Shown: one piece after another, positions 1-64,000 of the stretch
Position numbering within the stretch: the stretch's first letter is position 1
How the letters are laid out: every line of letters starts with the position of its first letter
Notes under the pieces: generated by a model
Told to the model about the DNA's origin: nothing
Databases searched by the model: none
Seen by the model: the letters and a program-made list of their open reading frames with translations, nothing else
Made by a program: the position numbers and the translations under genes
Source: Micromonospora echinospora
Lineage (GTDB): Bacteria > Actinomycetota > Actinomycetes > Mycobacteriales > Micromonosporaceae
Direction: 5' to 3'
DNA length: 64,000 nt
Assembly: GCF_014203425.1 (NCBI RefSeq)
Contig: NZ_JACHJC010000001.1
Span: forward strand, 6,217,501 to 6,281,500

Positions 1-95
1 CCCGGCGTGGTCCCTCCCGGATGACCACCGCCCTGCTGGTCACGGCGGGGGCGATCGCCGGGATAGCCGCGCTGGGCCTGCTCTTCGGGAGCTGA
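1..95 (+). CDS. 3' end of an open frame with a hydrophobic tail (partial)
   Basis: An open frame enters from the left edge and stops at TGA 93-95. The visible residues end in a small hydrophobic stretch rich in Ala, Gly, Leu and Ile (MTTALLVTAGAIAGIAALGL, then LFGS), which looks like one membrane helix. An ATG at 21 could instead start a 24-residue peptide. Most of the gene lies outside the window, so I cannot assign a function. It converges with the nitrilase-like gene that ends at 102. Confidence 0.35.
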   Translation, partial: RRGPSRMTTALLVTAGAIAGIAALGLLFGS

Positions 96-101
96 CCTCG
101 G

Positions 102-899
102 TCAGAGCCGGCGGTTGGCCAGGCTGGGCAGCTCGGCGCGGATGGTCTGCAGCTGCTCCAGGTCGATGTCGGTGACCGCCAGTCCCGGGCCGTCGGCGAC
201 CTGGCTCAGCACCGTCCCCCACGGATCCACCACCATGCTGCGGCCGAAGCACGTCCGGCCCGGGTCGTGGTCGCCGGTCTGACCCGCCGCCGCCACGAAG
301 CACTGGTTCTCGATCGCCCGCGCCCGCAGCAGCACCTCCCAGTGGTCCCGCCCGGTGTGCATCATGAAGGCCGCCGGCACGACAAGCAGTTCGGCGCCGC
401 CGTCGGTCGCGAGCTGCCGATACAACTCGGGGAACCGCAGGTCGTAACAGATGGACAGGCCCACCCGGAGTCCTTCGACGTCGACCACCACCGGCTTCTC
501 CCCGGGCGCGACCGTTGCCGACTCCCGGTAGGAGACGCGGCCGGGGATCTCCACGTCGTACAGATGGATCTTCCGGTAGGCGGCGGCGAGCGCGCCTTCG
601 CGGTCGAAGACCAGCGAGGTGTTCCAGGTGTGCGCGGGGTCCGGCCCGGCCTCGTGGAACGAGCCGGCGATCACCCACATGCCCAGCCGCCGGGCGGCCT
701 CGGCGAAGAACCGTCCCACCTCGCCGTCGACCGGCTCCGCCGGGGGCATCCGGTCGGCGGGACCGAGGTAGTCGACGTACTCCGGGAGGAGGGCGAGGTC
801 GGCGCCGGCCGCCGCGGCCCTGACCAGCAGGGCCTCGGCGGCGGCGAGGTTCGCCGCCCGGTCGTCGCGGGCGTTGAGCTGGCAGACGGCGACGCGCAT
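102..899 (-). CDS. Carbon-nitrogen hydrolase (nitrilase superfamily, Nit-like)
   Basis: This 265-residue protein has the complete nitrilase-superfamily triad. Glu41 is in LLPEY, Lys111 in YRKIHLYD and Cys152 in SICYDLRFPELYR. The DLRFPE sequence after the cysteine is typical of the Nit1/Nit2 branch, which hydrolyses omega-amides or deaminated glutathione. In a mycothiol-using actinomycete the physiological substrate is uncertain. No signal peptide is seen, so it should be cytosolic. The ATG at 899 begins MRVAVCQLNA, the usual N-terminus of the family. It lies 40 nt downstream of an EamA transporter gene on the same strand, so they may be co-transcribed. Confidence 0.85.
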   Translation of the reverse strand: MRVAVCQLNARDDRAANLAAAEALLVRAAAAGADLALLPEYVDYLGPADRMPPAEPVDGEVGRFFAEAARRLGMWVIAGSFHEAGPDPAHTWNTSLVFDREGALAAAYRKIHLYDVEIPGRVSYRESATVAPGEKPVVVDVEGLRVGLSICYDLRFPELYRQLATDGGAELLVVPAAFMMHTGRDHWEVLLRARAIENQCFVAAAGQTGDHDPGRTCFGRSMVVDPWGTVLSQVADGPGLAVTDIDLEQLQTIRAELPSLANRRL

Positions 900-939
900 G
901 ACCCGAGGGTACGGGGCGGAAGCGGGCGGACGACAGGGC

Positions 940-1773
940 TCAGACGCTGGACAGCACGAGCGCGGCGGCGGCGAAGCCGAGTCCGGCCAGTTGCACCGGC
1001 CGGAGCCGTTCCCGGTCGACGGCGAGCGCGAGCAGGACGGTGCTCGCCGGGTAGAGCGAGGCGATGGCGGCGACCACGCTCAGGTGACCGCGCCCGGCGG
1101 CGGCGAGGAAGAGCGCGTTCGCTGCCGAGTCGAGCAGTCCGGCGGCCGCGGCCCAGCCGAGCACCCGCCGCCCGAGGCGCAGGCGCGTGCCGGTACGCGC
1201 GGCGAGCGCGAGGCCGAACGCGACGGAGCTGACGCGTACCGCCAGCACGGGCCACATGCCGGCGCTCTCGTCGGCCTGGCCGAGCAGGGCGAAGAAGACG
1301 CCGAAGAGCAGTCCCGCGGCGAGTGCCATGGCCAGGACGCGGCCGGAGACGCGGCGCGCGGCGCCGCGCTCCCCGAGGCTGACCAGCGCGATGGCGACCA
1401 CGGCGAGCCCGGCGCCGCCCAGCGCCACGGCGCCGGGGGAATGGGCGAGGATCAGGCCGGCGACGATCGGCACGATCGCCGCGGTGATCGCGGTGACCGG
1501 CGCGACGACGGCCATGACGCCGGTGGCCAGCGCGCGGTAGAGCAGCATGACGCCGCCCGCGCCCGCCACCCCGGCCAGCAGTCCCCAGCCCAGGTCGAGC
1601 GCGCTCGGGGTGCCGGGCACGACGAGTACGAGCACGACCAGCAGTGGAAGGCTGAGCATCTGCGACACGACGGTGACAGCGATCGGGTCGGCCCATCGGG
1701 ACGCCTTGCCGCCGGAGAAGTCGGCCGTGCCGAACGCGAGCGCCGAGACGGCGGCGAGGACAATGGGGAGCAC
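940..1773 (-). CDS. EamA/DMT-family membrane transporter
   Basis: About 277 residues with around ten hydrophobic segments and the two-fold layout of the EamA (drug/metabolite transporter) family. The N-terminal segment LAFGTADFSGGKASR is typical of actinobacterial members. Substrate unknown; relatives export metabolites or amino acids. The frame is open further upstream, but I chose the GTG at 1773 because hydrophobic sequence begins there directly and a longer start would overlap the divergent regulator. A TATTGT hexamer (minus strand, 1788-1793) sits only a few nucleotides upstream, which suggests a leaderless or nearly leaderless transcript. The divergent XRE-cupin regulator is a likely controller. 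Confidence 0.75.
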   Translation of the reverse strand: MLPIVLAAVSALAFGTADFSGGKASRWADPIAVTVVSQMLSLPLLVVLVLVVPGTPSALDLGWGLLAGVAGAGGVMLLYRALATGVMAVVAPVTAITAAIVPIVAGLILAHSPGAVALGGAGLAVVAIALVSLGERGAARRVSGRVLAMALAAGLLFGVFFALLGQADESAGMWPVLAVRVSSVAFGLALAARTGTRLRLGRRVLGWAAAAGLLDSAANALFLAAAGRGHLSVVAAIASLYPASTVLLALAVDRERLRPVQLAGLGFAAAALVLSSV

Positions 1774-1814
1774 CCCGCAGTCGTACCACAATAGTGACCG
1801 TGAAGGACAGTGTG
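1774..1814. promoter_or_regulatory. Shared divergent promoter region
   Basis: Only 41 nt separate the divergent EamA transporter and XRE-cupin genes, so both promoters must overlap here or run into the coding regions. TATTGT on the minus strand (1788-1793) is a plausible -10 element for the transporter, and AAGGAC (1803-1808) is a plausible ribosome-binding site for the regulator. Regulators of this type often bind such a shared interval. I see no clear operator palindrome. Confidence 0.35.
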
Positions 1815-2438
1815 ATGACCGACGCAAGCGGCCGGGTCGGCGCGGTGACCTCAGCGGTCGCCCGCCAGGTACGTGAGTTGCGAGCCGCCCGCGGCTGGTC
1901 CTTCGAGGAACTGGCCGGCCGGTCCGGCGTCAGCAAGGGCATGCTCGTGCAGATCGAGGGTGCCCGCACCAACCCGAGCATCGGGACGCTCTGCCGGGTC
2001 GCCGACGCGTTCGGCGTCAGCATCGCCCGGCTGCTGGAGCCGGCCGAGGAGAGCACGGTACGGATCAGCGCGGCCGATGACGCGCCGGTGCTGTGGCGCG
2101 GCCCGCACGGCGGCCTGGCGCGGCTGCTCAGTGGTCTCGGCGAACCCGACCTGGTCGAGCTGTGGGACTGGCGGATGGAACCCGGCGAGGTGCTGCGCTC
2201 CCCCGACCACGCCCACGGCACCCGGGAGATCCTGCACGTGCTCGACGGCGCCGCGACCGTCACCGTCGACGGCGTCGACCACGGGGTACGCACCGGCGAG
2301 ACTGTCGAGTTCCACGCCGACCGGGAGCACGGCTACCGCACGGCCGGCGACGAGCCGGTACGCCTGATGATGGTGGTGGTCACCCCGTCGGGCGAGTGGG
2401 ACCGGCGGACCCGCTCACGCGGACCGCGCCCGAGCTGA
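1815..2438 (+). CDS. XRE-family regulator with C-terminal cupin domain
   Basis: A 207-residue protein with an N-terminal helix-turn-helix (about residues 10-65; key run LAGRSGVSKGMLVQIEGART) and a C-terminal single-domain cupin (about 110-195; HGTREILHVLDGAATVTVDG). This XRE-cupin architecture is known for repressors that sense a small metabolite. I chose ATG 1815 over the in-frame GTG 1794 because an AAGGAC ribosome-binding site lies 6 nt before it. The gene is divergent from an EamA transporter, so a regulator-exporter pair is the simplest reading. It converges with clpX, 23 nt apart. Confidence 0.8.
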   Translation: MTDASGRVGAVTSAVARQVRELRAARGWSFEELAGRSGVSKGMLVQIEGARTNPSIGTLCRVADAFGVSIARLLEPAEESTVRISAADDAPVLWRGPHGGLARLLSGLGEPDLVELWDWRMEPGEVLRSPDHAHGTREILHVLDGAATVTVDGVDHGVRTGETVEFHADREHGYRTAGDEPVRLMMVVVTPSGEWDRRTRSRGPRPS

Positions 2439-2461
2439 CCCGGGCGCGGTCGCGACGTCGG

Positions 2462-3754
2462 TCAGGCCGACTTCTCCTCGCGGTCCCGCCGGCGCCGGCC
2501 GGTGAACTCGCGGGGCACGATCGTCGGGTTGACGTTCTCCAGCACGACCTCGCGGGTGATCAGCACCCGTGCGGCGTCGGGGTTGCTCGGCACCTCGTAC
2601 ATCACGGAGAGGAGAACCTCTTCCATGATCGCCCGCAGCCCACGGGCGCCGGTGCCGCGGAGCATGGCCTGATCGGCGATGGCCTCCAGCGCGGGCTGCT
2701 CGAACTCCAGCTCCACGCCGTCCAGCTCGAACAGGCGCTGGTACTGCCGGACCAGCGCGTTGCGCGGCTCGGTGAGGATCCGCACCAGGGCCGACCGGTC
2801 CAGGCTGCGCACGTTGGTGATCACCGGAAGCCGGCCGATGAACTCGGGGATCAGCCCGAACTTCAGCATGTCCTCCGGCATGACCTGGCTGAAGATGTCG
2901 TCGGTCGACCGCTCGGAGACCGACCGGAGCCGGGCGCCGAAGCCGGTGCCGCCGGAGCCGGTGCGGGCCTCGATGATCTGATCCAGCCCGGCGAACGCGC
3001 CACCGCAGATGAACAGCACGTTCGTGGTGTCGATCTGGATGAACTCCTGGTGCGGGTGCTTGCGCCCGCCCTGCGGCGGCACGTTGGCGACACTGCCTTC
3101 GAGCATCTTCAGCAGCGCCTGCTGCACGCCCTCCCCGGAGACGTCACGGGTGATCGAGGGGTTCTCCGACTTACGGGCGATCTTGTCGACCTCGTCGATG
3201 TAGATGATGCCCGTCTCGGCGCGCTTGATGTCGTAGTCGGCGGCCTGGATCAGCTTCAGCAGGATGTTCTCGACGTCCTCGCCGACGTAGCCCGCCTCGG
3301 TGAGCGCGGTGGCGTCCGCGATCGCGAACGGGACGTTGAGCATCCGGGCGAGCGTCTGCGCCAGGTGGGTCTTGCCGCAGCCGGTCGGGCCGAGCAGCAG
3401 GATGTTGGACTTGGCCAGCTCCACCCCGTCGGTGCCGGAGCCCGGGGCGCCGGCGGCCTCGGCCTGGATCCGCTTGTAGTGGTTGTAGACCGCGACGGCG
3501 AGCGCCTTCTTGGCCTGCTCCTGACCGACCACGTAGTTGTCGAGGAACTGGCAGATCTCCATCGGCTTGGGAAGCTCTTCCCACTTCACCTCGCCGGACT
3601 CGGCCAGCTCCTCTTCGATGATCTCGTTGCAGAGATCGATGCACTCGTCGCAGATGTAGACGCCAGGGCCCGCGATGAGCTTCTTGACCTGCTTCTGCGA
3701 CTTGCCGCAGAACGAGCATTTCAGTAGGTCGCCGCCGTCACCGATCCGTGCCAC
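2462..3754 (-). CDS. clpX: ATP-dependent Clp protease ATP-binding subunit ClpX
   Basis: A 430-residue AAA+ unfoldase that feeds tagged substrates to the ClpP chamber. The N-terminal zinc-binding domain has Cys13, Cys16, Cys35 and Cys38. Walker A is GPTGCGKT (122-129), Walker B is IIYIDE (183-188), and the pore loop GYVG is at 155-158. The second pore-loop motif GGRKHPHQ and the sensor-2 region with [10 protein letters not shown] are also present. Length is normal for the family. It is the last gene of the tig-clpP1-clpP2-clpX series on the minus strand, but a 227-nt gap before it suggests its own promoter. That gap holds a TAACGT hexamer and a short GGTTTT/AAAACC inverted repeat (3902-3924). 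Confidence 0.98.
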
Positions 3755-3981
3755 CTACGTTCTCCCTGCACTCGTCGGCCGGAACGCCGGCCCTGACCTG
3801 CGGACGCCGGAGCGCCCGTCCGTCCTGTCGTTCCACCATGCTGTCGGATCCACCCGATCCGACCGGCGGAGCGGTACAGACCCGACGTTACCCGGTGGCC
3901 GGGTTTTCTCCGACCCCCAAAACCGGTGTGTCAGAGGTCGACCGGGAACGATACCCCGACCGACCTCCGACCACACGTGAC

Positions 3982-4644
3982 TCAGCCCGCGGCGTGCGAC
4001 GCCAGCAGACCCTTCTTACGGCTGGTCAGGATGGTGTCGACCAGCCCGTACTCCTTGGACTCCTCGGCCGTCATGATCTTGTCACGGTCGATGTCCTTGC
4101 GGACCTGCTCGATCGGGCGGTTGCAGTGCCGGGACAGCATGTCCTCCAGCTGCGTCCGCATCCGCAGGATCTCCCGCGCCTGGATCTCGATGTCCGAGCC
4201 CTGGCCGTAGCCGCCCTCGGTGGCCGGCTGGTGGATGATGATCCGGGAGTTGGGCAGCGCCATCCGCTTACCAGGGGTGCCCGCGGAGAGCAGCACCGCC
4301 GCCGCGCTCGCCGCCTGCCCGAGGCAGACGGTCTGGATGTCCGGGCGGACGTACTGCATGGTGTCGTAGATCGCCGTCATGGCGGTGAAGGAGCCACCGG
4401 GCGAGTTGATGTACATGATGATGTCGCGGTCCGGGTCGGTGCCCTCCAGCGTCAGCAGCTGGGCCATCACGTCGTTGGCCGACGCGTCGTCCACCTGGAC
4501 GCCGAGGAAGATGATCCGGTCCTCGAAGAGCTTGTTGTACGGGTTGGACTCCTTCATCCCGTACGACGTGCGCTCGACGAACGACGGCAGGACGTAGCGG
4601 TTGTGCACGGCCGCGAACTGGGGCGGCAGGCTCAGGTCGGTCAT
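3982..4644 (-). CDS. clpP2: Clp protease proteolytic subunit ClpP2
   Basis: A 220-residue serine peptidase subunit with catalytic Ser113 (GQAASAA), His138 (IIIHQPA) and Asp188 (DRDK). The N-terminal region RYVLPSFVERTSYGMKESNP closely follows mycobacterial ClpP2 as I recall it, which supports the P2 assignment over P1. In actinobacteria ClpP1 and ClpP2 form one mixed double ring that docks ClpX or ClpC. It starts 14 nt after clpP1 ends, so the two are co-transcribed. No oddities seen. Confidence 0.97.
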   Translation of the reverse strand: MTDLSLPPQFAAVHNRYVLPSFVERTSYGMKESNPYNKLFEDRIIFLGVQVDDASANDVMAQLLTLEGTDPDRDIIMYINSPGGSFTAMTAIYDTMQYVRPDIQTVCLGQAASAAAVLLSAGTPGKRMALPNSRIIIHQPATEGGYGQGSDIEIQAREILRMRTQLEDMLSRHCNRPIEQVRKDIDRDKIMTAEESKEYGLVDTILTSRKKGLLASHAAG

Positions 4645-4658
4645 CGTCAGCTCCTCGG

Positions 4659-5300
4659 TCAGCTCAGGGTCCCGGCGCCATCCGGAACCTGGGCGGCCCC
4701 GATGATCACCTTGTCGATGAAGCCGTAGTCCATGGCCTCCTGGGCGGTGAACCAGCGGTCACGGTCCGAGTCCGCCTCGATCTGGGCCTGGGTCTGGCCG
4801 GTGTGGAACGCGACCCGCTCCTGGAACATCCGCTTGGTGTAGAGCATCTGCTCGGCCTGGATCGCGATGTCCGACGCGGTGCCGCCGAGGCCACCCGACG
4901 GCTGGTGCATCATGATCCGCGCGTGCGGCAGGGCGTACCGCTTGCCCTTGGTGCCGGCACAGAGCAGCAGCTGGCCCATGGAGGCCGCCATGCCCATCGC
5001 CACGGTCGAGACGTCGTTGTCGATGTACTGCATCGTGTCGTAGATCGCCATGCCGGAGTAGACCGAGCCACCCGGCGAGTTGATCCAGAGGAAGATGTCG
5101 CGGTCCGGGTCCTCCGCCGCGAGCAGCAGCAGCTGCGCGCAGATGCGGTTGGCCACCTGGTCGTTCACCTCACTGCCCAGGAAGATGATCCGTTCCTTGA
5201 GCAACCGGTTGTAGACCGAGTCGTCGAGGTTGCCAATGGAGTCGCCACCGCGGGCCTCGTTCACCCGGAGCGACTTCTTGGGGATGTGCATGTCGGTCAT
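4659..5300 (-). CDS. clpP1: Clp protease proteolytic subunit ClpP1
   Basis: A 213-residue Clp serine peptidase with Ser107 (GMAASMG), His132 (MMHQPSGG) and Asp181 (SDRDR). The stretch [17 protein letters not shown] matches the ClpP1 subgroup. It pairs with ClpP2 in a hetero-tetradecamer. ATG 5300 has a GAAGGG ribosome-binding site six nucleotides upstream. A possible -10 element TAGTGT (minus strand, 5334-5339) and a CGC-N5-GCG dyad resembling a ClgR site (5381-5391) lie upstream, as expected for a stress-induced clpP1P2 operon in this phylum. Confidence 0.97.
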
Positions 5301-5376
5301 GGCAGCCCTTCGCTCTCCGTACCGTCCTACCCGACACTAACCGCTCAGCCGGGAGGCGTACTCCCGGTCGGGGCAC

Positions 5377-5395
5377 TGTTCGCTCTCAGCGCAGT
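5377..5395. promoter_or_regulatory. Candidate ClgR operator upstream of clpP1
   Basis: The sequence TGTTCGCTCTCAGCGCAG contains CGC-N5-GCG at 5381-5391, the core that I recall for ClgR, the activator of clpP1P2 and other protease genes in Streptomyces, Corynebacterium and Mycobacterium. Its centre is about 47 nt upstream of a TAGTGT -10-like hexamer. One consensus position in the spacer does not match, and such a short core can occur by chance in GC-rich DNA. Confidence 0.45.
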
Positions 5396-5475
5396 CACCC
5401 GCACGGCGTACCCCGGAAAGGGTTTCGGCCGCCTCCCGGCGCGCAACGCGGGACGGCGGCCGACACCCCCGACGG

Positions 5476-6822
5476 TCAGTGCTGGTGGTCGTGCTCGGCC
5501 TCGTTCTGGGCCCGCAGCGCGTCGAGGGAGACCTCGTTGCCCGCCGAGTCCTTGATCTTGATCTTCTCCATCACCGCGGCGAGCGCCTTGCCCCGGCGGA
5601 CGTCGCCGAAGACGGCCGCGGCGGCGCCGGAGCGGACCAGCTGGTCGTAGTACTGCTGCGGGGCCATGCCGGCACGCTGCGCGCGGTGCACGATCTCGTG
5701 ACCGAACTCGTCGTCGGAGACCTGCACGTCCTCGGCGTCGGCGAGGGTGTCCAGCAGGAGCTGAATCTTGACGCCGTCGGTGGCCGCCTCGGTCAGCTCG
5801 GTGTCGATCTGCTCCTCGGTCTTCTCCTCCGCCGCGAGGTATTCCTCCAGGGAGGCGCCGATGCGCTCGAGCTGGTCGACCATCGCGGCCTTGCGGCTCT
5901 CGACCTCCTCCTTGACGACACCCTCGGGCGCCGGCACCTCGGCGGTGGCCACCATCTGCTCCAGGGCCTTGTCGCGGGCGGCGTAGATCTGCTCGACCTG
6001 CTTGTTCCGGGTCACCCGCTCACGCAGGTCGGCGCGCAGCTCGTCGATGGTGTCGAACTCGCTGGCCATCTGCGCGAAGTCGTCGTTGAGCTCGGGGAGC
6101 TCCTTCTCCTTGACCGTGCGGACGGTCACCGCCACGTCGGCGTCGCGGCCGGCGTAGTCGCCGCCGACGAGCTGCGTGGTGAAGGTGGTGTCGTCGCCGG
6201 CGGCCAGGCCGACGAGCGCCTCGTCCAGACCCGGCAGGAGCTGCTTGCTGCCCACCTCGTGCGAGATGTTGCTCGCCGAGCCGCCCGGGACCTCCTCGCC
6301 GTCGACAGTGGCGTTGAGGTCGATCTGCACGAAGTCGCCCTCCTGGGCGGCCCGCTCGACGGTCTTCAGCGTCGCGAACCGCTCGCGCAGGCTGTTGATC
6401 TGCTCGTCGATCTCGCTGTCGGCGATCTCGATCTCGTCGACGGTCACCTCGATGGTGGCCGGGTCCGGCAGGGTGATCTCCGGACGGACGTCCACCTCGG
6501 CGGTGAAGTTGAGCGAGTCGCCGTCGGCAAACTCGGTGATCTCGACCTCGGGACGGCCGAGCGTCTTCAGGTCGTGCTCCCGGACCGCGGCGAGGATGTT
6601 CTGCGGGATGGCCTCCTGCACCGCCTCGTTGAGCACGGTGCCCCGGCCGACCCGCTGGTCGATGACGGCAGCGGGGATCTTGCCCCGGCGGAAGCCGGGA
6701 ACCTGGACCTGCTGGCCGATCTCCCGGTACGCCTTCTTGAGGCTCGGCTCGAGCTCGACGAACGGCACCTCGATGGCGAGCCGCACGCGCGTCGGGCTCA
6801 GAGTCTCGACGGTGCTCTTCAC
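5476..6822 (-). CDS. tig: Trigger factor, ribosome-associated chaperone and PPIase
   Basis: A 448-residue trigger factor that binds the ribosome exit tunnel and shields nascent chains. The ribosome-binding signature GFRRGK is at residues 43-48. The FKBP-like PPIase domain follows near 160-245 (EGDFVQIDLNATVDGEEVPG), and the C-terminal helical arms run to a His-rich tail ending HDHQH. GTG 6822 is chosen because AAGGAG lies 8 nt upstream and the protein then begins KSTVETLSPTRV, as in relatives; the open frame extends further but without family similarity. It sits upstream of clpP1P2 on the same strand with 175 nt between. Confidence 0.97.
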   Translation of the reverse strand: MKSTVETLSPTRVRLAIEVPFVELEPSLKKAYREIGQQVQVPGFRRGKIPAAVIDQRVGRGTVLNEAVQEAIPQNILAAVREHDLKTLGRPEVEITEFADGDSLNFTAEVDVRPEITLPDPATIEVTVDEIEIADSEIDEQINSLRERFATLKTVERAAQEGDFVQIDLNATVDGEEVPGGSASNISHEVGSKQLLPGLDEALVGLAAGDDTTFTTQLVGGDYAGRDADVAVTVRTVKEKELPELNDDFAQMASEFDTIDELRADLRERVTRNKQVEQIYAARDKALEQMVATAEVPAPEGVVKEEVESRKAAMVDQLERIGASLEEYLAAEEKTEEQIDTELTEAATDGVKIQLLLDTLADAEDVQVSDDEFGHEIVHRAQRAGMAPQQYYDQLVRSGAAAAVFGDVRRGKALAAVMEKIKIKDSAGNEVSLDALRAQNEAEHDHQH

Positions 6823-6878
6823 AGGCGTACTCCTTGACGGATCTGGGTGTTGGTTCTGGGGCGTGATTGCGCGCATCG

Positions 6879-6884
6879 AGTGTA
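6879..6884 (-). promoter_or_regulatory. Possible -10 element of the tig promoter
   Basis: TACACT on the minus strand matches the TAnnnT housekeeping -10 pattern of actinomycetes and would give a leader of about 50 nt before the tig start at 6822. No good -35 hexamer is visible, which is common in this group. Confidence 0.35.
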
Positions 6885-6970
6885 GGCGAGCCGGCCGACG
6901 GCATCGGCAGGGCCCGGGCACCGCGCGGAAAAACCGGCGGTTCCCGGGACGACCCGGTCGCGAACGACAG

Positions 6971-7044
6971 TCGGGGTGGCGGGATTTGAACCCACGGCCC
7001 CTCGCTCCCAAAGCGAGTGCGCTACCAAGCTGCGCCACACCCCG
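6971..7044 (-). tRNA. tRNA-Pro (anticodon TGG)
   Basis: A 74-nt cloverleaf on the minus strand. The acceptor stem CGGGGTG pairs with CACCCCG plus discriminator A. The anticodon stem CTCGC/GCGAG encloses loop TTTGGGA, giving anticodon TGG. The T arm GTGGGTTCAAATCCCGC is intact. CCA is not encoded. It stands alone between tig and tRNA-Gly. Confidence 0.97.
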
Positions 7045-7134
7045 TGGCGACGAAGAGTGTATGCCGTCCGGTCCCCCGCGCGGGTGACCGGGGCGCGGCG
7101 CGGCGGCCGCCGGGCGGTGGGTGTCGGGCGCCAG

Positions 7135-7185
7135 TTCGGGGAAGTGGCTGGGTCCGAGGGCCCGGGAAGGCGCCACTTCCCCGAA
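7135..7185. repeat. Perfect 14-bp inverted repeat between two tRNA genes
   Basis: TTCGGGGAAGTGGC (7135-7148) is followed after 23 nt by its exact reverse complement (7172-7185). The interval 7045-7289 holds no believable gene. The structure could be a terminator, although no T-run follows on either strand, or a member of a dispersed repeat family. The sequence just after it, GTGGCGATCTTG, shares GGCGATCTTG with the inverted repeat at 61320-61388. Confidence 0.7.
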
Positions 7186-7289
7186 GTAGTGGCGATCTTG
7201 ACGGTCGGCGGCGACCGCGGGGTATGCGCTTCGCGACGTCTACCGGGATTGGGTACGCTGTCGGCGCGCCCTGCCGTGGTGGGGCGCAC

Positions 7290-7363
7290 GCGGGCGTAGC
7301 TCAATGGTAGAGCTTCAGTCTTCCAAACTGACGGTGCGGGTTCGATTCCCGTCGCCCGCTCCA
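7290..7363 (+). tRNA. tRNA-Gly (anticodon TCC), CCA encoded
   Basis: A cloverleaf on the plus strand. The acceptor stem GCGGGCG pairs with CGCCCGC, the discriminator is T at 7360, and CCA is encoded at 7361-7363. The anticodon stem CAGT/ACTG holds loop CTTCCAA, giving anticodon TCC. The T arm GCGGGTTCGATTCCCGT is intact. A hairpin terminator follows at 7371. An accessory gene block begins just downstream, but no copy of the tRNA 3' end was noticed elsewhere in the window. Confidence 0.97.
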
Positions 7364-7370
7364 ACAGCCT

Positions 7371-7411
7371 CCGGCCCAGGTCAGAGGCTGCTTCCCCTGA
7401 TCCTGGGCCGG
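7371..7411 (+). terminator. Hairpin terminator after tRNA-Gly
   Basis: CCGGCCCAGG (7371-7380) pairs exactly with CCTGGGCCGG (7402-7411). The inner TCAGAGG/CCCCTGA nearly extends the stem around a CTGCTT loop. It lies eight nucleotides after the encoded CCA. No long T-run follows. Confidence 0.6.
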
Positions 7412-7531
7412 TCACTCCCCCCGGGCCATCCGCGGGTCATCAGCTGCTCTGGCCGCATCAGCTCGCGGGTACTCGCGCCAAAGGCTGCGGCGAGGGTGTC
7501 GCCGGTGTGCTTGGCGCCTCACCTGTGGGTG

Positions 7532-8341
7532 TCAGGCGCGGCAGAGGATCTCGCCGTGCAGGATGACGAACCAGCCGTCGTCCGCCGCGGCCCACTCCTG
7601 CCAGCCCAGGGAGACGCGGCGCAGATCCTCCTCGGTGGCCATGTCCGAGCTCACGAGCTGCCGGGCCAGGTCTGAGTGCAGGATCCGCTCTGCCCACATT
7701 CCGCCCCACCATCGGCGGTCCTCGGGGGTGGCGAAGCACCAGGTACTCGCGGTGGCGGTGACGTGGTCGAAGCCGGCGGCGCGGGCCCAGGAGAGTAGGC
7801 GCCGGCCGGCGTCCGGCTCGCCGCGGTTGGCGCGGGCGGCGCGTTGGTACAGGGCCAGCCATTCGTCCAGCACGGGGAGGCTCGGGAACCAGGTGAACGC
7901 CGAGTAGTCGCTGTCCCGGGCGGCTACGAGGCCGCCGGGGCGGCAGACCCGCCGCATCTCGCGCAGCGCCTGCACCGGATCGGCCACGTGTTGGAGTACC
8001 TGGTGGGCGTGGACGACGTCGAAGGTGTCGTCGTCGAAGTCGAGGGAGTGCACGTCGGCGACCGCGAAGTCGATGTTGTCCTGGCCGCGTGCGGCGGCCT
8101 CGGCCTGGGCGAGCTGCAGCGCCTCGGCGCTCATCTCGACGGCGGTGACACGGCCGGGCGTCACCCGGGCGGCGAGGTCGGCGGTGATGGTGCCCGGACC
8201 GCAGCCGACGTCGAGTAGTGACGCGCCAGAGGCGAGGTGGGGTAAAAGGTAGGCGGCCGAGTTCTCCGCGGTCCGCCAGCGATGCGACCGCAGCACCGAC
8301 TCGTGATGCCCGTGTGTATAGACGTTTTCGGCACTCACCAT
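7532..8341 (-). CDS. Class I SAM-dependent methyltransferase
   Basis: A 269-residue Rossmann methyltransferase of the UbiE/Coq5-like group. Motif I is LLDVGCGPGTITADLA, motif II includes VTAVEMSAEALQLAQ, and the later motif DVVHAHQVLQHVADPVQALR is typical of Methyltransf_11 members. Substrate unknown; such proteins methylate small molecules or lipids. The start is ATG 8341 (MVSAENVYTHGHHE), with GGGAGG upstream; an in-frame ATG at 8386 is an alternative. It is a single gene between tRNA-Gly and a divergent unknown gene, so context gives no pathway hint. Confidence 0.85.
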   Translation of the reverse strand: MVSAENVYTHGHHESVLRSHRWRTAENSAAYLLPHLASGASLLDVGCGPGTITADLAARVTPGRVTAVEMSAEALQLAQAEAAARGQDNIDFAVADVHSLDFDDDTFDVVHAHQVLQHVADPVQALREMRRVCRPGGLVAARDSDYSAFTWFPSLPVLDEWLALYQRAARANRGEPDAGRRLLSWARAAGFDHVTATASTWCFATPEDRRWWGGMWAERILHSDLARQLVSSDMATEEDLRRVSLGWQEWAAADDGWFVILHGEILCRA

Positions 8342-8459
8342 TGCAGCCCAGCCTCCCGGACGACTTCCTGACGGCCCGTTGAGCATAGCTCCATTGTCTC
8401 GAAGTATAGGACGATCATCTTGAATAATGGGATGCGGTCGCATCCACTAGCCTGTCGCT

Positions 8460-9080
8460 GTGGGAACCGACATCTATGGCTTCGTCGAGGTCCGGCACCC
8501 CTTCGCGGATGAGGACTGGTACGAGTGGGAGCCGTGGGTGTGCCTGATGCCGATCTCCCCGCTCTACCTGAACGACGACGACGATGCCTTCGCCTGCCTC
8601 TTCGGCGTACGGAACTGGCTCCGCTGGGAGCCGGTCGCAGCTGAGCGTGGCCTCCCGGCGGACGTGTCGAGCGCGGTACGTGGCAGCCATGAGAAGGACG
8701 GGCGACTGGACTCGGCCGTTCATGGCGCGAGCTGGGTGTCCTGGGCCGAGTTGCGCGACCTCGACATGTCGGTCGTGCCCCTTGCTCGCGGGCTCCTGCG
8801 AGTGGAGGATCCGCCGCTGCTGCGCAGGTTCCGGGTGGACGACGAATGGCCCGGCGCGTTCGTCGAGAAGTACGGCGTTCCCCCTGTCGGCGCGTCGCCC
8901 GTCGAGGCGTCGCCGGGTCGCTGGGACGCGGGCGGGGTCACCGTCGAGTACGGACCGGTGACGACCCGGCACGACGTGCTCGGGCCGGGCACCGGATGGG
9001 AGCACGTGTTCGCCGTCATGCGCGCGCTCGGGCAGCGTTTCGGCGATGACGGCGTGCGCCTGGTGGTGTGGTTCGACTAG
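8460..9080 (+). CDS. Hypothetical protein, 206 aa, next to an IS element
   Basis: I do not recognise this family. The protein starts at GTG 8460 as (V)GTDIYGFVEVRHPF, is rich in Trp and acidic residues, and has no signal peptide or membrane segment. The upstream sequence lacks a ribosome-binding site, so a leaderless start is likely. Its stop codon TAG (9078-9080) coincides with the left edge of an IS5-family element: TA is the target duplication and G is the first IS base, so the insertion recreated the stop and left the protein intact. The SUKH-domain gene ends just beyond the IS, and before insertion the two genes probably shared a CTAG at their 3' ends. Confidence 0.7.
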   Translation: MGTDIYGFVEVRHPFADEDWYEWEPWVCLMPISPLYLNDDDDAFACLFGVRNWLRWEPVAAERGLPADVSSAVRGSHEKDGRLDSAVHGASWVSWAELRDLDMSVVPLARGLLRVEDPPLLRRFRVDDEWPGAFVEKYGVPPVGASPVEASPGRWDAGGVTVEYGPVTTRHDVLGPGTGWEHVFAVMRALGQRFGDDGVRLVVWFD

Positions 9081-10121
9081 GGCCTGTGTCGAAGTCGGTG
9101 CCAGGGCTTGAGCCGGCTTGAGGATCTTCGGCGTGTCGGAGATCGAAAGTAGGCGAGGTCTCCGGTAGATGGTTCAGCGACCAAGCAGAACCTGAAAACC
9201 GGAGACCTCGTGGACACCCTAGCGGTGACGAGGCGGTTCGACCTGACCGACGTGCAGTGGGCGGTGCTGGAGCCGTTGCTGCCGACGCCGAAGCGGCCGG
9301 GTCGACCGTCGTCGTGGAGTAGGCGGCAGTTGATCGATGGGATCCGGTGGCGGATCCGGGTGGGTGCCCCGTGGCGGGACGTGCCACCGCAGTACGGGTC
9401 CTGGTCGGCGGTGTATGCCCTGTTCCGACGGTGGCAGCGCGATGGGACCTGGAAGAAGCTGCTCACCGCGTTGCAGACCCTCGCTGATGCGGCCGGGCGG
9501 ATCACCTGGGACGTGTCCGTGGACTCCACCATCACTCGGGCCCATCAGCACGCTGCCGGAGCGCGGAAAAGGGGGATCTGCAGGTCGAACCGCCTGGCGG
9601 GGTCAGCGTCGAGCCGGCAGACCACGCGCTCGGACGGTCCCGCGGTGGGTTGACCACGAAGCTGCATCTGGGCTGCGAGCAGGGACAGAAACCCCTCGCC
9701 ATCGTGCTGACTGCCGGGCAGCGCGGCGACAGCCCGCAGTTCATCCCGGTCCTGACCGCCATCCGCGTTCCCCGCCTGATCCCCGGCCGGCCGAGAACAC
9801 GACCGGACCGGGTCCTGGCCGACAAGGCGTACACCTCGAAGGCCAACCGGGCTTACCTGCGCCGGCGGGGCATCGCCGCGACCATCCCGAGCAAGGCCGA
9901 CCAGGACGCGAACCGGCGGGCAAAGGGATCCAAAGGCGGCCGGCCACCGGCCTTCGACCCGCACATCTACCAGCAACGTCACGCCGTGGAGTGCGGCATC
10001 AACCGCCTCAAACGCAACCGAGCCGTGGCCACCCGCTTCGACAAACTCGCCGTCCGCTACGAGGCCACCATCCACCTCGCCGCCATCAACGAGTGGCTGT
10101 GACCGACTTCGACACAGGCCC
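9080..10121 (+). mobile_element. IS5-family insertion sequence (IS427-like group), 1042 bp
   Basis: Perfect 20-bp terminal inverted repeats GGGCCTGTGTCGAAGTCGGT (9080-9099) and its complement (10102-10121) bound the element. TA duplications flank it (9078-9079 and 10122-10123). One transposase is encoded in two frames joined by a probable -1 frameshift. The left 130 nt are noncoding. Perfect ends and open frames suggest a recent and possibly active copy. It landed between two convergent genes without damaging either. Confidence 0.93.
9210..10102 (+). CDS. IS5-family transposase made by -1 frameshifting
   Basis: The first frame runs from GTG 9210 to TGA 9653. The second is open through this region and ends at TGA 10100-10102. 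A slip back by one at CGG AAA AGG GGG (9564-9575) gives the junction [20 protein letters not shown], then [20 protein letters not shown], the usual sequence of this family. The fused product is about 297 residues. The DDE catalytic residues fall in VDST (first frame), LADKAY and the C-terminal ECGINRLK (second frame). The N-terminal helix-turn-helix-like DUF4096 region ([17 protein letters not shown]) is present. The TTG at 9650 is therefore internal sequence, not a start. Confidence 0.9.
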
Positions 10122-10150
10122 TAGAGCCACAGTGGTTCGACTAGAGCCAC
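10122..10150. repeat. Target-site tandem duplication beside the IS
   Basis: TGGTTCGACTAGAGCCAC is intact at 10133-10150. A second copy is split by the IS into TGGTTCGACTA (9069-9079) and TAGAGCCAC (10122-10130). Before insertion the locus therefore held two adjacent 20-bp copies of the shared 3' end of the convergent genes. This is much longer than the two-base duplication expected for the IS. Confidence 0.7.
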
Positions 10151-10830
10151 CCGCCTGGAGCGACCTGGTCCTCTGCCTGCTCCAGCCAACGCCGGTACCA
10201 GCGGGCGAAGCCGAGCGGCCTGCCGTCGTGGTCGTGGAGCGGCCGGAAACCACTGCCCTCGGCGGTGTCGTCCGCCCACATCTGACCCCGAGCCGGGCCG
10301 GTCAGGACAAGTGCCTCCCGCAGCGCACAGCCGAGGTGACACAGGTACAGCAGGCCGACCGAGTGTTCCGGCGCGAAGACGACGACGTCGTGCTGTTCCC
10401 AGTAGGCGTCCTCGGCCGCGTTGAACTCCTCCTCCGAGGAGTAGTAGTCCTCGTCCGGCGGATCGGGCAGGCCGTCGGCCGGGTTGAACGGCTCGACATG
10501 CGGAAAGGGCCGGCCGAGCGTGCTCCGGTCGGTGAGGTCGGCGCCGTCGCCCTCCCACTGCCACAGTCCGTCGAGCCGGCGCATCGGAAAGAGCCCGTAG
10601 GCGGGCCCCGCGCCGCCTCGCCCCGCCGCCAGCAGGAAGGACCGGTACTCGCCGGGCAGTTCCACCCCGAGTCGGGTCTCGGCTTCGGCCAGCTCCTCGG
10701 CGCTCAGCGGCGGTTCGAGCCGCCAGCAGTGACTCGTGGCGCCGAAGACCTCGCTGGCGCCGGGCGCGGCGGCCAGTCGTGCCAGCCGCTCGCGTACGTC
10801 GGACCAGTCAGCGCTCGTCACGCGCGGCAC
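10141..10830 (-). CDS. SMI1/KNR4 (SUKH) family protein
   Basis: A 229-residue protein with the SUKH core WRLEPPLSAEELAEAETRLG, then VELPGEYRSFLLAAGRGG, a classic SMI1/KNR4 signature. Bacterial SUKH proteins are often immunity proteins against nuclease toxins, but many are orphans of unknown role. No toxin gene is adjacent. An acidic Tyr-rich segment (PPDEDYYSSEEEFNAAED) lies near the middle. It ends at a TAG shared with a 20-bp duplicated sequence beside the IS. Function beyond the domain is not assigned. Confidence 0.8.
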   Translation of the reverse strand: MPRVTSADWSDVRERLARLAAAPGASEVFGATSHCWRLEPPLSAEELAEAETRLGVELPGEYRSFLLAAGRGGAGPAYGLFPMRRLDGLWQWEGDGADLTDRSTLGRPFPHVEPFNPADGLPDPPDEDYYSSEEEFNAAEDAYWEQHDVVVFAPEHSVGLLYLCHLGCALREALVLTGPARGQMWADDTAEGSGFRPLHDHDGRPLGFARWYRRWLEQAEDQVAPGGWL

Positions 10831-10851
10831 GATACCGGCCCCGCGGTGCCG

Positions 10852-11637
10852 TCAGCCGGCACCCGGGCTGCCCGCCCGCGCGGCAGGCTTCGCGTCGGCA
10901 GCGGGCACGGCCGGCGTCTGTCGCTTCGCGAGAACGATCACGAGCACCAGAAGGAGCACGAGCGAGGCCGGCACCAGTACGGGCGCCAGCGACTGCCAGA
11001 GCGGCCACACCGGCTCGGCGAGACCGTCCGTGGCCAGGTCCGTCCAGGTCATCGCGGCGCCCGGGAGCAGGGCGACCGTCACCAGCACGCCCACCAGCCG
11101 GGGTACGCGCGGCCGTCGCCGCGCCAACAGCCAGAACAGGGCCGCGCCGGCGGCGGCGCCGAGCAGGGTGCCGGTGATCGTGGCGGCGAGGAACCCGCGG
11201 GGCGCGGCCGGTTCCATGCTCAGCCTCGGCCCGTACGCCAGATGGGTGAGCGTGAGCGACATTCCGTCTCTCTCGGCCCGCCAGCCGTCACACGGGGAAC
11301 CCGGCACGTCCCGGAACTCCTGCCACCCCCGCGTCTCGGCGGCGACCCGCAGCCGCTCGGACAGCGCGCAGTCCGCACCGCCGCCGTACTGGAGTTCGAC
11401 CTGACTGCTGCCGAGGTCGTCGGGAGCCAGAGCGACGCCGTACCGGTAGCCGAGCGCGGTGATCGAGCCGATCGGCTCGGTCCCGGGGAGCAGTTCCTGG
11501 GCCGCGCTCAGCGCCTTGTCGAGGCTGACCGGTACGGCGCCCCGGCCGCCGTACCAGGACCCGGCGGCCAGACCGACAGTGCCGAGCAGCACCGCGCCGA
11601 GCAGGACCACCGCGACGTGCCGCAGCCGATGCCGCAC
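10852..11637 (-). CDS. Hypothetical membrane protein with extracytoplasmic domain
   Basis: About 261 residues: one N-terminal membrane segment (HVAVVLLGAVLLGTVGLAAG), a roughly 110-residue outside domain with two cysteines that may pair, then three membrane helices near the C-terminus (GFLAATITGTLLGAAAG, LVGVLVTVALLPGAAMTW, LAPVLVPASLVLLLVL). I do not recognise the family. GTG 11637 is preferred because AGGGGG precedes it by about 8-12 nt; ATG 11676 is an alternative. It lies upstream of the SUKH gene on the same strand, 21 nt apart, so they may form one transcript. Confidence 0.6.
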   Translation of the reverse strand: MRHRLRHVAVVLLGAVLLGTVGLAAGSWYGGRGAVPVSLDKALSAAQELLPGTEPIGSITALGYRYGVALAPDDLGSSQVELQYGGGADCALSERLRVAAETRGWQEFRDVPGSPCDGWRAERDGMSLTLTHLAYGPRLSMEPAAPRGFLAATITGTLLGAAAGAALFWLLARRRPRVPRLVGVLVTVALLPGAAMTWTDLATDGLAEPVWPLWQSLAPVLVPASLVLLLVLVIVLAKRQTPAVPAADAKPAARAGSPGAG

Positions 11638-11720
11638 CGGCCCACCCCCTGAAGTAGTGCGGCACAGCGTAGCCATCACGCGCCATCCCCGGTGCCCGTC
11701 GCGACGAGCGGACGCGCCTC

Positions 11721-12146
11721 CTAGTAGTGGTCCTCGATCGGCCGGCGCGCCTCGTCGAACAGCGCCGGTCCGTCGTACCGCACCGGGCGCGGCGCCGGGG
11801 TGGCCGGCTTGACCTGCTCGAACTGCTCGGTGGACAGCGCGTACACGACCCGGCCGAGGCCGGACGCGTTGATCGCGACTGTGCACATCGGGCAGGGCTG
11901 GCAGCTGGTGTACATGGTGGTGGCGACCGCGGCCTCGGGGGCGAGCTGCCGGGCGGCCCAGCGGGCCAGCTTCAGCTCCGGGTGCGCTGTGACGTCCCGT
12001 TCGGAGACCACCGTGTTGTGGTCCTCGATCAGGACGGTGCCGTCCGCGCCGACCAGCAGCGACGCGAACGGCCGCTCGCCGGACGCGCCGGCCCGGTCGG
12101 CGAGTTCCACGGCACGGCGCAGGAACGCTTCGTCGTCGGGGGTCAT
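11721..12146 (-). CDS. Nucleoside deaminase (cytidine/guanine deaminase-like fold)
   Basis: A 141-residue zinc deaminase with the H-x-E motif as AHPEL (His ligand plus proton-shuttle Glu) and the P-C-x-x-C motif as SCQPCPMC. The family hydrolyses amino groups on nucleobases or nucleosides; the HPE variant and short C-terminus fit the tRNA-adenosine/guanine deaminase-like branch, but the substrate cannot be read from sequence. It lies 15 nt after the questin-oxidase-like gene on the same strand, so the two are probably one operon. Confidence 0.85.
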   Translation of the reverse strand: MTPDDEAFLRRAVELADRAGASGERPFASLLVGADGTVLIEDHNTVVSERDVTAHPELKLARWAARQLAPEAAVATTMYTSCQPCPMCTVAINASGLGRVVYALSTEQFEQVKPATPAPRPVRYDGPALFDEARRPIEDHY

Positions 12147-12161
12147 CGGATCTCCAGGTGG

Positions 12162-13193
12162 TCAGTCGGCGGCGATCTGCTCGACGGATCGGGCGGCGAC
12201 GGCGAGCAGGACCGGGTCGCCGCTGCGGGCGTACGCATCGCTCAGGGTGTCGGTGAATTTGATCGCGTGCGCGTCCCCGGTGTCCAGCGCCCGCGCCATG
12301 ACCTCGCCGGGTTCCGGCCCGGCGGCCGGCGGGAGGGCACGAGCCTCGGCCGGTGCGTAGGCGGCGGTGACGGCGGCGGTCGCCGCCCAGGCGGCGGCCA
12401 GGCTCGGCTGCCACAGCGGCGGCGGCAGGGCCGGCAGGGCACGCAGCACGGCGTTCGGCGCGGTCGCCGCGTGCACGAGCATGACCGGGGCGGCGTACCC
12501 GTGCGTGCCGTGCCGGAGCACTGCGGCGTCGACGACCGCCGCGAGCCGGGTGGGCGCGTCGTCGGCCGCGTCGCCGGGCACCGCCGCCGCCACGGCCGGC
12601 CACCGGGTCAGGTCGGCCAGTTGCGCCAGGCGGGACCGGATGCCGAACCGCTGATCGGGTACGCGGGGCACCGCGTCGAGCGCGGACCGCGCGTCGGTCG
12701 CGGGATACGGCCCGGCGCCCGGCGGCGCGAGCGGCTGCCAGCGGGCGGCCCAGTAGGCGAGCCCGTTGCCGAGTTCGGCCACCCGTGGTCCGGTCTCGGC
12801 GTCCAGCAGGGCGCGTACGGCGTGGCCGACCCGGATGACGCCGTGGGTGGCGCCGGCGGCGATGCCCGGCAGCAGTCGTGGCCACCACCGGGCCAGCACG
12901 TCGCGCCACGGTTCGCCGGCCAGCTCGCGGTCGAAGAAGTGGAGCCAGTCGCCGGTACGCACCGGGTCGCCGAGCGGGTCGCGCCACTCGGCGGCGGCGA
13001 TGCGCCGGATGCCACGTGGACGTTCCTCCAGCCGGTCGGCGTACGCGTCGATCCAGCGGTGCACCGCCCGCCCGTGACCGTGGCGGACCAGCGCCTCGGC
13101 GGCCATCGGCACGTGGTTGGACAGCCACCCGTCGCGCTCGGGACCGGTGTGGCGTACCCGCTCGTACGCCTCGTCGAGAACAGAGTTCGGCAC
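12162..13193 (-). CDS. Questin oxidase family protein
   Basis: A 343-residue protein with the family's opening features: an LSNHVPMAAEALVRHG motif, then W-x-x-x-Y in HRWIDAYADRLEERP, and further His-containing helices (GATHGVIRVGHAVRALLDAE; GTHGYAAPVMLVHAAT; HAIKFTDTLSDAYARSGDP). Fungal questin oxidase and AflY act as Baeyer-Villiger-like ring-opening enzymes. The bacterial members are uncharacterised, so the reaction here is unknown. It is encoded just upstream of a nucleoside deaminase. It is divergent from a secreted CSC-type protein, 80 nt away. Confidence 0.75.
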   Translation of the reverse strand: MPNSVLDEAYERVRHTGPERDGWLSNHVPMAAEALVRHGHGRAVHRWIDAYADRLEERPRGIRRIAAAEWRDPLGDPVRTGDWLHFFDRELAGEPWRDVLARWWPRLLPGIAAGATHGVIRVGHAVRALLDAETGPRVAELGNGLAYWAARWQPLAPPGAGPYPATDARSALDAVPRVPDQRFGIRSRLAQLADLTRWPAVAAAVPGDAADDAPTRLAAVVDAAVLRHGTHGYAAPVMLVHAATAPNAVLRALPALPPPLWQPSLAAAWAATAAVTAAYAPAEARALPPAAGPEPGEVMARALDTGDAHAIKFTDTLSDAYARSGDPVLLAVAARSVEQIAAD

Positions 13194-13273
13194 ACCCGGA
13201 AGCGTCCGACCTGAAGTCCGGTTGACGTCAAGCGGTGCGGAACCCGAGCGGATCGGACGACGTCGAAGCGGTC

Positions 13274-13792
13274 ATGAGACTTCGTGCCCTGCTTGTCGTC
13301 GCACTGGCAGCTCTCGGCCTCGTCGTGGTCATGTCACCGGCCGAACCCGCCTGGGCGTGCTCGTGCGCCGGGTCCACCACCGAACAGGACGACCGCGCCG
13401 ACAGCACCGTCGTCGGCACCGTCTCGCAGGTGACCGACCGCGGGGTCGGGCTCACCGTCGAGTCCGTCGAGAAGGGCGGCGCCCAGGTCGGGCACACCCT
13501 CGCGCTGAGCGTCCGGCCCGGCAGCGCCTCCTGCGGCTACGACTTCCGCCTCGACACCCGGTACCGGGTGAACTCGACGGGCGGCGCCACCGGCCTGTGC
13601 GCCGGAATCCGCGAGGTGTCGGCCCCCACGTCGGCCACCACGTCGTCCGTGGCCTCGGCGGAGCGGACGCGGGTCGCCGGCCGGCATGTCCCCGCCACCT
13701 GGTGGATCGTCGGCGGCGTGACGGTGGCGGCGCTCGCCGCCGCCGGGCTGGTGGTGGCGGCCAGGCGGCGGACCGGACGCGGACACCCCTGA
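13274..13792 (+). CDS. Exported CSC-type (TIMP/netrin-like) membrane-anchored protein
   Basis: A 172-residue protein with a signal peptide (MRLRALLVVALAALGL, ending PAWA) cut just before CSCAGS, a single domain of roughly 85 residues containing further cysteines, then a C-terminal membrane segment (WWIVGGVTVAALAAAGLVVA) and a basic tail. A mature N-terminus of Cys-Ser-Cys is the hallmark of tissue-inhibitor-of-metalloproteinase-like OB folds, which occur in actinobacteria. Role unknown. ATG 13274 is chosen because the signal peptide begins there. It converges with the MOSC gene, 7 nt apart. Confidence 0.65.
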   Translation: MRLRALLVVALAALGLVVVMSPAEPAWACSCAGSTTEQDDRADSTVVGTVSQVTDRGVGLTVESVEKGGAQVGHTLALSVRPGSASCGYDFRLDTRYRVNSTGGATGLCAGIREVSAPTSATTSSVASAERTRVAGRHVPATWWIVGGVTVAALAAAGLVVAARRRTGRGHP

Positions 13793-13799
13793 CGGCCGG

Positions 13800-14447
13800 T
13801 CAGGCCAGGCGGCGGCGGATCCGCGCCATGTCCTCCTCGGGCAGCGCGTCGGCCACCAGCAGCCGGGGCAGCAGCTCCGTCTCCAGCGTCGTGGCCCGGA
13901 ACACCAGCGCCACCGTCACGTCGTGGTCGGGCCGGTGCACGACCTCCACCGGGTCTCCGGCCCCGACGCTGCCCGGCGTGACCACCCGCAGGTACGCCCC
14001 GGGCCGTACCTGCTCGGTGAACCGCTTCATCCAGCCGCGCTCGCCCAGCCACCCCTGGAACGTGCCGCAGGGGATGCGCGGGCAGGTGACCTCCAGCACC
14101 AGCTCCGGCCCGATCCGCCACCGCTCGCCGATCAGCGCGCCGTTGACGTCCAGCCCGGTGGTGGTCAGGTTCTCGCCGAAGCAGCCGTCGGCGAGCGGTC
14201 GGCCCAGCTCGGCCTCCCAGTGGTCCAGGTCCTCCCGCGCGTACGCGTAGACCGCCTGGTCGGTGCCGCCGTGGTGGGCGACGTCGTAGACCCGGTCGCC
14301 GGCGAGCCCGACATCGCCGGTGCCCTTCGGTCCGGGCGCGGTGACGGCGACCCGGCCGTCCACGGGCCGCTTGTCGATGCCGGTGGCCCCGATGCCCTTC
14401 CACGGGTTCGGTTGCGGTCGGCCCACGTTGACGGAGATCACCCTCAT
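13800..14447 (-). CDS. MOSC domain protein (YiiM-like)
   Basis: A 215-residue MOSC-domain protein. Characteristic sequences are GDRVYDVAHHGGTDQAVYAY, GCFGENLTTTGLDVN and EVTCPRIPCGTFQ, the latter holding the cysteine expected to bind molybdenum cofactor sulfur. YiiM relatives reduce N-hydroxylated compounds or confer 6-hydroxylaminopurine resistance. ATG 14447 begins MRVISVNVGRPQPNPW, the conserved start. It is divergent from the Hsp70-like gene with 130 nt between. Confidence 0.85.
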   Translation of the reverse strand: MRVISVNVGRPQPNPWKGIGATGIDKRPVDGRVAVTAPGPKGTGDVGLAGDRVYDVAHHGGTDQAVYAYAREDLDHWEAELGRPLADGCFGENLTTTGLDVNGALIGERWRIGPELVLEVTCPRIPCGTFQGWLGERGWMKRFTEQVRPGAYLRVVTPGSVGAGDPVEVVHRPDHDVTVALVFRATTLETELLPRLLVADALPEEDMARIRRRLA

Positions 14448-14577
14448 GACGGCGACGGTATGCGGCGCAGGGCCGGACGGGCCAGTCCATTCCCCCGGGC
14501 CGGGTGAACGGCGAGGCGGCGTGGCCTGCGTACGATGCGGGCCGGACATCCTCGTCGGGTGGTGGAGGTAGCCGCGA

Positions 14578-17415
14578 ATGGCAGGCCAGCAGGACGGTTT
14601 CGCCCTCGGCGTGGACCTCGGCACCTCGAACACGGTTGCGGTGCTGCGCTGGCCGGACGGGCGGACCCGGCCGGTGCTCGTCGACGGCCATCCGATCCTG
14701 CCCTCCGGCGTGTACGCCGACGCGGCCGGTCACCTGCACGTCGGGCGGGACGCGCAGCGCCTGGCCCAGGCCGACCCGGCCGCCTACGAGCCGAACCCGA
14801 AGCGCCGGGTCGACGAGGAGACCGTCGATCTGGGCGGGCGGGCGTACCGGCCGGCGGAGCTGCTGGCCGCGACGTTGCGCGCGGTCGCGGACGCGGCGGT
14901 GGCGGCGGTCGGGATGCTGCCCCCGGCGGTGGTCACGCACCCGGCGGCCTGGACGCCGGCCCGCCGTCGGGTGCTGCACGACGCGCTGGAACTCGCCGGC
15001 TGGCCGGCCGCGGCCGAGCACACGCTCGCCGGGCCGATCGCGCCCGGCACCCGCCTGCTGCGCGAGCCGGTGGCCGCGGCGCGTTACTTCACGCAGGTGC
15101 TGCGCCGGCCGGTGCCGGTGGGCGGTTCGGTGGCGGTGTTCGACTTCGGCGGCGGCACGCTCGACGTGGCGGTGCTGCGCAACGAGGGCGCCGACCCGTG
15201 GGGCGACTCCGGCTTCCAGTTGATCGCCACCGGCGGGATCCCCGACCTCGGCGGGCTCGACCTGGACGCGGCCCTGCTCGGCCGGCTCGGCGAGCTGGTC
15301 GGCCCGGCCCATCCGGGCGAGTGGGCCCGGCTGACCGATCCGACGACCACCGCCGAGCGGCGGGACCGCCAGCAGCTGTGGGACAACGTGCGCGGCGCGA
15401 AGGAGATGCTGTCCCGGGCCATGGTGGCGCCGGTGGCCGTACCGGGGGTGGAGGCGGCGGTGCCGCTGACCCGGGAGGACTTCGAACGCCTGGCCGCGCC
15501 GCTGCTGGCCCGGGCGGTGACGGAGACCCGCGAGGTGACCGCCGCCGCCGGGGTGCGCCCGGAACAACTCAGCGGCCTGTTCCTGGTCGGCGGGTCGACC
15601 CGGGTGCCGTTGGTGGCCCGGCTGCTGCACGCCGAGCTGGGCATCGCGCCGACGGTGCTGGAGCAGCCGGAGATGCCGGTCGCCGAGGGCGCGCTCACCG
15701 ACCTGCCGCTGCCCCGGCGGTCCGGGCGCCCCGCCGTGCCCGCCCAGCTCGCGTCGACCCCACCCGCGCCGGGCGAGGTGGACGCCGCCGACGCGGCCAC
15801 GGTCCCCGCCGGTCCGCACGGCACGCTGGTCGCCGACGGCCCCGTGCCACAGCCCCCCGCCACCAGGTACGACGGCACGCCACTCGCCGGCCCGGTTCCG
15901 CCCCAGCCCACGAGGTACGACCACATGCCGGCCGCCCACGGCCCGGTTCCGCCGTACCCGGGTTACGGCGTACCCGGGCCGTCCGCTCCCCCGCCCGGCG
16001 GCGGCCGGCCGTCCGGCGTACCCGGGGCGCCCTTCTCCCCCGCGCCGAACGGTGTCCGGCCCGGCGACGGCCGGCCACGGCGCGGCCGGTGGATCGCGCT
16101 CGGCGCGGGTCTCGTGGTCGTCGCCGTGGCGGCGGCGGTGCTGCTCTGGGTGTTCCGGGACCGGCACCCGGCGCTGGACTTCCACACCGCCGAGTTGGTG
16201 AAGACGGTGCCCGCCGGTGACACGCGGCCGGGCCAGATGTTCACCGCGACGCTCGGGGAGCGCTCCTACCTGGCCCGTTCGCTGCCCGACGGCCACCTCC
16301 ACGTGACAGCCGTCGAGGCGGCCACCGGCAGGACGGTCTGGGAGAAGCAGACCGACGCGACCGCGCAGCGGTGGTCGGGGGTCCGGGCGCTGCCCGACGG
16401 GCTGCTCGTCCTCGGCGACGCCACCGGCAGCACCCCACGTGTGGTGGCGGTGCTCGACGGCGATTCCGGCACGCAGCGGTGGCGGACCGAGATCGGCCGC
16501 GACGACGCGCTGCACCTCGGGCCCGACACGGTGGTCCGGCTGGACCGGGACGGCGAGCGCCTGGTCGGGCTGCGGCTGGACGACGGCCGACAGCGGTGGG
16601 AGCGGCGCAACCCGCGCACCGAGTACGGCGACGCGCGCACGAAGGTGTTGCCGGTCGGCACCGGCGCGGCACTGGACGGGCCCGGGAACGCCGAGGGCTC
16701 GCCGCTCGTCCCGTGGGCGGGGAAGGCGGACCGGCTCGTGCAGGTCGGCGCGGACCGCTCGGTCCGGGTCCTGGACATGCGTAGCGGCAAGATCCTCAAG
16801 GACCGGGGCAACGTGGCCGGCCTCAACGATCCGATGGCCGCCCGCGACGACCGGCTGTACGTGGCGGAGGGCGATCGTGGCCTGCGGCTGATCTCCTACG
16901 ACCTGGGCAGTCTCGGCACGCCCAGCGTGCTGTACGAGGCGCCGGAGCAGGGCGGCCGGGTGAAGGATCTGGTCACCTGCGGGGAACGTCGCGTGTGCCT
17001 GCTGGAGACGCCGGCCGGCGGCGCCGACGGCACCCGGGTGGTGGCGGCGACCGAGGGTGAGGGCACCCGGCAGTGGGCGGCGCCGCGCGCCGAGTCGCTG
17101 GTGCCGGTCGGTCAGCACGTGCTGGCCGGGCAGGGCTCGCCGGACGTGGTGACGCTGTTCGCGCCGGACGGCACCGCGGTGCTGCGAAACCGTGACGGGT
17201 TCGCGGTCCGGCTGGACGCCGGCAACCTGCTGATCTTCTCCGAGGCGCCGAGCCCGTACGAGGACGACCGGGTCCTCGCCGGGACGGCGGTGGACGGCAA
17301 GCCGGTCGAGATGGGGCAGTTGAAGCAGATCCGCAGCGAGTCCTGCTCGTGGAACACCGAGATGCTGGTGTGCGGCGCGGACAAGGAGTTCCGGTTGTAC
17401 CGGTTCGCCGGCTGA
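14578..17415 (+). CDS. Hsp70-type ATPase fused to a membrane anchor and outer beta-propeller
   Basis: A 945-residue protein in four parts. Residues 1-375 form an Hsp70/actin-fold ATPase with phosphate-1 (GVDLGTSNTVAVL), phosphate-2 (VFDFGGGTLDVAVL) and adenosine (LVGGSTRVPLVARLL) motifs. A Pro-rich linker runs from about 380 to 500, followed by one membrane helix near 505-526 (WIALGAGLVVVAVAAAVLLW). Residues 540-945 repeat PQQ/WD-like strands (for example TGRTVWEKQTD, SGTQRWRTEIG), suggesting a propeller outside the cell. The substrate-binding domain of DnaK is absent, so this is not a general chaperone. A sensor that couples an outside ligand to a cytosolic ATPase is an inference. GGAGG precedes ATG 14578. 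Confidence 0.85.
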   Translation: MAGQQDGFALGVDLGTSNTVAVLRWPDGRTRPVLVDGHPILPSGVYADAAGHLHVGRDAQRLAQADPAAYEPNPKRRVDEETVDLGGRAYRPAELLAATLRAVADAAVAAVGMLPPAVVTHPAAWTPARRRVLHDALELAGWPAAAEHTLAGPIAPGTRLLREPVAAARYFTQVLRRPVPVGGSVAVFDFGGGTLDVAVLRNEGADPWGDSGFQLIATGGIPDLGGLDLDAALLGRLGELVGPAHPGEWARLTDPTTTAERRDRQQLWDNVRGAKEMLSRAMVAPVAVPGVEAAVPLTREDFERLAAPLLARAVTETREVTAAAGVRPEQLSGLFLVGGSTRVPLVARLLHAELGIAPTVLEQPEMPVAEGALTDLPLPRRSGRPAVPAQLASTPPAPGEVDAADAATVPAGPHGTLVADGPVPQPPATRYDGTPLAGPVPPQPTRYDHMPAAHGPVPPYPGYGVPGPSAPPPGGGRPSGVPGAPFSPAPNGVRPGDGRPRRGRWIALGAGLVVVAVAAAVLLWVFRDRHPALDFHTAELVKTVPAGDTRPGQMFTATLGERSYLARSLPDGHLHVTAVEAATGRTVWEKQTDATAQRWSGVRALPDGLLVLGDATGSTPRVVAVLDGDSGTQRWRTEIGRDDALHLGPDTVVRLDRDGERLVGLRLDDGRQRWERRNPRTEYGDARTKVLPVGTGAALDGPGNAEGSPLVPWAGKADRLVQVGADRSVRVLDMRSGKILKDRGNVAGLNDPMAARDDRLYVAEGDRGLRLISYDLGSLGTPSVLYEAPEQGGRVKDLVTCGERRVCLLETPAGGADGTRVVAATEGEGTRQWAAPRAESLVPVGQHVLAGQGSPDVVTLFAPDGTAVLRNRDGFAVRLDAGNLLIFSEAPSPYEDDRVLAGTAVDGKPVEMGQLKQIRSESCSWNTEMLVCGADKEFRLYRFAG

Positions 17416-17492
17416 CCGGAAGTGAGCTTGACAGCGATCGATGCCTCGACTGGTGTGAACGGCAGAGAGATCGACGTTCGTCAGGAGGCCCC

Positions 17493-19616
17493 GTGTTCGT
17501 CCGACGACGGTGGACCGCGCTCGCCACCACAAGCATCCTGATCGCCGCTGTCCTGACCCATCCCGGCCCCGGCGCCGCCGCGCCGGCCGCCCCCGCGATC
17601 ACCCTCGCCCCCACCGAAACCGCCCTGGTACGCGTCCAACTGGCCGACCGGGCGCAACTCGATCGCCTCGTCGCCGGCGGCGCGGACCTGGCCAACCGTC
17701 CCCGCTCGCGGGACGGCAAGCTGGTCGCCGACCTGGTCCTCACCGGCCGGCAGCTCACCGACCTCACCCGGCAGGGCGCGACCGCCCTGCAGGTGGTGCA
17801 GCGGGCCGACGACGGCACCCGGCGGATCGCCGAGAGCCGCCGCGCCGCCGAGGAGCGCACCCGCGCCGGGCTGCGGACGAGCGGCGCCGCCACCGCTGTC
17901 GACACGCTCCAGTTCCTCCAGGCGTACTGGTGGACCACCGGCGGGCGGACCTTCCTCCAGGCCCAGGTCGCCACCACCGCCACCGACGACCCGGACGTGG
18001 AGATCACCGTCACCTGGCGTACGGCCGACGGCGCCACCGGCTCGTTCCCGCTGTACCGCTTCGAGGACTCGGGCGAGTACCAGTACCACTACGCGCTGCC
18101 GCAGCCTGCGCCCAGCCGGCCCGTGCAGTTCACCGCCACCTCCAGCCTGGGCGGGACGAGCCGGCCGGTCACCCCGTCGCTCTGGCCGAACGCCTCGCCG
18201 CCGCCGCAGCCGGCCGGCTACCAGAAGGACTTCATCGACGCGTACCTGACGCCGGTGGACATCAAGGCGCGCATCGCCCGGCTCGGCCGCCAGTACCGCG
18301 ACCTGGTCGACGTCATCGACCTGCCGAACAAGACCCAGGGCTACCGCCGGACCGCCGCCGCGTACCTGGGTGACCCGGCGGCCGCCGCCGTGGTGGTGGA
18401 GTCGGTCCGCTTCGGCGACCAGGGCATGAACGGCGTGCAGGTACGCACCGTCGACCCGGGCCGGCCGAACCGGCCGCTGAGCATGCGCTACCGGGACCGG
18501 GTGCTCACCATCTCGCTGGCCACCGACCGGGCGGGCAAGGTGACGAGCACCACCGACGACGTCGCCGCCCTGATCAACGCCCCGCAGGGCGCCCGCTTCC
18601 GGGCCACCGCGGAGGAGGGCTCGGCCGGGCTGCCGATGCCGGTGGCCGGGCCGGTACGCCTCGACGACGGGTTGCAGGGCACCGAGGTGCCGGCCCGGCC
18701 GTGGACGGTGCAGGCGCTGCGGATCGGCAAGCACCGCGACGGCTCCCGGATCGGCGTGCTGGCGTATTCGCAGGAGCACGCCCGCGAGTGGGCCACCCCG
18801 CTCGTCACGCTGGAGTTCGCCGAGCGGCTGCTCGCCAACGCCCGGACCGACGCGGCGACCCGCAAGCTGCTGGAGCAGGTGGACGTGTTCGTCATCCCGA
18901 CGGTGAACCCGGACGGCGCGAACTACTCGTTCCACGACTACAACTTCCAGCGCAAGAACCTGGTCAACCACTGCGCCGGTGAGGCGCGGGACCCGAAGTA
19001 CCGGAACATGTGGGGCGTCGACCTCAACCGCAACTACACCGTCGGGTCCCTGTTCGACGGGTACGTGGGCGCGAGCACGAACTGCCTGGCCGGCAACTAC
19101 GCGGGCACGGCGGAGTTGTCCGAGCCGGAGAGCCGCAACGTGATCGACCTGGCCAAGGCCCACCCGAACATCAGGTTCGCGATGAACGTGCACTCCTACG
19201 GCGGCTACTTCATGTGGCCGCCCGGGGCGTACAAGGCCGACGGGCGGGTGACGCTGCCGCGCCCGTCGATCGACGAGTCGACGCTGTTCCTGGCCAGCGC
19301 CCGGCGCATCGTCGGCGCCATCGCGGCCGAGCGCGGCACCGTCACCTGGCCGTCGCAGACCGGCCCGGTCGCCGACGTGCTCTACTCGGCGGCCGGCAAC
19401 TCGGCCGACCAGCTCTACTACGAGCTGGGCATCTTCGCCTGGGACTTCGAGGTCGGCAACGACAGGTGGAACGAGGCCACCGGCCAGTGGGAGGGCGTCG
19501 GCTTCCAGCCGCCGTTCGACGAGGCACACGGGGAGGCACAGGAGTACGCCGGCGGCCTGGTGGAGATGGTCCGGGTGGCCCGCGACTACGCGGCCCGCAA
19601 CCCGGTCCGGCGCTGA
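17493..19616 (+). CDS. Secreted M14 family zinc carboxypeptidase
   Basis: A 707-residue exported enzyme. A signal peptide (about residues 1-30, ending GAAAPA) leads into a roughly 270-residue N-terminal region that may be a pro- or accessory domain, then an M14 carboxypeptidase fold. Zinc ligands are His429 and Glu432 (SQEHAREWATP) and His567 (MNVHSYGGYFMWPP). The catalytic Glu653 is in FAWDFEVGN, and the substrate-carboxylate pair lies in DLNRNYT. GTG 17493 follows AGGAGG by four nucleotides, which settles the start. It is 77 nt after the Hsp70-propeller gene. A strong hairpin at 19623 ends the transcript. Confidence 0.92.
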   Translation: MFVRRRWTALATTSILIAAVLTHPGPGAAAPAAPAITLAPTETALVRVQLADRAQLDRLVAGGADLANRPRSRDGKLVADLVLTGRQLTDLTRQGATALQVVQRADDGTRRIAESRRAAEERTRAGLRTSGAATAVDTLQFLQAYWWTTGGRTFLQAQVATTATDDPDVEITVTWRTADGATGSFPLYRFEDSGEYQYHYALPQPAPSRPVQFTATSSLGGTSRPVTPSLWPNASPPPQPAGYQKDFIDAYLTPVDIKARIARLGRQYRDLVDVIDLPNKTQGYRRTAAAYLGDPAAAAVVVESVRFGDQGMNGVQVRTVDPGRPNRPLSMRYRDRVLTISLATDRAGKVTSTTDDVAALINAPQGARFRATAEEGSAGLPMPVAGPVRLDDGLQGTEVPARPWTVQALRIGKHRDGSRIGVLAYSQEHAREWATPLVTLEFAERLLANARTDAATRKLLEQVDVFVIPTVNPDGANYSFHDYNFQRKNLVNHCAGEARDPKYRNMWGVDLNRNYTVGSLFDGYVGASTNCLAGNYAGTAELSEPESRNVIDLAKAHPNIRFAMNVHSYGGYFMWPPGAYKADGRVTLPRPSIDESTLFLASARRIVGAIAAERGTVTWPSQTGPVADVLYSAAGNSADQLYYELGIFAWDFEVGNDRWNEATGQWEGVGFQPPFDEAHGEAQEYAGGLVEMVRVARDYAARNPVRR

Positions 19617-19622
19617 CCGCAG

Positions 19623-19658
19623 GCGGTCCCCGGCCGACGCGGTCCGGCCGGGGACCGC
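19623..19658. terminator. Bidirectional hairpin between convergent genes
   Basis: GCGGTCCCCGGCCG (19623-19636) pairs perfectly with CGGCCGGGGACCGC (19645-19658) around an eight-base loop. It separates the carboxypeptidase stop (19616) from the propionyl-CoA synthetase stop (19684). TT follows on the plus strand. Confidence 0.8.
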
Positions 19659-19683
19659 TTCGGTCCGTCCGGGCGAGGGCGGG

Positions 19684-21564
19684 TCAGCCCGCGGCGCCGA
19701 GGTCGCGGAAGACGGTGAGCGCGCCCGGGTCGTCGATGGTCGCCGGGACCGGCTCGTCGCGCCCCTCGACCAGGCCCCGCATGGTGCGGCGCAGGATCTT
19801 CCCGGAGCGGGTCTTCGGCAGCGCCGGCACCACTGTCACCCGGCGGAACGCGGCCACCGGGCCGATCCGCTGCCGGACCAGCGCGACCAGCTCGGCGGCG
19901 AGCGCGTCCGGGTCGACGTCGGCGCCGGCCTTGAGCACCACGTACCCGCTGGGCACCTGCCCCTTCAGCGCGTCGGCCACGCCGATCACCGCGCACTCGG
20001 CCACCGCCGGGTGCGTCGCCAGGACCTCCTCCATCGCGCCGGTGGACAGGCGGTGCCCGGCCACGTTGATGACGTCGTCGGTGCGGCCCATCACGTACAG
20101 GTAGCCGTCCTCGTCGAACCGGCCGCCGTCACCGGTCAGGTAGTGACCGGGGAACGTGGACAGGTAGGAGCGGACGAACCGCTCGTCGTCACCCCAGAGC
20201 GTGGGCAGGCAGCCGGGTGGCAGCGGCAGCCGGATGACGATCGAGCCGTCCGTGCCGGGCGGCACGTCCCGGCCCGCGCCGTCGACCACGCGCACGTCGT
20301 AGCCGGGCACCGGCACCGTCGGCGACCCCGGCTTGATCGGCAGCGGCTCCAGGCCGCGCGGGTTGGCCGCCACCGGCCAGCCGGTCTCCGTCTGCCACCA
20401 GTTGTCGACCACGGGTACGCCGAGCCGCTGCCCCGCCCAGGCCCAGGTGTCCGGGTCCAGCCGTTCACCGGCGAGGAAGAGGGTACGCAGCGCGCTCAGG
20501 TCGTACCGGTCGATGTGCTCGCCGTCCGGGTCCTGGCGGCGGATCGCCCGGATGGCGGTGGGCGCGGTGAACAGGGCAGCCACCCGGTGTTCGGCGGCGA
20601 CCCGCCAGAACGCCCCGGCGTCGGGGGTGCCGACCGGCTTGCCCTCGTAGAGCACAGTGGTCGCGCCGGTGAGCAGCGGTGCGTACACGATGTAGGAGTG
20701 GCCGACCACCCAGCCCACGTCGGAGGCGGCCCAGAAGACCTCGCCCGGCTCGATGCCGTAGACGTTGCGCATCGACCAGCGCAACGCCACCGCGTGCCCG
20801 CCGTTGTCCCGCACCACGCCCTTGGGCCGGCCGGTGGTGCCGGAGGTGTAGAGGACGTAGAGCGGGTCCGTGGCGGCCACCGGCTCGCACGGCGCCGGTT
20901 CCGCGTCCGCCATCACCTCGGCCCAGGTCAGGTCGCGGCCCGGCACCAGCGGGGCGGGCTCCTGCGGGCGCTGCACCACCACGCAGCGCTCCGGCGCGTG
21001 CGCGGCCTCGTCCAGCGCGGCGGCCAGGATCGGGTGGTACGGCACCACCCGGTCGGCCTCGATGCCGCAGGAGGTGGCCACCACCACCTTCGGCCGCGCG
21101 TCGTCGATCCGGACGGCCAGCTCGTGCGCGGCGAACCCGCCGAAGACCACCGAGTGCACCGCGCCGATCCGGGCGCAAGCCAGCATGGCGATCACCGCCT
21201 CCGGGACCATCGCCAGGTAGAGCAGCACCCGGTCGCCCCGGCCGACGCCGAGCCGGCGCAGCGCACCGGCGAACCGGGCCGTCTCGGCGAGCAGTTCGGC
21301 GTAGGTGAGCGTGCGGACCGTGCCGGTGACCGGGCTGTCGTGGATCAGCGCGGGCTGGTCGCCCCGCCCGGCGGCGACGTGTCGGTCGAGCGCGTTGTGG
21401 CAGGTGTTCAGCACCCCGTCGGGGAACCAGCGGTACAGCGGCGCCGCCTCCTCGTCGAGGATGCGCTCCGGCGGGATGATCCAGTCGATGTCGGCCGCCG
21501 CGTCCCGCCAGAAGCCGGCCGGGTCGGCGATGCTCCGCTCGTACGCTGATCGATACGCGCCCAT
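19684..21564 (-). CDS. prpE: Acyl-CoA synthetase, probably propionyl-CoA synthetase
   Basis: A 626-residue ANL-superfamily ligase that activates a short-chain acid through an acyl-adenylate. It has the P-loop YTSGTTGRPKGVV, the motif NWWQTETGWP, YLTGDGG and the catalytic lysine segment LPKTRSGKILRR near the C-terminus. The N-terminal ACAS region (YRSAYERSIADPAGFWRDAA) and the PrpE-like NWWQTETG context favour propionate over acetate. The gene stands alone on the minus strand, so it is probably a housekeeping propionate-salvage enzyme. The lysine in this motif is a common acetylation control point in the family. Confidence 0.88.
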   Translation of the reverse strand: MGAYRSAYERSIADPAGFWRDAAADIDWIIPPERILDEEAAPLYRWFPDGVLNTCHNALDRHVAAGRGDQPALIHDSPVTGTVRTLTYAELLAETARFAGALRRLGVGRGDRVLLYLAMVPEAVIAMLACARIGAVHSVVFGGFAAHELAVRIDDARPKVVVATSCGIEADRVVPYHPILAAALDEAAHAPERCVVVQRPQEPAPLVPGRDLTWAEVMADAEPAPCEPVAATDPLYVLYTSGTTGRPKGVVRDNGGHAVALRWSMRNVYGIEPGEVFWAASDVGWVVGHSYIVYAPLLTGATTVLYEGKPVGTPDAGAFWRVAAEHRVAALFTAPTAIRAIRRQDPDGEHIDRYDLSALRTLFLAGERLDPDTWAWAGQRLGVPVVDNWWQTETGWPVAANPRGLEPLPIKPGSPTVPVPGYDVRVVDGAGRDVPPGTDGSIVIRLPLPPGCLPTLWGDDERFVRSYLSTFPGHYLTGDGGRFDEDGYLYVMGRTDDVINVAGHRLSTGAMEEVLATHPAVAECAVIGVADALKGQVPSGYVVLKAGADVDPDALAAELVALVRQRIGPVAAFRRVTVVPALPKTRSGKILRRTMRGLVEGRDEPVPATIDDPGALTVFRDLGAAG

Positions 21565-21720
21565 GCCGTCATGCTGCGCGACGGCGGCGCGCCGACACGA
21601 CGGCCGGACGGGTCCGGTGCGCCGGAAGCACGCCCCGGCTCGGTGAACGGCCGCTCACGGCGGTGGGCGGTACCCGTCGCTGGTCGTTTCCGGCGACCCT
21701 GCCGGGGGTAGGGCGGGCAC

Positions 21721-21972
21721 ATGGAGACGAACACGAAGGCGTACCTGGTGGGCGGTCCCCGCGACGGCAGCACCCAGGACGCGGACGGAAAGGCCCTGGT
21801 GGAGATCGAGATCGACGGGATGATCCACCGCTACATCCGGACCACCAAGCAGCACGGCGACGACGGCGTGGTCTACAACTACGACGGCATGGTGGCGCCC
21901 GGTGGCGGCGAGCCCGGCGTCGAGGACCCGGCCGCCCGGGTCGCGTCGCCGAAGGCCGACGAGCAGCGGTGA
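21721..21972 (+). CDS. Small conserved-looking hypothetical protein, 83 aa
   Basis: ATG 21721 opens an 83-residue frame, METNTKAYLVGGPRDGS at its start, with acidic and polar composition and no membrane segment. The sequence GGPRDGS, followed by a short beta-rich region (HRYIRTTKQHG, VVYNYDG), resembles small actinobacterial proteins of unknown function that I have seen but cannot name. A GGGGTAGGG ribosome-binding site lies upstream. It is divergent from prpE with 156 nt between, and 201 nt before the lipoprotein gene with nothing recognisable in that gap. Confidence 0.6.
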   Translation: METNTKAYLVGGPRDGSTQDADGKALVEIEIDGMIHRYIRTTKQHGDDGVVYNYDGMVAPGGGEPGVEDPAARVASPKADEQR

Positions 21973-22173
21973 CCGCTCAGCCCAACGGGCGACGGATGAA
22001 GCCCGTGGGGCGGGGTAAGGCAACACGGTCCTGGTGGAGAGACGACCGGTGCCGCGGCGTACCGCGGCCGGGCACGCGGGCGGGCGGCGAGATGCCGTCC
22101 CGCCCGCGCATCCCAGGACCGACCGGGCAAACCGACTTTGATCAATGACGGCCGTCGACTAGCGTGCGCAGGC

Positions 22174-22653
22174 GTGAAATCGAACCGGATCTTCCCGATC
22201 CTCCTGACCTGTGCCGTGCTGGCCCTCGCCGCGTGCGGCGACGAGAAGCCCTCGACCACGGCCGGGCCGGCGGCCACGTCGGCCTCCGCGGTCCCCTCCA
22301 CGGCGGCACCCTCGCCGTCGGCGGCCGCCGTGAGCGACAAGGACCTCTGCACCGCCGCAGAAAAGATCAACAAGGACATGCGGACGAAGCTCATGGCCGT
22401 CGTTCAGGGAGGCGGCGACCTGACGAAGGAGACCGGCGCGATCCTGACCGAACTCGGCGACCGGGTGACCAAGCTGGCCGGAACCGCCGGCGACGGCGAG
22501 GCGGCCATCGCCCTGAAGGAGTTCGGCGCGGAGGCCGGCAAGGCGGGCTCGGCCCCCGACCCGGGCACCGCCGCCGACAACCCCGCCATGGAGAAGGCCA
22601 GCAAGGACATCAACGCCGCCTGCAAGACGGCCGGCGCGCCGACCACCTTCTGA
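22174..22653 (+). CDS. Putative lipoprotein, 159 aa
   Basis: GTG 22174 begins KSNRIFPILLTCAVLALAAC, a signal peptide with lipobox LAAC at about residues 17-20, so Cys20 would be lipidated. A Ser/Thr/Pro/Ala-rich linker follows, then a helical domain with two cysteines (DKDLCTAAEKINKD and NAACKTAG) likely to pair. No ribosome-binding site is evident, suggesting a leaderless transcript from the nearby TAGCGT. Function unknown. A 32-bp palindrome directly downstream acts as terminator against the convergent membrane gene. Confidence 0.75.
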   Translation: MKSNRIFPILLTCAVLALAACGDEKPSTTAGPAATSASAVPSTAAPSPSAAAVSDKDLCTAAEKINKDMRTKLMAVVQGGGDLTKETGAILTELGDRVTKLAGTAGDGEAAIALKEFGAEAGKAGSAPDPGTAADNPAMEKASKDINAACKTAGAPTTF

Positions 22654-22667
22654 CGCCGACGTCCCGG

Positions 22668-22699
22668 GTCGTCCGTCCGGCGCGCGCCGGACGGACGAC
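22668..22699. terminator. Perfect 32-bp palindrome, bidirectional terminator
   Basis: GTCGTCCGTCCGGCGC (22668-22683) is followed at once by its exact reverse complement (22684-22699). It sits between convergent stops at 22653 and 22706 and should fold into a strong hairpin in either transcript. Confidence 0.8.
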
Positions 22700-22705
22700 C
22701 GTCGA

Positions 22706-23248
22706 CTAGACGCCTGTCACCCAGTTCCAGGCGGAGACCACCCACTCGGTCTGCTGCAGGTACGCCACCCCCACGCCGACCAGGAACAACGCGGTGACCA
22801 GGTGAGCACCCTTCGCGCTGCGGCGCACCCGGCCGAACTGCCGCTCCAGAATCAGCCGCCCGAGCAGCCGGGCCAGCGCGAACAGGCCGACCGCGGTGAG
22901 CAGGCTGAGCACGAAAGTGAGCAGCGGCGCGATCAGGTTGCCCCGCCCGGAGATCGCCCAGATGCCCCAGCAGACGAACGCGAACAGGGCCCCGGCGGCG
23001 CTCAGCTCCCCGCCCTTGCGGGCCTGGGCGAGGTGCCAGCTCATCGGCCGGCGCGGCGCCGGCTCACCGGCCCAGTCGCCGTGCTGCTCGACAGTCGGGA
23101 ACTGCTCGGTGCGGGGCGTACGCGGCGTGCGCGGCTGACCGACCGCCGCCACCCCGCGCTGGAACGCGTCCCGCTGCGGGGGCACCGCCCCCGGCTGGGG
23201 CGGCACCTCCACGGTGCGCTCGGCCCACGGCTGTGTCTGGTCCGCCAT
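22706..23248 (-). CDS. Hypothetical three-helix membrane protein
   Basis: A 180-residue protein: about 85 polar, Pro/Gln/Arg-rich cytosolic residues, then three membrane helices (SAAGALFAFVCWGIWAI; LIAPLLTFVLSLLTAVGLFA; LVTALFLVGVGVAYL). I do not recognise the family. ATG 23248 is preceded by GGGGGAGGACGA, a good ribosome-binding site. It is divergent from eis with 98 nt between. Confidence 0.65.
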   Translation of the reverse strand: MADQTQPWAERTVEVPPQPGAVPPQRDAFQRGVAAVGQPRTPRTPRTEQFPTVEQHGDWAGEPAPRRPMSWHLAQARKGGELSAAGALFAFVCWGIWAISGRGNLIAPLLTFVLSLLTAVGLFALARLLGRLILERQFGRVRRSAKGAHLVTALFLVGVGVAYLQQTEWVVSAWNWVTGV

Positions 23249-23346
23249 CTTCGTCCTCCCCCTCGACCGATTCCGGCCTCGGTTCCGAGGGTAGCCAGCC
23301 CGCAAATAGGGTGCCGACCCCCGTCGCGGTGCGATACACACGTGCC

Positions 23347-24567
23347 GTGACCGACGTACTGGTATCCCGAGCTGAGGACTTCGACGACATCGCGGCGCTG
23401 CTGGCGCTGGCCTTCCACGGCGATCTCGACCCCGACGTGCAGGCGCTCGAACGCCCGATCTTCGAGCCGGACCGGTCGTTACTGGTCCGCGACGGCGGCA
23501 CGGTCGTGGCAAACGCCGCCGCGTTCAGCCGCGAGCTGGCGGTACCCGGCGCGAACGTGCCGGCCGCCCACGTGACGATGGTCGCGGTCGCGCCGACGCA
23601 CCGGCGCCGCGGCCTGCTCACCACGCTGATGCGCCGCCAGCTGCGAGACGTCCGCGACGCCGGCCGGGAACCGATCGCGGTGCTCTGGGCCAGCGAGGGC
23701 CGCATCTACCCCCGGTTCGGCTACGGGTCGGCGGCCCCCCGGTACGTGCTGTCCGTGGACACCACCGGGCTGCGCCTGCCCGCCCCGACGTCCGCCGAGG
23801 GCACGCTGCGACTGGACCGTCCGGACGCGCACCGGGACGAGCTGGCCCGGCTGTACGAGCAGGCGCGCGCCGACCGTCCCGGCTGGTCCCGCCGCGACGA
23901 GCGCTGGTGGGCGTACCTGCTGGCGGATCTGAAGGCCCACCGGGGCGGCGCCACCGAACGCCGGGTGCTGCTGCACGAGGGCCCCGGCGGGCTCGACGGG
24001 TACGCGCTCTACCGGACGAAGGACAGCTCCTCGGCCACCGGCCCGCAGGCCGAGACGCATGTCGGCGAGGTGGTGGCGCTGACGCCGGAGGCGTACCGGG
24101 CGCTGTGGCGGCTGTTGCTCTCGGTCGACCTGACCCGGCGGCTGTCGTTCCCGATCGCGGCAGTGGACGAGCCGCTGCTGCGGCTGGTGGACGAGCCCCG
24201 CCAGCTCTCCCCGCAGCTCGCCGACGCGCTCTGGGTACGGGTGGTGGACGTGCCGGCCGCGCTCGCCGCCCGGCGCTACGCCACCGACGTCGACGTGGTG
24301 ATCGAGGTCACCGACGACCTGCTGAAGGAGAACACCGGCCGCTGGCGGCTGGTCGGCGGGCCCGACGGCGCGCAGTGCACGGCCACCACCGCCCCCGCGG
24401 CGCTGGCCTGCGACGTACGCGCTCTCGGCGAGCTGTACCTCGGCGGCGCGAACCCGTCCGCGCTGGCCGCCGCCGGGCACGTCCGGGAACTGGTCCCGCA
24501 CACCCTGACCGCGCTCACCCCCGCTTTCAGCTGGCACCGCGCCCCCTCCCCCATGGAGGTCTTCTGA
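23347..24567 (+). CDS. eis: Eis-family GNAT N-acetyltransferase
   Basis: A 406-residue acetyltransferase with the three-part Eis layout: an N-terminal GNAT domain with the acetyl-CoA loop VAPTHRRRGLLTTLMRRQL near residues 80-100, a second GNAT-like domain, and a C-terminal sterol-carrier-like domain. The C-terminal Phe of MEVF is typical, because its carboxylate serves in catalysis in mycobacterial Eis. Such enzymes acetylate aminoglycosides and other amines at several positions. GTG 23347 gives the expected length; no ribosome-binding site is seen, so a leaderless start after GATACACA is likely. Confidence 0.9.
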   Translation: MTDVLVSRAEDFDDIAALLALAFHGDLDPDVQALERPIFEPDRSLLVRDGGTVVANAAAFSRELAVPGANVPAAHVTMVAVAPTHRRRGLLTTLMRRQLRDVRDAGREPIAVLWASEGRIYPRFGYGSAAPRYVLSVDTTGLRLPAPTSAEGTLRLDRPDAHRDELARLYEQARADRPGWSRRDERWWAYLLADLKAHRGGATERRVLLHEGPGGLDGYALYRTKDSSSATGPQAETHVGEVVALTPEAYRALWRLLLSVDLTRRLSFPIAAVDEPLLRLVDEPRQLSPQLADALWVRVVDVPAALAARRYATDVDVVIEVTDDLLKENTGRWRLVGGPDGAQCTATTAPAALACDVRALGELYLGGANPSALAAAGHVRELVPHTLTALTPAFSWHRAPSPMEVF

Positions 24568-24620
24568 CCGCCCTCGCGCGCGTGGGAGCGCCGGTGGGTG
24601 TGGGGCGGTACGGTCGGGGG

Positions 24621-24992
24621 ATGGGTGAGGCGGAGCGACGGCGGCGACGGCTACGGCATCACGGCGAGGCCGGCGCCCCGGCCGACGGCGCCGACGGCAC
24701 CGCAGCCAGCACCGCCCCCGTACACGACGACGTGACGCCCCGGTCCCCGCGCGGCGGCCGGCCGGGCGAGCCGGAGCCCCGCGGCCGGCGCGCCGCGCCC
24801 GCCGAGGAGGGCGAGCGCGGGCTGCGCGGGCTGGTCGGCTCCGGCTCGTCGCAGGTGAGCGTCACCGCCGCGCTGCGGGCACGGGACGCCGCGCGCCCCA
24901 GCGACGACGATCTCGCCGCGGCGGAGGAGCGGGTGGTGCTGATCCGGCGCAACTGGGTGCCCCGCGAGGAGCTGCCCCGCAACGGGCGGTGA
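24621..24992 (+). CDS. Hypothetical protein, 123 aa, charged
   Basis: ATG 24621 opens a 123-residue frame (MGEAERRRRRLRHHGE) of low complexity in its first half (Ala, Gly, Arg, Pro). The more regular C-terminal part, GLRGLVGSGSSQVSVTAALR then DDLAAAEERVVLIRRNWVPR, looks like a folded helical motif. I do not recognise it. It follows eis by 53 nt on the same strand and converges with rpiB, 16 nt apart. Confidence 0.55.
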   Translation: MGEAERRRRRLRHHGEAGAPADGADGTAASTAPVHDDVTPRSPRGGRPGEPEPRGRRAAPAEEGERGLRGLVGSGSSQVSVTAALRARDAARPSDDDLAAAEERVVLIRRNWVPREELPRNGR

Positions 24993-25008
24993 GCCCGGCG
25001 GCGTCCGG

Positions 25009-25479
25009 TCAGGCGGGCAGCTCGGGCAGCTTGCGGCTCTGCTCGTAGGCGGCCACCTGCTCGATGCGCCGGCTGTGCCGCGGGTTGCCGGAGAACGGCG
25101 TGGTGAGGAACGCCTCCACGAGCGCCGTCGCCTCGTCCAGCGTGTGCTGGCGGGCGCCGATCGCGACAATGTTGGCGTCGTTGTGCTCGCGGGCCAGCTT
25201 TGCGGTCTCCACGCTCCAGGCCAGCGCCGCCCGGACGCCGGAGACCTTGTTCGAGGCGATCTGCTCGCCGTTGCCGGAGCCGCCGATCACCACGCCGAGG
25301 CTGCCCGGGTCACCGACCACCCGGTCGCCGGTGTGCAGGCAGAACGCCGGGTAGTCGTCGTCCGGGTCGAAGGCGTGCGGACCCACGTCCACCACCTCGT
25401 AGCCCTGCTTGGCCAGGTGGTTGGCGAGGTGCACCTTCAACTCGAAACCAGCGTGGTCAGATCCCAGGTAGACGCGCAT
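25009..25479 (-). CDS. rpiB: Ribose-5-phosphate isomerase B
   Basis: A 156-residue RpiB/LacAB-type isomerase interconverting ribulose-5-phosphate and ribose-5-phosphate. It begins MRVYLGSDHAGFELK, and the phosphate-binding GGSGNGEQIASNK loop carries Glu where E. coli RpiB uses a nearby Cys, the actinobacterial variant. AREHNDANIVAIGARQ follows. ATG 25479 is the family start; the open frame upstream has no similarity. In mycobacteria rpiB lies next to the Rv2466c homologue, as here with one gene between. Confidence 0.95.
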   Translation of the reverse strand: MRVYLGSDHAGFELKVHLANHLAKQGYEVVDVGPHAFDPDDDYPAFCLHTGDRVVGDPGSLGVVIGGSGNGEQIASNKVSGVRAALAWSVETAKLAREHNDANIVAIGARQHTLDEATALVEAFLTTPFSGNPRHSRRIEQVAAYEQSRKLPELPA

Positions 25480-25549
25480 ACCGCGCAGTCTGACAGGCCC
25501 GCCTCCTCCGCCGGCGCGCGGGCGGCGGAGGAGGCGGTTCGTCACACGG

Positions 25550-26749
25550 TCAGTGCGGCAGCTCGGCCACGACCAGGCCGGCGCGCGCCTTCGGGGTGAA
25601 CCAGGTGCTCTTGCGGGGCATCTTCTCCCGGGCCAGGTTCACCGCGACGAAGTCGTCCACGGTCACCGGCGCGACGAGCACCGCCAGCTCGGCCCGGCCG
25701 GCGTCGACCTCGCCGACGAGCCAGCTCGCCGGGTAGTCGCCGCCCACGTACGTGATCCGCTTGTCGCCCGGGTCGAGACCCAGCGCGTCGCGCAGCAGCA
25801 GACGCTCGACGAGCGCGTGGTCGAGGTTCTCCAGCCGGCCGGCGCCGACGTGCGGCAGCGTCACCGCGTACCCCCGGCCGCCGAGGTAGAGGTGCACGAC
25901 GCCGCCGGTCGCAGGCACGTCCACCGGCCCGTCCACCGGGGTGATCTCCGCGCCCGCGGCGCGCAGCCGGTCGAGCAGCTCGTCCGGCGTGGTGGTCAGC
26001 TCGCTGACCAGCCGGTTGTAGGGCTGGATGGCGACCGACGCGGGCGTGGTGACCACCGCCAGGAAGCGCGGGAACCCGCCGGTCTGCGCGGCCAGGCTGC
26101 GGTGGTTGCCGTCCGCCACCACCAGGTCCCCGCCGCCGGCGAGCGCGGTCAGCTCGTCCTGCGCCGGGCCCGGGCCGAGCAGCCAGATGGCGTGCGTACG
26201 ACCGGACTGGTCGACGTCGGTCGCGGCGGGCGCCCCGGCCGCATCGGTCGCCGCCGCGAGCGCGGCGTGCAGCTCGTCGCCCTTGCCGGTCTGGAGCAGG
26301 AGTACGGGCGAGAGCAGGTGACCGATCGCCTCGGCCAGGGCGACGCGCTCGCGCACCTTGGCGATGAACACGTCCTCGTTGCGGATCACCAGACCCGGCT
26401 CGTCGGCGCGGGTGGAGATCTGGTCGGTGTCGACCATCGCCCACAGCCCGTACGCGCTCTCCTCGCCCGGCGCGCTGATGCGGTAGAGCACCACGACCTG
26501 CTCGGCCGGGGTGTAGCTGCCGTCCGCCTTCGCCTCTGCGAGGCGGGCCACCGCGTCCGGCAGCGCGTCGAGGAAGGACTTCCCGAGGCTCCCCGGCGCC
26601 CGGTGGGGCATCTCGATGCCCAGAGCGCTGTGCGGATTCGCCTCGACGATGGAGGTGATCTCCGCGTCGTCGGCGAACTCGTCGTAGTTCTGCGCGCCGG
26701 TGCCGCCAGTGGTGATCCAGGCCCGGGCGATCGGATGCACGACCGTCAT
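25550..26749 (-). CDS. DUF1015 family protein
   Basis: A 399-residue member of the DUF1015 family, recognised by NYDEFADDAEITSIVEANPH near the N-terminus, YRISAPGEESAYGL, VVADGNHRSLAA and the final KMPRKSTWFTPKARAG. The GNH and C-terminal KST sequences are the most conserved in relatives, but no activity is established to my knowledge. ATG 26749 begins MTVVHPIARAW. It lies upstream of rpiB on the same strand, 70 nt apart. A copy of the two-unit repeat sits 63 nt before its start, possibly affecting its promoter. Confidence 0.8.
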   Translation of the reverse strand: MTVVHPIARAWITTGGTGAQNYDEFADDAEITSIVEANPHSALGIEMPHRAPGSLGKSFLDALPDAVARLAEAKADGSYTPAEQVVVLYRISAPGEESAYGLWAMVDTDQISTRADEPGLVIRNEDVFIAKVRERVALAEAIGHLLSPVLLLQTGKGDELHAALAAATDAAGAPAATDVDQSGRTHAIWLLGPGPAQDELTALAGGGDLVVADGNHRSLAAQTGGFPRFLAVVTTPASVAIQPYNRLVSELTTTPDELLDRLRAAGAEITPVDGPVDVPATGGVVHLYLGGRGYAVTLPHVGAGRLENLDHALVERLLLRDALGLDPGDKRITYVGGDYPASWLVGEVDAGRAELAVLVAPVTVDDFVAVNLAREKMPRKSTWFTPKARAGLVVAELPH

Positions 26750-26811
26750 GTCCGCTGACGCTACCCGGGCCCCGATCGCCCCCGCCGCCGGACTCACCCG
26801 CTTACCACCAG

Positions 26812-26870
26812 GTGAAAGGAAGGGCCCCCTCTTAACGCCTCCGGTAGAGGAAGGGCCCCTTCTTAACACC
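26812..26870 (-). repeat. Two-unit GGGCCC repeat, copy A
   Basis: Two half units share GGAAGGGCCCC and CTTAAC and are spaced 31 nt apart. The whole 59-bp copy is an almost exact inverted copy of 27361-27419. Read in one frame it is open and would encode RKGPLLTPPVEEGPLLNTG, matching the linker inside CobA near 62.2 kb. I associate this family with intergenic repeats in Micromonospora and Salinispora. Confidence 0.85.
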
Positions 26871-26882
26871 GGGAAGGGCGGC

Positions 26883-27227
26883 TCAGGCTGTGGGGTTACG
26901 GTGCCGGCCCGAAGTCGGACGGCGGGCCGGCGCGGCGGGGCGGGAGCCGGCGTTGAGGCGTACCGTCGTCGCACCCGCGACGGCCGGGTGGGCCGCGGCG
27001 CCGGTCCGCGACGGCGCCCGCCCGGGCCGGCCGGTCTCGGCCGGCGGCGTCATCCGCGAGGTGGCCACCACCCGGGCCACACCGACCACGATCGGCGGGG
27101 CCAGCAGGTCGGCAACCTCGGCCGGGCCGGCCGGCCAGTCGCTCTCGGTCACCGACCAGTACGTCGCACCGGGGTCCTCGGTCGCCTGCTGCGGCGCGTC
27201 GTCGGACATGCGGCGGTGCTTAGCCAT
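26883..27227 (-). CDS. Hypothetical protein, 114 aa, between inverted repeats
   Basis: ATG 27227 follows GGAGG by about 8 nt and opens MAKHRRMSDDAPQQATED. The first 60 residues contain a plausible folded part (ATYWSVTESDWPAGPAEVAD, then LLAPPIVVGVARV). The C-terminal half is a low-complexity Arg/Pro/Ala tail. I do not recognise it. Inverted copies of the two-unit repeat flank the gene at 26812 and 27361, so it may have arrived with them. No transposase or nuclease motif is present. Confidence 0.5.
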   Translation of the reverse strand: MAKHRRMSDDAPQQATEDPGATYWSVTESDWPAGPAEVADLLAPPIVVGVARVVATSRMTPPAETGRPGRAPSRTGAAAHPAVAGATTVRLNAGSRPAAPARRPTSGRHRNPTA

Positions 27228-27295
27228 GGGAACGCCTCCAGGAGCTGCCGTGGTGCGGCCCCGCGCGGGCCGTCGGCTGGGACATCCGGTGAAAC

Positions 27296-27336
27296 GAGCC
27301 CCGCACCGGCCCGGTGACGGGCGGCGCGGGGCTCGG
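27296..27336 (-). terminator. Hairpin terminator on the minus strand
   Basis: CGAGCCCCGC (27296-27305) pairs with GCGGGGCTCG (27327-27336). On the minus strand the stem is followed by TTTCACC. It would end the transcript of the gene at 27423-28046 after it passes repeat copy B. Confidence 0.6.
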
Positions 27337-27360
27337 GGTGCGGCGTCGCGAGGGCCCGGG

Positions 27361-27419
27361 GTGTTAAGAAGGGCCCCTTCCTCTACCGGAGGCGTTAAGA
27401 GGGGGCCCTTCCTTACACC
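27361..27419 (+). repeat. Two-unit GGGCCC repeat, copy B
   Basis: GTGTTAAGAAGGGCCCC starts the first half unit and GCGTTAAGAGGGGGCCC the second. It is the inverted partner of 26812-26870 and ends three bases before the stop codon of the Rv2466c-like gene. It thus lies in that gene's 3' untranslated region. Confidence 0.85.
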
Positions 27420-27422
27420 GCG

Positions 27423-28046
27423 TCAGTCGAAGATGGGGCCCTGCTCGCGGGTGCGCTTGAGTTCGTAGAACCCGGGGGTGGAGGAGACCAGCAGCACGCC
27501 GTCCCAGAGGCGGCCGGCGGCCTCGCCCTTGGGCGCCGGGGTGATCACCGGGCCGAAGAAGGCGACCTGCCCGCCGTCCGGGCCCGGGGCGTGGACCACC
27601 GGCGTGCCGACCTCGGTGCCGACCGGCCGCATGCCCGCCTCGTGGCTGGCCCGCAGCGCGTCGTCGTACTGGGTGGACTCGGCGGCGTCGGCGAGCGCCG
27701 GGTCCAGACCGATGTCGGTGAGCGCGCCCACCAGCATGTCGCGGCCCAACTCCTCCTTGCCGAGGTGGATCCGGGTGCCCATCGCGGTGTAGAGCTTCGC
27801 CAGCGCCTCGGCGCCGTGCGCCTGCTCGACGGCGATGCACACCCGCACCGGACCCCAGCCCTTGACCATCAGGTCCTGGTACTCCTCCGGGAGGTCCCGG
27901 CCCTCGTTGAGCACGGACAGGCTCATCACGTGGAACCGGATGTCCACGTCCCGGACCTGCTCGACCTCGAGCAGCCAACGGGAGGTGATCCAGGCCCACG
28001 GGCACAGCGGGTCGAACCACATGTCCGCGGTGACACGTTCGGTCAC
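27423..28046 (-). CDS. DsbA-fold oxidoreductase, Rv2466c-like mycothiol-dependent family
   Basis: A 207-residue thioredoxin-fold protein starting MTERVTADMWFDPLCPWAW. The active-site position reads Cys15-Pro-Trp-Ala, whereas the M. tuberculosis nitroreductase Rv2466c, as I recall it, has CPWC, so the resolving cysteine is missing. A monothiol mechanism with mycothiol is an inference. The DsbA insertion domain and the later GTPVVHAP cis-proline region are present. It lies divergent from pepN (221 nt), the arrangement known in mycobacteria. Confidence 0.85.
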   Translation of the reverse strand: MTERVTADMWFDPLCPWAWITSRWLLEVEQVRDVDIRFHVMSLSVLNEGRDLPEEYQDLMVKGWGPVRVCIAVEQAHGAEALAKLYTAMGTRIHLGKEELGRDMLVGALTDIGLDPALADAAESTQYDDALRASHEAGMRPVGTEVGTPVVHAPGPDGGQVAFFGPVITPAPKGEAAGRLWDGVLLVSSTPGFYELKRTREQGPIFD

Positions 28047-28267
28047 GGTGTCATCCCTTCACGACTTCGTCCGCGCCGGGGACCCGGCACGGTCACCCCC
28101 GATCCTCCACCCCCTGCCGTATCGACCGGTACCGGAATGAGAGCGTGACCTCGACCACCGAGAGCGGTCCGTGCATGGAAGACTCGGTTCTCAGCGGACC
28201 GTCACGAGCGGGCCGGGAAAGACCGGTGCCGCGGGGCGCGGCGAGACGAGTGGGATGGAGACGAACA

Positions 28268-30823
28268 GTGCCGGGAGTGCGCAACCTGACCCAGGCCGAG
28301 GCGACCGAGCGGGCCCGCCTGCTCGAGGTGACCGGGTACGACATCAGCCTTGACCTGTCGACCGCGGTGCAGCCCACCGGTCGCACGTTCCGCTCGGTGA
28401 CCGAGGTCCGGTTCCGCTGCGCCGAGCCGGGGGCCACCACCTTCATCGAGGCGGCCGCCGAGTCGGTGCGCTCCGCCACGCTCAACGGCGAGCCGGTCGA
28501 CCTGTCCGGCTGGTCCGCCGAGAAGGGCCTCACGCTGACCGGCCTGGCCGCCGAGAACGTGCTCGTGGTCGACGCCGACTTCGGCTACTCCAACAGCGGG
28601 CAGGGTCTGCACCGCACCGTCGACCCGGTGGACGGCGAGACCTACCTCTACAGCCAGTTCGAGACCGCCGACGCGCAGAAGGTCTACGCCTGCTTCGACC
28701 AGCCCGACCTGAAGAGCGTCTACACCTGGCACGCCACGGTGCCGGACCACTGGCGGGTCGTGTCGAACATGCCGGTGGCCCGCGAGGAGGCGGCCGGCGA
28801 AGGGCTGAAGACGGTGCACTTCACCGTCTCGGAGCGGATGAGCACGTACATCACCGCGCTCTGCGCCGGGCCGTACCACGAGGTGCGCCGCAGCCACGAC
28901 GGCATCGACATGGGTTACTTCTGCCGGGCCAGCATGGCCCCGCACATGGACGCCGACGACCTGCACCTGATCACCACGCAGGGCTTCGACTTCTTCCACG
29001 AGAAGTTCGGCGTGCGTTACCCGCTGCCCAAGTACGACCAGCTCTGGGTGCCGGACTTCAACGCTGGCGCGATGGAGAACTTCGGCTGCGTCACGCACGC
29101 CGAGTCGCACTACATCTTCCGCTCGCAGGTCACCGACTTCGAGTACGAGCAGCGCGCCAACACGATCCTGCACGAGCTGGCGCACATGTGGTTCGGTGAC
29201 CTGGTCACCATGCGCTGGTGGAACGACCTGTGGCTGAACGAGTCGTTCGCCGAGTGGGCGAGCCACTGGTGCAACACGCACGCCACCCGCTTCACCGACG
29301 CCTGGACCACGTTCCTGTCGATCCGCAAGAACTGGGGTTACCGGCAGGACCAGCTCTCCTCCACCCACCCGGTCTACTGCGAGATGCCGGACCTGGAGGC
29401 GGTCGAGGTCAACTTCGACGGCATCACGTACGCCAAGGGCGCGAGCGTGCTCAAGCAGCTCGTCGCGTACGTCGGCGAGGAGCCGTTCGTGGCCGGCCTG
29501 CGCGCCTACTTCGGCAAGTACGCCTGGGGCAACGCCACCTTCGACGACCTGCTCTCCGAGCTGGAGACGGCCTCAGGCCGGGAGCTGCGCAAGTTCGCCG
29601 CCCAGTGGCTGGAGACCGCGCAGGTCAACACGCTGCGCCCGGAGGTGACCATCGGCGCCGACGGCACGTACGAGCGGGTGGTGGTCCGGCAGGAGGCGCC
29701 GTCGGACTACCCGACGCTGCGTACCCACCGCATCGGCGTCGGCCTGTACGACCTCACCGACGGCCGGCTGGTGCGCCGGGAGCTGATCGAGACGGACGTG
29801 ACGGGCGAGCTGACCGAGCTGTCCGCGCTGCACGGCAAGCCGGCCGCGGATGTGCTGCTGCTCAACGACGAGGACCTCACGTACGCCAAGCTGCGGCTGG
29901 ACGAGCGGTCCATGGCCACCGTGGTGCAGCACATCGCCGGCTTCGACTCGTCGCTGGCCCGGGCGCTGTGCTGGACGGCCGCCTGGGACATGACCCGCGA
30001 CGCGGAGCTGTCGGCCCGCGACTACGTGGCGCTGGTGCTGGCCGGGCTGACCGCCGAGACCGACATCAACCTGGTCACCGCCACGCTGCGGCAGGCGACC
30101 ACAGCGCTCACCTTCTACGCCGACCCGGAGTGGGCGCCGACCGGCTGGGCGGACCTGTCCCGTACCGCCCGGACCGCGCTCGCCGCGGCCGAGCCGGGCA
30201 GCGGATTCCAGCTCGCCTGGGCCCGCGCGTACGCTTCCTCGGCCCGCTCCGGGGAGGACCTGGCCGTGCTGCGCGGCTGGCTGGACGGCAACGGGGTGCC
30301 GGAAGGGCTGACCGTCGACACCGAGCTGCGCTGGGCCGTGCTCCAGTCGCTCGTCGCCAACGGCGCGGCCGGCGCCGCCGACGTGGACGCGGAACTGGCC
30401 GCCGACCGTACCGCCAGCGGCGAGCGGGAGGCCGCGTACGCGCACGCGCTGGTGCCGACCGAGGAGAACAAGGCAACCGTGTGGGCGCTGCTCACCGGCC
30501 CGGACGCGCTGCCCAACTGGCGCAACCGGGCGCTGCTGCAGGGCTTCACCCACCCGGCGCAGGTCGAGCTGACCGCGCCCTACCGGGAGCGGTACTTCGC
30601 CACGGTGGACCAGGTGTGGGCGCAGCGCGACAGCGAGCCGGCGCAGGAGTTCGTGCAGCTCGCCTACCCGGCGTACCTGGTCGAGGAGGACACCGTCGCG
30701 GCCACCGACGCGTGGCTGGCCCAGGACGGGCGGCCGGCGTCGCTGCGGCGGCTGGTGGCCGAGGGCCGCGACGGCGTGGTCCGCGCGCTGAAGGCCCGCG
30801 AGCGGGACGCCCGCACCGCCTGA
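28268..30823 (+). CDS. pepN: Aminopeptidase N, M1 family zinc peptidase
   Basis: An 851-residue M1 aminopeptidase that removes N-terminal residues from peptides in the cytosol. The GAMEN exopeptidase motif is at 267-271. The zinc site is HELAH (302-306) with Glu325 in the NESFAEW segment. The C-terminal ERAP1-like helical domain is complete. The frame is open back to 28145, but GTG 28268 with GGAG upstream gives the N-terminus (PGVRNLTQAEATERAR) seen in mycobacterial PepN. Two hairpins end the gene at 30844-30926. Confidence 0.95.
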   Translation: MPGVRNLTQAEATERARLLEVTGYDISLDLSTAVQPTGRTFRSVTEVRFRCAEPGATTFIEAAAESVRSATLNGEPVDLSGWSAEKGLTLTGLAAENVLVVDADFGYSNSGQGLHRTVDPVDGETYLYSQFETADAQKVYACFDQPDLKSVYTWHATVPDHWRVVSNMPVAREEAAGEGLKTVHFTVSERMSTYITALCAGPYHEVRRSHDGIDMGYFCRASMAPHMDADDLHLITTQGFDFFHEKFGVRYPLPKYDQLWVPDFNAGAMENFGCVTHAESHYIFRSQVTDFEYEQRANTILHELAHMWFGDLVTMRWWNDLWLNESFAEWASHWCNTHATRFTDAWTTFLSIRKNWGYRQDQLSSTHPVYCEMPDLEAVEVNFDGITYAKGASVLKQLVAYVGEEPFVAGLRAYFGKYAWGNATFDDLLSELETASGRELRKFAAQWLETAQVNTLRPEVTIGADGTYERVVVRQEAPSDYPTLRTHRIGVGLYDLTDGRLVRRELIETDVTGELTELSALHGKPAADVLLLNDEDLTYAKLRLDERSMATVVQHIAGFDSSLARALCWTAAWDMTRDAELSARDYVALVLAGLTAETDINLVTATLRQATTALTFYADPEWAPTGWADLSRTARTALAAAEPGSGFQLAWARAYASSARSGEDLAVLRGWLDGNGVPEGLTVDTELRWAVLQSLVANGAAGAADVDAELAADRTASGEREAAYAHALVPTEENKATVWALLTGPDALPNWRNRALLQGFTHPAQVELTAPYRERYFATVDQVWAQRDSEPAQEFVQLAYPAYLVEEDTVAATDAWLAQDGRPASLRRLVAEGRDGVVRALKARERDARTA

Positions 30824-30843
30824 GCAGGGGTACGGCGGCCGGG

Positions 30844-30873
30844 GGCCGGCGTGGGTGGGAGCCCACGCCGGCC
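30844..30873. terminator. Hairpin after pepN
   Basis: GGCCGGCGTGGG (30844-30855) pairs exactly with CCCACGCCGGCC (30862-30873) around TGGGAG. It is the first of two hairpins between convergent pepN and the DUF5130 gene. Confidence 0.65.
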
Positions 30874-30893
30874 GCCGGGCCGAGAACACGGAA

Positions 30894-30926
30894 AAGCCCG
30901 GCCCGCGCGGTGCGCGGGCCGGGCTT
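30894..30926. terminator. Strong bidirectional terminator
   Basis: AAGCCCGGCCCGCGC (30894-30908) pairs perfectly with its complement at 30912-30926 around GGT. AAAA on the left supplies a T-run for minus-strand transcripts and TT follows on the plus strand. It separates pepN from the DUF5130 gene. Confidence 0.85.
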
Positions 30927-30943
30927 CGTCGTGTGCGGGCGGG

Positions 30944-31357
30944 TCAGCCCTTGCCGGCGTGACTGGCCAGCTGGTCGAGGCCCTGGATGATGCCGCCGGC
31001 CAGGTCGCCGCCGCCGAAGGCGGCCACCATGGAGAGCGCGGCCAGCTTCGCGTACGTGTCCGGGATGCGCTTGCGCGCGTACCGGCCGGTGACGACCTCC
31101 AGCTGCCGCTGGTTGGGCGACATCGCGATCAGCACCGAGCGGTCGGGCTCGGCGAGCTGGCGGTGCAGCCGCTCGGCGTGCTCCCGGATCGGCTCGTCCA
31201 GCCCGCCGACATAGACCGAGAAGACCAGGCCGGTGCCCTGGTCGGCGAGGCGCAGCGCCTCGTCGATGCGGAGCAGCTGACGGGTCGAGAACGGTCCGTC
31301 CAGCACGTCGGGCGGGTTGTCCGTCCCCGTCGTGGGCCGCGCTTCACCAACGGTCAC
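30944..31357 (-). CDS. DUF5130 (TPM-like) protein, Rv2468c homologue
   Basis: A 137-residue protein with a TPM-like phosphatase/repair fold signature: FSTRQLLRIDEALRLADQGT, FSVYVGGLDEPIREHAERLH, and LIAMSPNQRQLEVVTGRYAR. In M. tuberculosis the equivalent position next to pepN is Rv2468c, assigned from memory to DUF5130. Function unestablished. GTG 31357 with GGAGG six nt upstream is the best start. It overlaps the preceding ctaJ-like gene by 14 nt, so the two are translated from one message. Confidence 0.75.
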   Translation of the reverse strand: MTVGEARPTTGTDNPPDVLDGPFSTRQLLRIDEALRLADQGTGLVFSVYVGGLDEPIREHAERLHRQLAEPDRSVLIAMSPNQRQLEVVTGRYARKRIPDTYAKLAALSMVAAFGGGDLAGGIIQGLDQLASHAGKG

Positions 31358-31655
31358 TTGCGCCTCCGGTTCCACCGGCCGGCGCCTCCCGGCCGGCCTG
31401 CTCCTGCTTGCGGCTGGTCAACGCCGGCGCCTGCGCCCCGGCGGACAGCGCCGTGCCGGCCGAGTCGGCCAGCTGCTCCGGGCGGCTCAGGAACCAGACC
31501 GGAGTGAAGTCGAAGGGCCGGCCCGGCCGGTAGCGCTTGGCGCCGCCACCGTTGCCACGGCTGCCCCCGACGGCCGCCAGGCCGGCGATCAGCAGCACCG
31601 CGGCGGCCGGGATGCCGACGAAGACCACCAACGTCTCGGTAACAGACAATCCCAA
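31344..31655 (-). CDS. ctaJ: Small membrane protein, probable aa3 oxidase subunit CtaJ
   Basis: A 103-residue protein starting at TTG with LSVTETLVVFVGIPAAAVLL, one N-terminal membrane helix, then a basic cytosolic tail with RYRPGRPFDFTPVWFLSRPE. This helix plus the YRPG...VW motif matches CtaJ, a small actinobacterial subunit found in mycobacterial III2IV2 supercomplex structures, whose gene lies beside pepN in M. smegmatis as I recall. No other oxidase gene is in the window. The TTG six nt further in (second codon pair) is an alternative start. Confidence 0.6.
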   Translation of the reverse strand: MGLSVTETLVVFVGIPAAAVLLIAGLAAVGGSRGNGGGAKRYRPGRPFDFTPVWFLSRPEQLADSAGTALSAGAQAPALTSRKQEQAGREAPAGGTGGASDRW

Positions 31656-31705
31656 CGCCCCCAGGCGGAAAGAGAGACCAGGAATGGTTCGGGTCGGGTG
31701 ACCGG

Positions 31706-33178
<1,473 letters not shown>

Positions 33179-33353
33179 GCCGTCCATCCTGCCGGGCCGG
33201 TGGCCGGGAGGCCGGGCGACACGTCCGGCGGCCGGCCCATATCCGGGTGACATGACCGGTTCGGGATGGTCCGCCGGGCGGGCGGGACGCGCAGGATGTG
33301 CAGATCGACGCAAGTCGATTGAAGGCCGCCCCCACCACCCCGAGGAGCACGCC

Positions 33354-34297
33354 GTGCACCACGCACCCGGCACACCGGCCCGCCCGTCCCGGCTTCCGCG
33401 CGCCCTGCTCGCCGTCGCCCTGGCCGCCGCCGGCCTCGCCGCCCTGCCGGTGACGCCGGCCGGGGCCGGCGACGGCCGGCCGGGGCCGGCGACGGCCGGC
33501 CGGCGGCTGCGCTGGCCGCGAACCCCTACGAGCGCGGTCCCGCGCCCACCACCGCCTCCATCGAGGCCACCCGTGGGCCGTTCGCGTTCGCCCAGACCAC
33601 CGTCTCCGCGTCCAGCGTCAGCGGCTTCCGGGGCGGCACGATCTACTACCCGACCAGCACCGCCGAGGGCACGTTCGGCGCGGTAGCCATCTCCCCCGGC
33701 TTCACCGCCGGCCAGTCCGCCGTGGCGTGGCTCGGGCCGCGGCTGGCCTCCCAGGGCTTCGTGGTCATCACCATCGACACCCTCTCCGTCTACGACCAGC
33801 CGGCCAGCCGCGGCACCCAGCTCCTGGCCGCGCTCGACTACCTGACCAACACCAGCGCGGTACGCACCCGGATCGACCGCAACCGGCTGGCGGTGATGGG
33901 GCACTCGATGGGTGGCGGCGGCAGCCTCTCGGCGGCGAACACCCGGCCCGCGCTCCAGGCGGCGATCCCGCTGACCGGCTGGCACTCGGTGAAGAACTGG
34001 TCGTCGGTGCGCGTGCCGACGCTCGTCATCGGCGCGGAGAACGACTCGGTGGCCCCGGTGTCGTCGCACTCGGAGCCGTTCTACACCAGCCTGCCGGCCA
34101 CCCTGGACAAGGCGTACCTGGAGCTGAACGCCGCGAGCCACTCGGCGCCGACCTCGCCGAACGTGACAGTGGCGAAGTACAGCATCTCCTGGCTCAAGCG
34201 GTTCGTCGACGACGACACCCGGTATGACCAGTTCCTCTGCCCGGCGCCCCGGGGCACCGCGATCGAGGAGTACCGGGACACCTGCCCGCACTCCTGA
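33354..34297 (+). pseudogene. Secreted cutinase / PET-hydrolase-like esterase, frameshifted
   Basis: The mature part reads [20 protein letters not shown] at its start, then [20 protein letters not shown], the lipase box [10 protein letters not shown], an Asp in ENDSVAP and His in ASHSAP, closely following Thermobifida-type cutinases. The signal peptide begins at GTG 33354 and ends in LPVTPAGA. The two parts are in different frames: a perfect 20-bp tandem duplication (33456-33495) lies between them. Removing one copy restores one 307-residue protein. As written, the signal-peptide frame stops at 33686. A truncated product from GTG 33722 would be leaderless and lack the first strands. Confidence 0.88.
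33456..33495 (+). repeat. Perfect 20-bp tandem duplication in the cutinase gene
   Basis: CCGGCCGGGGCCGGCGACGG occurs at 33456-33475 and again at 33476-33495, followed by a partial third start CCGGCCGG. The 20-bp step breaks the frame between signal peptide and enzyme. Slipped-strand mispairing is the likely origin. An assembly error in this GC-rich stretch cannot be excluded. Confidence 0.95.
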
Positions 34298-34303
34298 GCA
34301 GCG

Positions 34304-34335
34304 CCGGGTGCGTCCGCCGAGGCGGACGCACCCGG
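34304..34335. terminator. Bidirectional hairpin ending the tryptophan operon
   Basis: CCGGGTGCGTCCGC (34304-34317) pairs perfectly with GCGGACGCACCCGG (34322-34335) around CGAG. It lies between the convergent cutinase stop (34297) and the ACMS decarboxylase stop (34342). Confidence 0.8.
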
Positions 34336-34341
34336 AGTTCG

Positions 34342-35337
34342 TCAGCGGCCCAGGAAACGCAGCGCGTTGCCGCCGAGCAGCGCGGCCCGCTGCTCGTCGG
34401 TGAGGAAGTCCGCCCGGTGCACCACCTGGCCCACCGGCCGCTCCCCCAGCGGATACGGGTAGTCGCTGCCGAGCAGCACCCGCTCGGCGCCCATGGTGTC
34501 CACGAGCAGCCGCAGCGCGGCCGGCTCGAAGACCACCGAGTCGACGTGGAACCGGCCCACATACGAGCTGGGCGGCGTGCTCGACGCGCCGCGTACCAGG
34601 TCGCCGCGCCGGTGCCAGGCGTTGTCGGCGCGGCCCAGCCAGAACGGGAAACTGCCGCCGCCGTGCGCGAAGCAGATCCGCAGCGTCTCCGGCACCCGGT
34701 CGAACACGCCGCCGAGGATCAGCGCCAGCACCGACAGGTGCGTCTCGGCCGGCATCCCGGCCAGCCACCGGGCCATCCACCGGTCCAGGCGGGGGCCGCC
34801 GGGCATGTCCCACGGGTGCACGAAGACCGGCGCGCCGACCTCGGCGCAGTGGGTGAGGAACTGCACGATGCCCGCGTCGTCCAGGTCGCGGTCGCCGACG
34901 TGGTTGCCGATCTCCACCCCGGCGTGCCCGGCCGCCAGGCAACGGTCCAGCTCGGCGCAGGCCGCGTCCGCGTCCTGCAACGGCACCTGGCAGAACGGCA
35001 CCAGCCGGTCGCCCCCAGCCGCGGTCACCTCGAGTGTGAGGTCGTTGAAGATCCGGGCCACCTTGACCGCCTGGTCGGCCGGGCGGTCGTAGCTGAAGAA
35101 GACCGGGGTGGGCGAGACGACCTGCACGTCCACGCCGTCGGTGGACATGTCGGCGAGCCGGGTCGGCGCGTCCCAGCACTGCGCGCCGATCGGCCGGAAC
35201 TCCGTCTCCCCCACCATGATCATGGCGGCGCGCTCGGAGTCCACCCGCAGCCAGGGCCAGCCGGACCCGCCGCACGCCGCGGCGAGGTCCGGCCACCCCT
35301 TCGGTACGACGTGCGTGTGCACGTCCACGACCGGCAC
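34342..35337 (-). CDS. nbaD: 2-Amino-3-carboxymuconate-6-semialdehyde decarboxylase (ACMSD)
   Basis: A 331-residue amidohydrolase-fold decarboxylase. The metal site begins with His7-Thr-His9 (DVHTHVVP); later ligands are the His of VFVHPWDMPGG, the His of FAHGGGSFPFWLGR and the Asp of LLGSDYPYPLGE. These match ACMSD, which converts ACMS to 2-aminomuconate-6-semialdehyde and keeps it from cyclising to quinolinate. It is the last gene of the operon, 3 nt after 3-hydroxyanthranilate dioxygenase. The gene symbol follows Pseudomonas usage. Confidence 0.93.
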   Translation of the reverse strand: MPVVDVHTHVVPKGWPDLAAACGGSGWPWLRVDSERAAMIMVGETEFRPIGAQCWDAPTRLADMSTDGVDVQVVSPTPVFFSYDRPADQAVKVARIFNDLTLEVTAAGGDRLVPFCQVPLQDADAACAELDRCLAAGHAGVEIGNHVGDRDLDDAGIVQFLTHCAEVGAPVFVHPWDMPGGPRLDRWMARWLAGMPAETHLSVLALILGGVFDRVPETLRICFAHGGGSFPFWLGRADNAWHRRGDLVRGASSTPPSSYVGRFHVDSVVFEPAALRLLVDTMGAERVLLGSDYPYPLGERPVGQVVHRADFLTDEQRAALLGGNALRFLGR

Positions 35338-35340
35338 GCG

Positions 35341-35865
35341 TCAGCCCTTGCCCGGGTGCAGCGCGCCGCAGTTGTCGCAGGTGCGGGCCTTCTCGTCGGC
35401 GTAGAACGCGGCGAAGACCGGGGGCAGGTCGGCGGCGATGTCGCGGACCTGCAACTCCACCTCGTGCACCTTCTGGTGGCACTCGGCGCAGTACCACTGG
35501 AACTTCTCCAGCGTGCCCTCCTCGCGGACCCGCTCGATCACCATACCGATCGAGCCGGCCTCGGGACGCTGCGGCGAGTGCGGGGTGTTGCGCGGCAGCA
35601 TCCACATCTGCCCCTCGCGCACGTGCACCGTACGCGGCCCCTCAGGGAGCATCAGGTTGACGTGCATGTTGCCCTTGACCTGGTAGAAGAACTCCTCGTA
35701 CGGGTCGACGTGGAAGTCCGTGCGCTGGTTCGGGCCGCCCACCACCATGACGATGAAGTCATCGCTGCCGGGCAGCATCTCCTTGTTGCCCACCGGGGGC
35801 TTGAGCAGGTGCTGGTTGTCGCCGATCCAGCCGGAGAAGCTGAACGGCTCGGCGATCTCACTCAT
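35341..35865 (-). CDS. nbaC: 3-Hydroxyanthranilate 3,4-dioxygenase
   Basis: A 174-residue cupin dioxygenase that opens the ring of 3-hydroxyanthranilate to ACMS. Iron ligands are His52, Glu58 ([12 protein letters not shown]) and His96 (NTPHSPQRP). The C-terminal rubredoxin-like site has Cys126, Cys129, Cys163 and Cys166 (CAEC and CDNC). Arginines for substrate binding (NQRTDFH; PRNTPH) are present. Its start overlaps the end of the RidA gene by 8 nt. Confidence 0.95.
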
Positions 35866-36283
35866 GGGAACCTCCCGACGGAAGTAGGGCGACGGCCTGC
35901 ATCTCGATCAGCAGATGCGGGTGCGGAAGCTGGTGTACGGCCACCGTGGTCCGGGTCGGGCCGGTGGCGTCGAAGAACTCGGCCCACACCTGGTTGTAGC
36001 CACCGAAGTCGTTCATGTTGACCAGGTAGCTGGTGACCTGCACCAGGTCGGTCAGGTCGGCGCCGACCGTGCGCAGCAGGTCCCGGATGTTCTCGATCAC
36101 GGCCCGGGTCTGCTCCCGGATGTCGAGGTCGGTGGTGCCGAGCTCGTCCACGGCGACGCCGGCGAACGTGTTGTCCGGCCGGCGCGACGACGTGCCGGAC
36201 ACGTAGACGAACCCGCCGGCCACCTTGACGTGCGGGAACGCGCCCCTCGGCACGGCCTTCCCGGCCACCACGCGGGCGGTCAC
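35858..36283 (-). CDS. RidA-family 2-aminomuconate deaminase
   Basis: A 141-residue RidA/YjgF protein beginning [14 protein letters not shown]. It keeps the catalytic Arg and Glu in [20 protein letters not shown], and [13 protein letters not shown] near the N-terminus. Pseudomonas 2-aminomuconate deaminase (AmnD/NbaF) belongs to this family, and the operon position between HAAO and oxalocrotonate decarboxylase supports that role over general enamine deaminase. The frame continues in phase upstream through the SARSEP repeat to GTG 36346, which overlaps the previous stop, so a 21-residue longer product is possible. GTG 36283 is the family-consistent start. Confidence 0.85.
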
Positions 36284-36293
36284 GGCAGAGCCG

Positions 36294-36347
36294 CTTTCCG
36301 TTCGCGACTGCGGGGCTCGCAAAACCGGCTCACTCCTCGCGCTCACG
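36294..36347 (-). repeat. SARSEP repeat copy 1 (decarboxylase/RidA junction)
   Basis: On the minus strand it begins CGTGAGCGCGAGGAGTGAGC, whose TGA is the stop of the oxalocrotonate decarboxylase gene, and ends near CGAACGGAAAG. It is open in the RidA frame and would add [19 protein letters not shown] to that protein. GTGA recurs 63 nt downstream at the normal RidA start. Confidence 0.9.
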
Positions 36348-37116
36348 ACAGTGCCTTCAGGGAGGCGGAACCGAGCTTCTCCACCGTGGCGCGCACGTGC
36401 GCGCCCGGTCGCAACGGCACCGCTGCGGTGGCCGCGCCGGCCAGGAACACCCAGCCCTTGCGCAGCCGGACGCCGTGCCGGCCGGCCAGCCGCAGGCCCT
36501 CGTCCAGGGCGCGACGCGGGTCGCCGAGGATGGCGGCGGTCGAGCCGACCTGCGCCACCCGCCCGTCGATCTCCAGCAGCACGCCGAGGTTGTCCAGCCC
36601 GTCCGGCACCGGCGACCAGGGGCCGACCACGAACGCGGCGGCCGAGGTGTTGTCGGCGATCACGTCCGGCAGGGAGAAGGTGAAGTTCGCGTACCGGGAG
36701 TCGATCAGCTCGATCGCCGGGGCGACCGCGCGTACCGCCCGGGTGAACGAGCCGACCGGTTCGCCCGGGTCGGGCAGCCGGTCCAGCAGGAACGCCACCT
36801 CCGGCTCGACGCGCGGGTGGATGAAGTCGCCGACGTCGACGGCGCCTCCGTCGGGCACCCGCATCACGTCGGTCAGCCGGCCCCAGATCACCTCGTCCAC
36901 GCCGACCTGGGCCATCTTGGCCTTGCTGGTGAGGCCCATCTTCAGGCCGACCAGCCGCTCGCCCCGGTCGAGGCGGCGCTTCACCAGCGCGGTCTGCACC
37001 GCGTACGCGGCGTCCACGTCGAGGCCCGTCTCGGCGGCGAGCTGCGGGATCGCGGTGGCGGTGTCGGCCGCCGCGCCCAGCTTCTCCGCGATGCCGGCGG
37101 TGTCCGGCCCGATCAT
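36343..37116 (-). CDS. 4-Oxalocrotonate decarboxylase (hydratase/decarboxylase family)
   Basis: A 257-residue member of the fumarylacetoacetase-like hydratase/decarboxylase family, with [32 protein letters not shown] (metal-binding Glu residues) and [14 protein letters not shown]. It should decarboxylate 2-oxo-3-hexenedioate (4-oxalocrotonate) to 2-oxopent-4-enoate. It is distinguished from its paralogue at 39097 by [11 protein letters not shown] in place of FQPDFGVL, as in DmpH versus DmpE. It overlaps the aldolase stop by ATGA, and its stop forms the start of repeat copy 1. Confidence 0.85.
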
Positions 37117-38168
37117 GAGTTCTCCTTAGCGGCCAGGTCCAGTGCCACGTCCACGATCATGTCCTCCTGGCCGCCGACCATCCGGCGACGGCCCAGCTCG
37201 ACCAGAATCGAGCGGACGTCCACGCCGTACTTGGCCGAGGCACGCTCGGCGTGACGCAGGAAGCTTGAGTAGACGCCCGCGTACCCCAGGGAGAGCGTCT
37301 CCCGGTCCACCTGGACCGGCCGGTCCTGCAAAGGGCGGACGAGGTCGTCGGCGGCGTCCATCAGCGCGAACACGTCGCAGCCGTGCTTCCAGCCGTGCAG
37401 CTCGGCGACCGCGACGAAGACCTCCAGCGGCGCGTTGCCCGCGCCCGCGCCCATGCCGGCGAGCGACGCGTCCACCCGGACGGTCCGCCCGGACGGCGAA
37501 CCGAGCGGGCCGTCGCCGAGGATCCGGCCGTGCTCGACCGCCAGCACGCTGTTCGCCACGCCCAGGGACAGGTTGTGGTGCGCGTGGATGCCGATCTGCG
37601 TCTGGGGTTCCAGCACCTGCCGGTACGCGTCGACGCGCTGCGCCACGTCCGACATCAGCAGCCGCCCGCCGGAGTCGGTGACGTAGACGCAGTGTGCGCC
37701 GTACGACTCCATGAGCTTGGCCTGCGCGGCCAGCCCGGCCGGGTCGTTGAGGTGCGACATCATCAGGAACCCGGAGACGTCCATGTCGTTCTCCCGGGCC
37801 CAGGCGATGTGCTGGGCCGAGATGTCCGCCTCGGTGCAGTGCGTGGCGATCCGGACGCTGGTCACGCCCAGCGCCTTCGCCGCCTTCAGGTCGGCGATGG
37901 TGCCGATGCCCGGCAGCAGCAGCGTGGTGAGCCGCGCGGTGGTGAGCACCTCGGCGGCGGCGGCGATCCAGTCCGCGTCGGCGGCGGCGCCGTGCCCGTA
38001 GTTGACGCTGGAACCGGCCAGGCCGTCGCCGTGCGCCACCTCGACAGCCGCCACGCCGGCCGCGTCGAGCGCGGCGGCGATGGTACGCACCTGGTCGACC
38101 GTGTAGCGGTGCCCGATGGCGTGCATGCCGTCGCGCAGCGTCACGTCCTGGATGTAGAGGTCGGTCAT
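37113..38168 (-). CDS. 4-Hydroxy-2-oxovalerate aldolase
   Basis: A 351-residue DRE-TIM metallolyase with [17 protein letters not shown] (metal-binding Asp and catalytic residues), [24 protein letters not shown] and the metal His pair in [14 protein letters not shown]. It splits 4-hydroxy-2-oxovalerate into pyruvate and acetaldehyde. The C-terminal DmpG-type communication domain is present. It forms a channelling complex with the acylating dehydrogenase encoded just upstream; the two genes overlap by ATGA (38165-38168). Confidence 0.95.
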
Positions 38169-39100
38169 CGCGCACTCACCTCCGTCGCGCGCAGCGCCAC
38201 CAGCCGCTCCGCGGTGCGCAGCGCGGCCGACGTCATGATGTCGAGGTTCCCGGCGTACGCGGGCAGGTAGTGCCCGGCGCCGGAGACCTCCAGGAACACC
38301 GACACCTGCAGGCCGGTGAAGTGCCGGCCGAGCACCGGTGCGTACGTGTCCACGCGGTCGAACTGCACGTCCTGCTTGAGCCGGTACCCGGGCACGTACT
38401 CCTGCACGGCCTTCACCATGTCGGCCACCGACGCGGCGATCGCGCCCCGGTCGGCGTCGGCGTCCGGGCACAGGCAGTAGACCGTGTCGCGCATCAGCAG
38501 CGGCGGGTCGGCCGGGTTCAGCACGATGATGGCCTTGCCGCGTTCGGCGCCGCCGACCACCTCGATCGCCCGCGCGGTGGTCTCGGTGAACTCGTCGATG
38601 TTGGCCCGGGTGCCCGGACCGGCCGACTTCGAGGCGATCGAGGCGACGATCTCCCCGTACGCGACGGGAGTGACCCGGCCGACCGCGTGCACGATCGGCA
38701 CCGTGGCCTGCCCGCCGCAGGTCACCATGTTGACGTTCGGCTCGCCCAGGTGCTCGTCGAGGTTCACCGGCGGCACCACGTACGGGCCGATCGCGGCCGG
38801 CGTCAGGTCGACAACGGTGCGCCCGTGCGCCCGCAGCACCTCGTCGTGCCGCTTGTGCGCGCCCGCCGAGGTGGCGTCGAAGACGAGCTGGACGTCCGCG
38901 AACTCGGGCAGCGCGACCAGCCCGTCGACACCCTCGGCGGTGGTGGTCACGCCGAGCCGGCGGGCCCGGGCCAGACCGTCCGAGGCCGGGTCGATGCCGG
39001 CCATCGCCACCATGTGCAGGCTCTCACTGAGCCGCAGCACCTTGATCATCAGATCGGTGCCGATGTTGCCCGACCCGAGCACCGCCACTCCGACAGTCAT
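38165..39100 (-). CDS. Acetaldehyde dehydrogenase (acylating)
   Basis: A 311-residue MhpF/DmpF-type enzyme with the NAD-binding [15 protein letters not shown], catalytic Cys in [18 protein letters not shown] and the [12 protein letters not shown] sequence. It oxidises acetaldehyde to acetyl-CoA, completing tryptophan carbon recovery. It overlaps the hydratase stop (39097-39100) and the aldolase start, both by ATGA, so the three are translationally coupled. Confidence 0.95.
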
Positions 39101-39894
39101 GACGTTCCCTCCGTCGAGAAACAGGTACGCACCGAGCCGAGCCCGGAGATGCGCGCCTCGTACGCGGCGCCGGGCGTGACCGGCACCATCGGCCCGAGCG
39201 CGCCGGAGAGCACCACGTCACCCGCGCGCAGCGGGTCACCGGCGCGGGCCATCGTGCCGACCAGCCACTGCAACGCGTGCAGCGGATTGCCGAGGCAGGC
39301 CGCGCCCGCGCCGACCGAGACCTGCTCCCCGGCGTGCTCCAGCACCATGCCGCACAGCCGCAGGTCCACGTCGGCGAGCCGCCGGGGCGCGGTGCCGAGC
39401 ACGAACAGCCCGCTGGAGGCGTTGTCCGCCACCGTGTCGACGATGGAGATGTCCCAGTCGGCGATCCGCGAGTCGACGATCTCGATGGCCGGCAGCACGT
39501 GGTCCACCGCCCGGATCAGGTCGACTGTGGTGACCCGCTCGTCCGGCAGGTCCGCGCCGAGCACGAAGGCGATCTCCGCCTCCACCCGCGGTTGGAGCAG
39601 CCGCCCGATCGGCACCTCGACGCCGTCGCCGACGGCCATGTCGTCGAAGAGCACCCCGAAGTCGGGCTGGAAGACGCCGAAGCTCTCCTGCACGGTTCGC
39701 GACGTCAGGCCGATCTTCGCGCCGACGCGGCGGTGCCCCTTGCCCAGCCGCTGTCGGGTGTAGACCTGCTGCACCTGGTACGCGGCCTCGACGTCGCCCT
39801 CGGGCAGCAGCCGGCCGCGCAGCGGCGGGCAGGGTTTGCCCTCCTGCCGGGCCACTGCGAGTTCCCGGTTGGCGGCCTCGATGTCCACGGTCAT
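39097..39894 (-). CDS. 2-Oxopent-4-enoate hydratase
   Basis: A 265-residue hydratase with [46 protein letters not shown] and [14 protein letters not shown], the DmpE/MhpD pattern. It adds water to 2-oxopent-4-enoate. ATG 39894 with GAGGAA six nt upstream is preferred. An in-frame ATG at 39972 directly overlaps the end of the repeat mini-frame (ATGA 39969-39972) and would add 26 basic residues, unlike any family member I know. Confidence 0.88.
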
Positions 39895-39982
39895 GGCGGT
39901 TCCTCGCTTACGTCGCTGGGGATTCCGGCCATTCTGCCCACCGCGCGCGCCCGCGCCAGTCTTCGCGCTCATGCTGAGCCAC

Positions 39983-40035
39983 CCTTCGTTCGCGACTGCG
40001 GGGCTCGCAACACCGGCTCACTCCTCGCGCTCACG
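39983..40035 (-). repeat. SARSEP repeat copy 2 (dehydrogenase/hydratase junction)
   Basis: It begins at the TGA stop of the aminomuconate semialdehyde dehydrogenase (40031-40034 reads GTGA). From its GTG a 21-codon frame [19 protein letters not shown] runs to a TGA at 39969-39971 that overlaps an ATG. The following bases ATGAGCGCGAAGACT resemble the start of the repeat itself, so a degenerate second end is present. Confidence 0.88.
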
Positions 40036-41536
40036 TCAAGTCCACGCAGACGTTTGTGAGTTCGGAGTAGAAGTCGAGCGAGTGCACGCCGCCCTCGCGG
40101 CCGACACCCGACGCCTTCACCCCGCCGAACGGGGTCCGCAGGTCGCGCAGGAACCAGGTGTTCACCCAGACGATGCCCGCGTCGAGCCGGGCGCCGGCCC
40201 GGTGCGCCCGGCCCACGTCCCGCGTCCACACCGTCGCGGCCAGGCCGTAGTCGGTGCCGTTGGCGAGCGCGAACGCCTCGTCCTCGTCGTCGAACGGCGC
40301 GACGTGCACCACCGGGCCGAAGATCTCCTCCTGGTTGGTGCGGGCGTCCGCGCCGAGCCCGGTGAGCACCGTCGGCTGCACGTACGCCCCGCCGTCGCGG
40401 CCGTCGCCGAAGCGCGGCGTGCCGCCGCCCGCGCGGACCTCGGCGCCCTCGGTGCGGGCCAGCGCGTAGTGGCCGAGCACCTTGTCCCGGTGCCCGTGCG
40501 AGATCAGCGGCATGTTCGCCGTCGCCTCGTCGTCCGGCCAGCCGTACGCCAGTTCGTCGGCGCGCTTGGCCAGCCGCGCGGTGAACTCCTCGAACACCGG
40601 CCGCTGCACGTAGATGCGCTCGGTGCAGAGACAGACCTGGCCGCCGTTGGTGAAGCTGGACCGCACCGAGCCGGCGACCGCCGCGTCCAGGTCGGCGTCG
40701 GCGAAGACCAGGCCGGCGTTCTTGCCGCCCAGCTCGAAGCTGACCGCCTTCACCCCGTCGGCGGCGGCGCGCATGATCGCGCTGCCGGTGGCCGACTCGC
40801 CGGTGAACGTGATCGCGTCCACGCCCGGGTGGCGGGTCAGGTGCTCGCCGGCCGAGCCCGGGCCGAAGCCGTGCACCAGGTTGAACACGCCGTCGGGCAC
40901 GCCGGCCGCGGCCATCACCTCGGCCAGCAGCGTGGCCGACGCGGGGGTCTCCTCGCTGGGCTTGACCACCACGGCGTTGCCGCAGGCCAGAGCCGGGGCG
41001 ACCTTCCAGGTGAGCAGCAGCAGCGGAAGGTTCCACGGCACGATCACGGCGACCACGCCGACCGGCTTGCGGACCGCGTAGTTGAGCGCCCGGCCGCCGG
41101 TCGGGGTGACAGTGGTGAACGACTCGGTGGGCGCGGTCGCGACGATCTCGGCGAAGGCGCGGAAGTTGGCCGCGCCGCGCGGGATGTCGAGCGTCCGGGC
41201 CTGCGAGATGGCCTTGCCGGTGTCCGCCACCTCGGCGGCCACCAGGTCGTCGAAGCGCCGTTCCAGCTCGTCGGCGACCCGGCGCAGCACCTCGGCCCGT
41301 TCCCGCTCACCCATCCGGCCCCACGGGCCGCGCAGCGCCGCCCGGGCGGCCGCGACCGCGTCGTCCACCGTGGACTGCGACGCCTCGACCACCTCGAACA
41401 CCGGCTCGCCGGTGACCGGGCTGCGCTTGGTGAACCGGGAGCCGGCGTCGACGAACTCGCCGCCGACGAAGTTGCGCAGCAGGCCGGGGCCGTCCGGCGC
41501 GTGCCCGGCCATCAGCCGGGGATCCCAGAGCGTCAT
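40031..41536 (-). CDS. 2-Aminomuconate-6-semialdehyde dehydrogenase
   Basis: A 501-residue aldehyde dehydrogenase with the NAD-binding VIVPWNLPLLLLTWKVAPAL, FTGESATGS, catalytic Glu in SFELGGKNAG and catalytic Cys in TNGGQVCLCTERIYV. Similarity to the 2-hydroxymuconic semialdehyde dehydrogenase/AMSDH clade and the operon position identify the substrate. Its start overlaps the KMO stop by ATGA (41533-41536). Its stop is part of repeat copy 2. Confidence 0.92.
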   Translation of the reverse strand: MTLWDPRLMAGHAPDGPGLLRNFVGGEFVDAGSRFTKRSPVTGEPVFEVVEASQSTVDDAVAAARAALRGPWGRMGERERAEVLRRVADELERRFDDLVAAEVADTGKAISQARTLDIPRGAANFRAFAEIVATAPTESFTTVTPTGGRALNYAVRKPVGVVAVIVPWNLPLLLLTWKVAPALACGNAVVVKPSEETPASATLLAEVMAAAGVPDGVFNLVHGFGPGSAGEHLTRHPGVDAITFTGESATGSAIMRAAADGVKAVSFELGGKNAGLVFADADLDAAVAGSVRSSFTNGGQVCLCTERIYVQRPVFEEFTARLAKRADELAYGWPDDEATANMPLISHGHRDKVLGHYALARTEGAEVRAGGGTPRFGDGRDGGAYVQPTVLTGLGADARTNQEEIFGPVVHVAPFDDEDEAFALANGTDYGLAATVWTRDVGRAHRAGARLDAGIVWVNTWFLRDLRTPFGGVKASGVGREGGVHSLDFYSELTNVCVDLT

Positions 41537-42861
41537 CGCCGCCGCCCCAGCGCCGCGCGGACCCCACCGGCGAGCAGCGCCACCGCGCCGGCCGCGACCG
41601 CGCCGACGACCGCGTACTGCGCGCGCACCCGGCGGCGCACCTGCGCGTACGGGGTGGTGGAGAAGGAGACCAGCTCGTACTGGGAGACGTAGCGGCCGGG
41701 CAGGACGCGCTCCAGCGCGTGCTCGACCTGCTTGCGGGTGCGGAACACCGGTGAGGCGACCTTGTCCCGCATCTCCACGAAGTTCGCCAGCGCCATCCGG
41801 GCGATCGCCTCCGCGTTGTCCTGCCGGCGGTGCTGGTAGAGCGGCAACGCGGCGGCCCACTCGTCGTCGCACTCGTCCAGGCAGCGGTCCAGCTCGACCA
41901 CGTCCTCGAACGCGCAGTTCGCGCCCTGGCCGTAGAACGGCACGATGGCGTGCGCGGCGTCGCCGATCAGGCCGACCTTCCCGGCCACCTGCCACGGCGT
42001 GCAGCGCACCGTGCCGAGCAGGCCGACCGGGTTGTGCTGGTAGTCGTCGACCAGGTTGGGGGCCAGCGGGACCAGGTCCGGGTAGTGGGTGGCGAAGAAC
42101 CCCTCGATCGCCGCCGGGCTGCTCAGCGACGCGAAGCTGCGCGTGCCGTGGGTGGGCCAGAACAGCGTGCAGGTGAAGGAGCGGTCCGGGTTCGGCAGCG
42201 CGATCATCATCGAGGTGCCGCGCGGCCAGATGTGCAGCGCGCCCGGGTCGAGCGCGAACTCCCCGCCCAGCGGCGGGATGGTCAGCTCCTTGTAGCCGTA
42301 GTCGAGGAAGTCGAGGCTCTCGGTCACTCCCCCGTACGCGAGCAGCTGCCCGCGCACCGCGGAGCCGGCGCCGTCGGCGCCGAGGATGACCGAGGCGGCG
42401 GCGGTGACCTTGCCCTGCGGGGTCTCGAACGTCATCTCGCCGCCGAGCGGGTCGAGGCCGACCAGCCGGTGGTCGAACGCGACCCGCACGTTCGGCAACG
42501 CGGCGGCGGCGTCGAGCAGCGCGTTGTTCAGCGCGCCCCGGCTGATCGAGTTGATCGCCCGGTCCCCGGAGCCGCTGTAGGACTGGAACTCCGGCTCACC
42601 CTCGACCGGGTGGATCATGCGGCCGCGCATCGGCAGCGCGTCCGCCATCACCTCGTCCTCCAGGCCGATGCGGCGCAGCGCGTCCAGGCCGCGCTCGGAC
42701 AGCGCCAGGTTGATCGAGCGGCCCCGCTCGGCGGTGCCGGCACGCGGGTCGGGCCGCCGCTCGTAGAGGGCCACCGGGTAGCCGCGCCGCGCCAGATAGC
42801 AGGCCAGCAGGCAGCCGGCCAGTCCGGCGCCGACCACAGCGATCTCGTCGCGCTCCGTCAC
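41533..42861 (-). CDS. kmo: Kynurenine 3-monooxygenase
   Basis: A 442-residue FAD monooxygenase with VVGAGLAGCLLACYLARRG, the NLALSERGLDAL motif typical of KMO, and GLIGDAAHAIVPFYGQGANC. It hydroxylates kynurenine to 3-hydroxykynurenine. A hydrophobic C-terminal segment (YAVVGAVAAGAVALLAGG) suggests membrane attachment, as in eukaryotic KMO. GTG 42861 follows GGAAGG, supplied by the 3' end of repeat copy 3. The repeat frame is in phase, so initiation at GTG 42921 would add about 20 residues. Confidence 0.94.
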   Translation of the reverse strand: MTERDEIAVVGAGLAGCLLACYLARRGYPVALYERRPDPRAGTAERGRSINLALSERGLDALRRIGLEDEVMADALPMRGRMIHPVEGEPEFQSYSGSGDRAINSISRGALNNALLDAAAALPNVRVAFDHRLVGLDPLGGEMTFETPQGKVTAAASVILGADGAGSAVRGQLLAYGGVTESLDFLDYGYKELTIPPLGGEFALDPGALHIWPRGTSMMIALPNPDRSFTCTLFWPTHGTRSFASLSSPAAIEGFFATHYPDLVPLAPNLVDDYQHNPVGLLGTVRCTPWQVAGKVGLIGDAAHAIVPFYGQGANCAFEDVVELDRCLDECDDEWAAALPLYQHRRQDNAEAIARMALANFVEMRDKVASPVFRTRKQVEHALERVLPGRYVSQYELVSFSTTPYAQVRRRVRAQYAVVGAVAAGAVALLAGGVRAALGRRR

Positions 42862-42869
42862 GTGCCTGC

Positions 42870-42922
42870 CTTCCGTTCGCGACTGCGGGGCTCGCAGAAC
42901 CGGCTCACTCCTCGCGCTCACG
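42870..42922 (-). repeat. SARSEP repeat copy 3 (kynU/kmo junction)
   Basis: It begins CGTGAGCGCGAGGAGTGAGC where TGA is the kynU stop, and ends CGCGAACGGAAGG. GTGA recurs exactly 60 nt downstream as the kmo start codon plus A, consistent with duplication of a former GTGA stop-start overlap. It is open in the kmo frame. Confidence 0.92.
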
Positions 42923-44258
42923 ATCCCTCCTTCTCAAACGTTGCCGCCAGCGCCTCGGCGACCCGCCAGCAGTCGTGGTACGTCGAGTAGAGCGGCACCG
43001 GGGCGAACCGGACGATGTCCGGCTCCCGGGCGTCGGCGACGACGCCGTGCTCGTGCCGCAGCCGCTTGGTCAGCTCGTTCGCGCTGCCCACCCAGCCGCC
43101 TTCCGTTCGCGACTGCGGGGCTCGCAGACCCGGCTCACTCCTCGCGCTCACGCCGATCCGGACGGAGAGCTGGCAGCCGCGCCGGGCCGGGTCGCGCGGG
43201 GTGACCACTGTGAGCGGGCGGCCCGGCGTGACCTCGTCGAGCAGCTGCTCCAGCCAGGCGGTGAGCCGCAGGCTGCGCTCGCGCAGCGCCGCCATGCCGA
43301 CGGAGTCGAACAGCTCCAGCGAGGTACGCACCGGGCCCATCGCGAAGATCGGCGGGTTGGAGATCTGCCACGCCTCGACGGTGGCCGGCGGCCGGGACAC
43401 CGGGGTCATCTCGAACCGGGTGGCCGCCTCGGTGCTCCACCAGCCCTCGAAGCGCTGGATGGACGGGTCGCCGAGGTGCCGCTCGTGGACGAAGACGCCG
43501 CCAAGCGCGCCCGGGCCGGAGTTGAGGTACTTGTAGGAGCACCAGGCGGCGAAGTCGACGTCCCAGTCGTGCAGCGCCAGCGGGACGTTGCCGGCGGCGT
43601 GCGCCAGGTCCCAGCCGACGACGGCGCCCGCGGCCCGCCCGGCGGCGGTGATGGTGGGGATGTCCATCAGCTCGCCGGTCAGGTAGTTCACGCCGCCGAG
43701 CATCAGCAGCGCCACGGTGTGGCCCTCGCGGGCCAGGAAGTCCAGCACGTCCTCGGTGCCGAGCGTGTCGGAGCCGGGGCGCGGCTTGAGGCGCACGACA
43801 GTGGTGTCCGGGTCCAGGCCGTGGAAGCGGGCCTGGCTGCGCACGGCGTAGCTGTCCGAGGGGAACGCGCTGTCCTCGATGACGATGCGGGTGCGCTCGC
43901 CCTCCGGCCGGTAGAAGCTGACCATCAGCAGGTGCAGGTTGACGGTGAGGGAGTTCATCACCACGGTCTCGGCGGGCAGCGCGCCGACCAGGCGGGCGGC
44001 CGGCGCGGTCAGCAGCTCGTGGTACGGCAGCCAGGGCCGCTCCGACTCCAGGTGCCCCTCCACGCCCAGGCGCTGCCAGGCGTCCAGGTCGGCGAGGAGC
44101 TCGTCCCGGGTGGCCCGGGGCTGCAGGCCGAGCGAGTTGCCGGCCAGGTACGCCGTGTCGGGGTAGCGCCCGCCGTCGGCGGGTGGGATGTGGAACAGGT
44201 GCCGGTGTCCCGGGTCGGCGGCGTCGCGGCGGAGGGCTTCGTTCTCGGGGGTGTGCAT
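42918..44258 (-). CDS. kynU: Kynureninase with an in-frame repeat insertion
   Basis: A 446-residue PLP enzyme that cleaves 3-hydroxykynurenine to 3-hydroxyanthranilate and alanine. Key features are GNSLGLQPRATR near the N-terminus, the Asp of DLAHAAGNVPL, the PLP lysine Lys243 in CSYKYLNSGPGALGG, and the C-terminal PDIVRFAPVPLYSTYHDCW. Between SVRIG and SANELTKRL lie 22 extra codons, [19 protein letters not shown] plus WVG, which are repeat copy 4. Homologues join these strands directly. ATG 44258 starts 14 nt after kynA ends. Activity of the interrupted enzyme is plausible but not certain. Confidence 0.94.
   Translation of the reverse strand: MHTPENEALRRDAADPGHRHLFHIPPADGGRYPDTAYLAGNSLGLQPRATRDELLADLDAWQRLGVEGHLESERPWLPYHELLTAPAARLVGALPAETVVMNSLTVNLHLLMVSFYRPEGERTRIVIEDSAFPSDSYAVRSQARFHGLDPDTTVVRLKPRPGSDTLGTEDVLDFLAREGHTVALLMLGGVNYLTGELMDIPTITAAGRAAGAVVGWDLAHAAGNVPLALHDWDVDFAAWCSYKYLNSGPGALGGVFVHERHLGDPSIQRFEGWWSTEAATRFEMTPVSRPPATVEAWQISNPPIFAMGPVRTSLELFDSVGMAALRERSLRLTAWLEQLLDEVTPGRPLTVVTPRDPARRGCQLSVRIGVSARSEPGLRAPQSRTEGGWVGSANELTKRLRHEHGVVADAREPDIVRFAPVPLYSTYHDCWRVAEALAATFEKEGS
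43099..43152 (-). repeat. SARSEP repeat copy 4, inside kynU
   Basis: Same sequence as the junction copies (CGTGAGCGCGAGGAGTGAGC ... GGAAGGCGG) but placed within the kynureninase coding sequence in the GTG AGC GCG phase. The total insert is 66 nt, so the frame is kept. It encodes residues near 370-391 in the C-terminal domain. Confidence 0.92.
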
Positions 44259-44272
44259 GCTGTTCTCTCTCG

Positions 44273-45151
44273 TCACATCGCGGTGCGGGCCGACCACAGC
44301 TCCGGGAAGACCACCCGGGCCATGCTGCGCTGCAACCATGCCAGTCCGGCGGAACCGCCGCTGCCGACCTTGGCGCCCATGGTGCGCTGCACGGCCTTGA
44401 CGTGGTTCCAGCGCCAGTCGCCGAACTCCTCGGCGATCTCGGTCAGCGCGTCGCCGAGCAGGCGCAGGTGGTTCTCCGGGCCGCTGTCGCCGTAGATCCG
44501 GACCCAGGCCGCCTCGATCGCCGGGTGCGCCTCGTGCTCGCCGTTCACGTCCCGCTCCAGCAGCTCGGCCGGCACGTCGAAGCCCTTGCGGGCCAGCAGC
44601 GCCACCACCTCGTCCCAGAGGCTCGGCGTGGCCAGCGCGGCGGTCAGCTCGTCGTACACGTCGGTCTGCCGGCGGAACGGGCGGATCAGCGCGCGGTCGC
44701 GCAGGCCGAGCAGGAATTCCAGCTGCCGGTACATCGCGGACTGGAAGCCGGAGCCCTCGCCGAGCCGGTCGCGGAAGCGGTTGAAGTCGGCCGGGCTCAT
44801 CCAGCGCAGGCCGTGCCAGGCGCCGTTGAGGCCCTCCAGGTGCAGGGCGGCCCGGCGCAGCGGAGGCAGCGCCTCCCAGATCCGGTCCTCGCGCAGCTCG
44901 CGCTTGGCGTGCCGCAGCTCGTGGCAGGTCAGCCCGAAGTACAGCTCCATGATCTGGCTGACCATCAGGAAGGACATTTCGCCCGGGTCGTCGCTGAGCG
45001 GCTCCTGGAGCCGGTGCAGGGTGCTGGCCCGTACGTAGGCGTCATACGGCACGCGCTCGGCGAATTCCAGCGTCGGCTCGCCGCCGTTGCGTGCCGCCCG
45101 AGCCGCCCGTTCCTGGGGGGTTACCGGGCGCACCGCCGTCGTCTGTTCCAC
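44273..45151 (-). CDS. kynA: Tryptophan 2,3-dioxygenase
   Basis: A 292-residue heme dioxygenase opening the indole ring to N-formylkynurenine. Substrate-site residues lie in FLMVSQIMELYFGLTCHELR, the heme His is His250 in DWRWNHVKAVQRTMG, and the GSGGSAG loop follows. GTG 45151 with GGAG seven nt upstream is the start. It is the first gene of the catabolic operon and is divergent from an Lrp/AsnC regulator, 148 nt away. Confidence 0.95.
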   Translation of the reverse strand: MEQTTAVRPVTPQERAARAARNGGEPTLEFAERVPYDAYVRASTLHRLQEPLSDDPGEMSFLMVSQIMELYFGLTCHELRHAKRELREDRIWEALPPLRRAALHLEGLNGAWHGLRWMSPADFNRFRDRLGEGSGFQSAMYRQLEFLLGLRDRALIRPFRRQTDVYDELTAALATPSLWDEVVALLARKGFDVPAELLERDVNGEHEAHPAIEAAWVRIYGDSGPENHLRLLGDALTEIAEEFGDWRWNHVKAVQRTMGAKVGSGGSAGLAWLQRSMARVVFPELWSARTAM

Positions 45152-45299
45152 AGTCGTTCTCCGTCCGTGCGCGGGGTAGACGTCATGATCCCGCTGGTGG
45201 GCGGCCGAATGGAATGCCTGTTCAACGGCGGTATGGTGGTCTCACCTCGCGAACCGAAACCATCTCGCGTCGCTCCCTTTACGGAAGAAAGGTCCCCGC
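45152..45299. promoter_or_regulatory. Divergent promoter region of kynA and the Lrp regulator
   Basis: This 148-nt interval is more AT-rich than its surroundings. TATGGT near 45231-45236 could be a -10 for the regulator on the plus strand. TTGAAC on the minus strand (about 45217-45222) resembles a -35 for kynA but lacks a well-placed -10. Lrp-type binding here, responding to kynurenine or tryptophan, is expected from KynR precedent. No clear dyad stands out. Confidence 0.4.
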
Positions 45300-45740
45300 G
45301 TGGACGACATGGACTGGGCGTTGCTGCGTGAGCTCCAGGCCGACGCCCGGCTCTCGTACAGCGAGTTGTCCCGCCGGGTCCACCTCTCCCCGCCCGCTGT
45401 GGCCGAACGGGTGCGGCGGCTGGAGGAGTCCGGCGTGATCACCGGCTACCACGCCCACGTCGACCTCCCCCGGGCCGGACGCACAGTGCTCGCCCTGATC
45501 CGGATGTCCTGCTACGGCGCGCGCTGCATCCTCAACGACCCCGAGGTCTCCGGCTGGCCGGAGATCATGGAGATCCACCGGATCACCGGGGACGCGTGCA
45601 GCATGCTCAAGGTCGCGGCCACGAACATGGGCGAGTTCGAGGAGGTCATCGACCGGCTCGCCCCGTACGGCCAGCCGTCCAGCACGATGGTGCTCTCCAC
45701 GCCGCTGGCCTGGCATCCCGTGGTGAAGGCGCCTCGTTAG
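45300..45740 (+). CDS. Lrp/AsnC-family regulator, probable KynR-like
   Basis: A 146-residue regulator: N-terminal winged helix-turn-helix (MDWALLRELQADARLSYSEL, VHLSPPAVAERVRRLEESGV) and a C-terminal RAM/AsnC ligand domain (YGARCILNDPEVSGWPEIME, RITGDACSMLKVAATNMGEF). In Pseudomonas and Burkholderia a divergent Lrp protein, KynR, activates kyn genes with kynurenine as inducer, and the same arrangement is seen here. GTG 45300 follows AAAGG by about seven nucleotides. Confidence 0.88.
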   Translation: MDDMDWALLRELQADARLSYSELSRRVHLSPPAVAERVRRLEESGVITGYHAHVDLPRAGRTVLALIRMSCYGARCILNDPEVSGWPEIMEIHRITGDACSMLKVAATNMGEFEEVIDRLAPYGQPSSTMVLSTPLAWHPVVKAPR

Positions 45741-45819
45741 CTTCCCCTGCCCCCCGGGAAAGCAGGCGCCGCTGCCCGTCAGTGGGTCCGGCGCACCGTC
45801 GCGCCGGGAGGGGGGAACC

Positions 45820-46329
45820 ATGCGAGGGCTCCTGTCACACCGCGTGCTGTCGTCCGTACTGGGCCTGTTCGGCCTGGTCGCGGCGTTCGTCCTGGCCACC
45901 GCGCCACCGGCGCGGGCCGGGGAGAGCGTGTTCATCGAAGTGACGCCGAACAGCGTCCAGGCCGGTTCCCGGGTGAACCTGCGGGCCGGCTGCGACAACA
46001 GCAACAACCGCCAGGCCCAGGTCACCTCGGACGCCTTCGGGCGGGTGACGCTGCGACCCGACAACGGCTTCCTCACCGGCTCGGTCACCGTGCCCGGCAA
46101 CAAGGCGCCCGGCGACTACCCGGTGAACCTGGACTGCTCCAACGGCAACACCGCCTCGACCATGCTCACCGTGCTGAACATGGCGCAGCCGAGCAAGGGA
46201 CCGGCGACCGGCGGCGGGGGCGCCGCGGGCGGCCGGGGCACGGGCTCGCTGCTGCTGGTCGGCGGCCTGGTGGCGGTAGCCGTGGTGGCCGGCGTGAGCG
46301 CCCGCCGCAAGACCGGTAACCGCGTCTGA
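45820..46329 (+). CDS. Exported protein with C-terminal membrane anchor, possible sortase substrate
   Basis: A 169-residue protein with signal peptide (ending APPARA|GESV), a small beta-rich domain with two cysteines (LRAGCDNSNNRQ; VNLDCSNGNT), a Gly-rich linker, a hydrophobic helix (SLLLVGGLVAVAVVAGV) and basic tail SARRKTGNRV. This tail resembles a cell-wall sorting signal, but no LPxTG is present; PATGGGG lies just before the helix. A class F sortase gene starts 12 nt downstream. ATG 45820 follows GGGAGGGGGG. Confidence 0.7.
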   Translation: MRGLLSHRVLSSVLGLFGLVAAFVLATAPPARAGESVFIEVTPNSVQAGSRVNLRAGCDNSNNRQAQVTSDAFGRVTLRPDNGFLTGSVTVPGNKAPGDYPVNLDCSNGNTASTMLTVLNMAQPSKGPATGGGGAAGGRGTGSLLLVGGLVAVAVVAGVSARRKTGNRV

Positions 46330-46341
46330 CGAGGCGCCGCA

Positions 46342-47205
46342 ATGGCCCGCTCATCGCGCCGCCGGGACCGCGCCGGCCCGGCGACGGACCGCACCCGCCG
46401 CCGCGCCGCCGGCCGCCGGTCGCGGGAGCACGCCGGACGGCTCCGGGCCGCGCTGCGGCTGACGTCCCGGGCCGCACGCCGGTTCGCCCACGTCGCCGGG
46501 CACGCCGTCACGGCCAGCGTCACCACCGCCGACCCGCGGTCCGGGCCGGTTCCGGCCCGGACCGCCACGACCACCACCCGCCGGTACGCGCCGAGCCGCC
46601 ACCCGGGCGTCCCGGTGCTCGTGGTGGCGAGCGTGATGGCGCTGATCGTGGCCATGCTCGGGCTGGAACGGGTGACCGGGGTCAGCGTGCTGCCGGACCG
46701 GATCGTCGCCGGCCTGCGCCCGCCGCCGAAGAAGTTCCCGGTGCTGCCGGCCAGCCCACCGACGGGCCTGAGCATCGGCAAGCTCGACCTGCGCGCGCCG
46801 GTGCACCGCGTCGGCATCGCGCCGGACGGCAGCATCGACGTGCCGGACGTGGACCGGGCCGGCGAGGTCGGCTGGTACGACCAGGGCCCCACCCCCGGCC
46901 AGTACGGCCCGGCCGTGCTCGTCGGGCACGTCGACACCACCACCGGGCCGGCCGTCTTCCACGGGCTGAAGGACCTCGACGACGGCGACCGGATCGAGGT
47001 GACCCGCGAGGACCGCTCGGTGGCGGTGTTCGAGGTGACCTCGATCGAGCGGTACGGCAAGGAGAAGCTGCCGGTGGAGGACGTCTACGGCGACTTCAGC
47101 CGGCCCAACCTGCGGTTGATCACCTGCGGTGGGCGCTGGGTGGGCGGGGAGACCGGGTACGCGGACAACCTGGTCGTCTACGCCGCGCTGGTCAAGGCGC
47201 GCTGA
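46342..47205 (+). CDS. Class F sortase
   Basis: A 287-residue sortase with a long Arg-rich cytosolic N-terminus, one membrane helix (PVLVVASVMALIVAMLGL), and the catalytic domain: His in AVLVGHVDTTTGPAVF, Cys in LRLITCGGRW, and a nearby Arg. Class F sortases occur in actinobacteria and attach surface proteins, though their motifs are poorly defined. It follows the anchored exported protein closely, so that protein is the best candidate substrate. Confidence 0.9.
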   Translation: MARSSRRRDRAGPATDRTRRRAAGRRSREHAGRLRAALRLTSRAARRFAHVAGHAVTASVTTADPRSGPVPARTATTTTRRYAPSRHPGVPVLVVASVMALIVAMLGLERVTGVSVLPDRIVAGLRPPPKKFPVLPASPPTGLSIGKLDLRAPVHRVGIAPDGSIDVPDVDRAGEVGWYDQGPTPGQYGPAVLVGHVDTTTGPAVFHGLKDLDDGDRIEVTREDRSVAVFEVTSIERYGKEKLPVEDVYGDFSRPNLRLITCGGRWVGGETGYADNLVVYAALVKAR

Positions 47206-47214
47206 GCGCGCCGG

Positions 47215-47754
47215 TCAGGCCGCCTCGGACTCGGACTCGCGCAGGTCGAGCCAGTCCGCCCAGCGCGGGTCGGGCGCTCGGTGCCCGAGGACCCGCCAGG
47301 CCGCCCCTTTCGGGGCGGCCGGCAGGTGGTGCAGCCGCCAGCCCAGCTCGGCCGGCGTCTTGTCGCCTTTGGTGTGGTTGCACCGCGCGCAGGCGGCGAC
47401 CACGTTCTCCCAGGCGTGCCGGCCGCCCCGGCTGCGCGGGAAGACGTGGTCGATGGTCTCCGCCGGCCCCCGGCAGTACGCGCACCGCCACCCGTCGCGG
47501 GCGAACACGGCCCGCCGGGACAGCCCGACGTGGGTGCGGTAGGGCACCCGGACGTAGCGGGTCAGGCGTACCACCGAGGGCACCGGTAACGCGTTGCGCG
47601 CGCTGTGCAGGACGCCCTCGCCGTCGGCCACGCAGATCGCCTTGGCGGAGAGGACGAGGATCGCGGCACGACGCACCGACACGACGCACAGGGGTTCGTA
47701 GGTGGCGTTGAGAACGAGCGCACCGGAGCCCGCCGTGGGTCGTATGTCAGGCAT
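47215..47754 (-). CDS. HNH endonuclease family protein (Rv2469c-like)
   Basis: A 179-residue protein with HNH motif TIDHVFPRSRGGRHAWENVV and zinc-binding CAYC and CARCNHTKGD. The N-terminal half (LVLNATYEPLCVVSVRRAAI, KAICVADGEGVLHSARN) is the conserved extension of actinobacterial relatives such as Rv2469c. These stand-alone HNH proteins are conserved housekeeping-type nucleases of unknown role. ATG 47754 follows GGGAGGG. It converges with the sortase gene, 9 nt apart. Confidence 0.9.
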   Translation of the reverse strand: MPDIRPTAGSGALVLNATYEPLCVVSVRRAAILVLSAKAICVADGEGVLHSARNALPVPSVVRLTRYVRVPYRTHVGLSRRAVFARDGWRCAYCRGPAETIDHVFPRSRGGRHAWENVVAACARCNHTKGDKTPAELGWRLHHLPAAPKGAAWRVLGHRAPDPRWADWLDLRESESEAA

Positions 47755-47952
47755 CGCGCTCACCCTCCCGGTCCAGCCGCTCCCGCCGCCTGCGCGCCGG
47801 AACCGCCCGCGACAGCGCGGAACGACTCCGACGCAGGCCGGATCACCGACGTCCGTTGCGCCAATAGTCCCTGATCGCGCCCTCGATTGCACGCACGAAT
47901 CTGCAAGCGGCCCGCCGGATCACCCGCATCGGGGCGGTTCGCGCCCGTCGCT

Positions 47953-49410
47953 CTACGCCGTGCCGACGCCACGCAGGGTGTCGAGCCGGATCCACTGGCC
48001 GGCGTGGGCGCCGGAGGCCAGACGGTAGTGCTGGACGCCGTCGAGGGCGGCGCGCAGATTCACAGTCACGGTGTCGCCGACGGCGAGGCCGGCGGTCACC
48101 GCCGTCACCTTCCCGGCGTCGTCCAGGGAGTACGCCCTGCCGGGCGCGGCGACGACCACTGCCGAGCGCGGGATGCGGTAGCCGATCGGAGCCGCTCTCC
48201 CGACCTGGTACGACCGGCCGGGGATCTCCTTGACCAGGTAACCGCTCAGGCTCCCCTCGCTGATGTCGTACCAGATGCCGGTCTGCCGCATCACCTTGTG
48301 CCGTTCCGCGGAGGCCGCTTCGGCAGGCCTGGTCAGGGAGATCCGCTTGCGGTCCAGGACCGTGCCGGCCGCGTCGAACTTGTAGCCGACGTGGTCCCCG
48401 GGGGCGAGCCGGATCGTTCCGGACACCCCGTACGTGGGGTGGTCGGAGTAGAACAGGTCCATGATCCCGGCGAAGGTCGGGTCGCCGGTGATCGCGTGCA
48501 GCACGGCGTGCTGGATGATGTGCGTCGAGTGGTACATGCCCGCGTCCTTGCGGTGGGTGAGGCAGTACCTGCTCCGCCACTGGCGGGTGCGGACGAGCCG
48601 GTGGGCGTCCCGGGCGGTGGTGATCGCCCCCTGGAGCATCTGCCTGGCCCGGGTGTCGCGGCTCAGGCTCCAGTAGTCCCAGAGTCCGAAGGCCGAGAAG
48701 ATGTGCCCGTTGTAGGTCTGGTCGCCGCGCACCCGCGTCGGGTGGGCGTACTCCTCCAGCCAGAGCAGCCCGTCCTTGACGTAGACCCCCCACGGTTGGC
48801 CGGCCACCGGCGGGAGCAGGTAGGACGCGAACGTCGCGTCGGCCGCCTGACGCCAGTGGGTGCGGTCGCCCACGATCTGCGCCAGCCGGACGAACAGGCT
48901 CATCGCCTGTCCCTGGGCCATCATCGAGTACCACGGCGTCTCGTAGACGTCGGTGCCGCGGTGCATGGCGTGCCGGAACCGGTACGGGTAGAACCAGCCG
49001 TCCCGGCGGACGACCCGCCGGTCGATCAGGCGCTGCGCCTGCGTCATCGCCCGCCGCAGGTACACCTGCTCGCCGGTGACCCGGTAACTCTCCAGCAGGT
49101 TGATGCCGTACTGGGCCTGGGCGACGGGATGGTCGTAGAGCTTCCCGGTGAGCAGCGCCATGCGTACGCCGTGCTTGTCGTGCGTGCCCGTGTCGACGAT
49201 CGGCAGCCGGACGCCGCTGTAGTAGGGCCGCTGCCCCTGCGGCAGGTCGCGGATCTCGAACGGGTCGCTGCGGAACTTGACAGGCGATTCGGCCGACCAC
49301 CTCGCCGCGCCGGTCGCCACCAGCGGCGCTGCGCCGGCCGCCGCCGCCACCACCGTCAGCACCTGACGACGGGACCAGGATCGGCGGGCGCCTAAGAGCT
49401 CCTCCGTCAT
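47953..49410 (-). CDS. Exported D-glucuronyl C5-epimerase family protein
   Basis: A 485-residue protein with a Tat signal (RRSWSRRQVLTVVAAAAG). The mature part has DGWFYPYRFRHAMHRGTDVY, WYSMMAQGQAMSLFVRLAQ, LLWLEEYAHPTRVRGDQTYN and GHIFSAFGLWDYWSL, the pattern of the C-terminal domain of glucuronyl C5-epimerases. A C-terminal beta-rich region of about 150 residues may bind surfaces. Epimerisation of a uronic acid polymer is inferred from family only; some bacterial members may act on other sugars. It is divergent from the mscS-like gene. Confidence 0.75.
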   Translation of the reverse strand: MTEELLGARRSWSRRQVLTVVAAAAGAAPLVATGAARWSAESPVKFRSDPFEIRDLPQGQRPYYSGVRLPIVDTGTHDKHGVRMALLTGKLYDHPVAQAQYGINLLESYRVTGEQVYLRRAMTQAQRLIDRRVVRRDGWFYPYRFRHAMHRGTDVYETPWYSMMAQGQAMSLFVRLAQIVGDRTHWRQAADATFASYLLPPVAGQPWGVYVKDGLLWLEEYAHPTRVRGDQTYNGHIFSAFGLWDYWSLSRDTRARQMLQGAITTARDAHRLVRTRQWRSRYCLTHRKDAGMYHSTHIIQHAVLHAITGDPTFAGIMDLFYSDHPTYGVSGTIRLAPGDHVGYKFDAAGTVLDRKRISLTRPAEAASAERHKVMRQTGIWYDISEGSLSGYLVKEIPGRSYQVGRAAPIGYRIPRSAVVVAAPGRAYSLDDAGKVTAVTAGLAVGDTVTVNLRAALDGVQHYRLASGAHAGQWIRLDTLRGVGTA

Positions 49411-49586
49411 GTCGCTTTCCCCCTTGCTCCGCCCAACTGCGAGCTGGACGGCCAGTCGCGGGGCCCCCGTGCGGGCCGGGGCGTTCCTGCCGCCCCTCGG
49501 TACAACGGAGCAGGAAGGAGGGCGGGTTGCCCGGCCGACGGTGGGTCCGCGCCGGACGGGCGCCGCGCGTGCGGTACGAAAGCACT

Positions 49587-50642
49587 GTGAATCTCTCCGA
49601 CCTGATCTCCGCCCTGCTGTCCGCCGTCTCCGACCGGCGGCCGGACTGCCAGGGCAGCAGCTCCTGCGAGTGGGTGTACCGGGTCACCGACTCCGCCTGG
49701 TTCGCCGAGAGCAGCTACTGGATCCTGTTCAAGCCGCTGCGGGTGGCGCTGATCCTGCTGCTCGCGGTGGCGACCCGCTGGGCGCTGCACCGGACCATCA
49801 ACCGGCTGGTGCGGACCACCACCGAGGGCGCGGTGCCGACGATGCTCCGCCCGCTGCGGGAGCGGATTCCCAGCGCCACACCGGACCCGGACCAGTTCGT
49901 GCCGGAGCGGCGGCGGCAGCGGGCCGAGGCGATCGGGTCGGTGCTGCGCAGCATGGTCACCGCGTTCGTGTTCGGCATCGCGTTGCTGATGGTGCTCAAG
50001 GAGTTCAGCTTCGACCTGGCCCCGCTGCTCGCCAGCGCGGGCATCGCCGGTGTGGCGCTCGGTTTCGGCGCGCAGAGCCTGGTCAAGGACCTGATCGCCG
50101 GCCTGTTCATGTTGATCGAGGACCAGTACGGCGTCGGCGACACTGTCGACCTCGGCGAGGCGACAGGCGTGGTGGAGGCGGTGGGACTGCGGGTGACCAC
50201 GGTCCGTGACGGCCGCGGGGTGCTCTGGTACATCCGCAACGGGGAGATCGTCCGCGTCGGCAACAAGAGCCAGGGCTGGGCCCTGGTCGTGGTCGACCTG
50301 CCGATCGGCTTCGCCGGCACCGAGGACGCCACCGCCGTGCTGCGTACCGCGGCGGCGTCGGTGGCGCTGGACCCGGAGCTGGCGCCGAAGATCGTCGAGG
50401 CGCCGGAGGTCCTCGGCGTCGAGCAGATCACCGTGGACGGCGCGGTGATCCGTACCGTCGTCAAGACCACCGCGGACGGGCAGTTCGCGGTGGGCCGGGA
50501 GCTGCGCCGCCGCCTCGCCGAGGCGCTGGAGAACTCCGGTATCACCGCCCGGATCGCGGCGGCCCGGCTCTTCCCGGGGCTGCCGCCGCAGACGCCGACG
50601 CCGTCCGCGGCCGAGGGCACGGGTACCAGCGGACCCACCTGA
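49587..50642 (+). CDS. MscS-family mechanosensitive channel
   Basis: About 351 residues: two to three N-terminal membrane segments, the pore helix AGIAGVALGFGAQSLVKDLI with Gly/Ala packing and the beta domain beginning GLFMLIEDQYGVGDTVDL, all typical of MscS. A Pro/Thr-rich tail follows. GTG 49587 (VNLSDLI) or GTG 49569 could start it; neither has a good ribosome-binding site. The protein would release solutes on osmotic downshift. Confidence 0.88.
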   Translation: MNLSDLISALLSAVSDRRPDCQGSSSCEWVYRVTDSAWFAESSYWILFKPLRVALILLLAVATRWALHRTINRLVRTTTEGAVPTMLRPLRERIPSATPDPDQFVPERRRQRAEAIGSVLRSMVTAFVFGIALLMVLKEFSFDLAPLLASAGIAGVALGFGAQSLVKDLIAGLFMLIEDQYGVGDTVDLGEATGVVEAVGLRVTTVRDGRGVLWYIRNGEIVRVGNKSQGWALVVVDLPIGFAGTEDATAVLRTAAASVALDPELAPKIVEAPEVLGVEQITVDGAVIRTVVKTTADGQFAVGRELRRRLAEALENSGITARIAAARLFPGLPPQTPTPSAAEGTGTSGPT

Positions 50643-50784
50643 GTCGCCGGACAAGCCGGACTATTTTCCGGGGGTCGCGCTCCGCGCGGCCCCTCGGGTA
50701 TCGTCCGTTCGGTTCAGTCGGAGATGCGACGATCAATCCGTTCGCCCTAGCCAGTTGTCAGACGATCGGGCAGAATCCGGTGAA

Positions 50785-50805
50785 CACGCTCCACCGGGGA
50801 GCGTG
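50785..50805. terminator. Short hairpin between mscS-like and MFS genes
   Basis: CACGCTCC (50785-50792) pairs with GGAGCGTG (50798-50805) around ACCGG. It may end the mscS-like transcript. The rest of the 248-nt gap (50643-50890) includes TATTTT near 50662 but no clear gene. Confidence 0.45.
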
Positions 50806-50890
50806 CTCGTGTCCTCGCTGATCGGTTGATCTGACGACGGTTCCCGGTCGGGCCATCACAAGTGGTCGACCAGGAACGATGGAGGCGACG

Positions 50891-52252
50891 GTGTCCGACG
50901 AGCGACCCGCCCAGGAGGGCCCGGCCACCTTCCGCGACGTGTTCGGTCAGCCGGAGTTCCGGGCGCTGTTCGCCGCCAACATCCTCTCCTGGGTCGGCGA
51001 CTATCTCGCCAAGGCCGCTGTCACCGTGCTCGTGCTGCGCGAGACCGAATCGGTAGCGCTCTCCGCCGCCGCCTTCGCGGTCAGTTATCTGCCCTGGCTG
51101 CTCGGTGGCCCGTTGCTCTCCGCGCTCGCCGAGCGGCACCGCTACCGCCGGGTCATGGTGATCTGCGACCTGATCCGGATGGCGCTGATGCTGCTCGTCG
51201 CCATGCCGTTCATGCCGGCCTGGTCGATCCTCGCGCTGATCTTCCTGGCCACGCTCGCCAATCCACCGAGCCAGGCGGCGCGCTCGGCGGTGATGCCGCA
51301 GATCCTCACCGGCGACCGGCTGGTGGTGGGCCTGTCCGCGTTCACCAGCGCGTCCCAGGCTGCCCAGGTCGTCGGCTACCTGATCGGCGCGACCATCGCC
51401 GCGCTGAATCCGAACGCCGCGCTGCTCGTCAACGCGGCGACCTTCGCCCTGTCGGCCCTGCTGGTCCGCGTCGGCGTACGCGACCGGCCGTCGACGATGA
51501 CCGCGAGGCACCGCAGCCACCTGCTGCGGGAGACCGGCCAGGGCTTCCGGATCGTCTTCGAGCGGCCGGTGCTGCGGGCCATCGCGCTGCTGGTGTTCAG
51601 CGCGATGCTGTTCTCGATCGTCCCGGAAGGGCTGGCCGCCGGCTGGGCCGCCGAACGCACCGACGGCGCGATGGACGCCGGTACCGCCCAGGCGGTCATC
51701 ATGGCCGCCGGTCCGGTCGGGTACGTCCTCGGCGGGCTGATCATCGGACGGCTGGTCGCCCCGGCGCGCCGATTGGCGCTGATGCGGCCGCTGATGGTCA
51801 TCGCGCCCGCGGTGCTCGTGCCCGCGCTCCTCGACCCGACCCCGTCGGTGGTGGCGCTGCTCGCCGCCGCGTGCGGCTTCGCGGTCGCCGGGCTGGTGCC
51901 GGTCGCCAACGGGCTTTTCGTGCAGGCCCTGCCGGACGGCTACCGGGCCCGGGCGTTCGGGGTGATGGCCACCGGCACCCAGGTCATCCAGGGCGCCGCG
52001 GTGCTCGCCACCGGCGCCCTCGCCGAACGGTTCTCCGTCCCGTCGGTGGTCGGCGCGTGGAGCGCGGCGGGCGTGCTGCTCATGCTCGTCGCGGCGTTCG
52101 CCTGGCCCCGGCCGCGCACCATCGACGCGGCGATCGCGGCCGCCCGCGCCGAGTCGTCCGCGGACCCCCTCGCGCCCACGCACACCGCGCAGGGCCCGGC
52201 GGCGGCCGACCGGGGCCGCGAGCACGGTCGGCGCCGGCACGCGGTGACGTGA
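50891..52252 (+). CDS. Major facilitator superfamily transporter
   Basis: About 453 residues with roughly twelve membrane helices. The opening FRALFAANILSWVGDYLAKA and the loop segment AERHRYRRVMVICDLIRMAL are typical of the MFS_3/enterobactin-exporter-like group. Substrate unknown. GTG 50891 is chosen because GGAGG lies five nt upstream; ATG 50879 overlaps that ribosome-binding site. The basic His/Arg tail is cytosolic. It precedes glbO by 57 nt. Confidence 0.88.
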   Translation: MSDERPAQEGPATFRDVFGQPEFRALFAANILSWVGDYLAKAAVTVLVLRETESVALSAAAFAVSYLPWLLGGPLLSALAERHRYRRVMVICDLIRMALMLLVAMPFMPAWSILALIFLATLANPPSQAARSAVMPQILTGDRLVVGLSAFTSASQAAQVVGYLIGATIAALNPNAALLVNAATFALSALLVRVGVRDRPSTMTARHRSHLLRETGQGFRIVFERPVLRAIALLVFSAMLFSIVPEGLAAGWAAERTDGAMDAGTAQAVIMAAGPVGYVLGGLIIGRLVAPARRLALMRPLMVIAPAVLVPALLDPTPSVVALLAAACGFAVAGLVPVANGLFVQALPDGYRARAFGVMATGTQVIQGAAVLATGALAERFSVPSVVGAWSAAGVLLMLVAAFAWPRPRTIDAAIAAARAESSADPLAPTHTAQGPAAADRGREHGRRRHAVT

Positions 52253-52309
52253 TCCGCGCCGCCCCGCGGGCGGGCGCGGCTGCGGGGCCGTACCTGGCAG
52301 GATGGAAGC

Positions 52310-52717
52310 GTGACTTCCCCAGGCGAGTCGATGACCCTCTTCGAGGCGATCGGTGGTGAACCGGCCTTCCGTAAGCTGGTGGACGAGTTCTATGCCGGCG
52401 TCGCCGAGGACCCGGTGCTGCGGCCGATGTACCCGGAGGAGGATCTGGGCCCGGCGGCGGACCGGCTGACCCTCTTCCTCATCCAGTACTGGGGTGGCCC
52501 GCACACCTATTCCGAGCAGCGCGGGCACCCCCGGCTGCGGATGCGGCACGCCCCGTTCCGGATCGGCGCCGCCGAGCGGGACGCCTGGCTGCTGCACATG
52601 CGCCGGGCGGTGGACGCGCTGGACCTGCCGCCGCAGCTCGCCGCCGCGCTCTGGGACTACCTGGAGCGGGCCGCGTACTTCATGGTGAACGTGATGGAGG
52701 ACCCGGCCGCCGGCTGA
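52310..52717 (+). CDS. glbO: Group II truncated hemoglobin
   Basis: A 135-residue truncated globin following M. tuberculosis GlbO closely: FYAGVAEDPVLRPMYPEEDL, LFLIQYWGGPHTYSEQRGHP, proximal His in RLRMRHAPFRI and Trp(G8) in ERDAWLLHM. It should bind O2 and handle reactive oxygen or nitrogen species. GTG 52310 gives the expected N-terminus. It lies in the conserved pepN-ettA neighbourhood. Confidence 0.96.
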   Translation: MTSPGESMTLFEAIGGEPAFRKLVDEFYAGVAEDPVLRPMYPEEDLGPAADRLTLFLIQYWGGPHTYSEQRGHPRLRMRHAPFRIGAAERDAWLLHMRRAVDALDLPPQLAAALWDYLERAAYFMVNVMEDPAAG

Positions 52718-52729
52718 GCCGCCCGGCTC

Positions 52730-53245
52730 TCAGAGCAGCGCGCCCTCGTCGTGCAGCCAGTCGACGAACGTGGTGGCGACCGCGGCGCCGCAGTCGAGCA
52801 TCTCGACGAGCAGCGCGTCGTGGGCCCCGGCTCCGAGCGGGACCTGGAGTTCGGCGTAGATCGGGAGCTGGCCGCGCTCGGTCGGGTCGCCGATGTACGC
52901 CTTGCAGAAGCGGCGGGTGTGGTTCCACTCGTTCACCACCCGGTACGCCCGGTCGGCCCAGTCCGGCGGGACTGTCGCGTGCGGGCGGGCCCGCATCACC
53001 AGGATCTCGTCCTCCGGGCCCTCCAGCGCGACGAGCACGGCGTGCCGCTCCCACATGGCCAGCAGGTTGCCGCCGCCGTCGGCCAGGTAGCGCACGTCCA
53101 GCAGGTCGAGCGCGTCGCAGACCCGGCTCAGGGTGACCGGGGCGACAGTGGCCGGCATGTCGGCCAGGGCCGGGCGCTCGGGCACCGGCGCGTCGTCTCC
53201 CGGTTGGCGCGGGGTCGGTGGTCCGACCCGGATGGTGTCATCCAC
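52730..53245 (-). CDS. YbjN-domain protein
   Basis: A 171-residue protein with a YbjN/sensory-transduction-like fold: VCDALDLLDVRYLADGGGNL, RAYRVVNEWNHTRRFCKAYI, and a final THE-like helix (VEMLDCGAAVATTFVDWLHD). In actinobacteria these small proteins are widespread but uncharacterised. GTG 53245 follows GGAG by six nt. It converges with glbO, 12 nt apart. A 9-bp inverted repeat lies about 95 nt upstream. Confidence 0.8.
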   Translation of the reverse strand: MDDTIRVGPPTPRQPGDDAPVPERPALADMPATVAPVTLSRVCDALDLLDVRYLADGGGNLLAMWERHAVLVALEGPEDEILVMRARPHATVPPDWADRAYRVVNEWNHTRRFCKAYIGDPTERGQLPIYAELQVPLGAGAHDALLVEMLDCGAAVATTFVDWLHDEGALL

Positions 53246-53337
53246 TGTGACTCCGCTTCGAGTCTCCGGTTCGCCGCCAGCGGCGGGACCAGGGCGCCAT
53301 GACCACCACGGCATCGCTCGCGCACCTCACTCCCCAG

Positions 53338-53369
53338 CGGATCCAATCGCCTACGGTGCGTTGGATCCG
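53338..53369. promoter_or_regulatory. Inverted repeat, possible operator upstream of the YbjN gene
   Basis: CGGATCCAA (53338-53346) and TTGGATCCG (53361-53369) are exact reverse complements separated by 14 nt. The repeat lies in the 200-nt gap upstream of the YbjN-domain gene. No known regulator motif is matched. Confidence 0.35.
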
Positions 53370-53445
53370 AGGAAGGACGGTACCCGGACAGACGGCATGA
53401 GGCATCCCCCCAACGACCGCCCCAAACCGGAAGGCCGATGACGGG

Positions 53446-54111
53446 TCATACGTTCGGACGACCCGGTGTCGGCCTGAGTGCAAGATCGGCGACAGTACGC
53501 GACCAGACCGCGCCGAATGGACCGACGAGCCCGACCCACCGGCCCGCGGCCCGCACCTGAACGTCGTCCTCGCCGCTGCCGGCGAAACCCATCCGAACCA
53601 GGCCCTGCACCAGCCGCTGCGACACCTCCACCGGCGTCCGCGGGTCCTCGTCCGGCGTCACCACCACCGCGACGTGGTCCAGCAGCGCGTCCCGCAGCAC
53701 CCGCTGGCCGACCGCCCGACCGGCCACCCCGTGCGTGGCCGCCTCGCGCAGCGTCCCGGCCGCCGCCTCCGCGATCCGGCGCAGCTCCGCGCCGGGCAGC
53801 GACTCCACCGCCCGGCTCGCGCCCGGCGGCAACTGCCAGCGCCAGCCGTCGTCCCGGCGTACCGGCAGCGCCGCGCCCCCGGCGGTGAGTTCGGCGAGCA
53901 ACTCCCCCGCCCCGACGGTGACGTCCCCGGGGGCGTCGCCGGGCACGGTACGGACCACGAGCACCCCCCAGGGCAGCCGCGCCCAGAGGGCCGTACGCCC
54001 GGCGCCGGGCACCGGCCGCAGGCGGACCACTGTGGCCGGGTCGAACCGGACCAGCCGGGCCAGGAAGGCGCCCGCGTCGGCCACCCCGGTCAGCCCGTGC
54101 CCGGTCGTCAT
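53446..54111 (-). CDS. Hypothetical protein, probable Rv2474c-type
   Basis: A 221-residue soluble protein with no recognised domain. It has regular alpha/beta character (GVLVVRTVPGDAPGDVTVGA; RIAEAAAGTLREAATHGVAG; VSQRLVQGLVRMGFAGSGED). ATG 54111 overlaps the thioesterase stop by ATGA, and ettA lies just upstream, as in the Rv2474c-Rv2475c neighbourhood of mycobacteria, where a protein of similar size is found. The homology is inferred from position and size. Confidence 0.65.
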   Translation of the reverse strand: MTTGHGLTGVADAGAFLARLVRFDPATVVRLRPVPGAGRTALWARLPWGVLVVRTVPGDAPGDVTVGAGELLAELTAGGAALPVRRDDGWRWQLPPGASRAVESLPGAELRRIAEAAAGTLREAATHGVAGRAVGQRVLRDALLDHVAVVVTPDEDPRTPVEVSQRLVQGLVRMGFAGSGEDDVQVRAAGRWVGLVGPFGAVWSRTVADLALRPTPGRPNV

Positions 54112-54543
54112 CCGGTCAGCCCCGGCGCGTAGCGGAGCAGGAACGCGCGCTCGTCCGGCGAGATCCGGCGTGGCCGCTGGGCGGCGAGGTCGAACGGCAC
54201 CAGCACCGACCGGGCGGTGCTGGCCAGCGTGTCGCCGTCGTACAGCTCGTACGCGACCGAGAACGAGGCGTTGCGGATCTCGTCCACCCACAGCTCGATC
54301 CGCACGGTCGGGGCCGCCTCCGCGCTGGCCCGGCCGAGCGCGTAGTCGACCGGGCGCAGGTAGTCGACCTCGTGCCGCCGGATGACCACCCCGTCGGCGA
54401 ACGAGCCCACTCCCCACGCCCGGCCGCCGGCGAACATCATCGCCACCCGGGCCTCCTCGTAGAGCGTGAGGAAGCGGGCGTTGTTGATGTGGCCGTACGC
54501 GTCCAGGTCGGACCAGCGCAGCGCGCAGTGGTAGACGAAGCGG

Positions 54544-54551
<8 letters not shown>
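54108..54551 (-). CDS. Acyl-CoA thioesterase (hotdog fold, Rv2475c-like)
   Basis: A 147-residue hotdog protein with the 4-hydroxybenzoyl-CoA thioesterase-type active-site segment RWSDLDAYGHINNARFLTLY, where the Asp of DAYGHINN is expected to be catalytic. RRHEVDYLRPVDYAL follows. Substrate unknown. It overlaps the ettA end by 8 nt and the next gene by 4 nt, so the three are a tight operon. Confidence 0.88.
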
Positions 54552-56220
<1,669 letters not shown>

Positions 56221-56434
56221 GGTGCGGGCTACCTCCGTCGGTTGCGATCGCGGGCTTGTCGGGTGCGGGGCGCGGGCGTCGATCTCCGCCCGCCGCCGCC
56301 GGCCGGGAGCCGGCCGCACGCACGCCACCGTCAATCCTGACAGGTACGGACCGCCACGCCCACATCACCCCACCCCAGCGGTACGGCGGCGCGCCTCCTT
56401 GCCGACACCGGTACTACTCGTTAACGTCGCCAGT

Positions 56435-56716
56435 ATGACCAAGAAGATCGCCATCAGCGTGCCCGACGACGTGGCCGAACGACTGGCCCAGGAGCCGAAC
56501 GTCTCCGCGTTCGTCACCGAGAGCGTGCGGCAGCGGATGGCGGGAGAGCGCACCCGGCGCACGCTCCGGCAGGTCGGCTTCCGGCTGTCCGACGGCGGGC
56601 TCGCCGACGCGGGCCACGCGCTCGACGCGGCCCAGGCGAAGATCACCCCGGAACTGCGCGCCCGGGCCGCCGCGTTGCTGAACGAGTCGTCACGTGGACG
56701 GCAGACCCGTGACTGA
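56435..56716 (+). CDS. Antitoxin of a PIN toxin-antitoxin pair
   Basis: A 93-residue protein starting MTKKIAISVPDDVAERLAQE, a ribbon-helix-helix-like DNA-binding start (beta strand KIAISVPDDV) followed by helices VSAFVTESVRQRMAGER and a C-terminal toxin-binding region. It overlaps the toxin gene by 8 nt (GTGACTGA). Its promoter is probably the AT-rich TACTACTCGTTAACG just upstream, where self-binding is expected. Confidence 0.8.
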   Translation: MTKKIAISVPDDVAERLAQEPNVSAFVTESVRQRMAGERTRRTLRQVGFRLSDGGLADAGHALDAAQAKITPELRARAAALLNESSRGRQTRD

Positions 56717-57095
56717 CCCCGGGCTGGTGCTCGACACCGCCTGCCTGCTGGCCTACTCGGACGGCACCGAGGCGGTCGGGGAGCAGATCGCGTCGGTCGC
56801 GGACCGGGGGCAGTCGGTGATCTTGCCGGCGCTGTGTCTCGCCGAGGCGTACCGGCAGGTGGCCGTCGACGGCTGGCGCCTGCTGGACATCCTCGGCGAT
56901 CTCGACCACGTGGTCGTCACCCCCGTGGCGCACGACATGTGCATGTTCCTCGGCGGCTGGTCGCGCACGCTCCTGAGCATGGACCTCGCCCAGGTGGCGC
57001 TGGAGGCCGCACGGGCCACCACACCGATCATGAGCGACCGGCGGGAACTGCTCGGTGAGGTGCTGCCGAAGGAGTGGCCGATCATCGACCTCTGA
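56709..57095 (+). CDS. PIN-domain toxin
   Basis: A 128-residue PIN-like ribonuclease with first acidic residue in GLVLDTACLLAYSDG, Glu in CLAEAYRQVAVDGW and a C-terminal acidic site near MDLAQVALEAARATTPIMSD. GTG 56709 is preferred because of its overlap with the antitoxin stop; GTG 56694 is possible. Such VapC-like toxins cleave RNA when the antitoxin is lost. The acidic cluster is less complete than in typical VapC, so activity is not assured. Confidence 0.75.
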   Translation: MTDPGLVLDTACLLAYSDGTEAVGEQIASVADRGQSVILPALCLAEAYRQVAVDGWRLLDILGDLDHVVVTPVAHDMCMFLGGWSRTLLSMDLAQVALEAARATTPIMSDRRELLGEVLPKEWPIIDL

Positions 57096-57236
57096 GCCAC
57101 CGGTGTCGACAAGATCACGCGGTGGGTTCGGCGGTTCTGGGACGGGTAGGTAACTCCGGCACGGGGCAACAGAGGCCGCAGCTACGCTCAGTACGCTCAT
57201 CGCGGTGGACCCGTCAGTACCCGGAGGTGGCCGATC

Positions 57237-58637
57237 GTGACCGTCCGTAGCTCCTTTGTCGTAGTGGCCAACCGCCTGCCGGTCGACGAGGTGAGCACAC
57301 CCGAAGGGCGGCAGTGGCGGCGCAGCCCGGGCGGGCTGGTCACCGCGCTGCACCCGGTGCTGGCCGAGCACCAGGGCACCTGGGTGGGGTGGGCCGGCGG
57401 CACCGGCGCCGCGCCCGAGCCGTTCGACCTGGAGGGCATCCGGCTGCACCCGGTGCCGCTGAGCGCCGAAGAGCTGGAGCGCTACTACGAGGGCCAGTCG
57501 AACGCGACGATCTGGCCGCTCTACCACGACGCGGTGGAGACGCCCGCCTACAAGCGGCGCTGGCGTGAGGCGTACCGATTGGTCAACGCCCGGTTCGCGG
57601 AGGCCGCCGCCGACGTGGCGGCCGAGGGCGCCACCGTCTGGGTCCAGGACTACCAGCTCCAGCTGGTGCCGGCGATGCTCCGCGAGCTGCGGCCGGACCT
57701 GCGGATCGGCTTCTTCCTGCACATCCCGTTCCCGCCGATCGAGCTGTTCATGCAGATGCCGTTCCGCACCGAGATCCTGCGCGGCCTGCTCGGCGCGGAC
57801 CTCGTCGGTTTCCAGCAGCGGCTGGCGGCGCAGAACTTCGTACGCCTGGCCCGGCACCTGCTCGGCCTGCGCTACGAGGGCCAGATGATCCAGGTCGACG
57901 GCCGGCAGGTGAAGGCCGGCGCGTTCCCCATCTCAATCGACACCAAGGAGATGGAGCGACTGGCCGAGGACCCGGCGATCCAGGCCCGCGCCAAGCAGAT
58001 CCGTGAGGAGCTGGGCAACCCGAAGACCATCATCCTGGGCGTCGACCGGCTCGACTACACCAAGGGCATCGAACTCCGCCTGAAGGCCTTCCGCGAACTC
58101 CTTGCTGACGGAAAGTTGACAGTTCCCGACGCGGTTATGGTGCAGGTCGCCACGCCCAGCCGCGAGCGTGTGGAGCACTACCAGGCACTTCGGGTGAAGG
58201 TGGAACGCGAGGTTGGCCGGATCAATGGTGAATTCGGCCGGGTCGGCGTGCCTGCAGTGCATTATCTGCATCAGTCGTACAGTCGCTCCGAACTGGCCGC
58301 GATGTACGTCGCGGCCGACGTCATGATGGTGACCCCGCTGCGAGACGGAATGAATCTGGTGGCCAAGGAGTACGTCGCATCGCGCGCCGACCAGGGCGGC
58401 GCGCTCGTGCTCAGTGAGTTCGCCGGCGCTGCCACGGAGCTGCGCCAGGCGTTCCTGTGTAATCCGCACGACCCGGACGCGGTGAAGGACGCGTTGCTGC
58501 GGGCCGTGCATGTCGAAAAGCCCGAAGCCCGCCGCCGGATGCGCGTCATGCAGCGCCATCTGCGCAGCCACGACGTGGGCCACTGGGCCAAGTCGTTCCT
58601 CAGCGAGCTCGGCGTCGGAGATACGGAGGCTGCGTGA
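57237..58637 (+). CDS. otsA: Trehalose-6-phosphate synthase
   Basis: A 466-residue GT20 enzyme making trehalose-6-phosphate from UDP-(or other NDP-)glucose and glucose-6-phosphate. It has [14 protein letters not shown], the [15 protein letters not shown] glycine loop, [35 protein letters not shown] and [22 protein letters not shown] 57237 has GGAGG about ten nt upstream. Its TGA overlaps the start of the next gene (GTGA 58634-58637), so both enzymes are made together. Confidence 0.96.
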
Positions 58638-61234
58638 CCTCGCCCGCCCTCGCCGCCGCCCACGGCGGCGTGCTGGATCCCGAACTGCGTGCCGCGATCG
58701 GCCGCATCGCCCGGGTTCCGCAGCTTCTGGTCGCCTGCGACTACGACGGCACGCTGGCGCCGATCGTCGAGGACCCGAGCAAGGCCGTGCCGCTGCCGGA
58801 GTCGGTGGCCGCGGTACGCGCCCTGGCCTCGCTGCCGCAGACCAGCGTCGCGGTCGTCTCCGGCCGCGCGCTGCGCGACCTGGCCACGCTCTCCCGGCTA
58901 CCAAGCGAGGTGCACCTCGTCGGCAGCCACGGCTCGGAGTTCGACATCGGATTCGTCGAACGCCTCACACCCGAGCTGATCGCGGTCCGGCACCGGCTCC
59001 GCGAGGCGCTGCGGGAGATCGCCGCCGCGCACCCGGGCATCCGCCTGGAGCGCAAGCCCGCGAGCGTCGCCGTGCACACCCGCGGCGTCGACCCGCACGT
59101 CGCCGCCCGGGCCGTCGAGGCGGTCCGCAGCGGACCGGCGACCTGGGACGGCGTGACAGTCACCCAGGGCAAGGAAGTCATCGAGCTGTCGGTGGTGGTC
59201 ACCAACAAGGGCACCGCCGTCGACCAGCTCCGTACCCAGCTCGCCGCCAGCGCGGTGCTGTTCATCGGCGACGACGTCACCGACGAGAACGCCTTCGGCA
59301 ACCTGGCCGGGCCGGACGTCGGCATCAAGATCGGTCCCGGGGAGACCCGGGCCGACTACCGGGTGGCCCAGCCGATCGAGGCGGCCCGGGCGCTCGGGCT
59401 GCTGCTGGAGACGCGGCGGCACTGGCTCTTCGGCGAGCGGGCGGTGCCGATCGAGCGGCACTCGATGCTCGCCAACGGCCGTACCGTCGCGCTCGTCACC
59501 CCCGAAGCCAAGATCACCTGGCTGTGCCACCCGAAGCCCGACTCGGCGGCGATCTTCGCCGATCTGGTCGGCGGCAGCCCGGCCGGGCACTTCACGGTCG
59601 GCCCGGAGCGCGGCGGCATCCCGCTCGGCCAGCGTTACCGCAGCAACACGATGACCGTGGAGACCCGCTGGTCCGGCCTGACCGTGACCGACTGGCTCGA
59701 CCTTCCGGTACGGCAGACCACGCCGGACGACCCGGCCGTGGTCAGCGGCGACTCGACACTGGTCCGGGTGCTCAGCGGCACCGGACGGGCCCGCGTCGAG
59801 TTCGCGCCACGCCCCGAGTTCGGCCAGGTCGCGGTGCAGCTCCAGCCGCTCGACGACGGCCTGCTGGTGCTCGGCTCCAACGAGCCGGTCGCGCTGCACT
59901 CCCCCGGCGTCGAGTGGGAGGTCACAAACGACGCCGGGTACGAGACCGCGAAGGCGGTGGTCGACCTGTCGGCGGCCGGCGGCCAGGTGGTGCTGGAGCT
60001 GCGCTTCGGCACGCAGAGCCTGGAGCCGCACCGGCTGCCGGCGCACGAGCGGCAGGCCGCCGCCGAGCAGCCCTGGAAGGACTGGGTGGCCTCGCTGCGG
60101 CTGCCCGCCACCGCCCGGGACCTGGTCGCCCGCAGCGCGCTGACGCTGCGCGGGCTCTGCCACGAGCCGACCGGCTCGATCCTCGCCGCGGCCACCACCT
60201 CGCTGCCGGAGGAACTGGGTGGTGTCCGCAACTGGGACTACCGCTACTGCTGGCTGCGCGACGCCGCGATGACCGCCCGCGCGCTTGTCGACCTCGGCTC
60301 CACCGAGGAGGCCGAAGGGCTGCTGCGCTGGATCGACGGCGTTGTCGAGCGCACCGGCGGGCACCCGGAGCGGCTGCACCCGCTCTACACGGTGGACGGC
60401 TTCGAGCTGGGCGCCGAGGCGGTCATCGACACGCTGCCGGGGTATGCCGGCTCCCGGCCGGTACGGGTCGGCAACCTCGCCAACCACCAGCTCCAGCTCG
60501 ACGTGTTCGGCCCGGTCGCGGACCTGATCGCGGCAGTGGCCGACGCCCGGGGCTCGATCCGCGACGACGAGTGGCGGGTCCTGGAGAACATGGTCGAGGC
60601 GGTACGCCGCCGCTGGCACGAGCCCGACCACGGCATCTGGGAGGCCCGCCTCCCACCGCGGCACCACGTCTTCTCCAAGGTCATGCTTTGGATGACAGTG
60701 GACCGGGCGCTGCACGTGGTGCGGCGGCACGGCGGCGAGGACCGGCCCGAGTGGGTCGAGCTGCGCGACCGGATCGCCTCGAACGTGCTGGAGCACGGCT
60801 GGCACCCGGAGGCCGAGGCGTACAGCGTGGCCTACGGCTACGAGGAGATGGACGCCTCGTCGCTGTGGATCGGCATCTCCGGGCTGCTCGCCGGCGACGA
60901 CCCGCGCTTCCTCTCCACAGTGCTCAAGATCGAGGCGGAGCTGCGCAGCGGCCCGGTCGTCTACCGGTACCACTGGGACGACGGCCTGCCCGGCCGCGAG
61001 GGCGGCTTCCACATCTGCACGTCGTGGCTGATCGAGGCATACCTGCGCACCGGCCGCCGCAGCGATGCCGAGGAGCTGTTCACCCAGATGGTCGACACGG
61101 CCGGGCCGACCGGGCTGCTCCCGGAGCAGTACGACCCGCTGGCCGAACGCGGGCTGGGCAACCACCCGCAGGCGTACAGCCACCTGGGCCTGATCCGCTG
61201 CGCCCTGCTGCTGGACAACATGCTCAAGCAGTGA
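58634..61234 (+). CDS. otsB: Trehalose-6-phosphate phosphatase fused to a GH15 hydrolase
   Basis: An 866-residue two-domain protein. Residues 1-255 form a HAD phosphatase: nucleophile Asp36 and Asp38 in DYDGTLAPI, and acidic GDDVTDE at 212-218. Residues from about 265 onward are a glycoside hydrolase family 15 module with an N-terminal beta-sandwich, then the catalytic barrel ([40 protein letters not shown], where the Glu is the likely general base). GH15 members of actinobacteria include trehalases. One chain may therefore make and break trehalose, or the GH15 part may act on another glucan. Confidence 0.93.
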
Positions 61235-61250
61235 CCTGACCGAAGCGCCC

Positions 61251-61290
61251 GGACGGCGGCGGGAGACCCAACGGTCCCCCGCCGCCGTCC
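61251..61290 (+). terminator. Hairpin terminator after the trehalose operon
   Basis: GGACGGCGGCGGG (61251-61263) pairs with CCCGCCGCCGTCC (61278-61290). The inner GACC/GGTC extends it to a nearly 18-bp stem with one mismatch around CAAC. C-rich sequence follows. Confidence 0.75.
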
Positions 61291-61319
61291 CCGCCCCACC
61301 CCCCGCCCCGCCTGGTCGG

Positions 61320-61388
61320 CGATCTTGCACTTGCTGCCCAGATAAATGGGCTGTAACGGGCAACTGACGGGCACCAAGTGCAAGATCG
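61320..61388. repeat. Intergenic inverted repeat with GATCTTGCACTTG arms
   Basis: CGATCTTGCACTTG (61320-61333) and its complement (61375-61388) flank a 41-nt centre. A further TGCCC/GGGCA lies inside after one mismatch. It lies between otsB and the convergent cobA. Similar GATCTTG-containing sequence is seen at 7190-7200 and 57110. It may belong to a dispersed family or be an extra terminator. Confidence 0.75.
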
Positions 61389-61424
61389 GCGGGGCGGGGC
61401 GGGGCGGGGCGGAGGGCGGGCGGG

Positions 61425-62675
61425 TCAGGCCGGGGTGTGGGGGGTCAGGGCGTGCACGACGTCGCCGACCACGACGATCGCGGGCGGGCGCAGCGCGGCG
61501 GCCTCGACGTCGGCGGCGACAGTGGCGAGCGTGCAGCGCAGCGTCCGCTGGCCCGCTGTGGTGCCCTCCTGGATCACCGCGGCCGGGGTGTCCGCCGGCT
61601 TGCCGTGCGCGATCAGGGTCGCGGCGATCGCGGCGAGGTTCTTCAGCCCCATCAGGATCACGAGCGTGCCGCGCAGCCCGGCCAGCGCCTCCCAGCGCAC
61701 CAGCGACGCGGGCGAGTCGGGCGCGACGTGCCCGGAGACCACTGTGAACTCGTGCGCCACTCCCCGGTGGGTCACCGGGACGCCCGCCACCTCGGGCACC
61801 GCGACCGCGCTCGTCACCCCGGGCACCACTGTCACCGGCACGCCCGCCTCGGCGCAGGCGAGCAGCTCCTCGCCGCCTCGGCCGAAGACGTACGGGTCGC
61901 CGCCCTTGAGCCGCACCACCAACTTGCCGGCCCGCGCCCGGTCCACCAGGATCCGGTTGATCTCCTCCTGGGCGCGCGACGGCCCGTACGGGATCTTGGA
62001 CGCGTCGACCAGCTCGACGTCGGGGCGCAGCTCGTCCAGGAGCAGTCCGGGCACGAGCCGGTCGGCGACGACCACCTCGGCCTCGGTGAGCAGCCGCCAT
62101 CCCTTCACGGTGATCAGCTCCGGGTCACCCGGCCCGGCGCCGACCAGCGCGACTCGCCCGCCGGTGTTAACAGGGGGCCCTTCCTCTACCTGAGGCGTTA
62201 ACGGGGGGCCCTTCCTTGCGAGCAGCTCGCGGACGGCGTCGCGGACGGCCATCGCGCGCCGAGGGTCGCCGCCGCCGAGGACCGCCACCGTGACCGGGCC
62301 GTGCCGGGTCACCGCCGGGGTCCACGCGCTCGCCGCCGACCTGTCGTCGGCGCGGACGCAGAAGATCCGCCGCTCGGCCGCGGCGGCGCTGACCGCCGCG
62401 GCGGCGGCCCGGTCGTCCACAGCCACCTGGACCAGCCAGGCGCCGTCCAGGTCGCCGGGGGCGAACCGGCGCGGCTCCCAGTGCAGCCGCCCGGCGTCGA
62501 CGTGCGCGCGCAGCGCCGGGGTCAGCTCGGGCGACACCAGCAGGACGTCCGCGCCGGCGTCGAGCAGCGCCGGCACCCGCCGGGTGGCGACCGCTCCCCC
62601 GCCCACGACGACCACGCGCCGCCCGTCCAGCCGCAACCCCAGGGGGTACGGGCTGGGCGACGTCGGTCCGGTCAC
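61425..62675 (-). CDS. cobA: Uroporphyrinogen-III C-methyltransferase with siroheme-synthase N-domain
   Basis: A 416-residue fusion. Residues 1-150 are a precorrin-2 dehydrogenase/ferrochelatase-type NAD domain (RRVVVVGGGAVATRRVPALL). From about 173 onward is the SAM methyltransferase (GRVALVGAGPGDPELITVKG, VVRLKGGDPYVFGRGGEE, VVPGVTSAVAVPEVAGVPVT). It makes precorrin-2 for siroheme and cobalamin. Residues near 153-171 (RKGPPLTPQVEEGPPVNTG) are encoded by a copy of the two-unit GGGCCC repeat and form the linker. GTG 62675 overlaps the cobT stop by GTGA. The dimerisation domain of full CysG is shortened. Confidence 0.93.
   Translation of the reverse strand: MTGPTSPSPYPLGLRLDGRRVVVVGGGAVATRRVPALLDAGADVLLVSPELTPALRAHVDAGRLHWEPRRFAPGDLDGAWLVQVAVDDRAAAAAVSAAAAERRIFCVRADDRSAASAWTPAVTRHGPVTVAVLGGGDPRRAMAVRDAVRELLARKGPPLTPQVEEGPPVNTGGRVALVGAGPGDPELITVKGWRLLTEAEVVVADRLVPGLLLDELRPDVELVDASKIPYGPSRAQEEINRILVDRARAGKLVVRLKGGDPYVFGRGGEELLACAEAGVPVTVVPGVTSAVAVPEVAGVPVTHRGVAHEFTVVSGHVAPDSPASLVRWEALAGLRGTLVILMGLKNLAAIAATLIAHGKPADTPAAVIQEGTTAGQRTLRCTLATVAADVEAAALRPPAIVVVGDVVHALTPHTPA
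62164..62217 (+). repeat. Two-unit GGGCCC repeat, copy C, inside cobA
   Basis: GTGTTAACAGGGGGCCCTTC starts this copy; it aligns without gaps to copy B (27361) at about 48 of 54 positions. It lies wholly inside the cobA coding sequence (opposite strand) in an open phase and provides the linker between the two enzyme domains. Confidence 0.9.
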
Positions 62676-63745
62676 TTCTCCGCCACCCCGGCGGAGTCGA
62701 ACGTGGCGACCTCGTGCAGTACCCGTACCGCGCCGGTGACGACCGGCAGGGCCAGCAGCGCCCCGGTGCCCTCGCCGAGCCGGAGCCCCAGGTCGATCAA
62801 CGGCTCCAGGCCGAGGTGCCGCAGCGCCGCCGTGGCGCCCGGCTCGGCGCTGCGGTGCCCGGCGACCATGGCGCCCACCGCATCCGGCGCGAACGCGGCG
62901 GCGGCGAGCGCGGCGCTCACCGCGATCACGCCGTCGAGCAGCACCGGCACCCGGCGGGCGGCGGCGCCCAGGATCAGGCCGGTCAGCGCGGCGTGCTCCA
63001 GGCCGCCGACCGCCGCGAGGACGCCCAGCGGGTCGGCCGGGTCGGGCTGGTGCCGGGCCAGCGCGGCGCGCACCACCGCCACCTTGCGGGTGTACGTCTC
63101 GTCGTCGACCCCGGTGCCCCGGCCGGTGGCCGCCTCGGCGTCCACGCCGGAGAACGCGGCGATGAGCGTGGCCGACGGGGTGGTGTTGCCGATGCCCATG
63201 TCGCCGGTGAGCAGGATGCCCGCCCCGGCGTCGATCAGCTCGCCCGCGACCCGGATGCCGGTCTCGAGCGCCGCGCGGGCCTCGTCCCGGGTCAGCGCGG
63301 CGGTGACCGTCATGTCCCGGGTGCCGGCGCGGACGTTCGCGGCCACCAGACGCGGCCCGGCCGGATCGGCGGATTCGGCGCCAGGGACCGGGGTGGCCAC
63401 GCCGACGTCCACCACCGTGACCGAGGCGCCGGCCTGCCGGGCGAACGCGTTGACCACCGCGCCGCCGGCCAGGAAGTTGGCGATCATCTGGGCGGTGACC
63501 TCCTGCGGCCACGGGGTCACGCCCTGGGCGTGCACGCCGTGGTCACCGGCGAAGATCGCCACCGCGGCCGGCTCGGGCAGCGGCGGCGGGCAGGCGCCGG
63601 CCAGCCCGGCGAGGCGTACCGAGAGCGGCTCCAGGGCGCCGAGCGAGCCGGCGGGCTTGGTCAGCCGGCCCTGCAACTCGCGCGCCGCCGCCATGGCGGC
63701 CTCGTCCAGCGACCGGATCGCCGCGACTGTGGACTCCAGCATCAT
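62672..63745 (-). CDS. cobT: Nicotinate-nucleotide--dimethylbenzimidazole phosphoribosyltransferase
   Basis: A 357-residue CobT that makes alpha-ribazole phosphate for the lower ligand of cobalamin. It shows GRLTKPAGSLGALEPLSVRL, FAGDHGVHAQGVTPWPQEVT, LLTGDMGIGNTTPSATLIAA and the catalytic Glu in GLRLGEGTGALLALP. ATG 63745 or 63742 starts it, overlapping the upstream cobC stop by ATGA. It overlaps cobA by GTGA, so three genes form one operon. Confidence 0.95.
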   Translation of the reverse strand: MMLESTVAAIRSLDEAAMAAARELQGRLTKPAGSLGALEPLSVRLAGLAGACPPPLPEPAAVAIFAGDHGVHAQGVTPWPQEVTAQMIANFLAGGAVVNAFARQAGASVTVVDVGVATPVPGAESADPAGPRLVAANVRAGTRDMTVTAALTRDEARAALETGIRVAGELIDAGAGILLTGDMGIGNTTPSATLIAAFSGVDAEAATGRGTGVDDETYTRKVAVVRAALARHQPDPADPLGVLAAVGGLEHAALTGLILGAAARRVPVLLDGVIAVSAALAAAAFAPDAVGAMVAGHRSAEPGATAALRHLGLEPLIDLGLRLGEGTGALLALPVVTGAVRVLHEVATFDSAGVAEK

Positions 63746-64000
63746 GCCTCCAGGATCCCTGCCAGCGTCCTGATGAACGCGTCCGTGGTGCCCGGGTCGC
63801 GTACCGCGATCCGGAGCCAGTCCGGGCCGAGCCCGGGGAACGTGTCGCCCCGGCGTACCGCCCAGCCGAGCGCGCGCAGCCGCTCCCGCACCTCGGCGGC
63901 GCCGGCGAGGTGGATCAGCACGAAGGCGCTGGCCGGGCGCCCCGCCACGCGTACCCCCGGCAGGCCGGACAGGCGGGCCACCAGGTGGTCGCGGTCGGCG
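63742..64000 (-). CDS. cobC: C-terminal part of a CobC/CobD-type aminotransferase (partial)
   Basis: The last 86 or so residues of a fold-type I PLP enzyme are visible: LPGVRVAGRPASAFVLIHLA, LRALGWAVRRGDTFPGLGPD, then WLRIAVRDPGTTDAFIRTLA. This matches the C-terminal domain of L-threonine-O-3-phosphate decarboxylase and related Rv2231c-type proteins found in cobalamin clusters. The 5' part lies beyond the window. It overlaps cobT by ATGA, so it is the upstream gene of the operon. Confidence 0.8.
   Translation of the reverse strand, partial: ADRDHLVARLSGLPGVRVAGRPASAFVLIHLAGAAEVRERLRALGWAVRRGDTFPGLGPDWLRIAVRDPGTTDAFIRTLAGILEA

Follow-up and report, generated by a model that had tools for sequence, protein, structure and literature searches.

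How a short translatable repeat can lie exactly on the stop-start junctions of a metabolic operon, and what becomes of translation there, is the question raised by a kynurenine operon of Micromonospora echinospora. The window, that is the whole stretch of 64,000 nucleotides that was analysed, contains four occurrences of CGTGAGCGCGAGGAGTGAGC, all on the minus strand (36328-36347, 40016-40035, 42903-42922 and 43133-43152), against a chance expectation of 0.04 when up to 3 mismatches are allowed. When the window was also searched for the other conserved block, allowing at most 2 mismatches, just these four copies were recovered. The first-pass annotation of this DNA had described three copies at gene junctions, and these stood, but a fourth copy, inside kynU, had been overlooked. 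Its reading of the junctions was confirmed: the TGA within the GTGA of copies 1, 2 and 3 is the stop codon of the upstream gene (ORF ends 36343, 40031 and 42918), and the next RTGA, at which the downstream reading frame starts, lies 63, 62 and 60 nt further on, respectively. The features are given below, each copy extending from the GTGA of the element to the base preceding the next start or target; matches and cut-offs are those of NCBIfam.

35858..36283, minus strand: Rid-family gene, downstream of copy 1; best match below cut-off
36280..36283, minus strand: right GTGA, the Rid-gene start displaced by copy 1
36284..36346, minus strand: copy 1, 63 nt long, separating hydratase/decarboxylase 2 from the Rid-family gene; phase 0, its GTG sharing the reading frame of the Rid gene
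36343..37116, minus strand: hydratase/decarboxylase 2, ending at the TGA of copy 1; best match below cut-off
39097..39972, minus strand: hydratase 1, for which the right ATGA of copy 2 provides an in-frame ATG upstream; best match below cut-off
39973..40034, minus strand: copy 2, 62 nt long, separating 2-hydroxymuconic semialdehyde dehydrogenase from the leader or N-terminal extension of hydratase 1; phase 2
40031..41536, minus strand: 2-hydroxymuconic semialdehyde dehydrogenase (TIGR03216, 805.5 bits, cut-off 693.25), ending at the TGA of copy 2
41533..42861, minus strand: kmo-like FAD monooxygenase; no match above cut-off, only general FAD-monooxygenase matches below
42862..42921, minus strand: copy 3, 60 nt long, separating kynU from kmo; phase 0, its GTG sharing the kmo reading frame
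42918..44258, minus strand: kynU, kynureninase (TIGR01814, 381 bits, cut-off 246.4), ending at the TGA of copy 3
43092..43151, minus strand: copy 4, 60 nt, a 20-codon in-frame insert within kynU

The label "kynurenine operon" was a fair one, judged on an NCBIfam scan of ten operon proteins that did not include the aldolase. Kynureninase, 2-hydroxymuconic semialdehyde dehydrogenase, acetylating acetaldehyde dehydrogenase and 3-hydroxyanthranilate 3,4-dioxygenase scored above the cut-off, and tryptophan 2,3-dioxygenase, both hydratases and the Rid protein below it; the tenth protein had no NCBIfam match.

Anatomy and reading frame of the repeat

The repeat unit of about 59-63 nt is composed of a near-invariant 47-nt core followed by a tail of variable length, which is purine-rich from +47 in a logo of 78 class I arrays. 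Within the core, bases +22 to +24 are variable and their neighbours nearly fixed. In a set of four genomes, consisting of the host and three congeners (74 arrays, 119 copies), tandem arrays hold 1 to 6 copies, those tabulated for the host genome containing up to three.

The interval from the GTG of one copy to the next RTGA start, or to the next tandem copy, was found in phases 2, 0 and 1 in the ratio 77:22:3 (n=102, four genomes). The rarity of phase 1 (3/102 compared with one third) corresponds to P 4e-14, a value that is indicative only, the copies being related. For the 35 arrays of the operon set described below that have an in-frame RTGA start, the same ratio was 22:13:0. In phase 2 the mini-ORF thus ends on the TGA of the next start, as in copy 2, whose mini-ORF of 21 codons terminates on the next ATGA, and phase 0 results in an in-frame fusion with the next start. 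A stop inside the first 15 codons was present in 2 of 112 first copies. Subclasses encoding a different peptide also keep the frame open, and therefore what counts in the mini-ORF appears to be the open frame and its phase rather than the peptide.

Association with stop and start codons

Seventy-two of the 74 arrays of the four genomes were evaluated, L122 and one array in L153 being dropped as lying too near the locus end; the weak, false-looking matches L021, L028 and L116 were kept. The association with stop codons described in the first-pass annotation held in these four genomes: the left TGA was a coding-looking in-frame stop in 55 of the 72 arrays as compared with 138 of 3137 other RTGA sites of the same loci, coding character being assigned from third-position GC rather than annotation, and sites common to related genomes counting repeatedly in this and the following comparisons. 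A coding-looking start was present at the downstream RTGA in 58/72 arrays, with another start in 11 more, and at 1574/3137 other RTGA sites, whereas a stop and an RTGA start together were found in 43/72 arrays versus 61/3137. Taken by itself the start test says little, the informative counts being those for the stop and for stop and start together. The left tetranucleotide was GTGA in 67 of the 72 arrays, ATGA in 3 and different in 2.

Occupied and empty junctions of the operon

Ten junctions were compared in 81 operons, the relatives being the best 80 of 171 from a kmo search, in named genomes. In this set 41 arrays, three of which are those of the window, lie at six junctions: kynU/kmo (10), aldDH/hyd1 (3), hyd1/acDH (10), acDH/aldolase (3), aldolase/hyd2 (7) and hyd2/ridA (8). 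A further three arrays (window, L041 and L075) occupy one site inside kynU.

Each junction had been supposed to be a former stop-start overlap, and the alignment showed that this was mostly so, repeat-free relatives carrying an in-frame NTGA overlap at kynU/kmo in 64/71 cases, aldDH/hyd1 in 63/76, hyd1/acDH in 60/67, acDH/aldolase in 71/73, aldolase/hyd2 in 66/69 and hyd2/ridA in 47/69. M. chalcea, the nearest relative among the best 80 of 171, with 97% identity over the operon, is without all four window copies and has ATGA at the three junctions and GTGGGC without an insert at the kynU site. Three further host sites are also empty in this species (GTGA, ATGA and ATGA), and all six M. chalcea junction sites compared, three in the operon and three elsewhere, are empty NTGA overlaps.

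Since unoccupied relatives mostly carry the overlap, a site preference is supported, and in this respect the preference for the start-stop tetranucleotide proposed earlier is upheld by the empty sites and by the stop link in the four genomes. It does not hold as a full account of occupancy, since kmo/aldDH (overlap in 77/79), kynA/kynU (54/81) and ridA/hao (65/77) overlap yet hold no repeat in the window or in the best 80 of 171 relatives, showing the overlap to be insufficient, and there is no stop-start overlap at all at the site inside kynU. At hao/acmsd an overlap was found in 1/77 and there was no repeat.

It could be argued that insertion takes place with little choice of site and that selection retains the copies located at starts and in a harmless phase. 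The survival of phases 2 and 0 with near absence of phase 1, the in-frame position of the kynU insert and the commonness of stop-start overlaps in these operons would agree with such a process. However, copies at many frame-neutral positions within a few codons should be tolerated as well, and the upstream gene ends exactly at the left GTGA in 30 of the 41 operon arrays, the others ending at the right RTGA (6), at the second TGA of the element at +14 (3) or before the array (2); exceptional ends are those of L056, at the GTGA of the second copy, and of L043 and L044, before the array. Moreover, all 49 copies (49/49) in the operon loci of the relatives (best 80 of 171) follow the orientation of the operon. 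Selection acting by itself is therefore considered a rather unlikely explanation.

Origin of the left GTGA

The mechanism put forward in the first-pass annotation was a transposition duplicating the target tetranucleotide, GTGA or ATGA. Two NTGA do flank most junction copies, a right RTGA being present in 35/41 operon arrays, and a longer identical stretch occurs on both sides at L017 and at its M. chalcea counterpart L169. A copied target would, however, keep its own first base on the left, and the left tetranucleotide is constant GTGA in 41/41 arrays, compared with ATGA in 29 cases, GTGA in 11 and TTGA in 1 in the nearest empty relative; on the right, ATGA was found in 24 arrays, GTGA in 11 and neither in 6. 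Duplication of the target is thus rejected, being already contradicted at most sites, and its probability is very small. A longer duplication, reaching over the Shine-Dalgarno sequence, was discarded as well: GAGGTGATCCGGTGAGC is found on both sides at one site (L017 and L169), and most other sites have no such stretch.

The simpler reading of these sequences appears to be that the left GTGA belongs to the element, which inserts immediately 5' of a target NTGA. Left joins are imperfect in L047, L051 and L059. At the first base of the right NTGA, agreement with the nearest empty relative was found in 18/35 arrays, no better than base frequencies, and the right side therefore gives no independent proof of this NTGA having been the original target; start codons changing too fast between these species may account for the poor agreement.

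Ribosome-binding sites

For the duplex with the 16S tail, the sequence preceding the left GTGA gave a mean energy of -7.39 kcal/mol (61 arrays) and that preceding the right RTGA -9.11 kcal/mol (48 arrays), to be compared with -3.94 kcal/mol for 1500 RTGA sampled in the same loci, element sites included, and -3.59 for the internal GTGA of the element. In the operon set the values were -8.30 on the left (41 arrays), -10.11 on the right (35) and -8.95 at 568 empty overlaps. The best-conserved flanking bases are GG at -9/-8, with 0.9 bits each in the logo of the 78 class I arrays. From this Shine-Dalgarno complementarity on both sides, the element appears to capture the ribosome site of the host gene and to provide a second one.

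A replacement Shine-Dalgarno sequence together with a phase rule might also be expected of a domesticated device by which the host tunes translational coupling for its own benefit, and the differences in tandem copy number between species at common sites would be in keeping with this. Such a role is judged improbable, as each junction is occupied in at most 10 of the 81 operons (relatives best 80 of 171) and the peptide differs between subclasses.

Distribution

The host genome (7.13 Mb, one contig) contains 37 matches to the repeat, M. chalcea 6 and M. marina 48. In a sample of Micromonosporaceae, 56 of 121 genomes and 23 of 44 genera gave a match at E 1e-3, copy numbers in this sample being lower bounds because at most 7 candidate places were scored per genome. 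At E 1e-6, the order sample of 61 genomes gave matches in 6, every one from this same genus, and in none of the 55 from other families; in the class sample 2 of 148 genomes matched at the same threshold, both again of this genus, and 0 of 146 outside it. Among the genomes sampled the repeat was thus found only in Micromonosporaceae. It was absent from 50,697 phage records and present in one of 72,556 plasmid records, a Micromonospora plasmid. In the NCBI annotation of M. terminaliae plasmid pLB1 one CDS ends at the first TGA of the element and the next starts 59 nt after its GTG, in independent agreement with the stop-start placement.

A literature search, for which subscription papers were mostly outside reach, returned no description of such repeats in Micromonosporaceae. 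The sole match to "MIRU-like" was the species name of a Trichodesmium.

Mobility and history

On the tree of the 81 operons (relatives best 80 of 171), the 44 arrays require at least 40 changes, either gains or losses. M. marina holds copies at several host sites; those at Rid, L013, L007 and L015 have no counterpart in the nearer M. chalcea, and L011 is occupied in all three species. Sites shared with M. marina but empty in the nearer species indicate that loss, interspecies recombination or repeated insertion also occur, and it may be asked whether the insertions are simply old, kept by descent or spread by interspecies recombination and frequently lost, with no recent movement. The shared sites and the common L011 copy would fit such a history. 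It is nevertheless thought unlikely in view of the 40 changes needed for 44 arrays and of the NTGA overlaps present also at empty sites far outside the occupied groups; in addition, ATGA is frequent at the empty sites and is not what one would expect to remain after simple slippage between two NTGA copies.

Arrays at the kynU site fall in three separate parts of the same tree (81 operons, relatives best 80 of 171). The copies of the window and L041 have an identical core, and the kynU insert may have been exchanged between species. The orthologous copies at L017 in the host and M. chalcea differ by one base within +22 to +24. Tandem copies usually have this triplet in common, L183 being an exception, which points to local duplication, and their number varies at common sites (L013 has one copy in the host and three in M. 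marina).

As regards the mover, the two families searched for were Y1_Tnp and RVT_1 (reverse transcriptase); neither gave a match in the host genome, and both were also undetected in the repeat-carrying genomes G003, G045, G082 and G096. Among the 121 Micromonosporaceae genomes, Y1_Tnp was present in 15/56 with the repeat and 17/65 without it, and RVT_1 in 30/56 and 30/65, respectively, so that neither is associated with the repeat. A retroelement mover is not supported by these results. A structured RNA was rejected for lack of a fold signal beyond shuffles (z between -0.52 and 1.66 for RNA, and between 0.94 and 1.23 for DNA) and for lack of an Rfam match up to E 0.1 in window positions 35800-43600. 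Single-stranded movement of the IS200/IS605 or REP type by a Y1 transposase, with insertion 3' of TCAY on the complementary strand, would suit the geometry, namely a tetranucleotide target, no duplication and one orientation. With no Y1_Tnp in the host, no association across the family and no fold beyond shuffles, this route is hardly credible.

Proposed mode of insertion

The repeat is probably a short non-autonomous mobile element that inserts at start sites, mostly NTGA overlaps, and relays translation through its own GTGA, mini-ORF and tail Shine-Dalgarno sequence. The anatomy, the empty sites, the constant left GTGA, the phase rule and the complementarity on both sides, on which this proposal is built, are seen in the sequence. 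The element would enter between the Shine-Dalgarno sequence of the target and its NTGA; its GTGA would then adopt that Shine-Dalgarno sequence and provide the upstream gene with its stop codon. From the GTG of the element an open frame of some 20 codons would be read, the purine-rich tail serving as a new Shine-Dalgarno sequence for the displaced start, and ribosomes would terminate and reinitiate at a pair of -4-nt overlaps where there had been a single one, or continue through the element in frame. Translation thus probably passes through the inserted repeat, and the operon would stay translated. A trans-acting recombinase or transposase recognising both conserved blocks may be responsible for the movement, and the targeting of start sites may be intrinsic and not solely a product of selection.

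A second repeat family and its implications

A second repeat family, of 80 nt and beginning ATGAGCGAGCG, has six matches in the host genome in the same kind of place and occurs in the relatives at kynU/kmo, aldDH/hyd1 and hyd1/acDH. In 14 rows the distance to the right RTGA was 80 nt in 11 and 77 nt in 1, one row being misaligned and one off locus; the mini-ORF has 26-27 codons in the 12 usable rows.

It is tempting to speculate that start sites are a general safe harbour for actinobacterial elements, including the mycobacterial interspersed repetitive units (MIRUs) and at least two Micromonospora families, those of 59-63 nt and 80 nt, which would act as translational relays and be moved by an undescribed recombinase recognising a Shine-Dalgarno sequence plus NTGA. 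This is offered tentatively; the relay traits considered were an own start codon and a phase-2 mini-ORF, and a replacement ribosome-binding site assessed for the 59-63-nt family only. If true, relay elements could spread through operons without breaking them, occasionally creating N-terminal or internal protein extensions.

Such a mode would offer mobile DNA a way to enter metabolic operons while translation probably continues, and insertions of this kind can add residues to proteins. The empty sites, phases and ribosome sites herein presented are evidence for a way of inserting that, in the accessible parts of the literature found, is otherwise described for mycobacterial MIRUs only. A second bacterial family, with many sequenced species, makes each step of the insertion testable and allows the question of what finds start codons in DNA to be taken up in soil bacteria that are not pathogens.

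Comparison with known systems

Rickettsia palindromic elements are short repeats translatable in frame within genes, and the kynU insert resembles them. The Micromonospora repeat differs in having no palindrome or fold signal and in having gene junctions as its main sites. REP/BIME sequences, which are associated with RAYT (Y1) transposases, are short, dispersed, sometimes tandem and non-autonomous. All of these properties are shared by the Micromonospora repeat, but it has no hairpin signal, its host has no Y1_Tnp and it sits in translated junctions.

The closest arrangement is that of the MIRUs (Supply et al. 1997), a little-studied kind of element. In the available portions of two other papers, MIRUs are described as 40-100 bp in length and present at 41 places in M. 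tuberculosis (PMC2734929), and as inserted at start codons, with an ORF inside the repeat that is coupled at -4 nt to the gene downstream (PMC12548453). As far as these partial descriptions extend, the likeness covers short repeats at dozens of places (here about 59-63 nt, with 37 matches in the host), a single or tandem occurrence with varying copy number (here arrays of 1-6) and apparent mobility, together with insertion at start codons and -4 nt coupling (here deduced from the sequence, with phase 2 in 77/102 intervals). In contrast to MIRUs, the Micromonospora repeat was found here only in Micromonosporaceae. Its own left GTGA, the Shine-Dalgarno sequence of its tail, the phase rule and the in-frame insert within a gene go beyond the MIRU description in those portions. 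By analogy of the described arrangement, and not by sequence, the Micromonospora repeat works like a MIRU.

Variation in and around the first repeat

Counted from the repeat's own GTGA, the three bases at +22 to +24 (window 42897-42899, for example) were variable in an otherwise nearly invariant core, and this triplet differed even among orthologous copies at L017, a site of the repeat in the host genome. At L017:2684 (- strand) and at its M. chalcea counterpart (L169:1500) the repeat was flanked on both sides by GAGGTGATCCGGTGAGC, which exceeds in length the NTGA found at other sites.

Other sequences at the operon junctions

A conserved GGCTCCGGGCGGTCAGGCTTGATCCCT, enclosed in an inverted repeat (GGGTTCCGGGCAGCCC...GGGCTGCCCGGAACCC), was present between hyd2 and ridA in 12 of the 81 kynurenine operon regions; three loci searched gave no Rfam match. 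Near the kynU start lay direct repeats, each some 30 nt long and in frame (e.g. GAGTCGCACCGCCTCGCC...), which apparently lengthen the N-terminus.

Junction sequences
L055:16476, L066:15261, L042:16594, examples of GGCTCCGGGCGGTCAGGCTTGATCCCT at hyd2/ridA
L051, L056, L057, L064, L079, direct repeats at kynA/kynU

A second repeat family

A second family of 80 nt, beginning ATGAGCGAGCG... and containing a mini-ORF of 26-27 codons, was placed between RTGA stop-start sites.

Loci of the 80-nt family
L155-L160, host genome
L042:13705, L043:12830, L054:9914, L055:12821, L078:12821, L084:9911, other loci

Its layout and part of one motif are common to subclass II of the first family.
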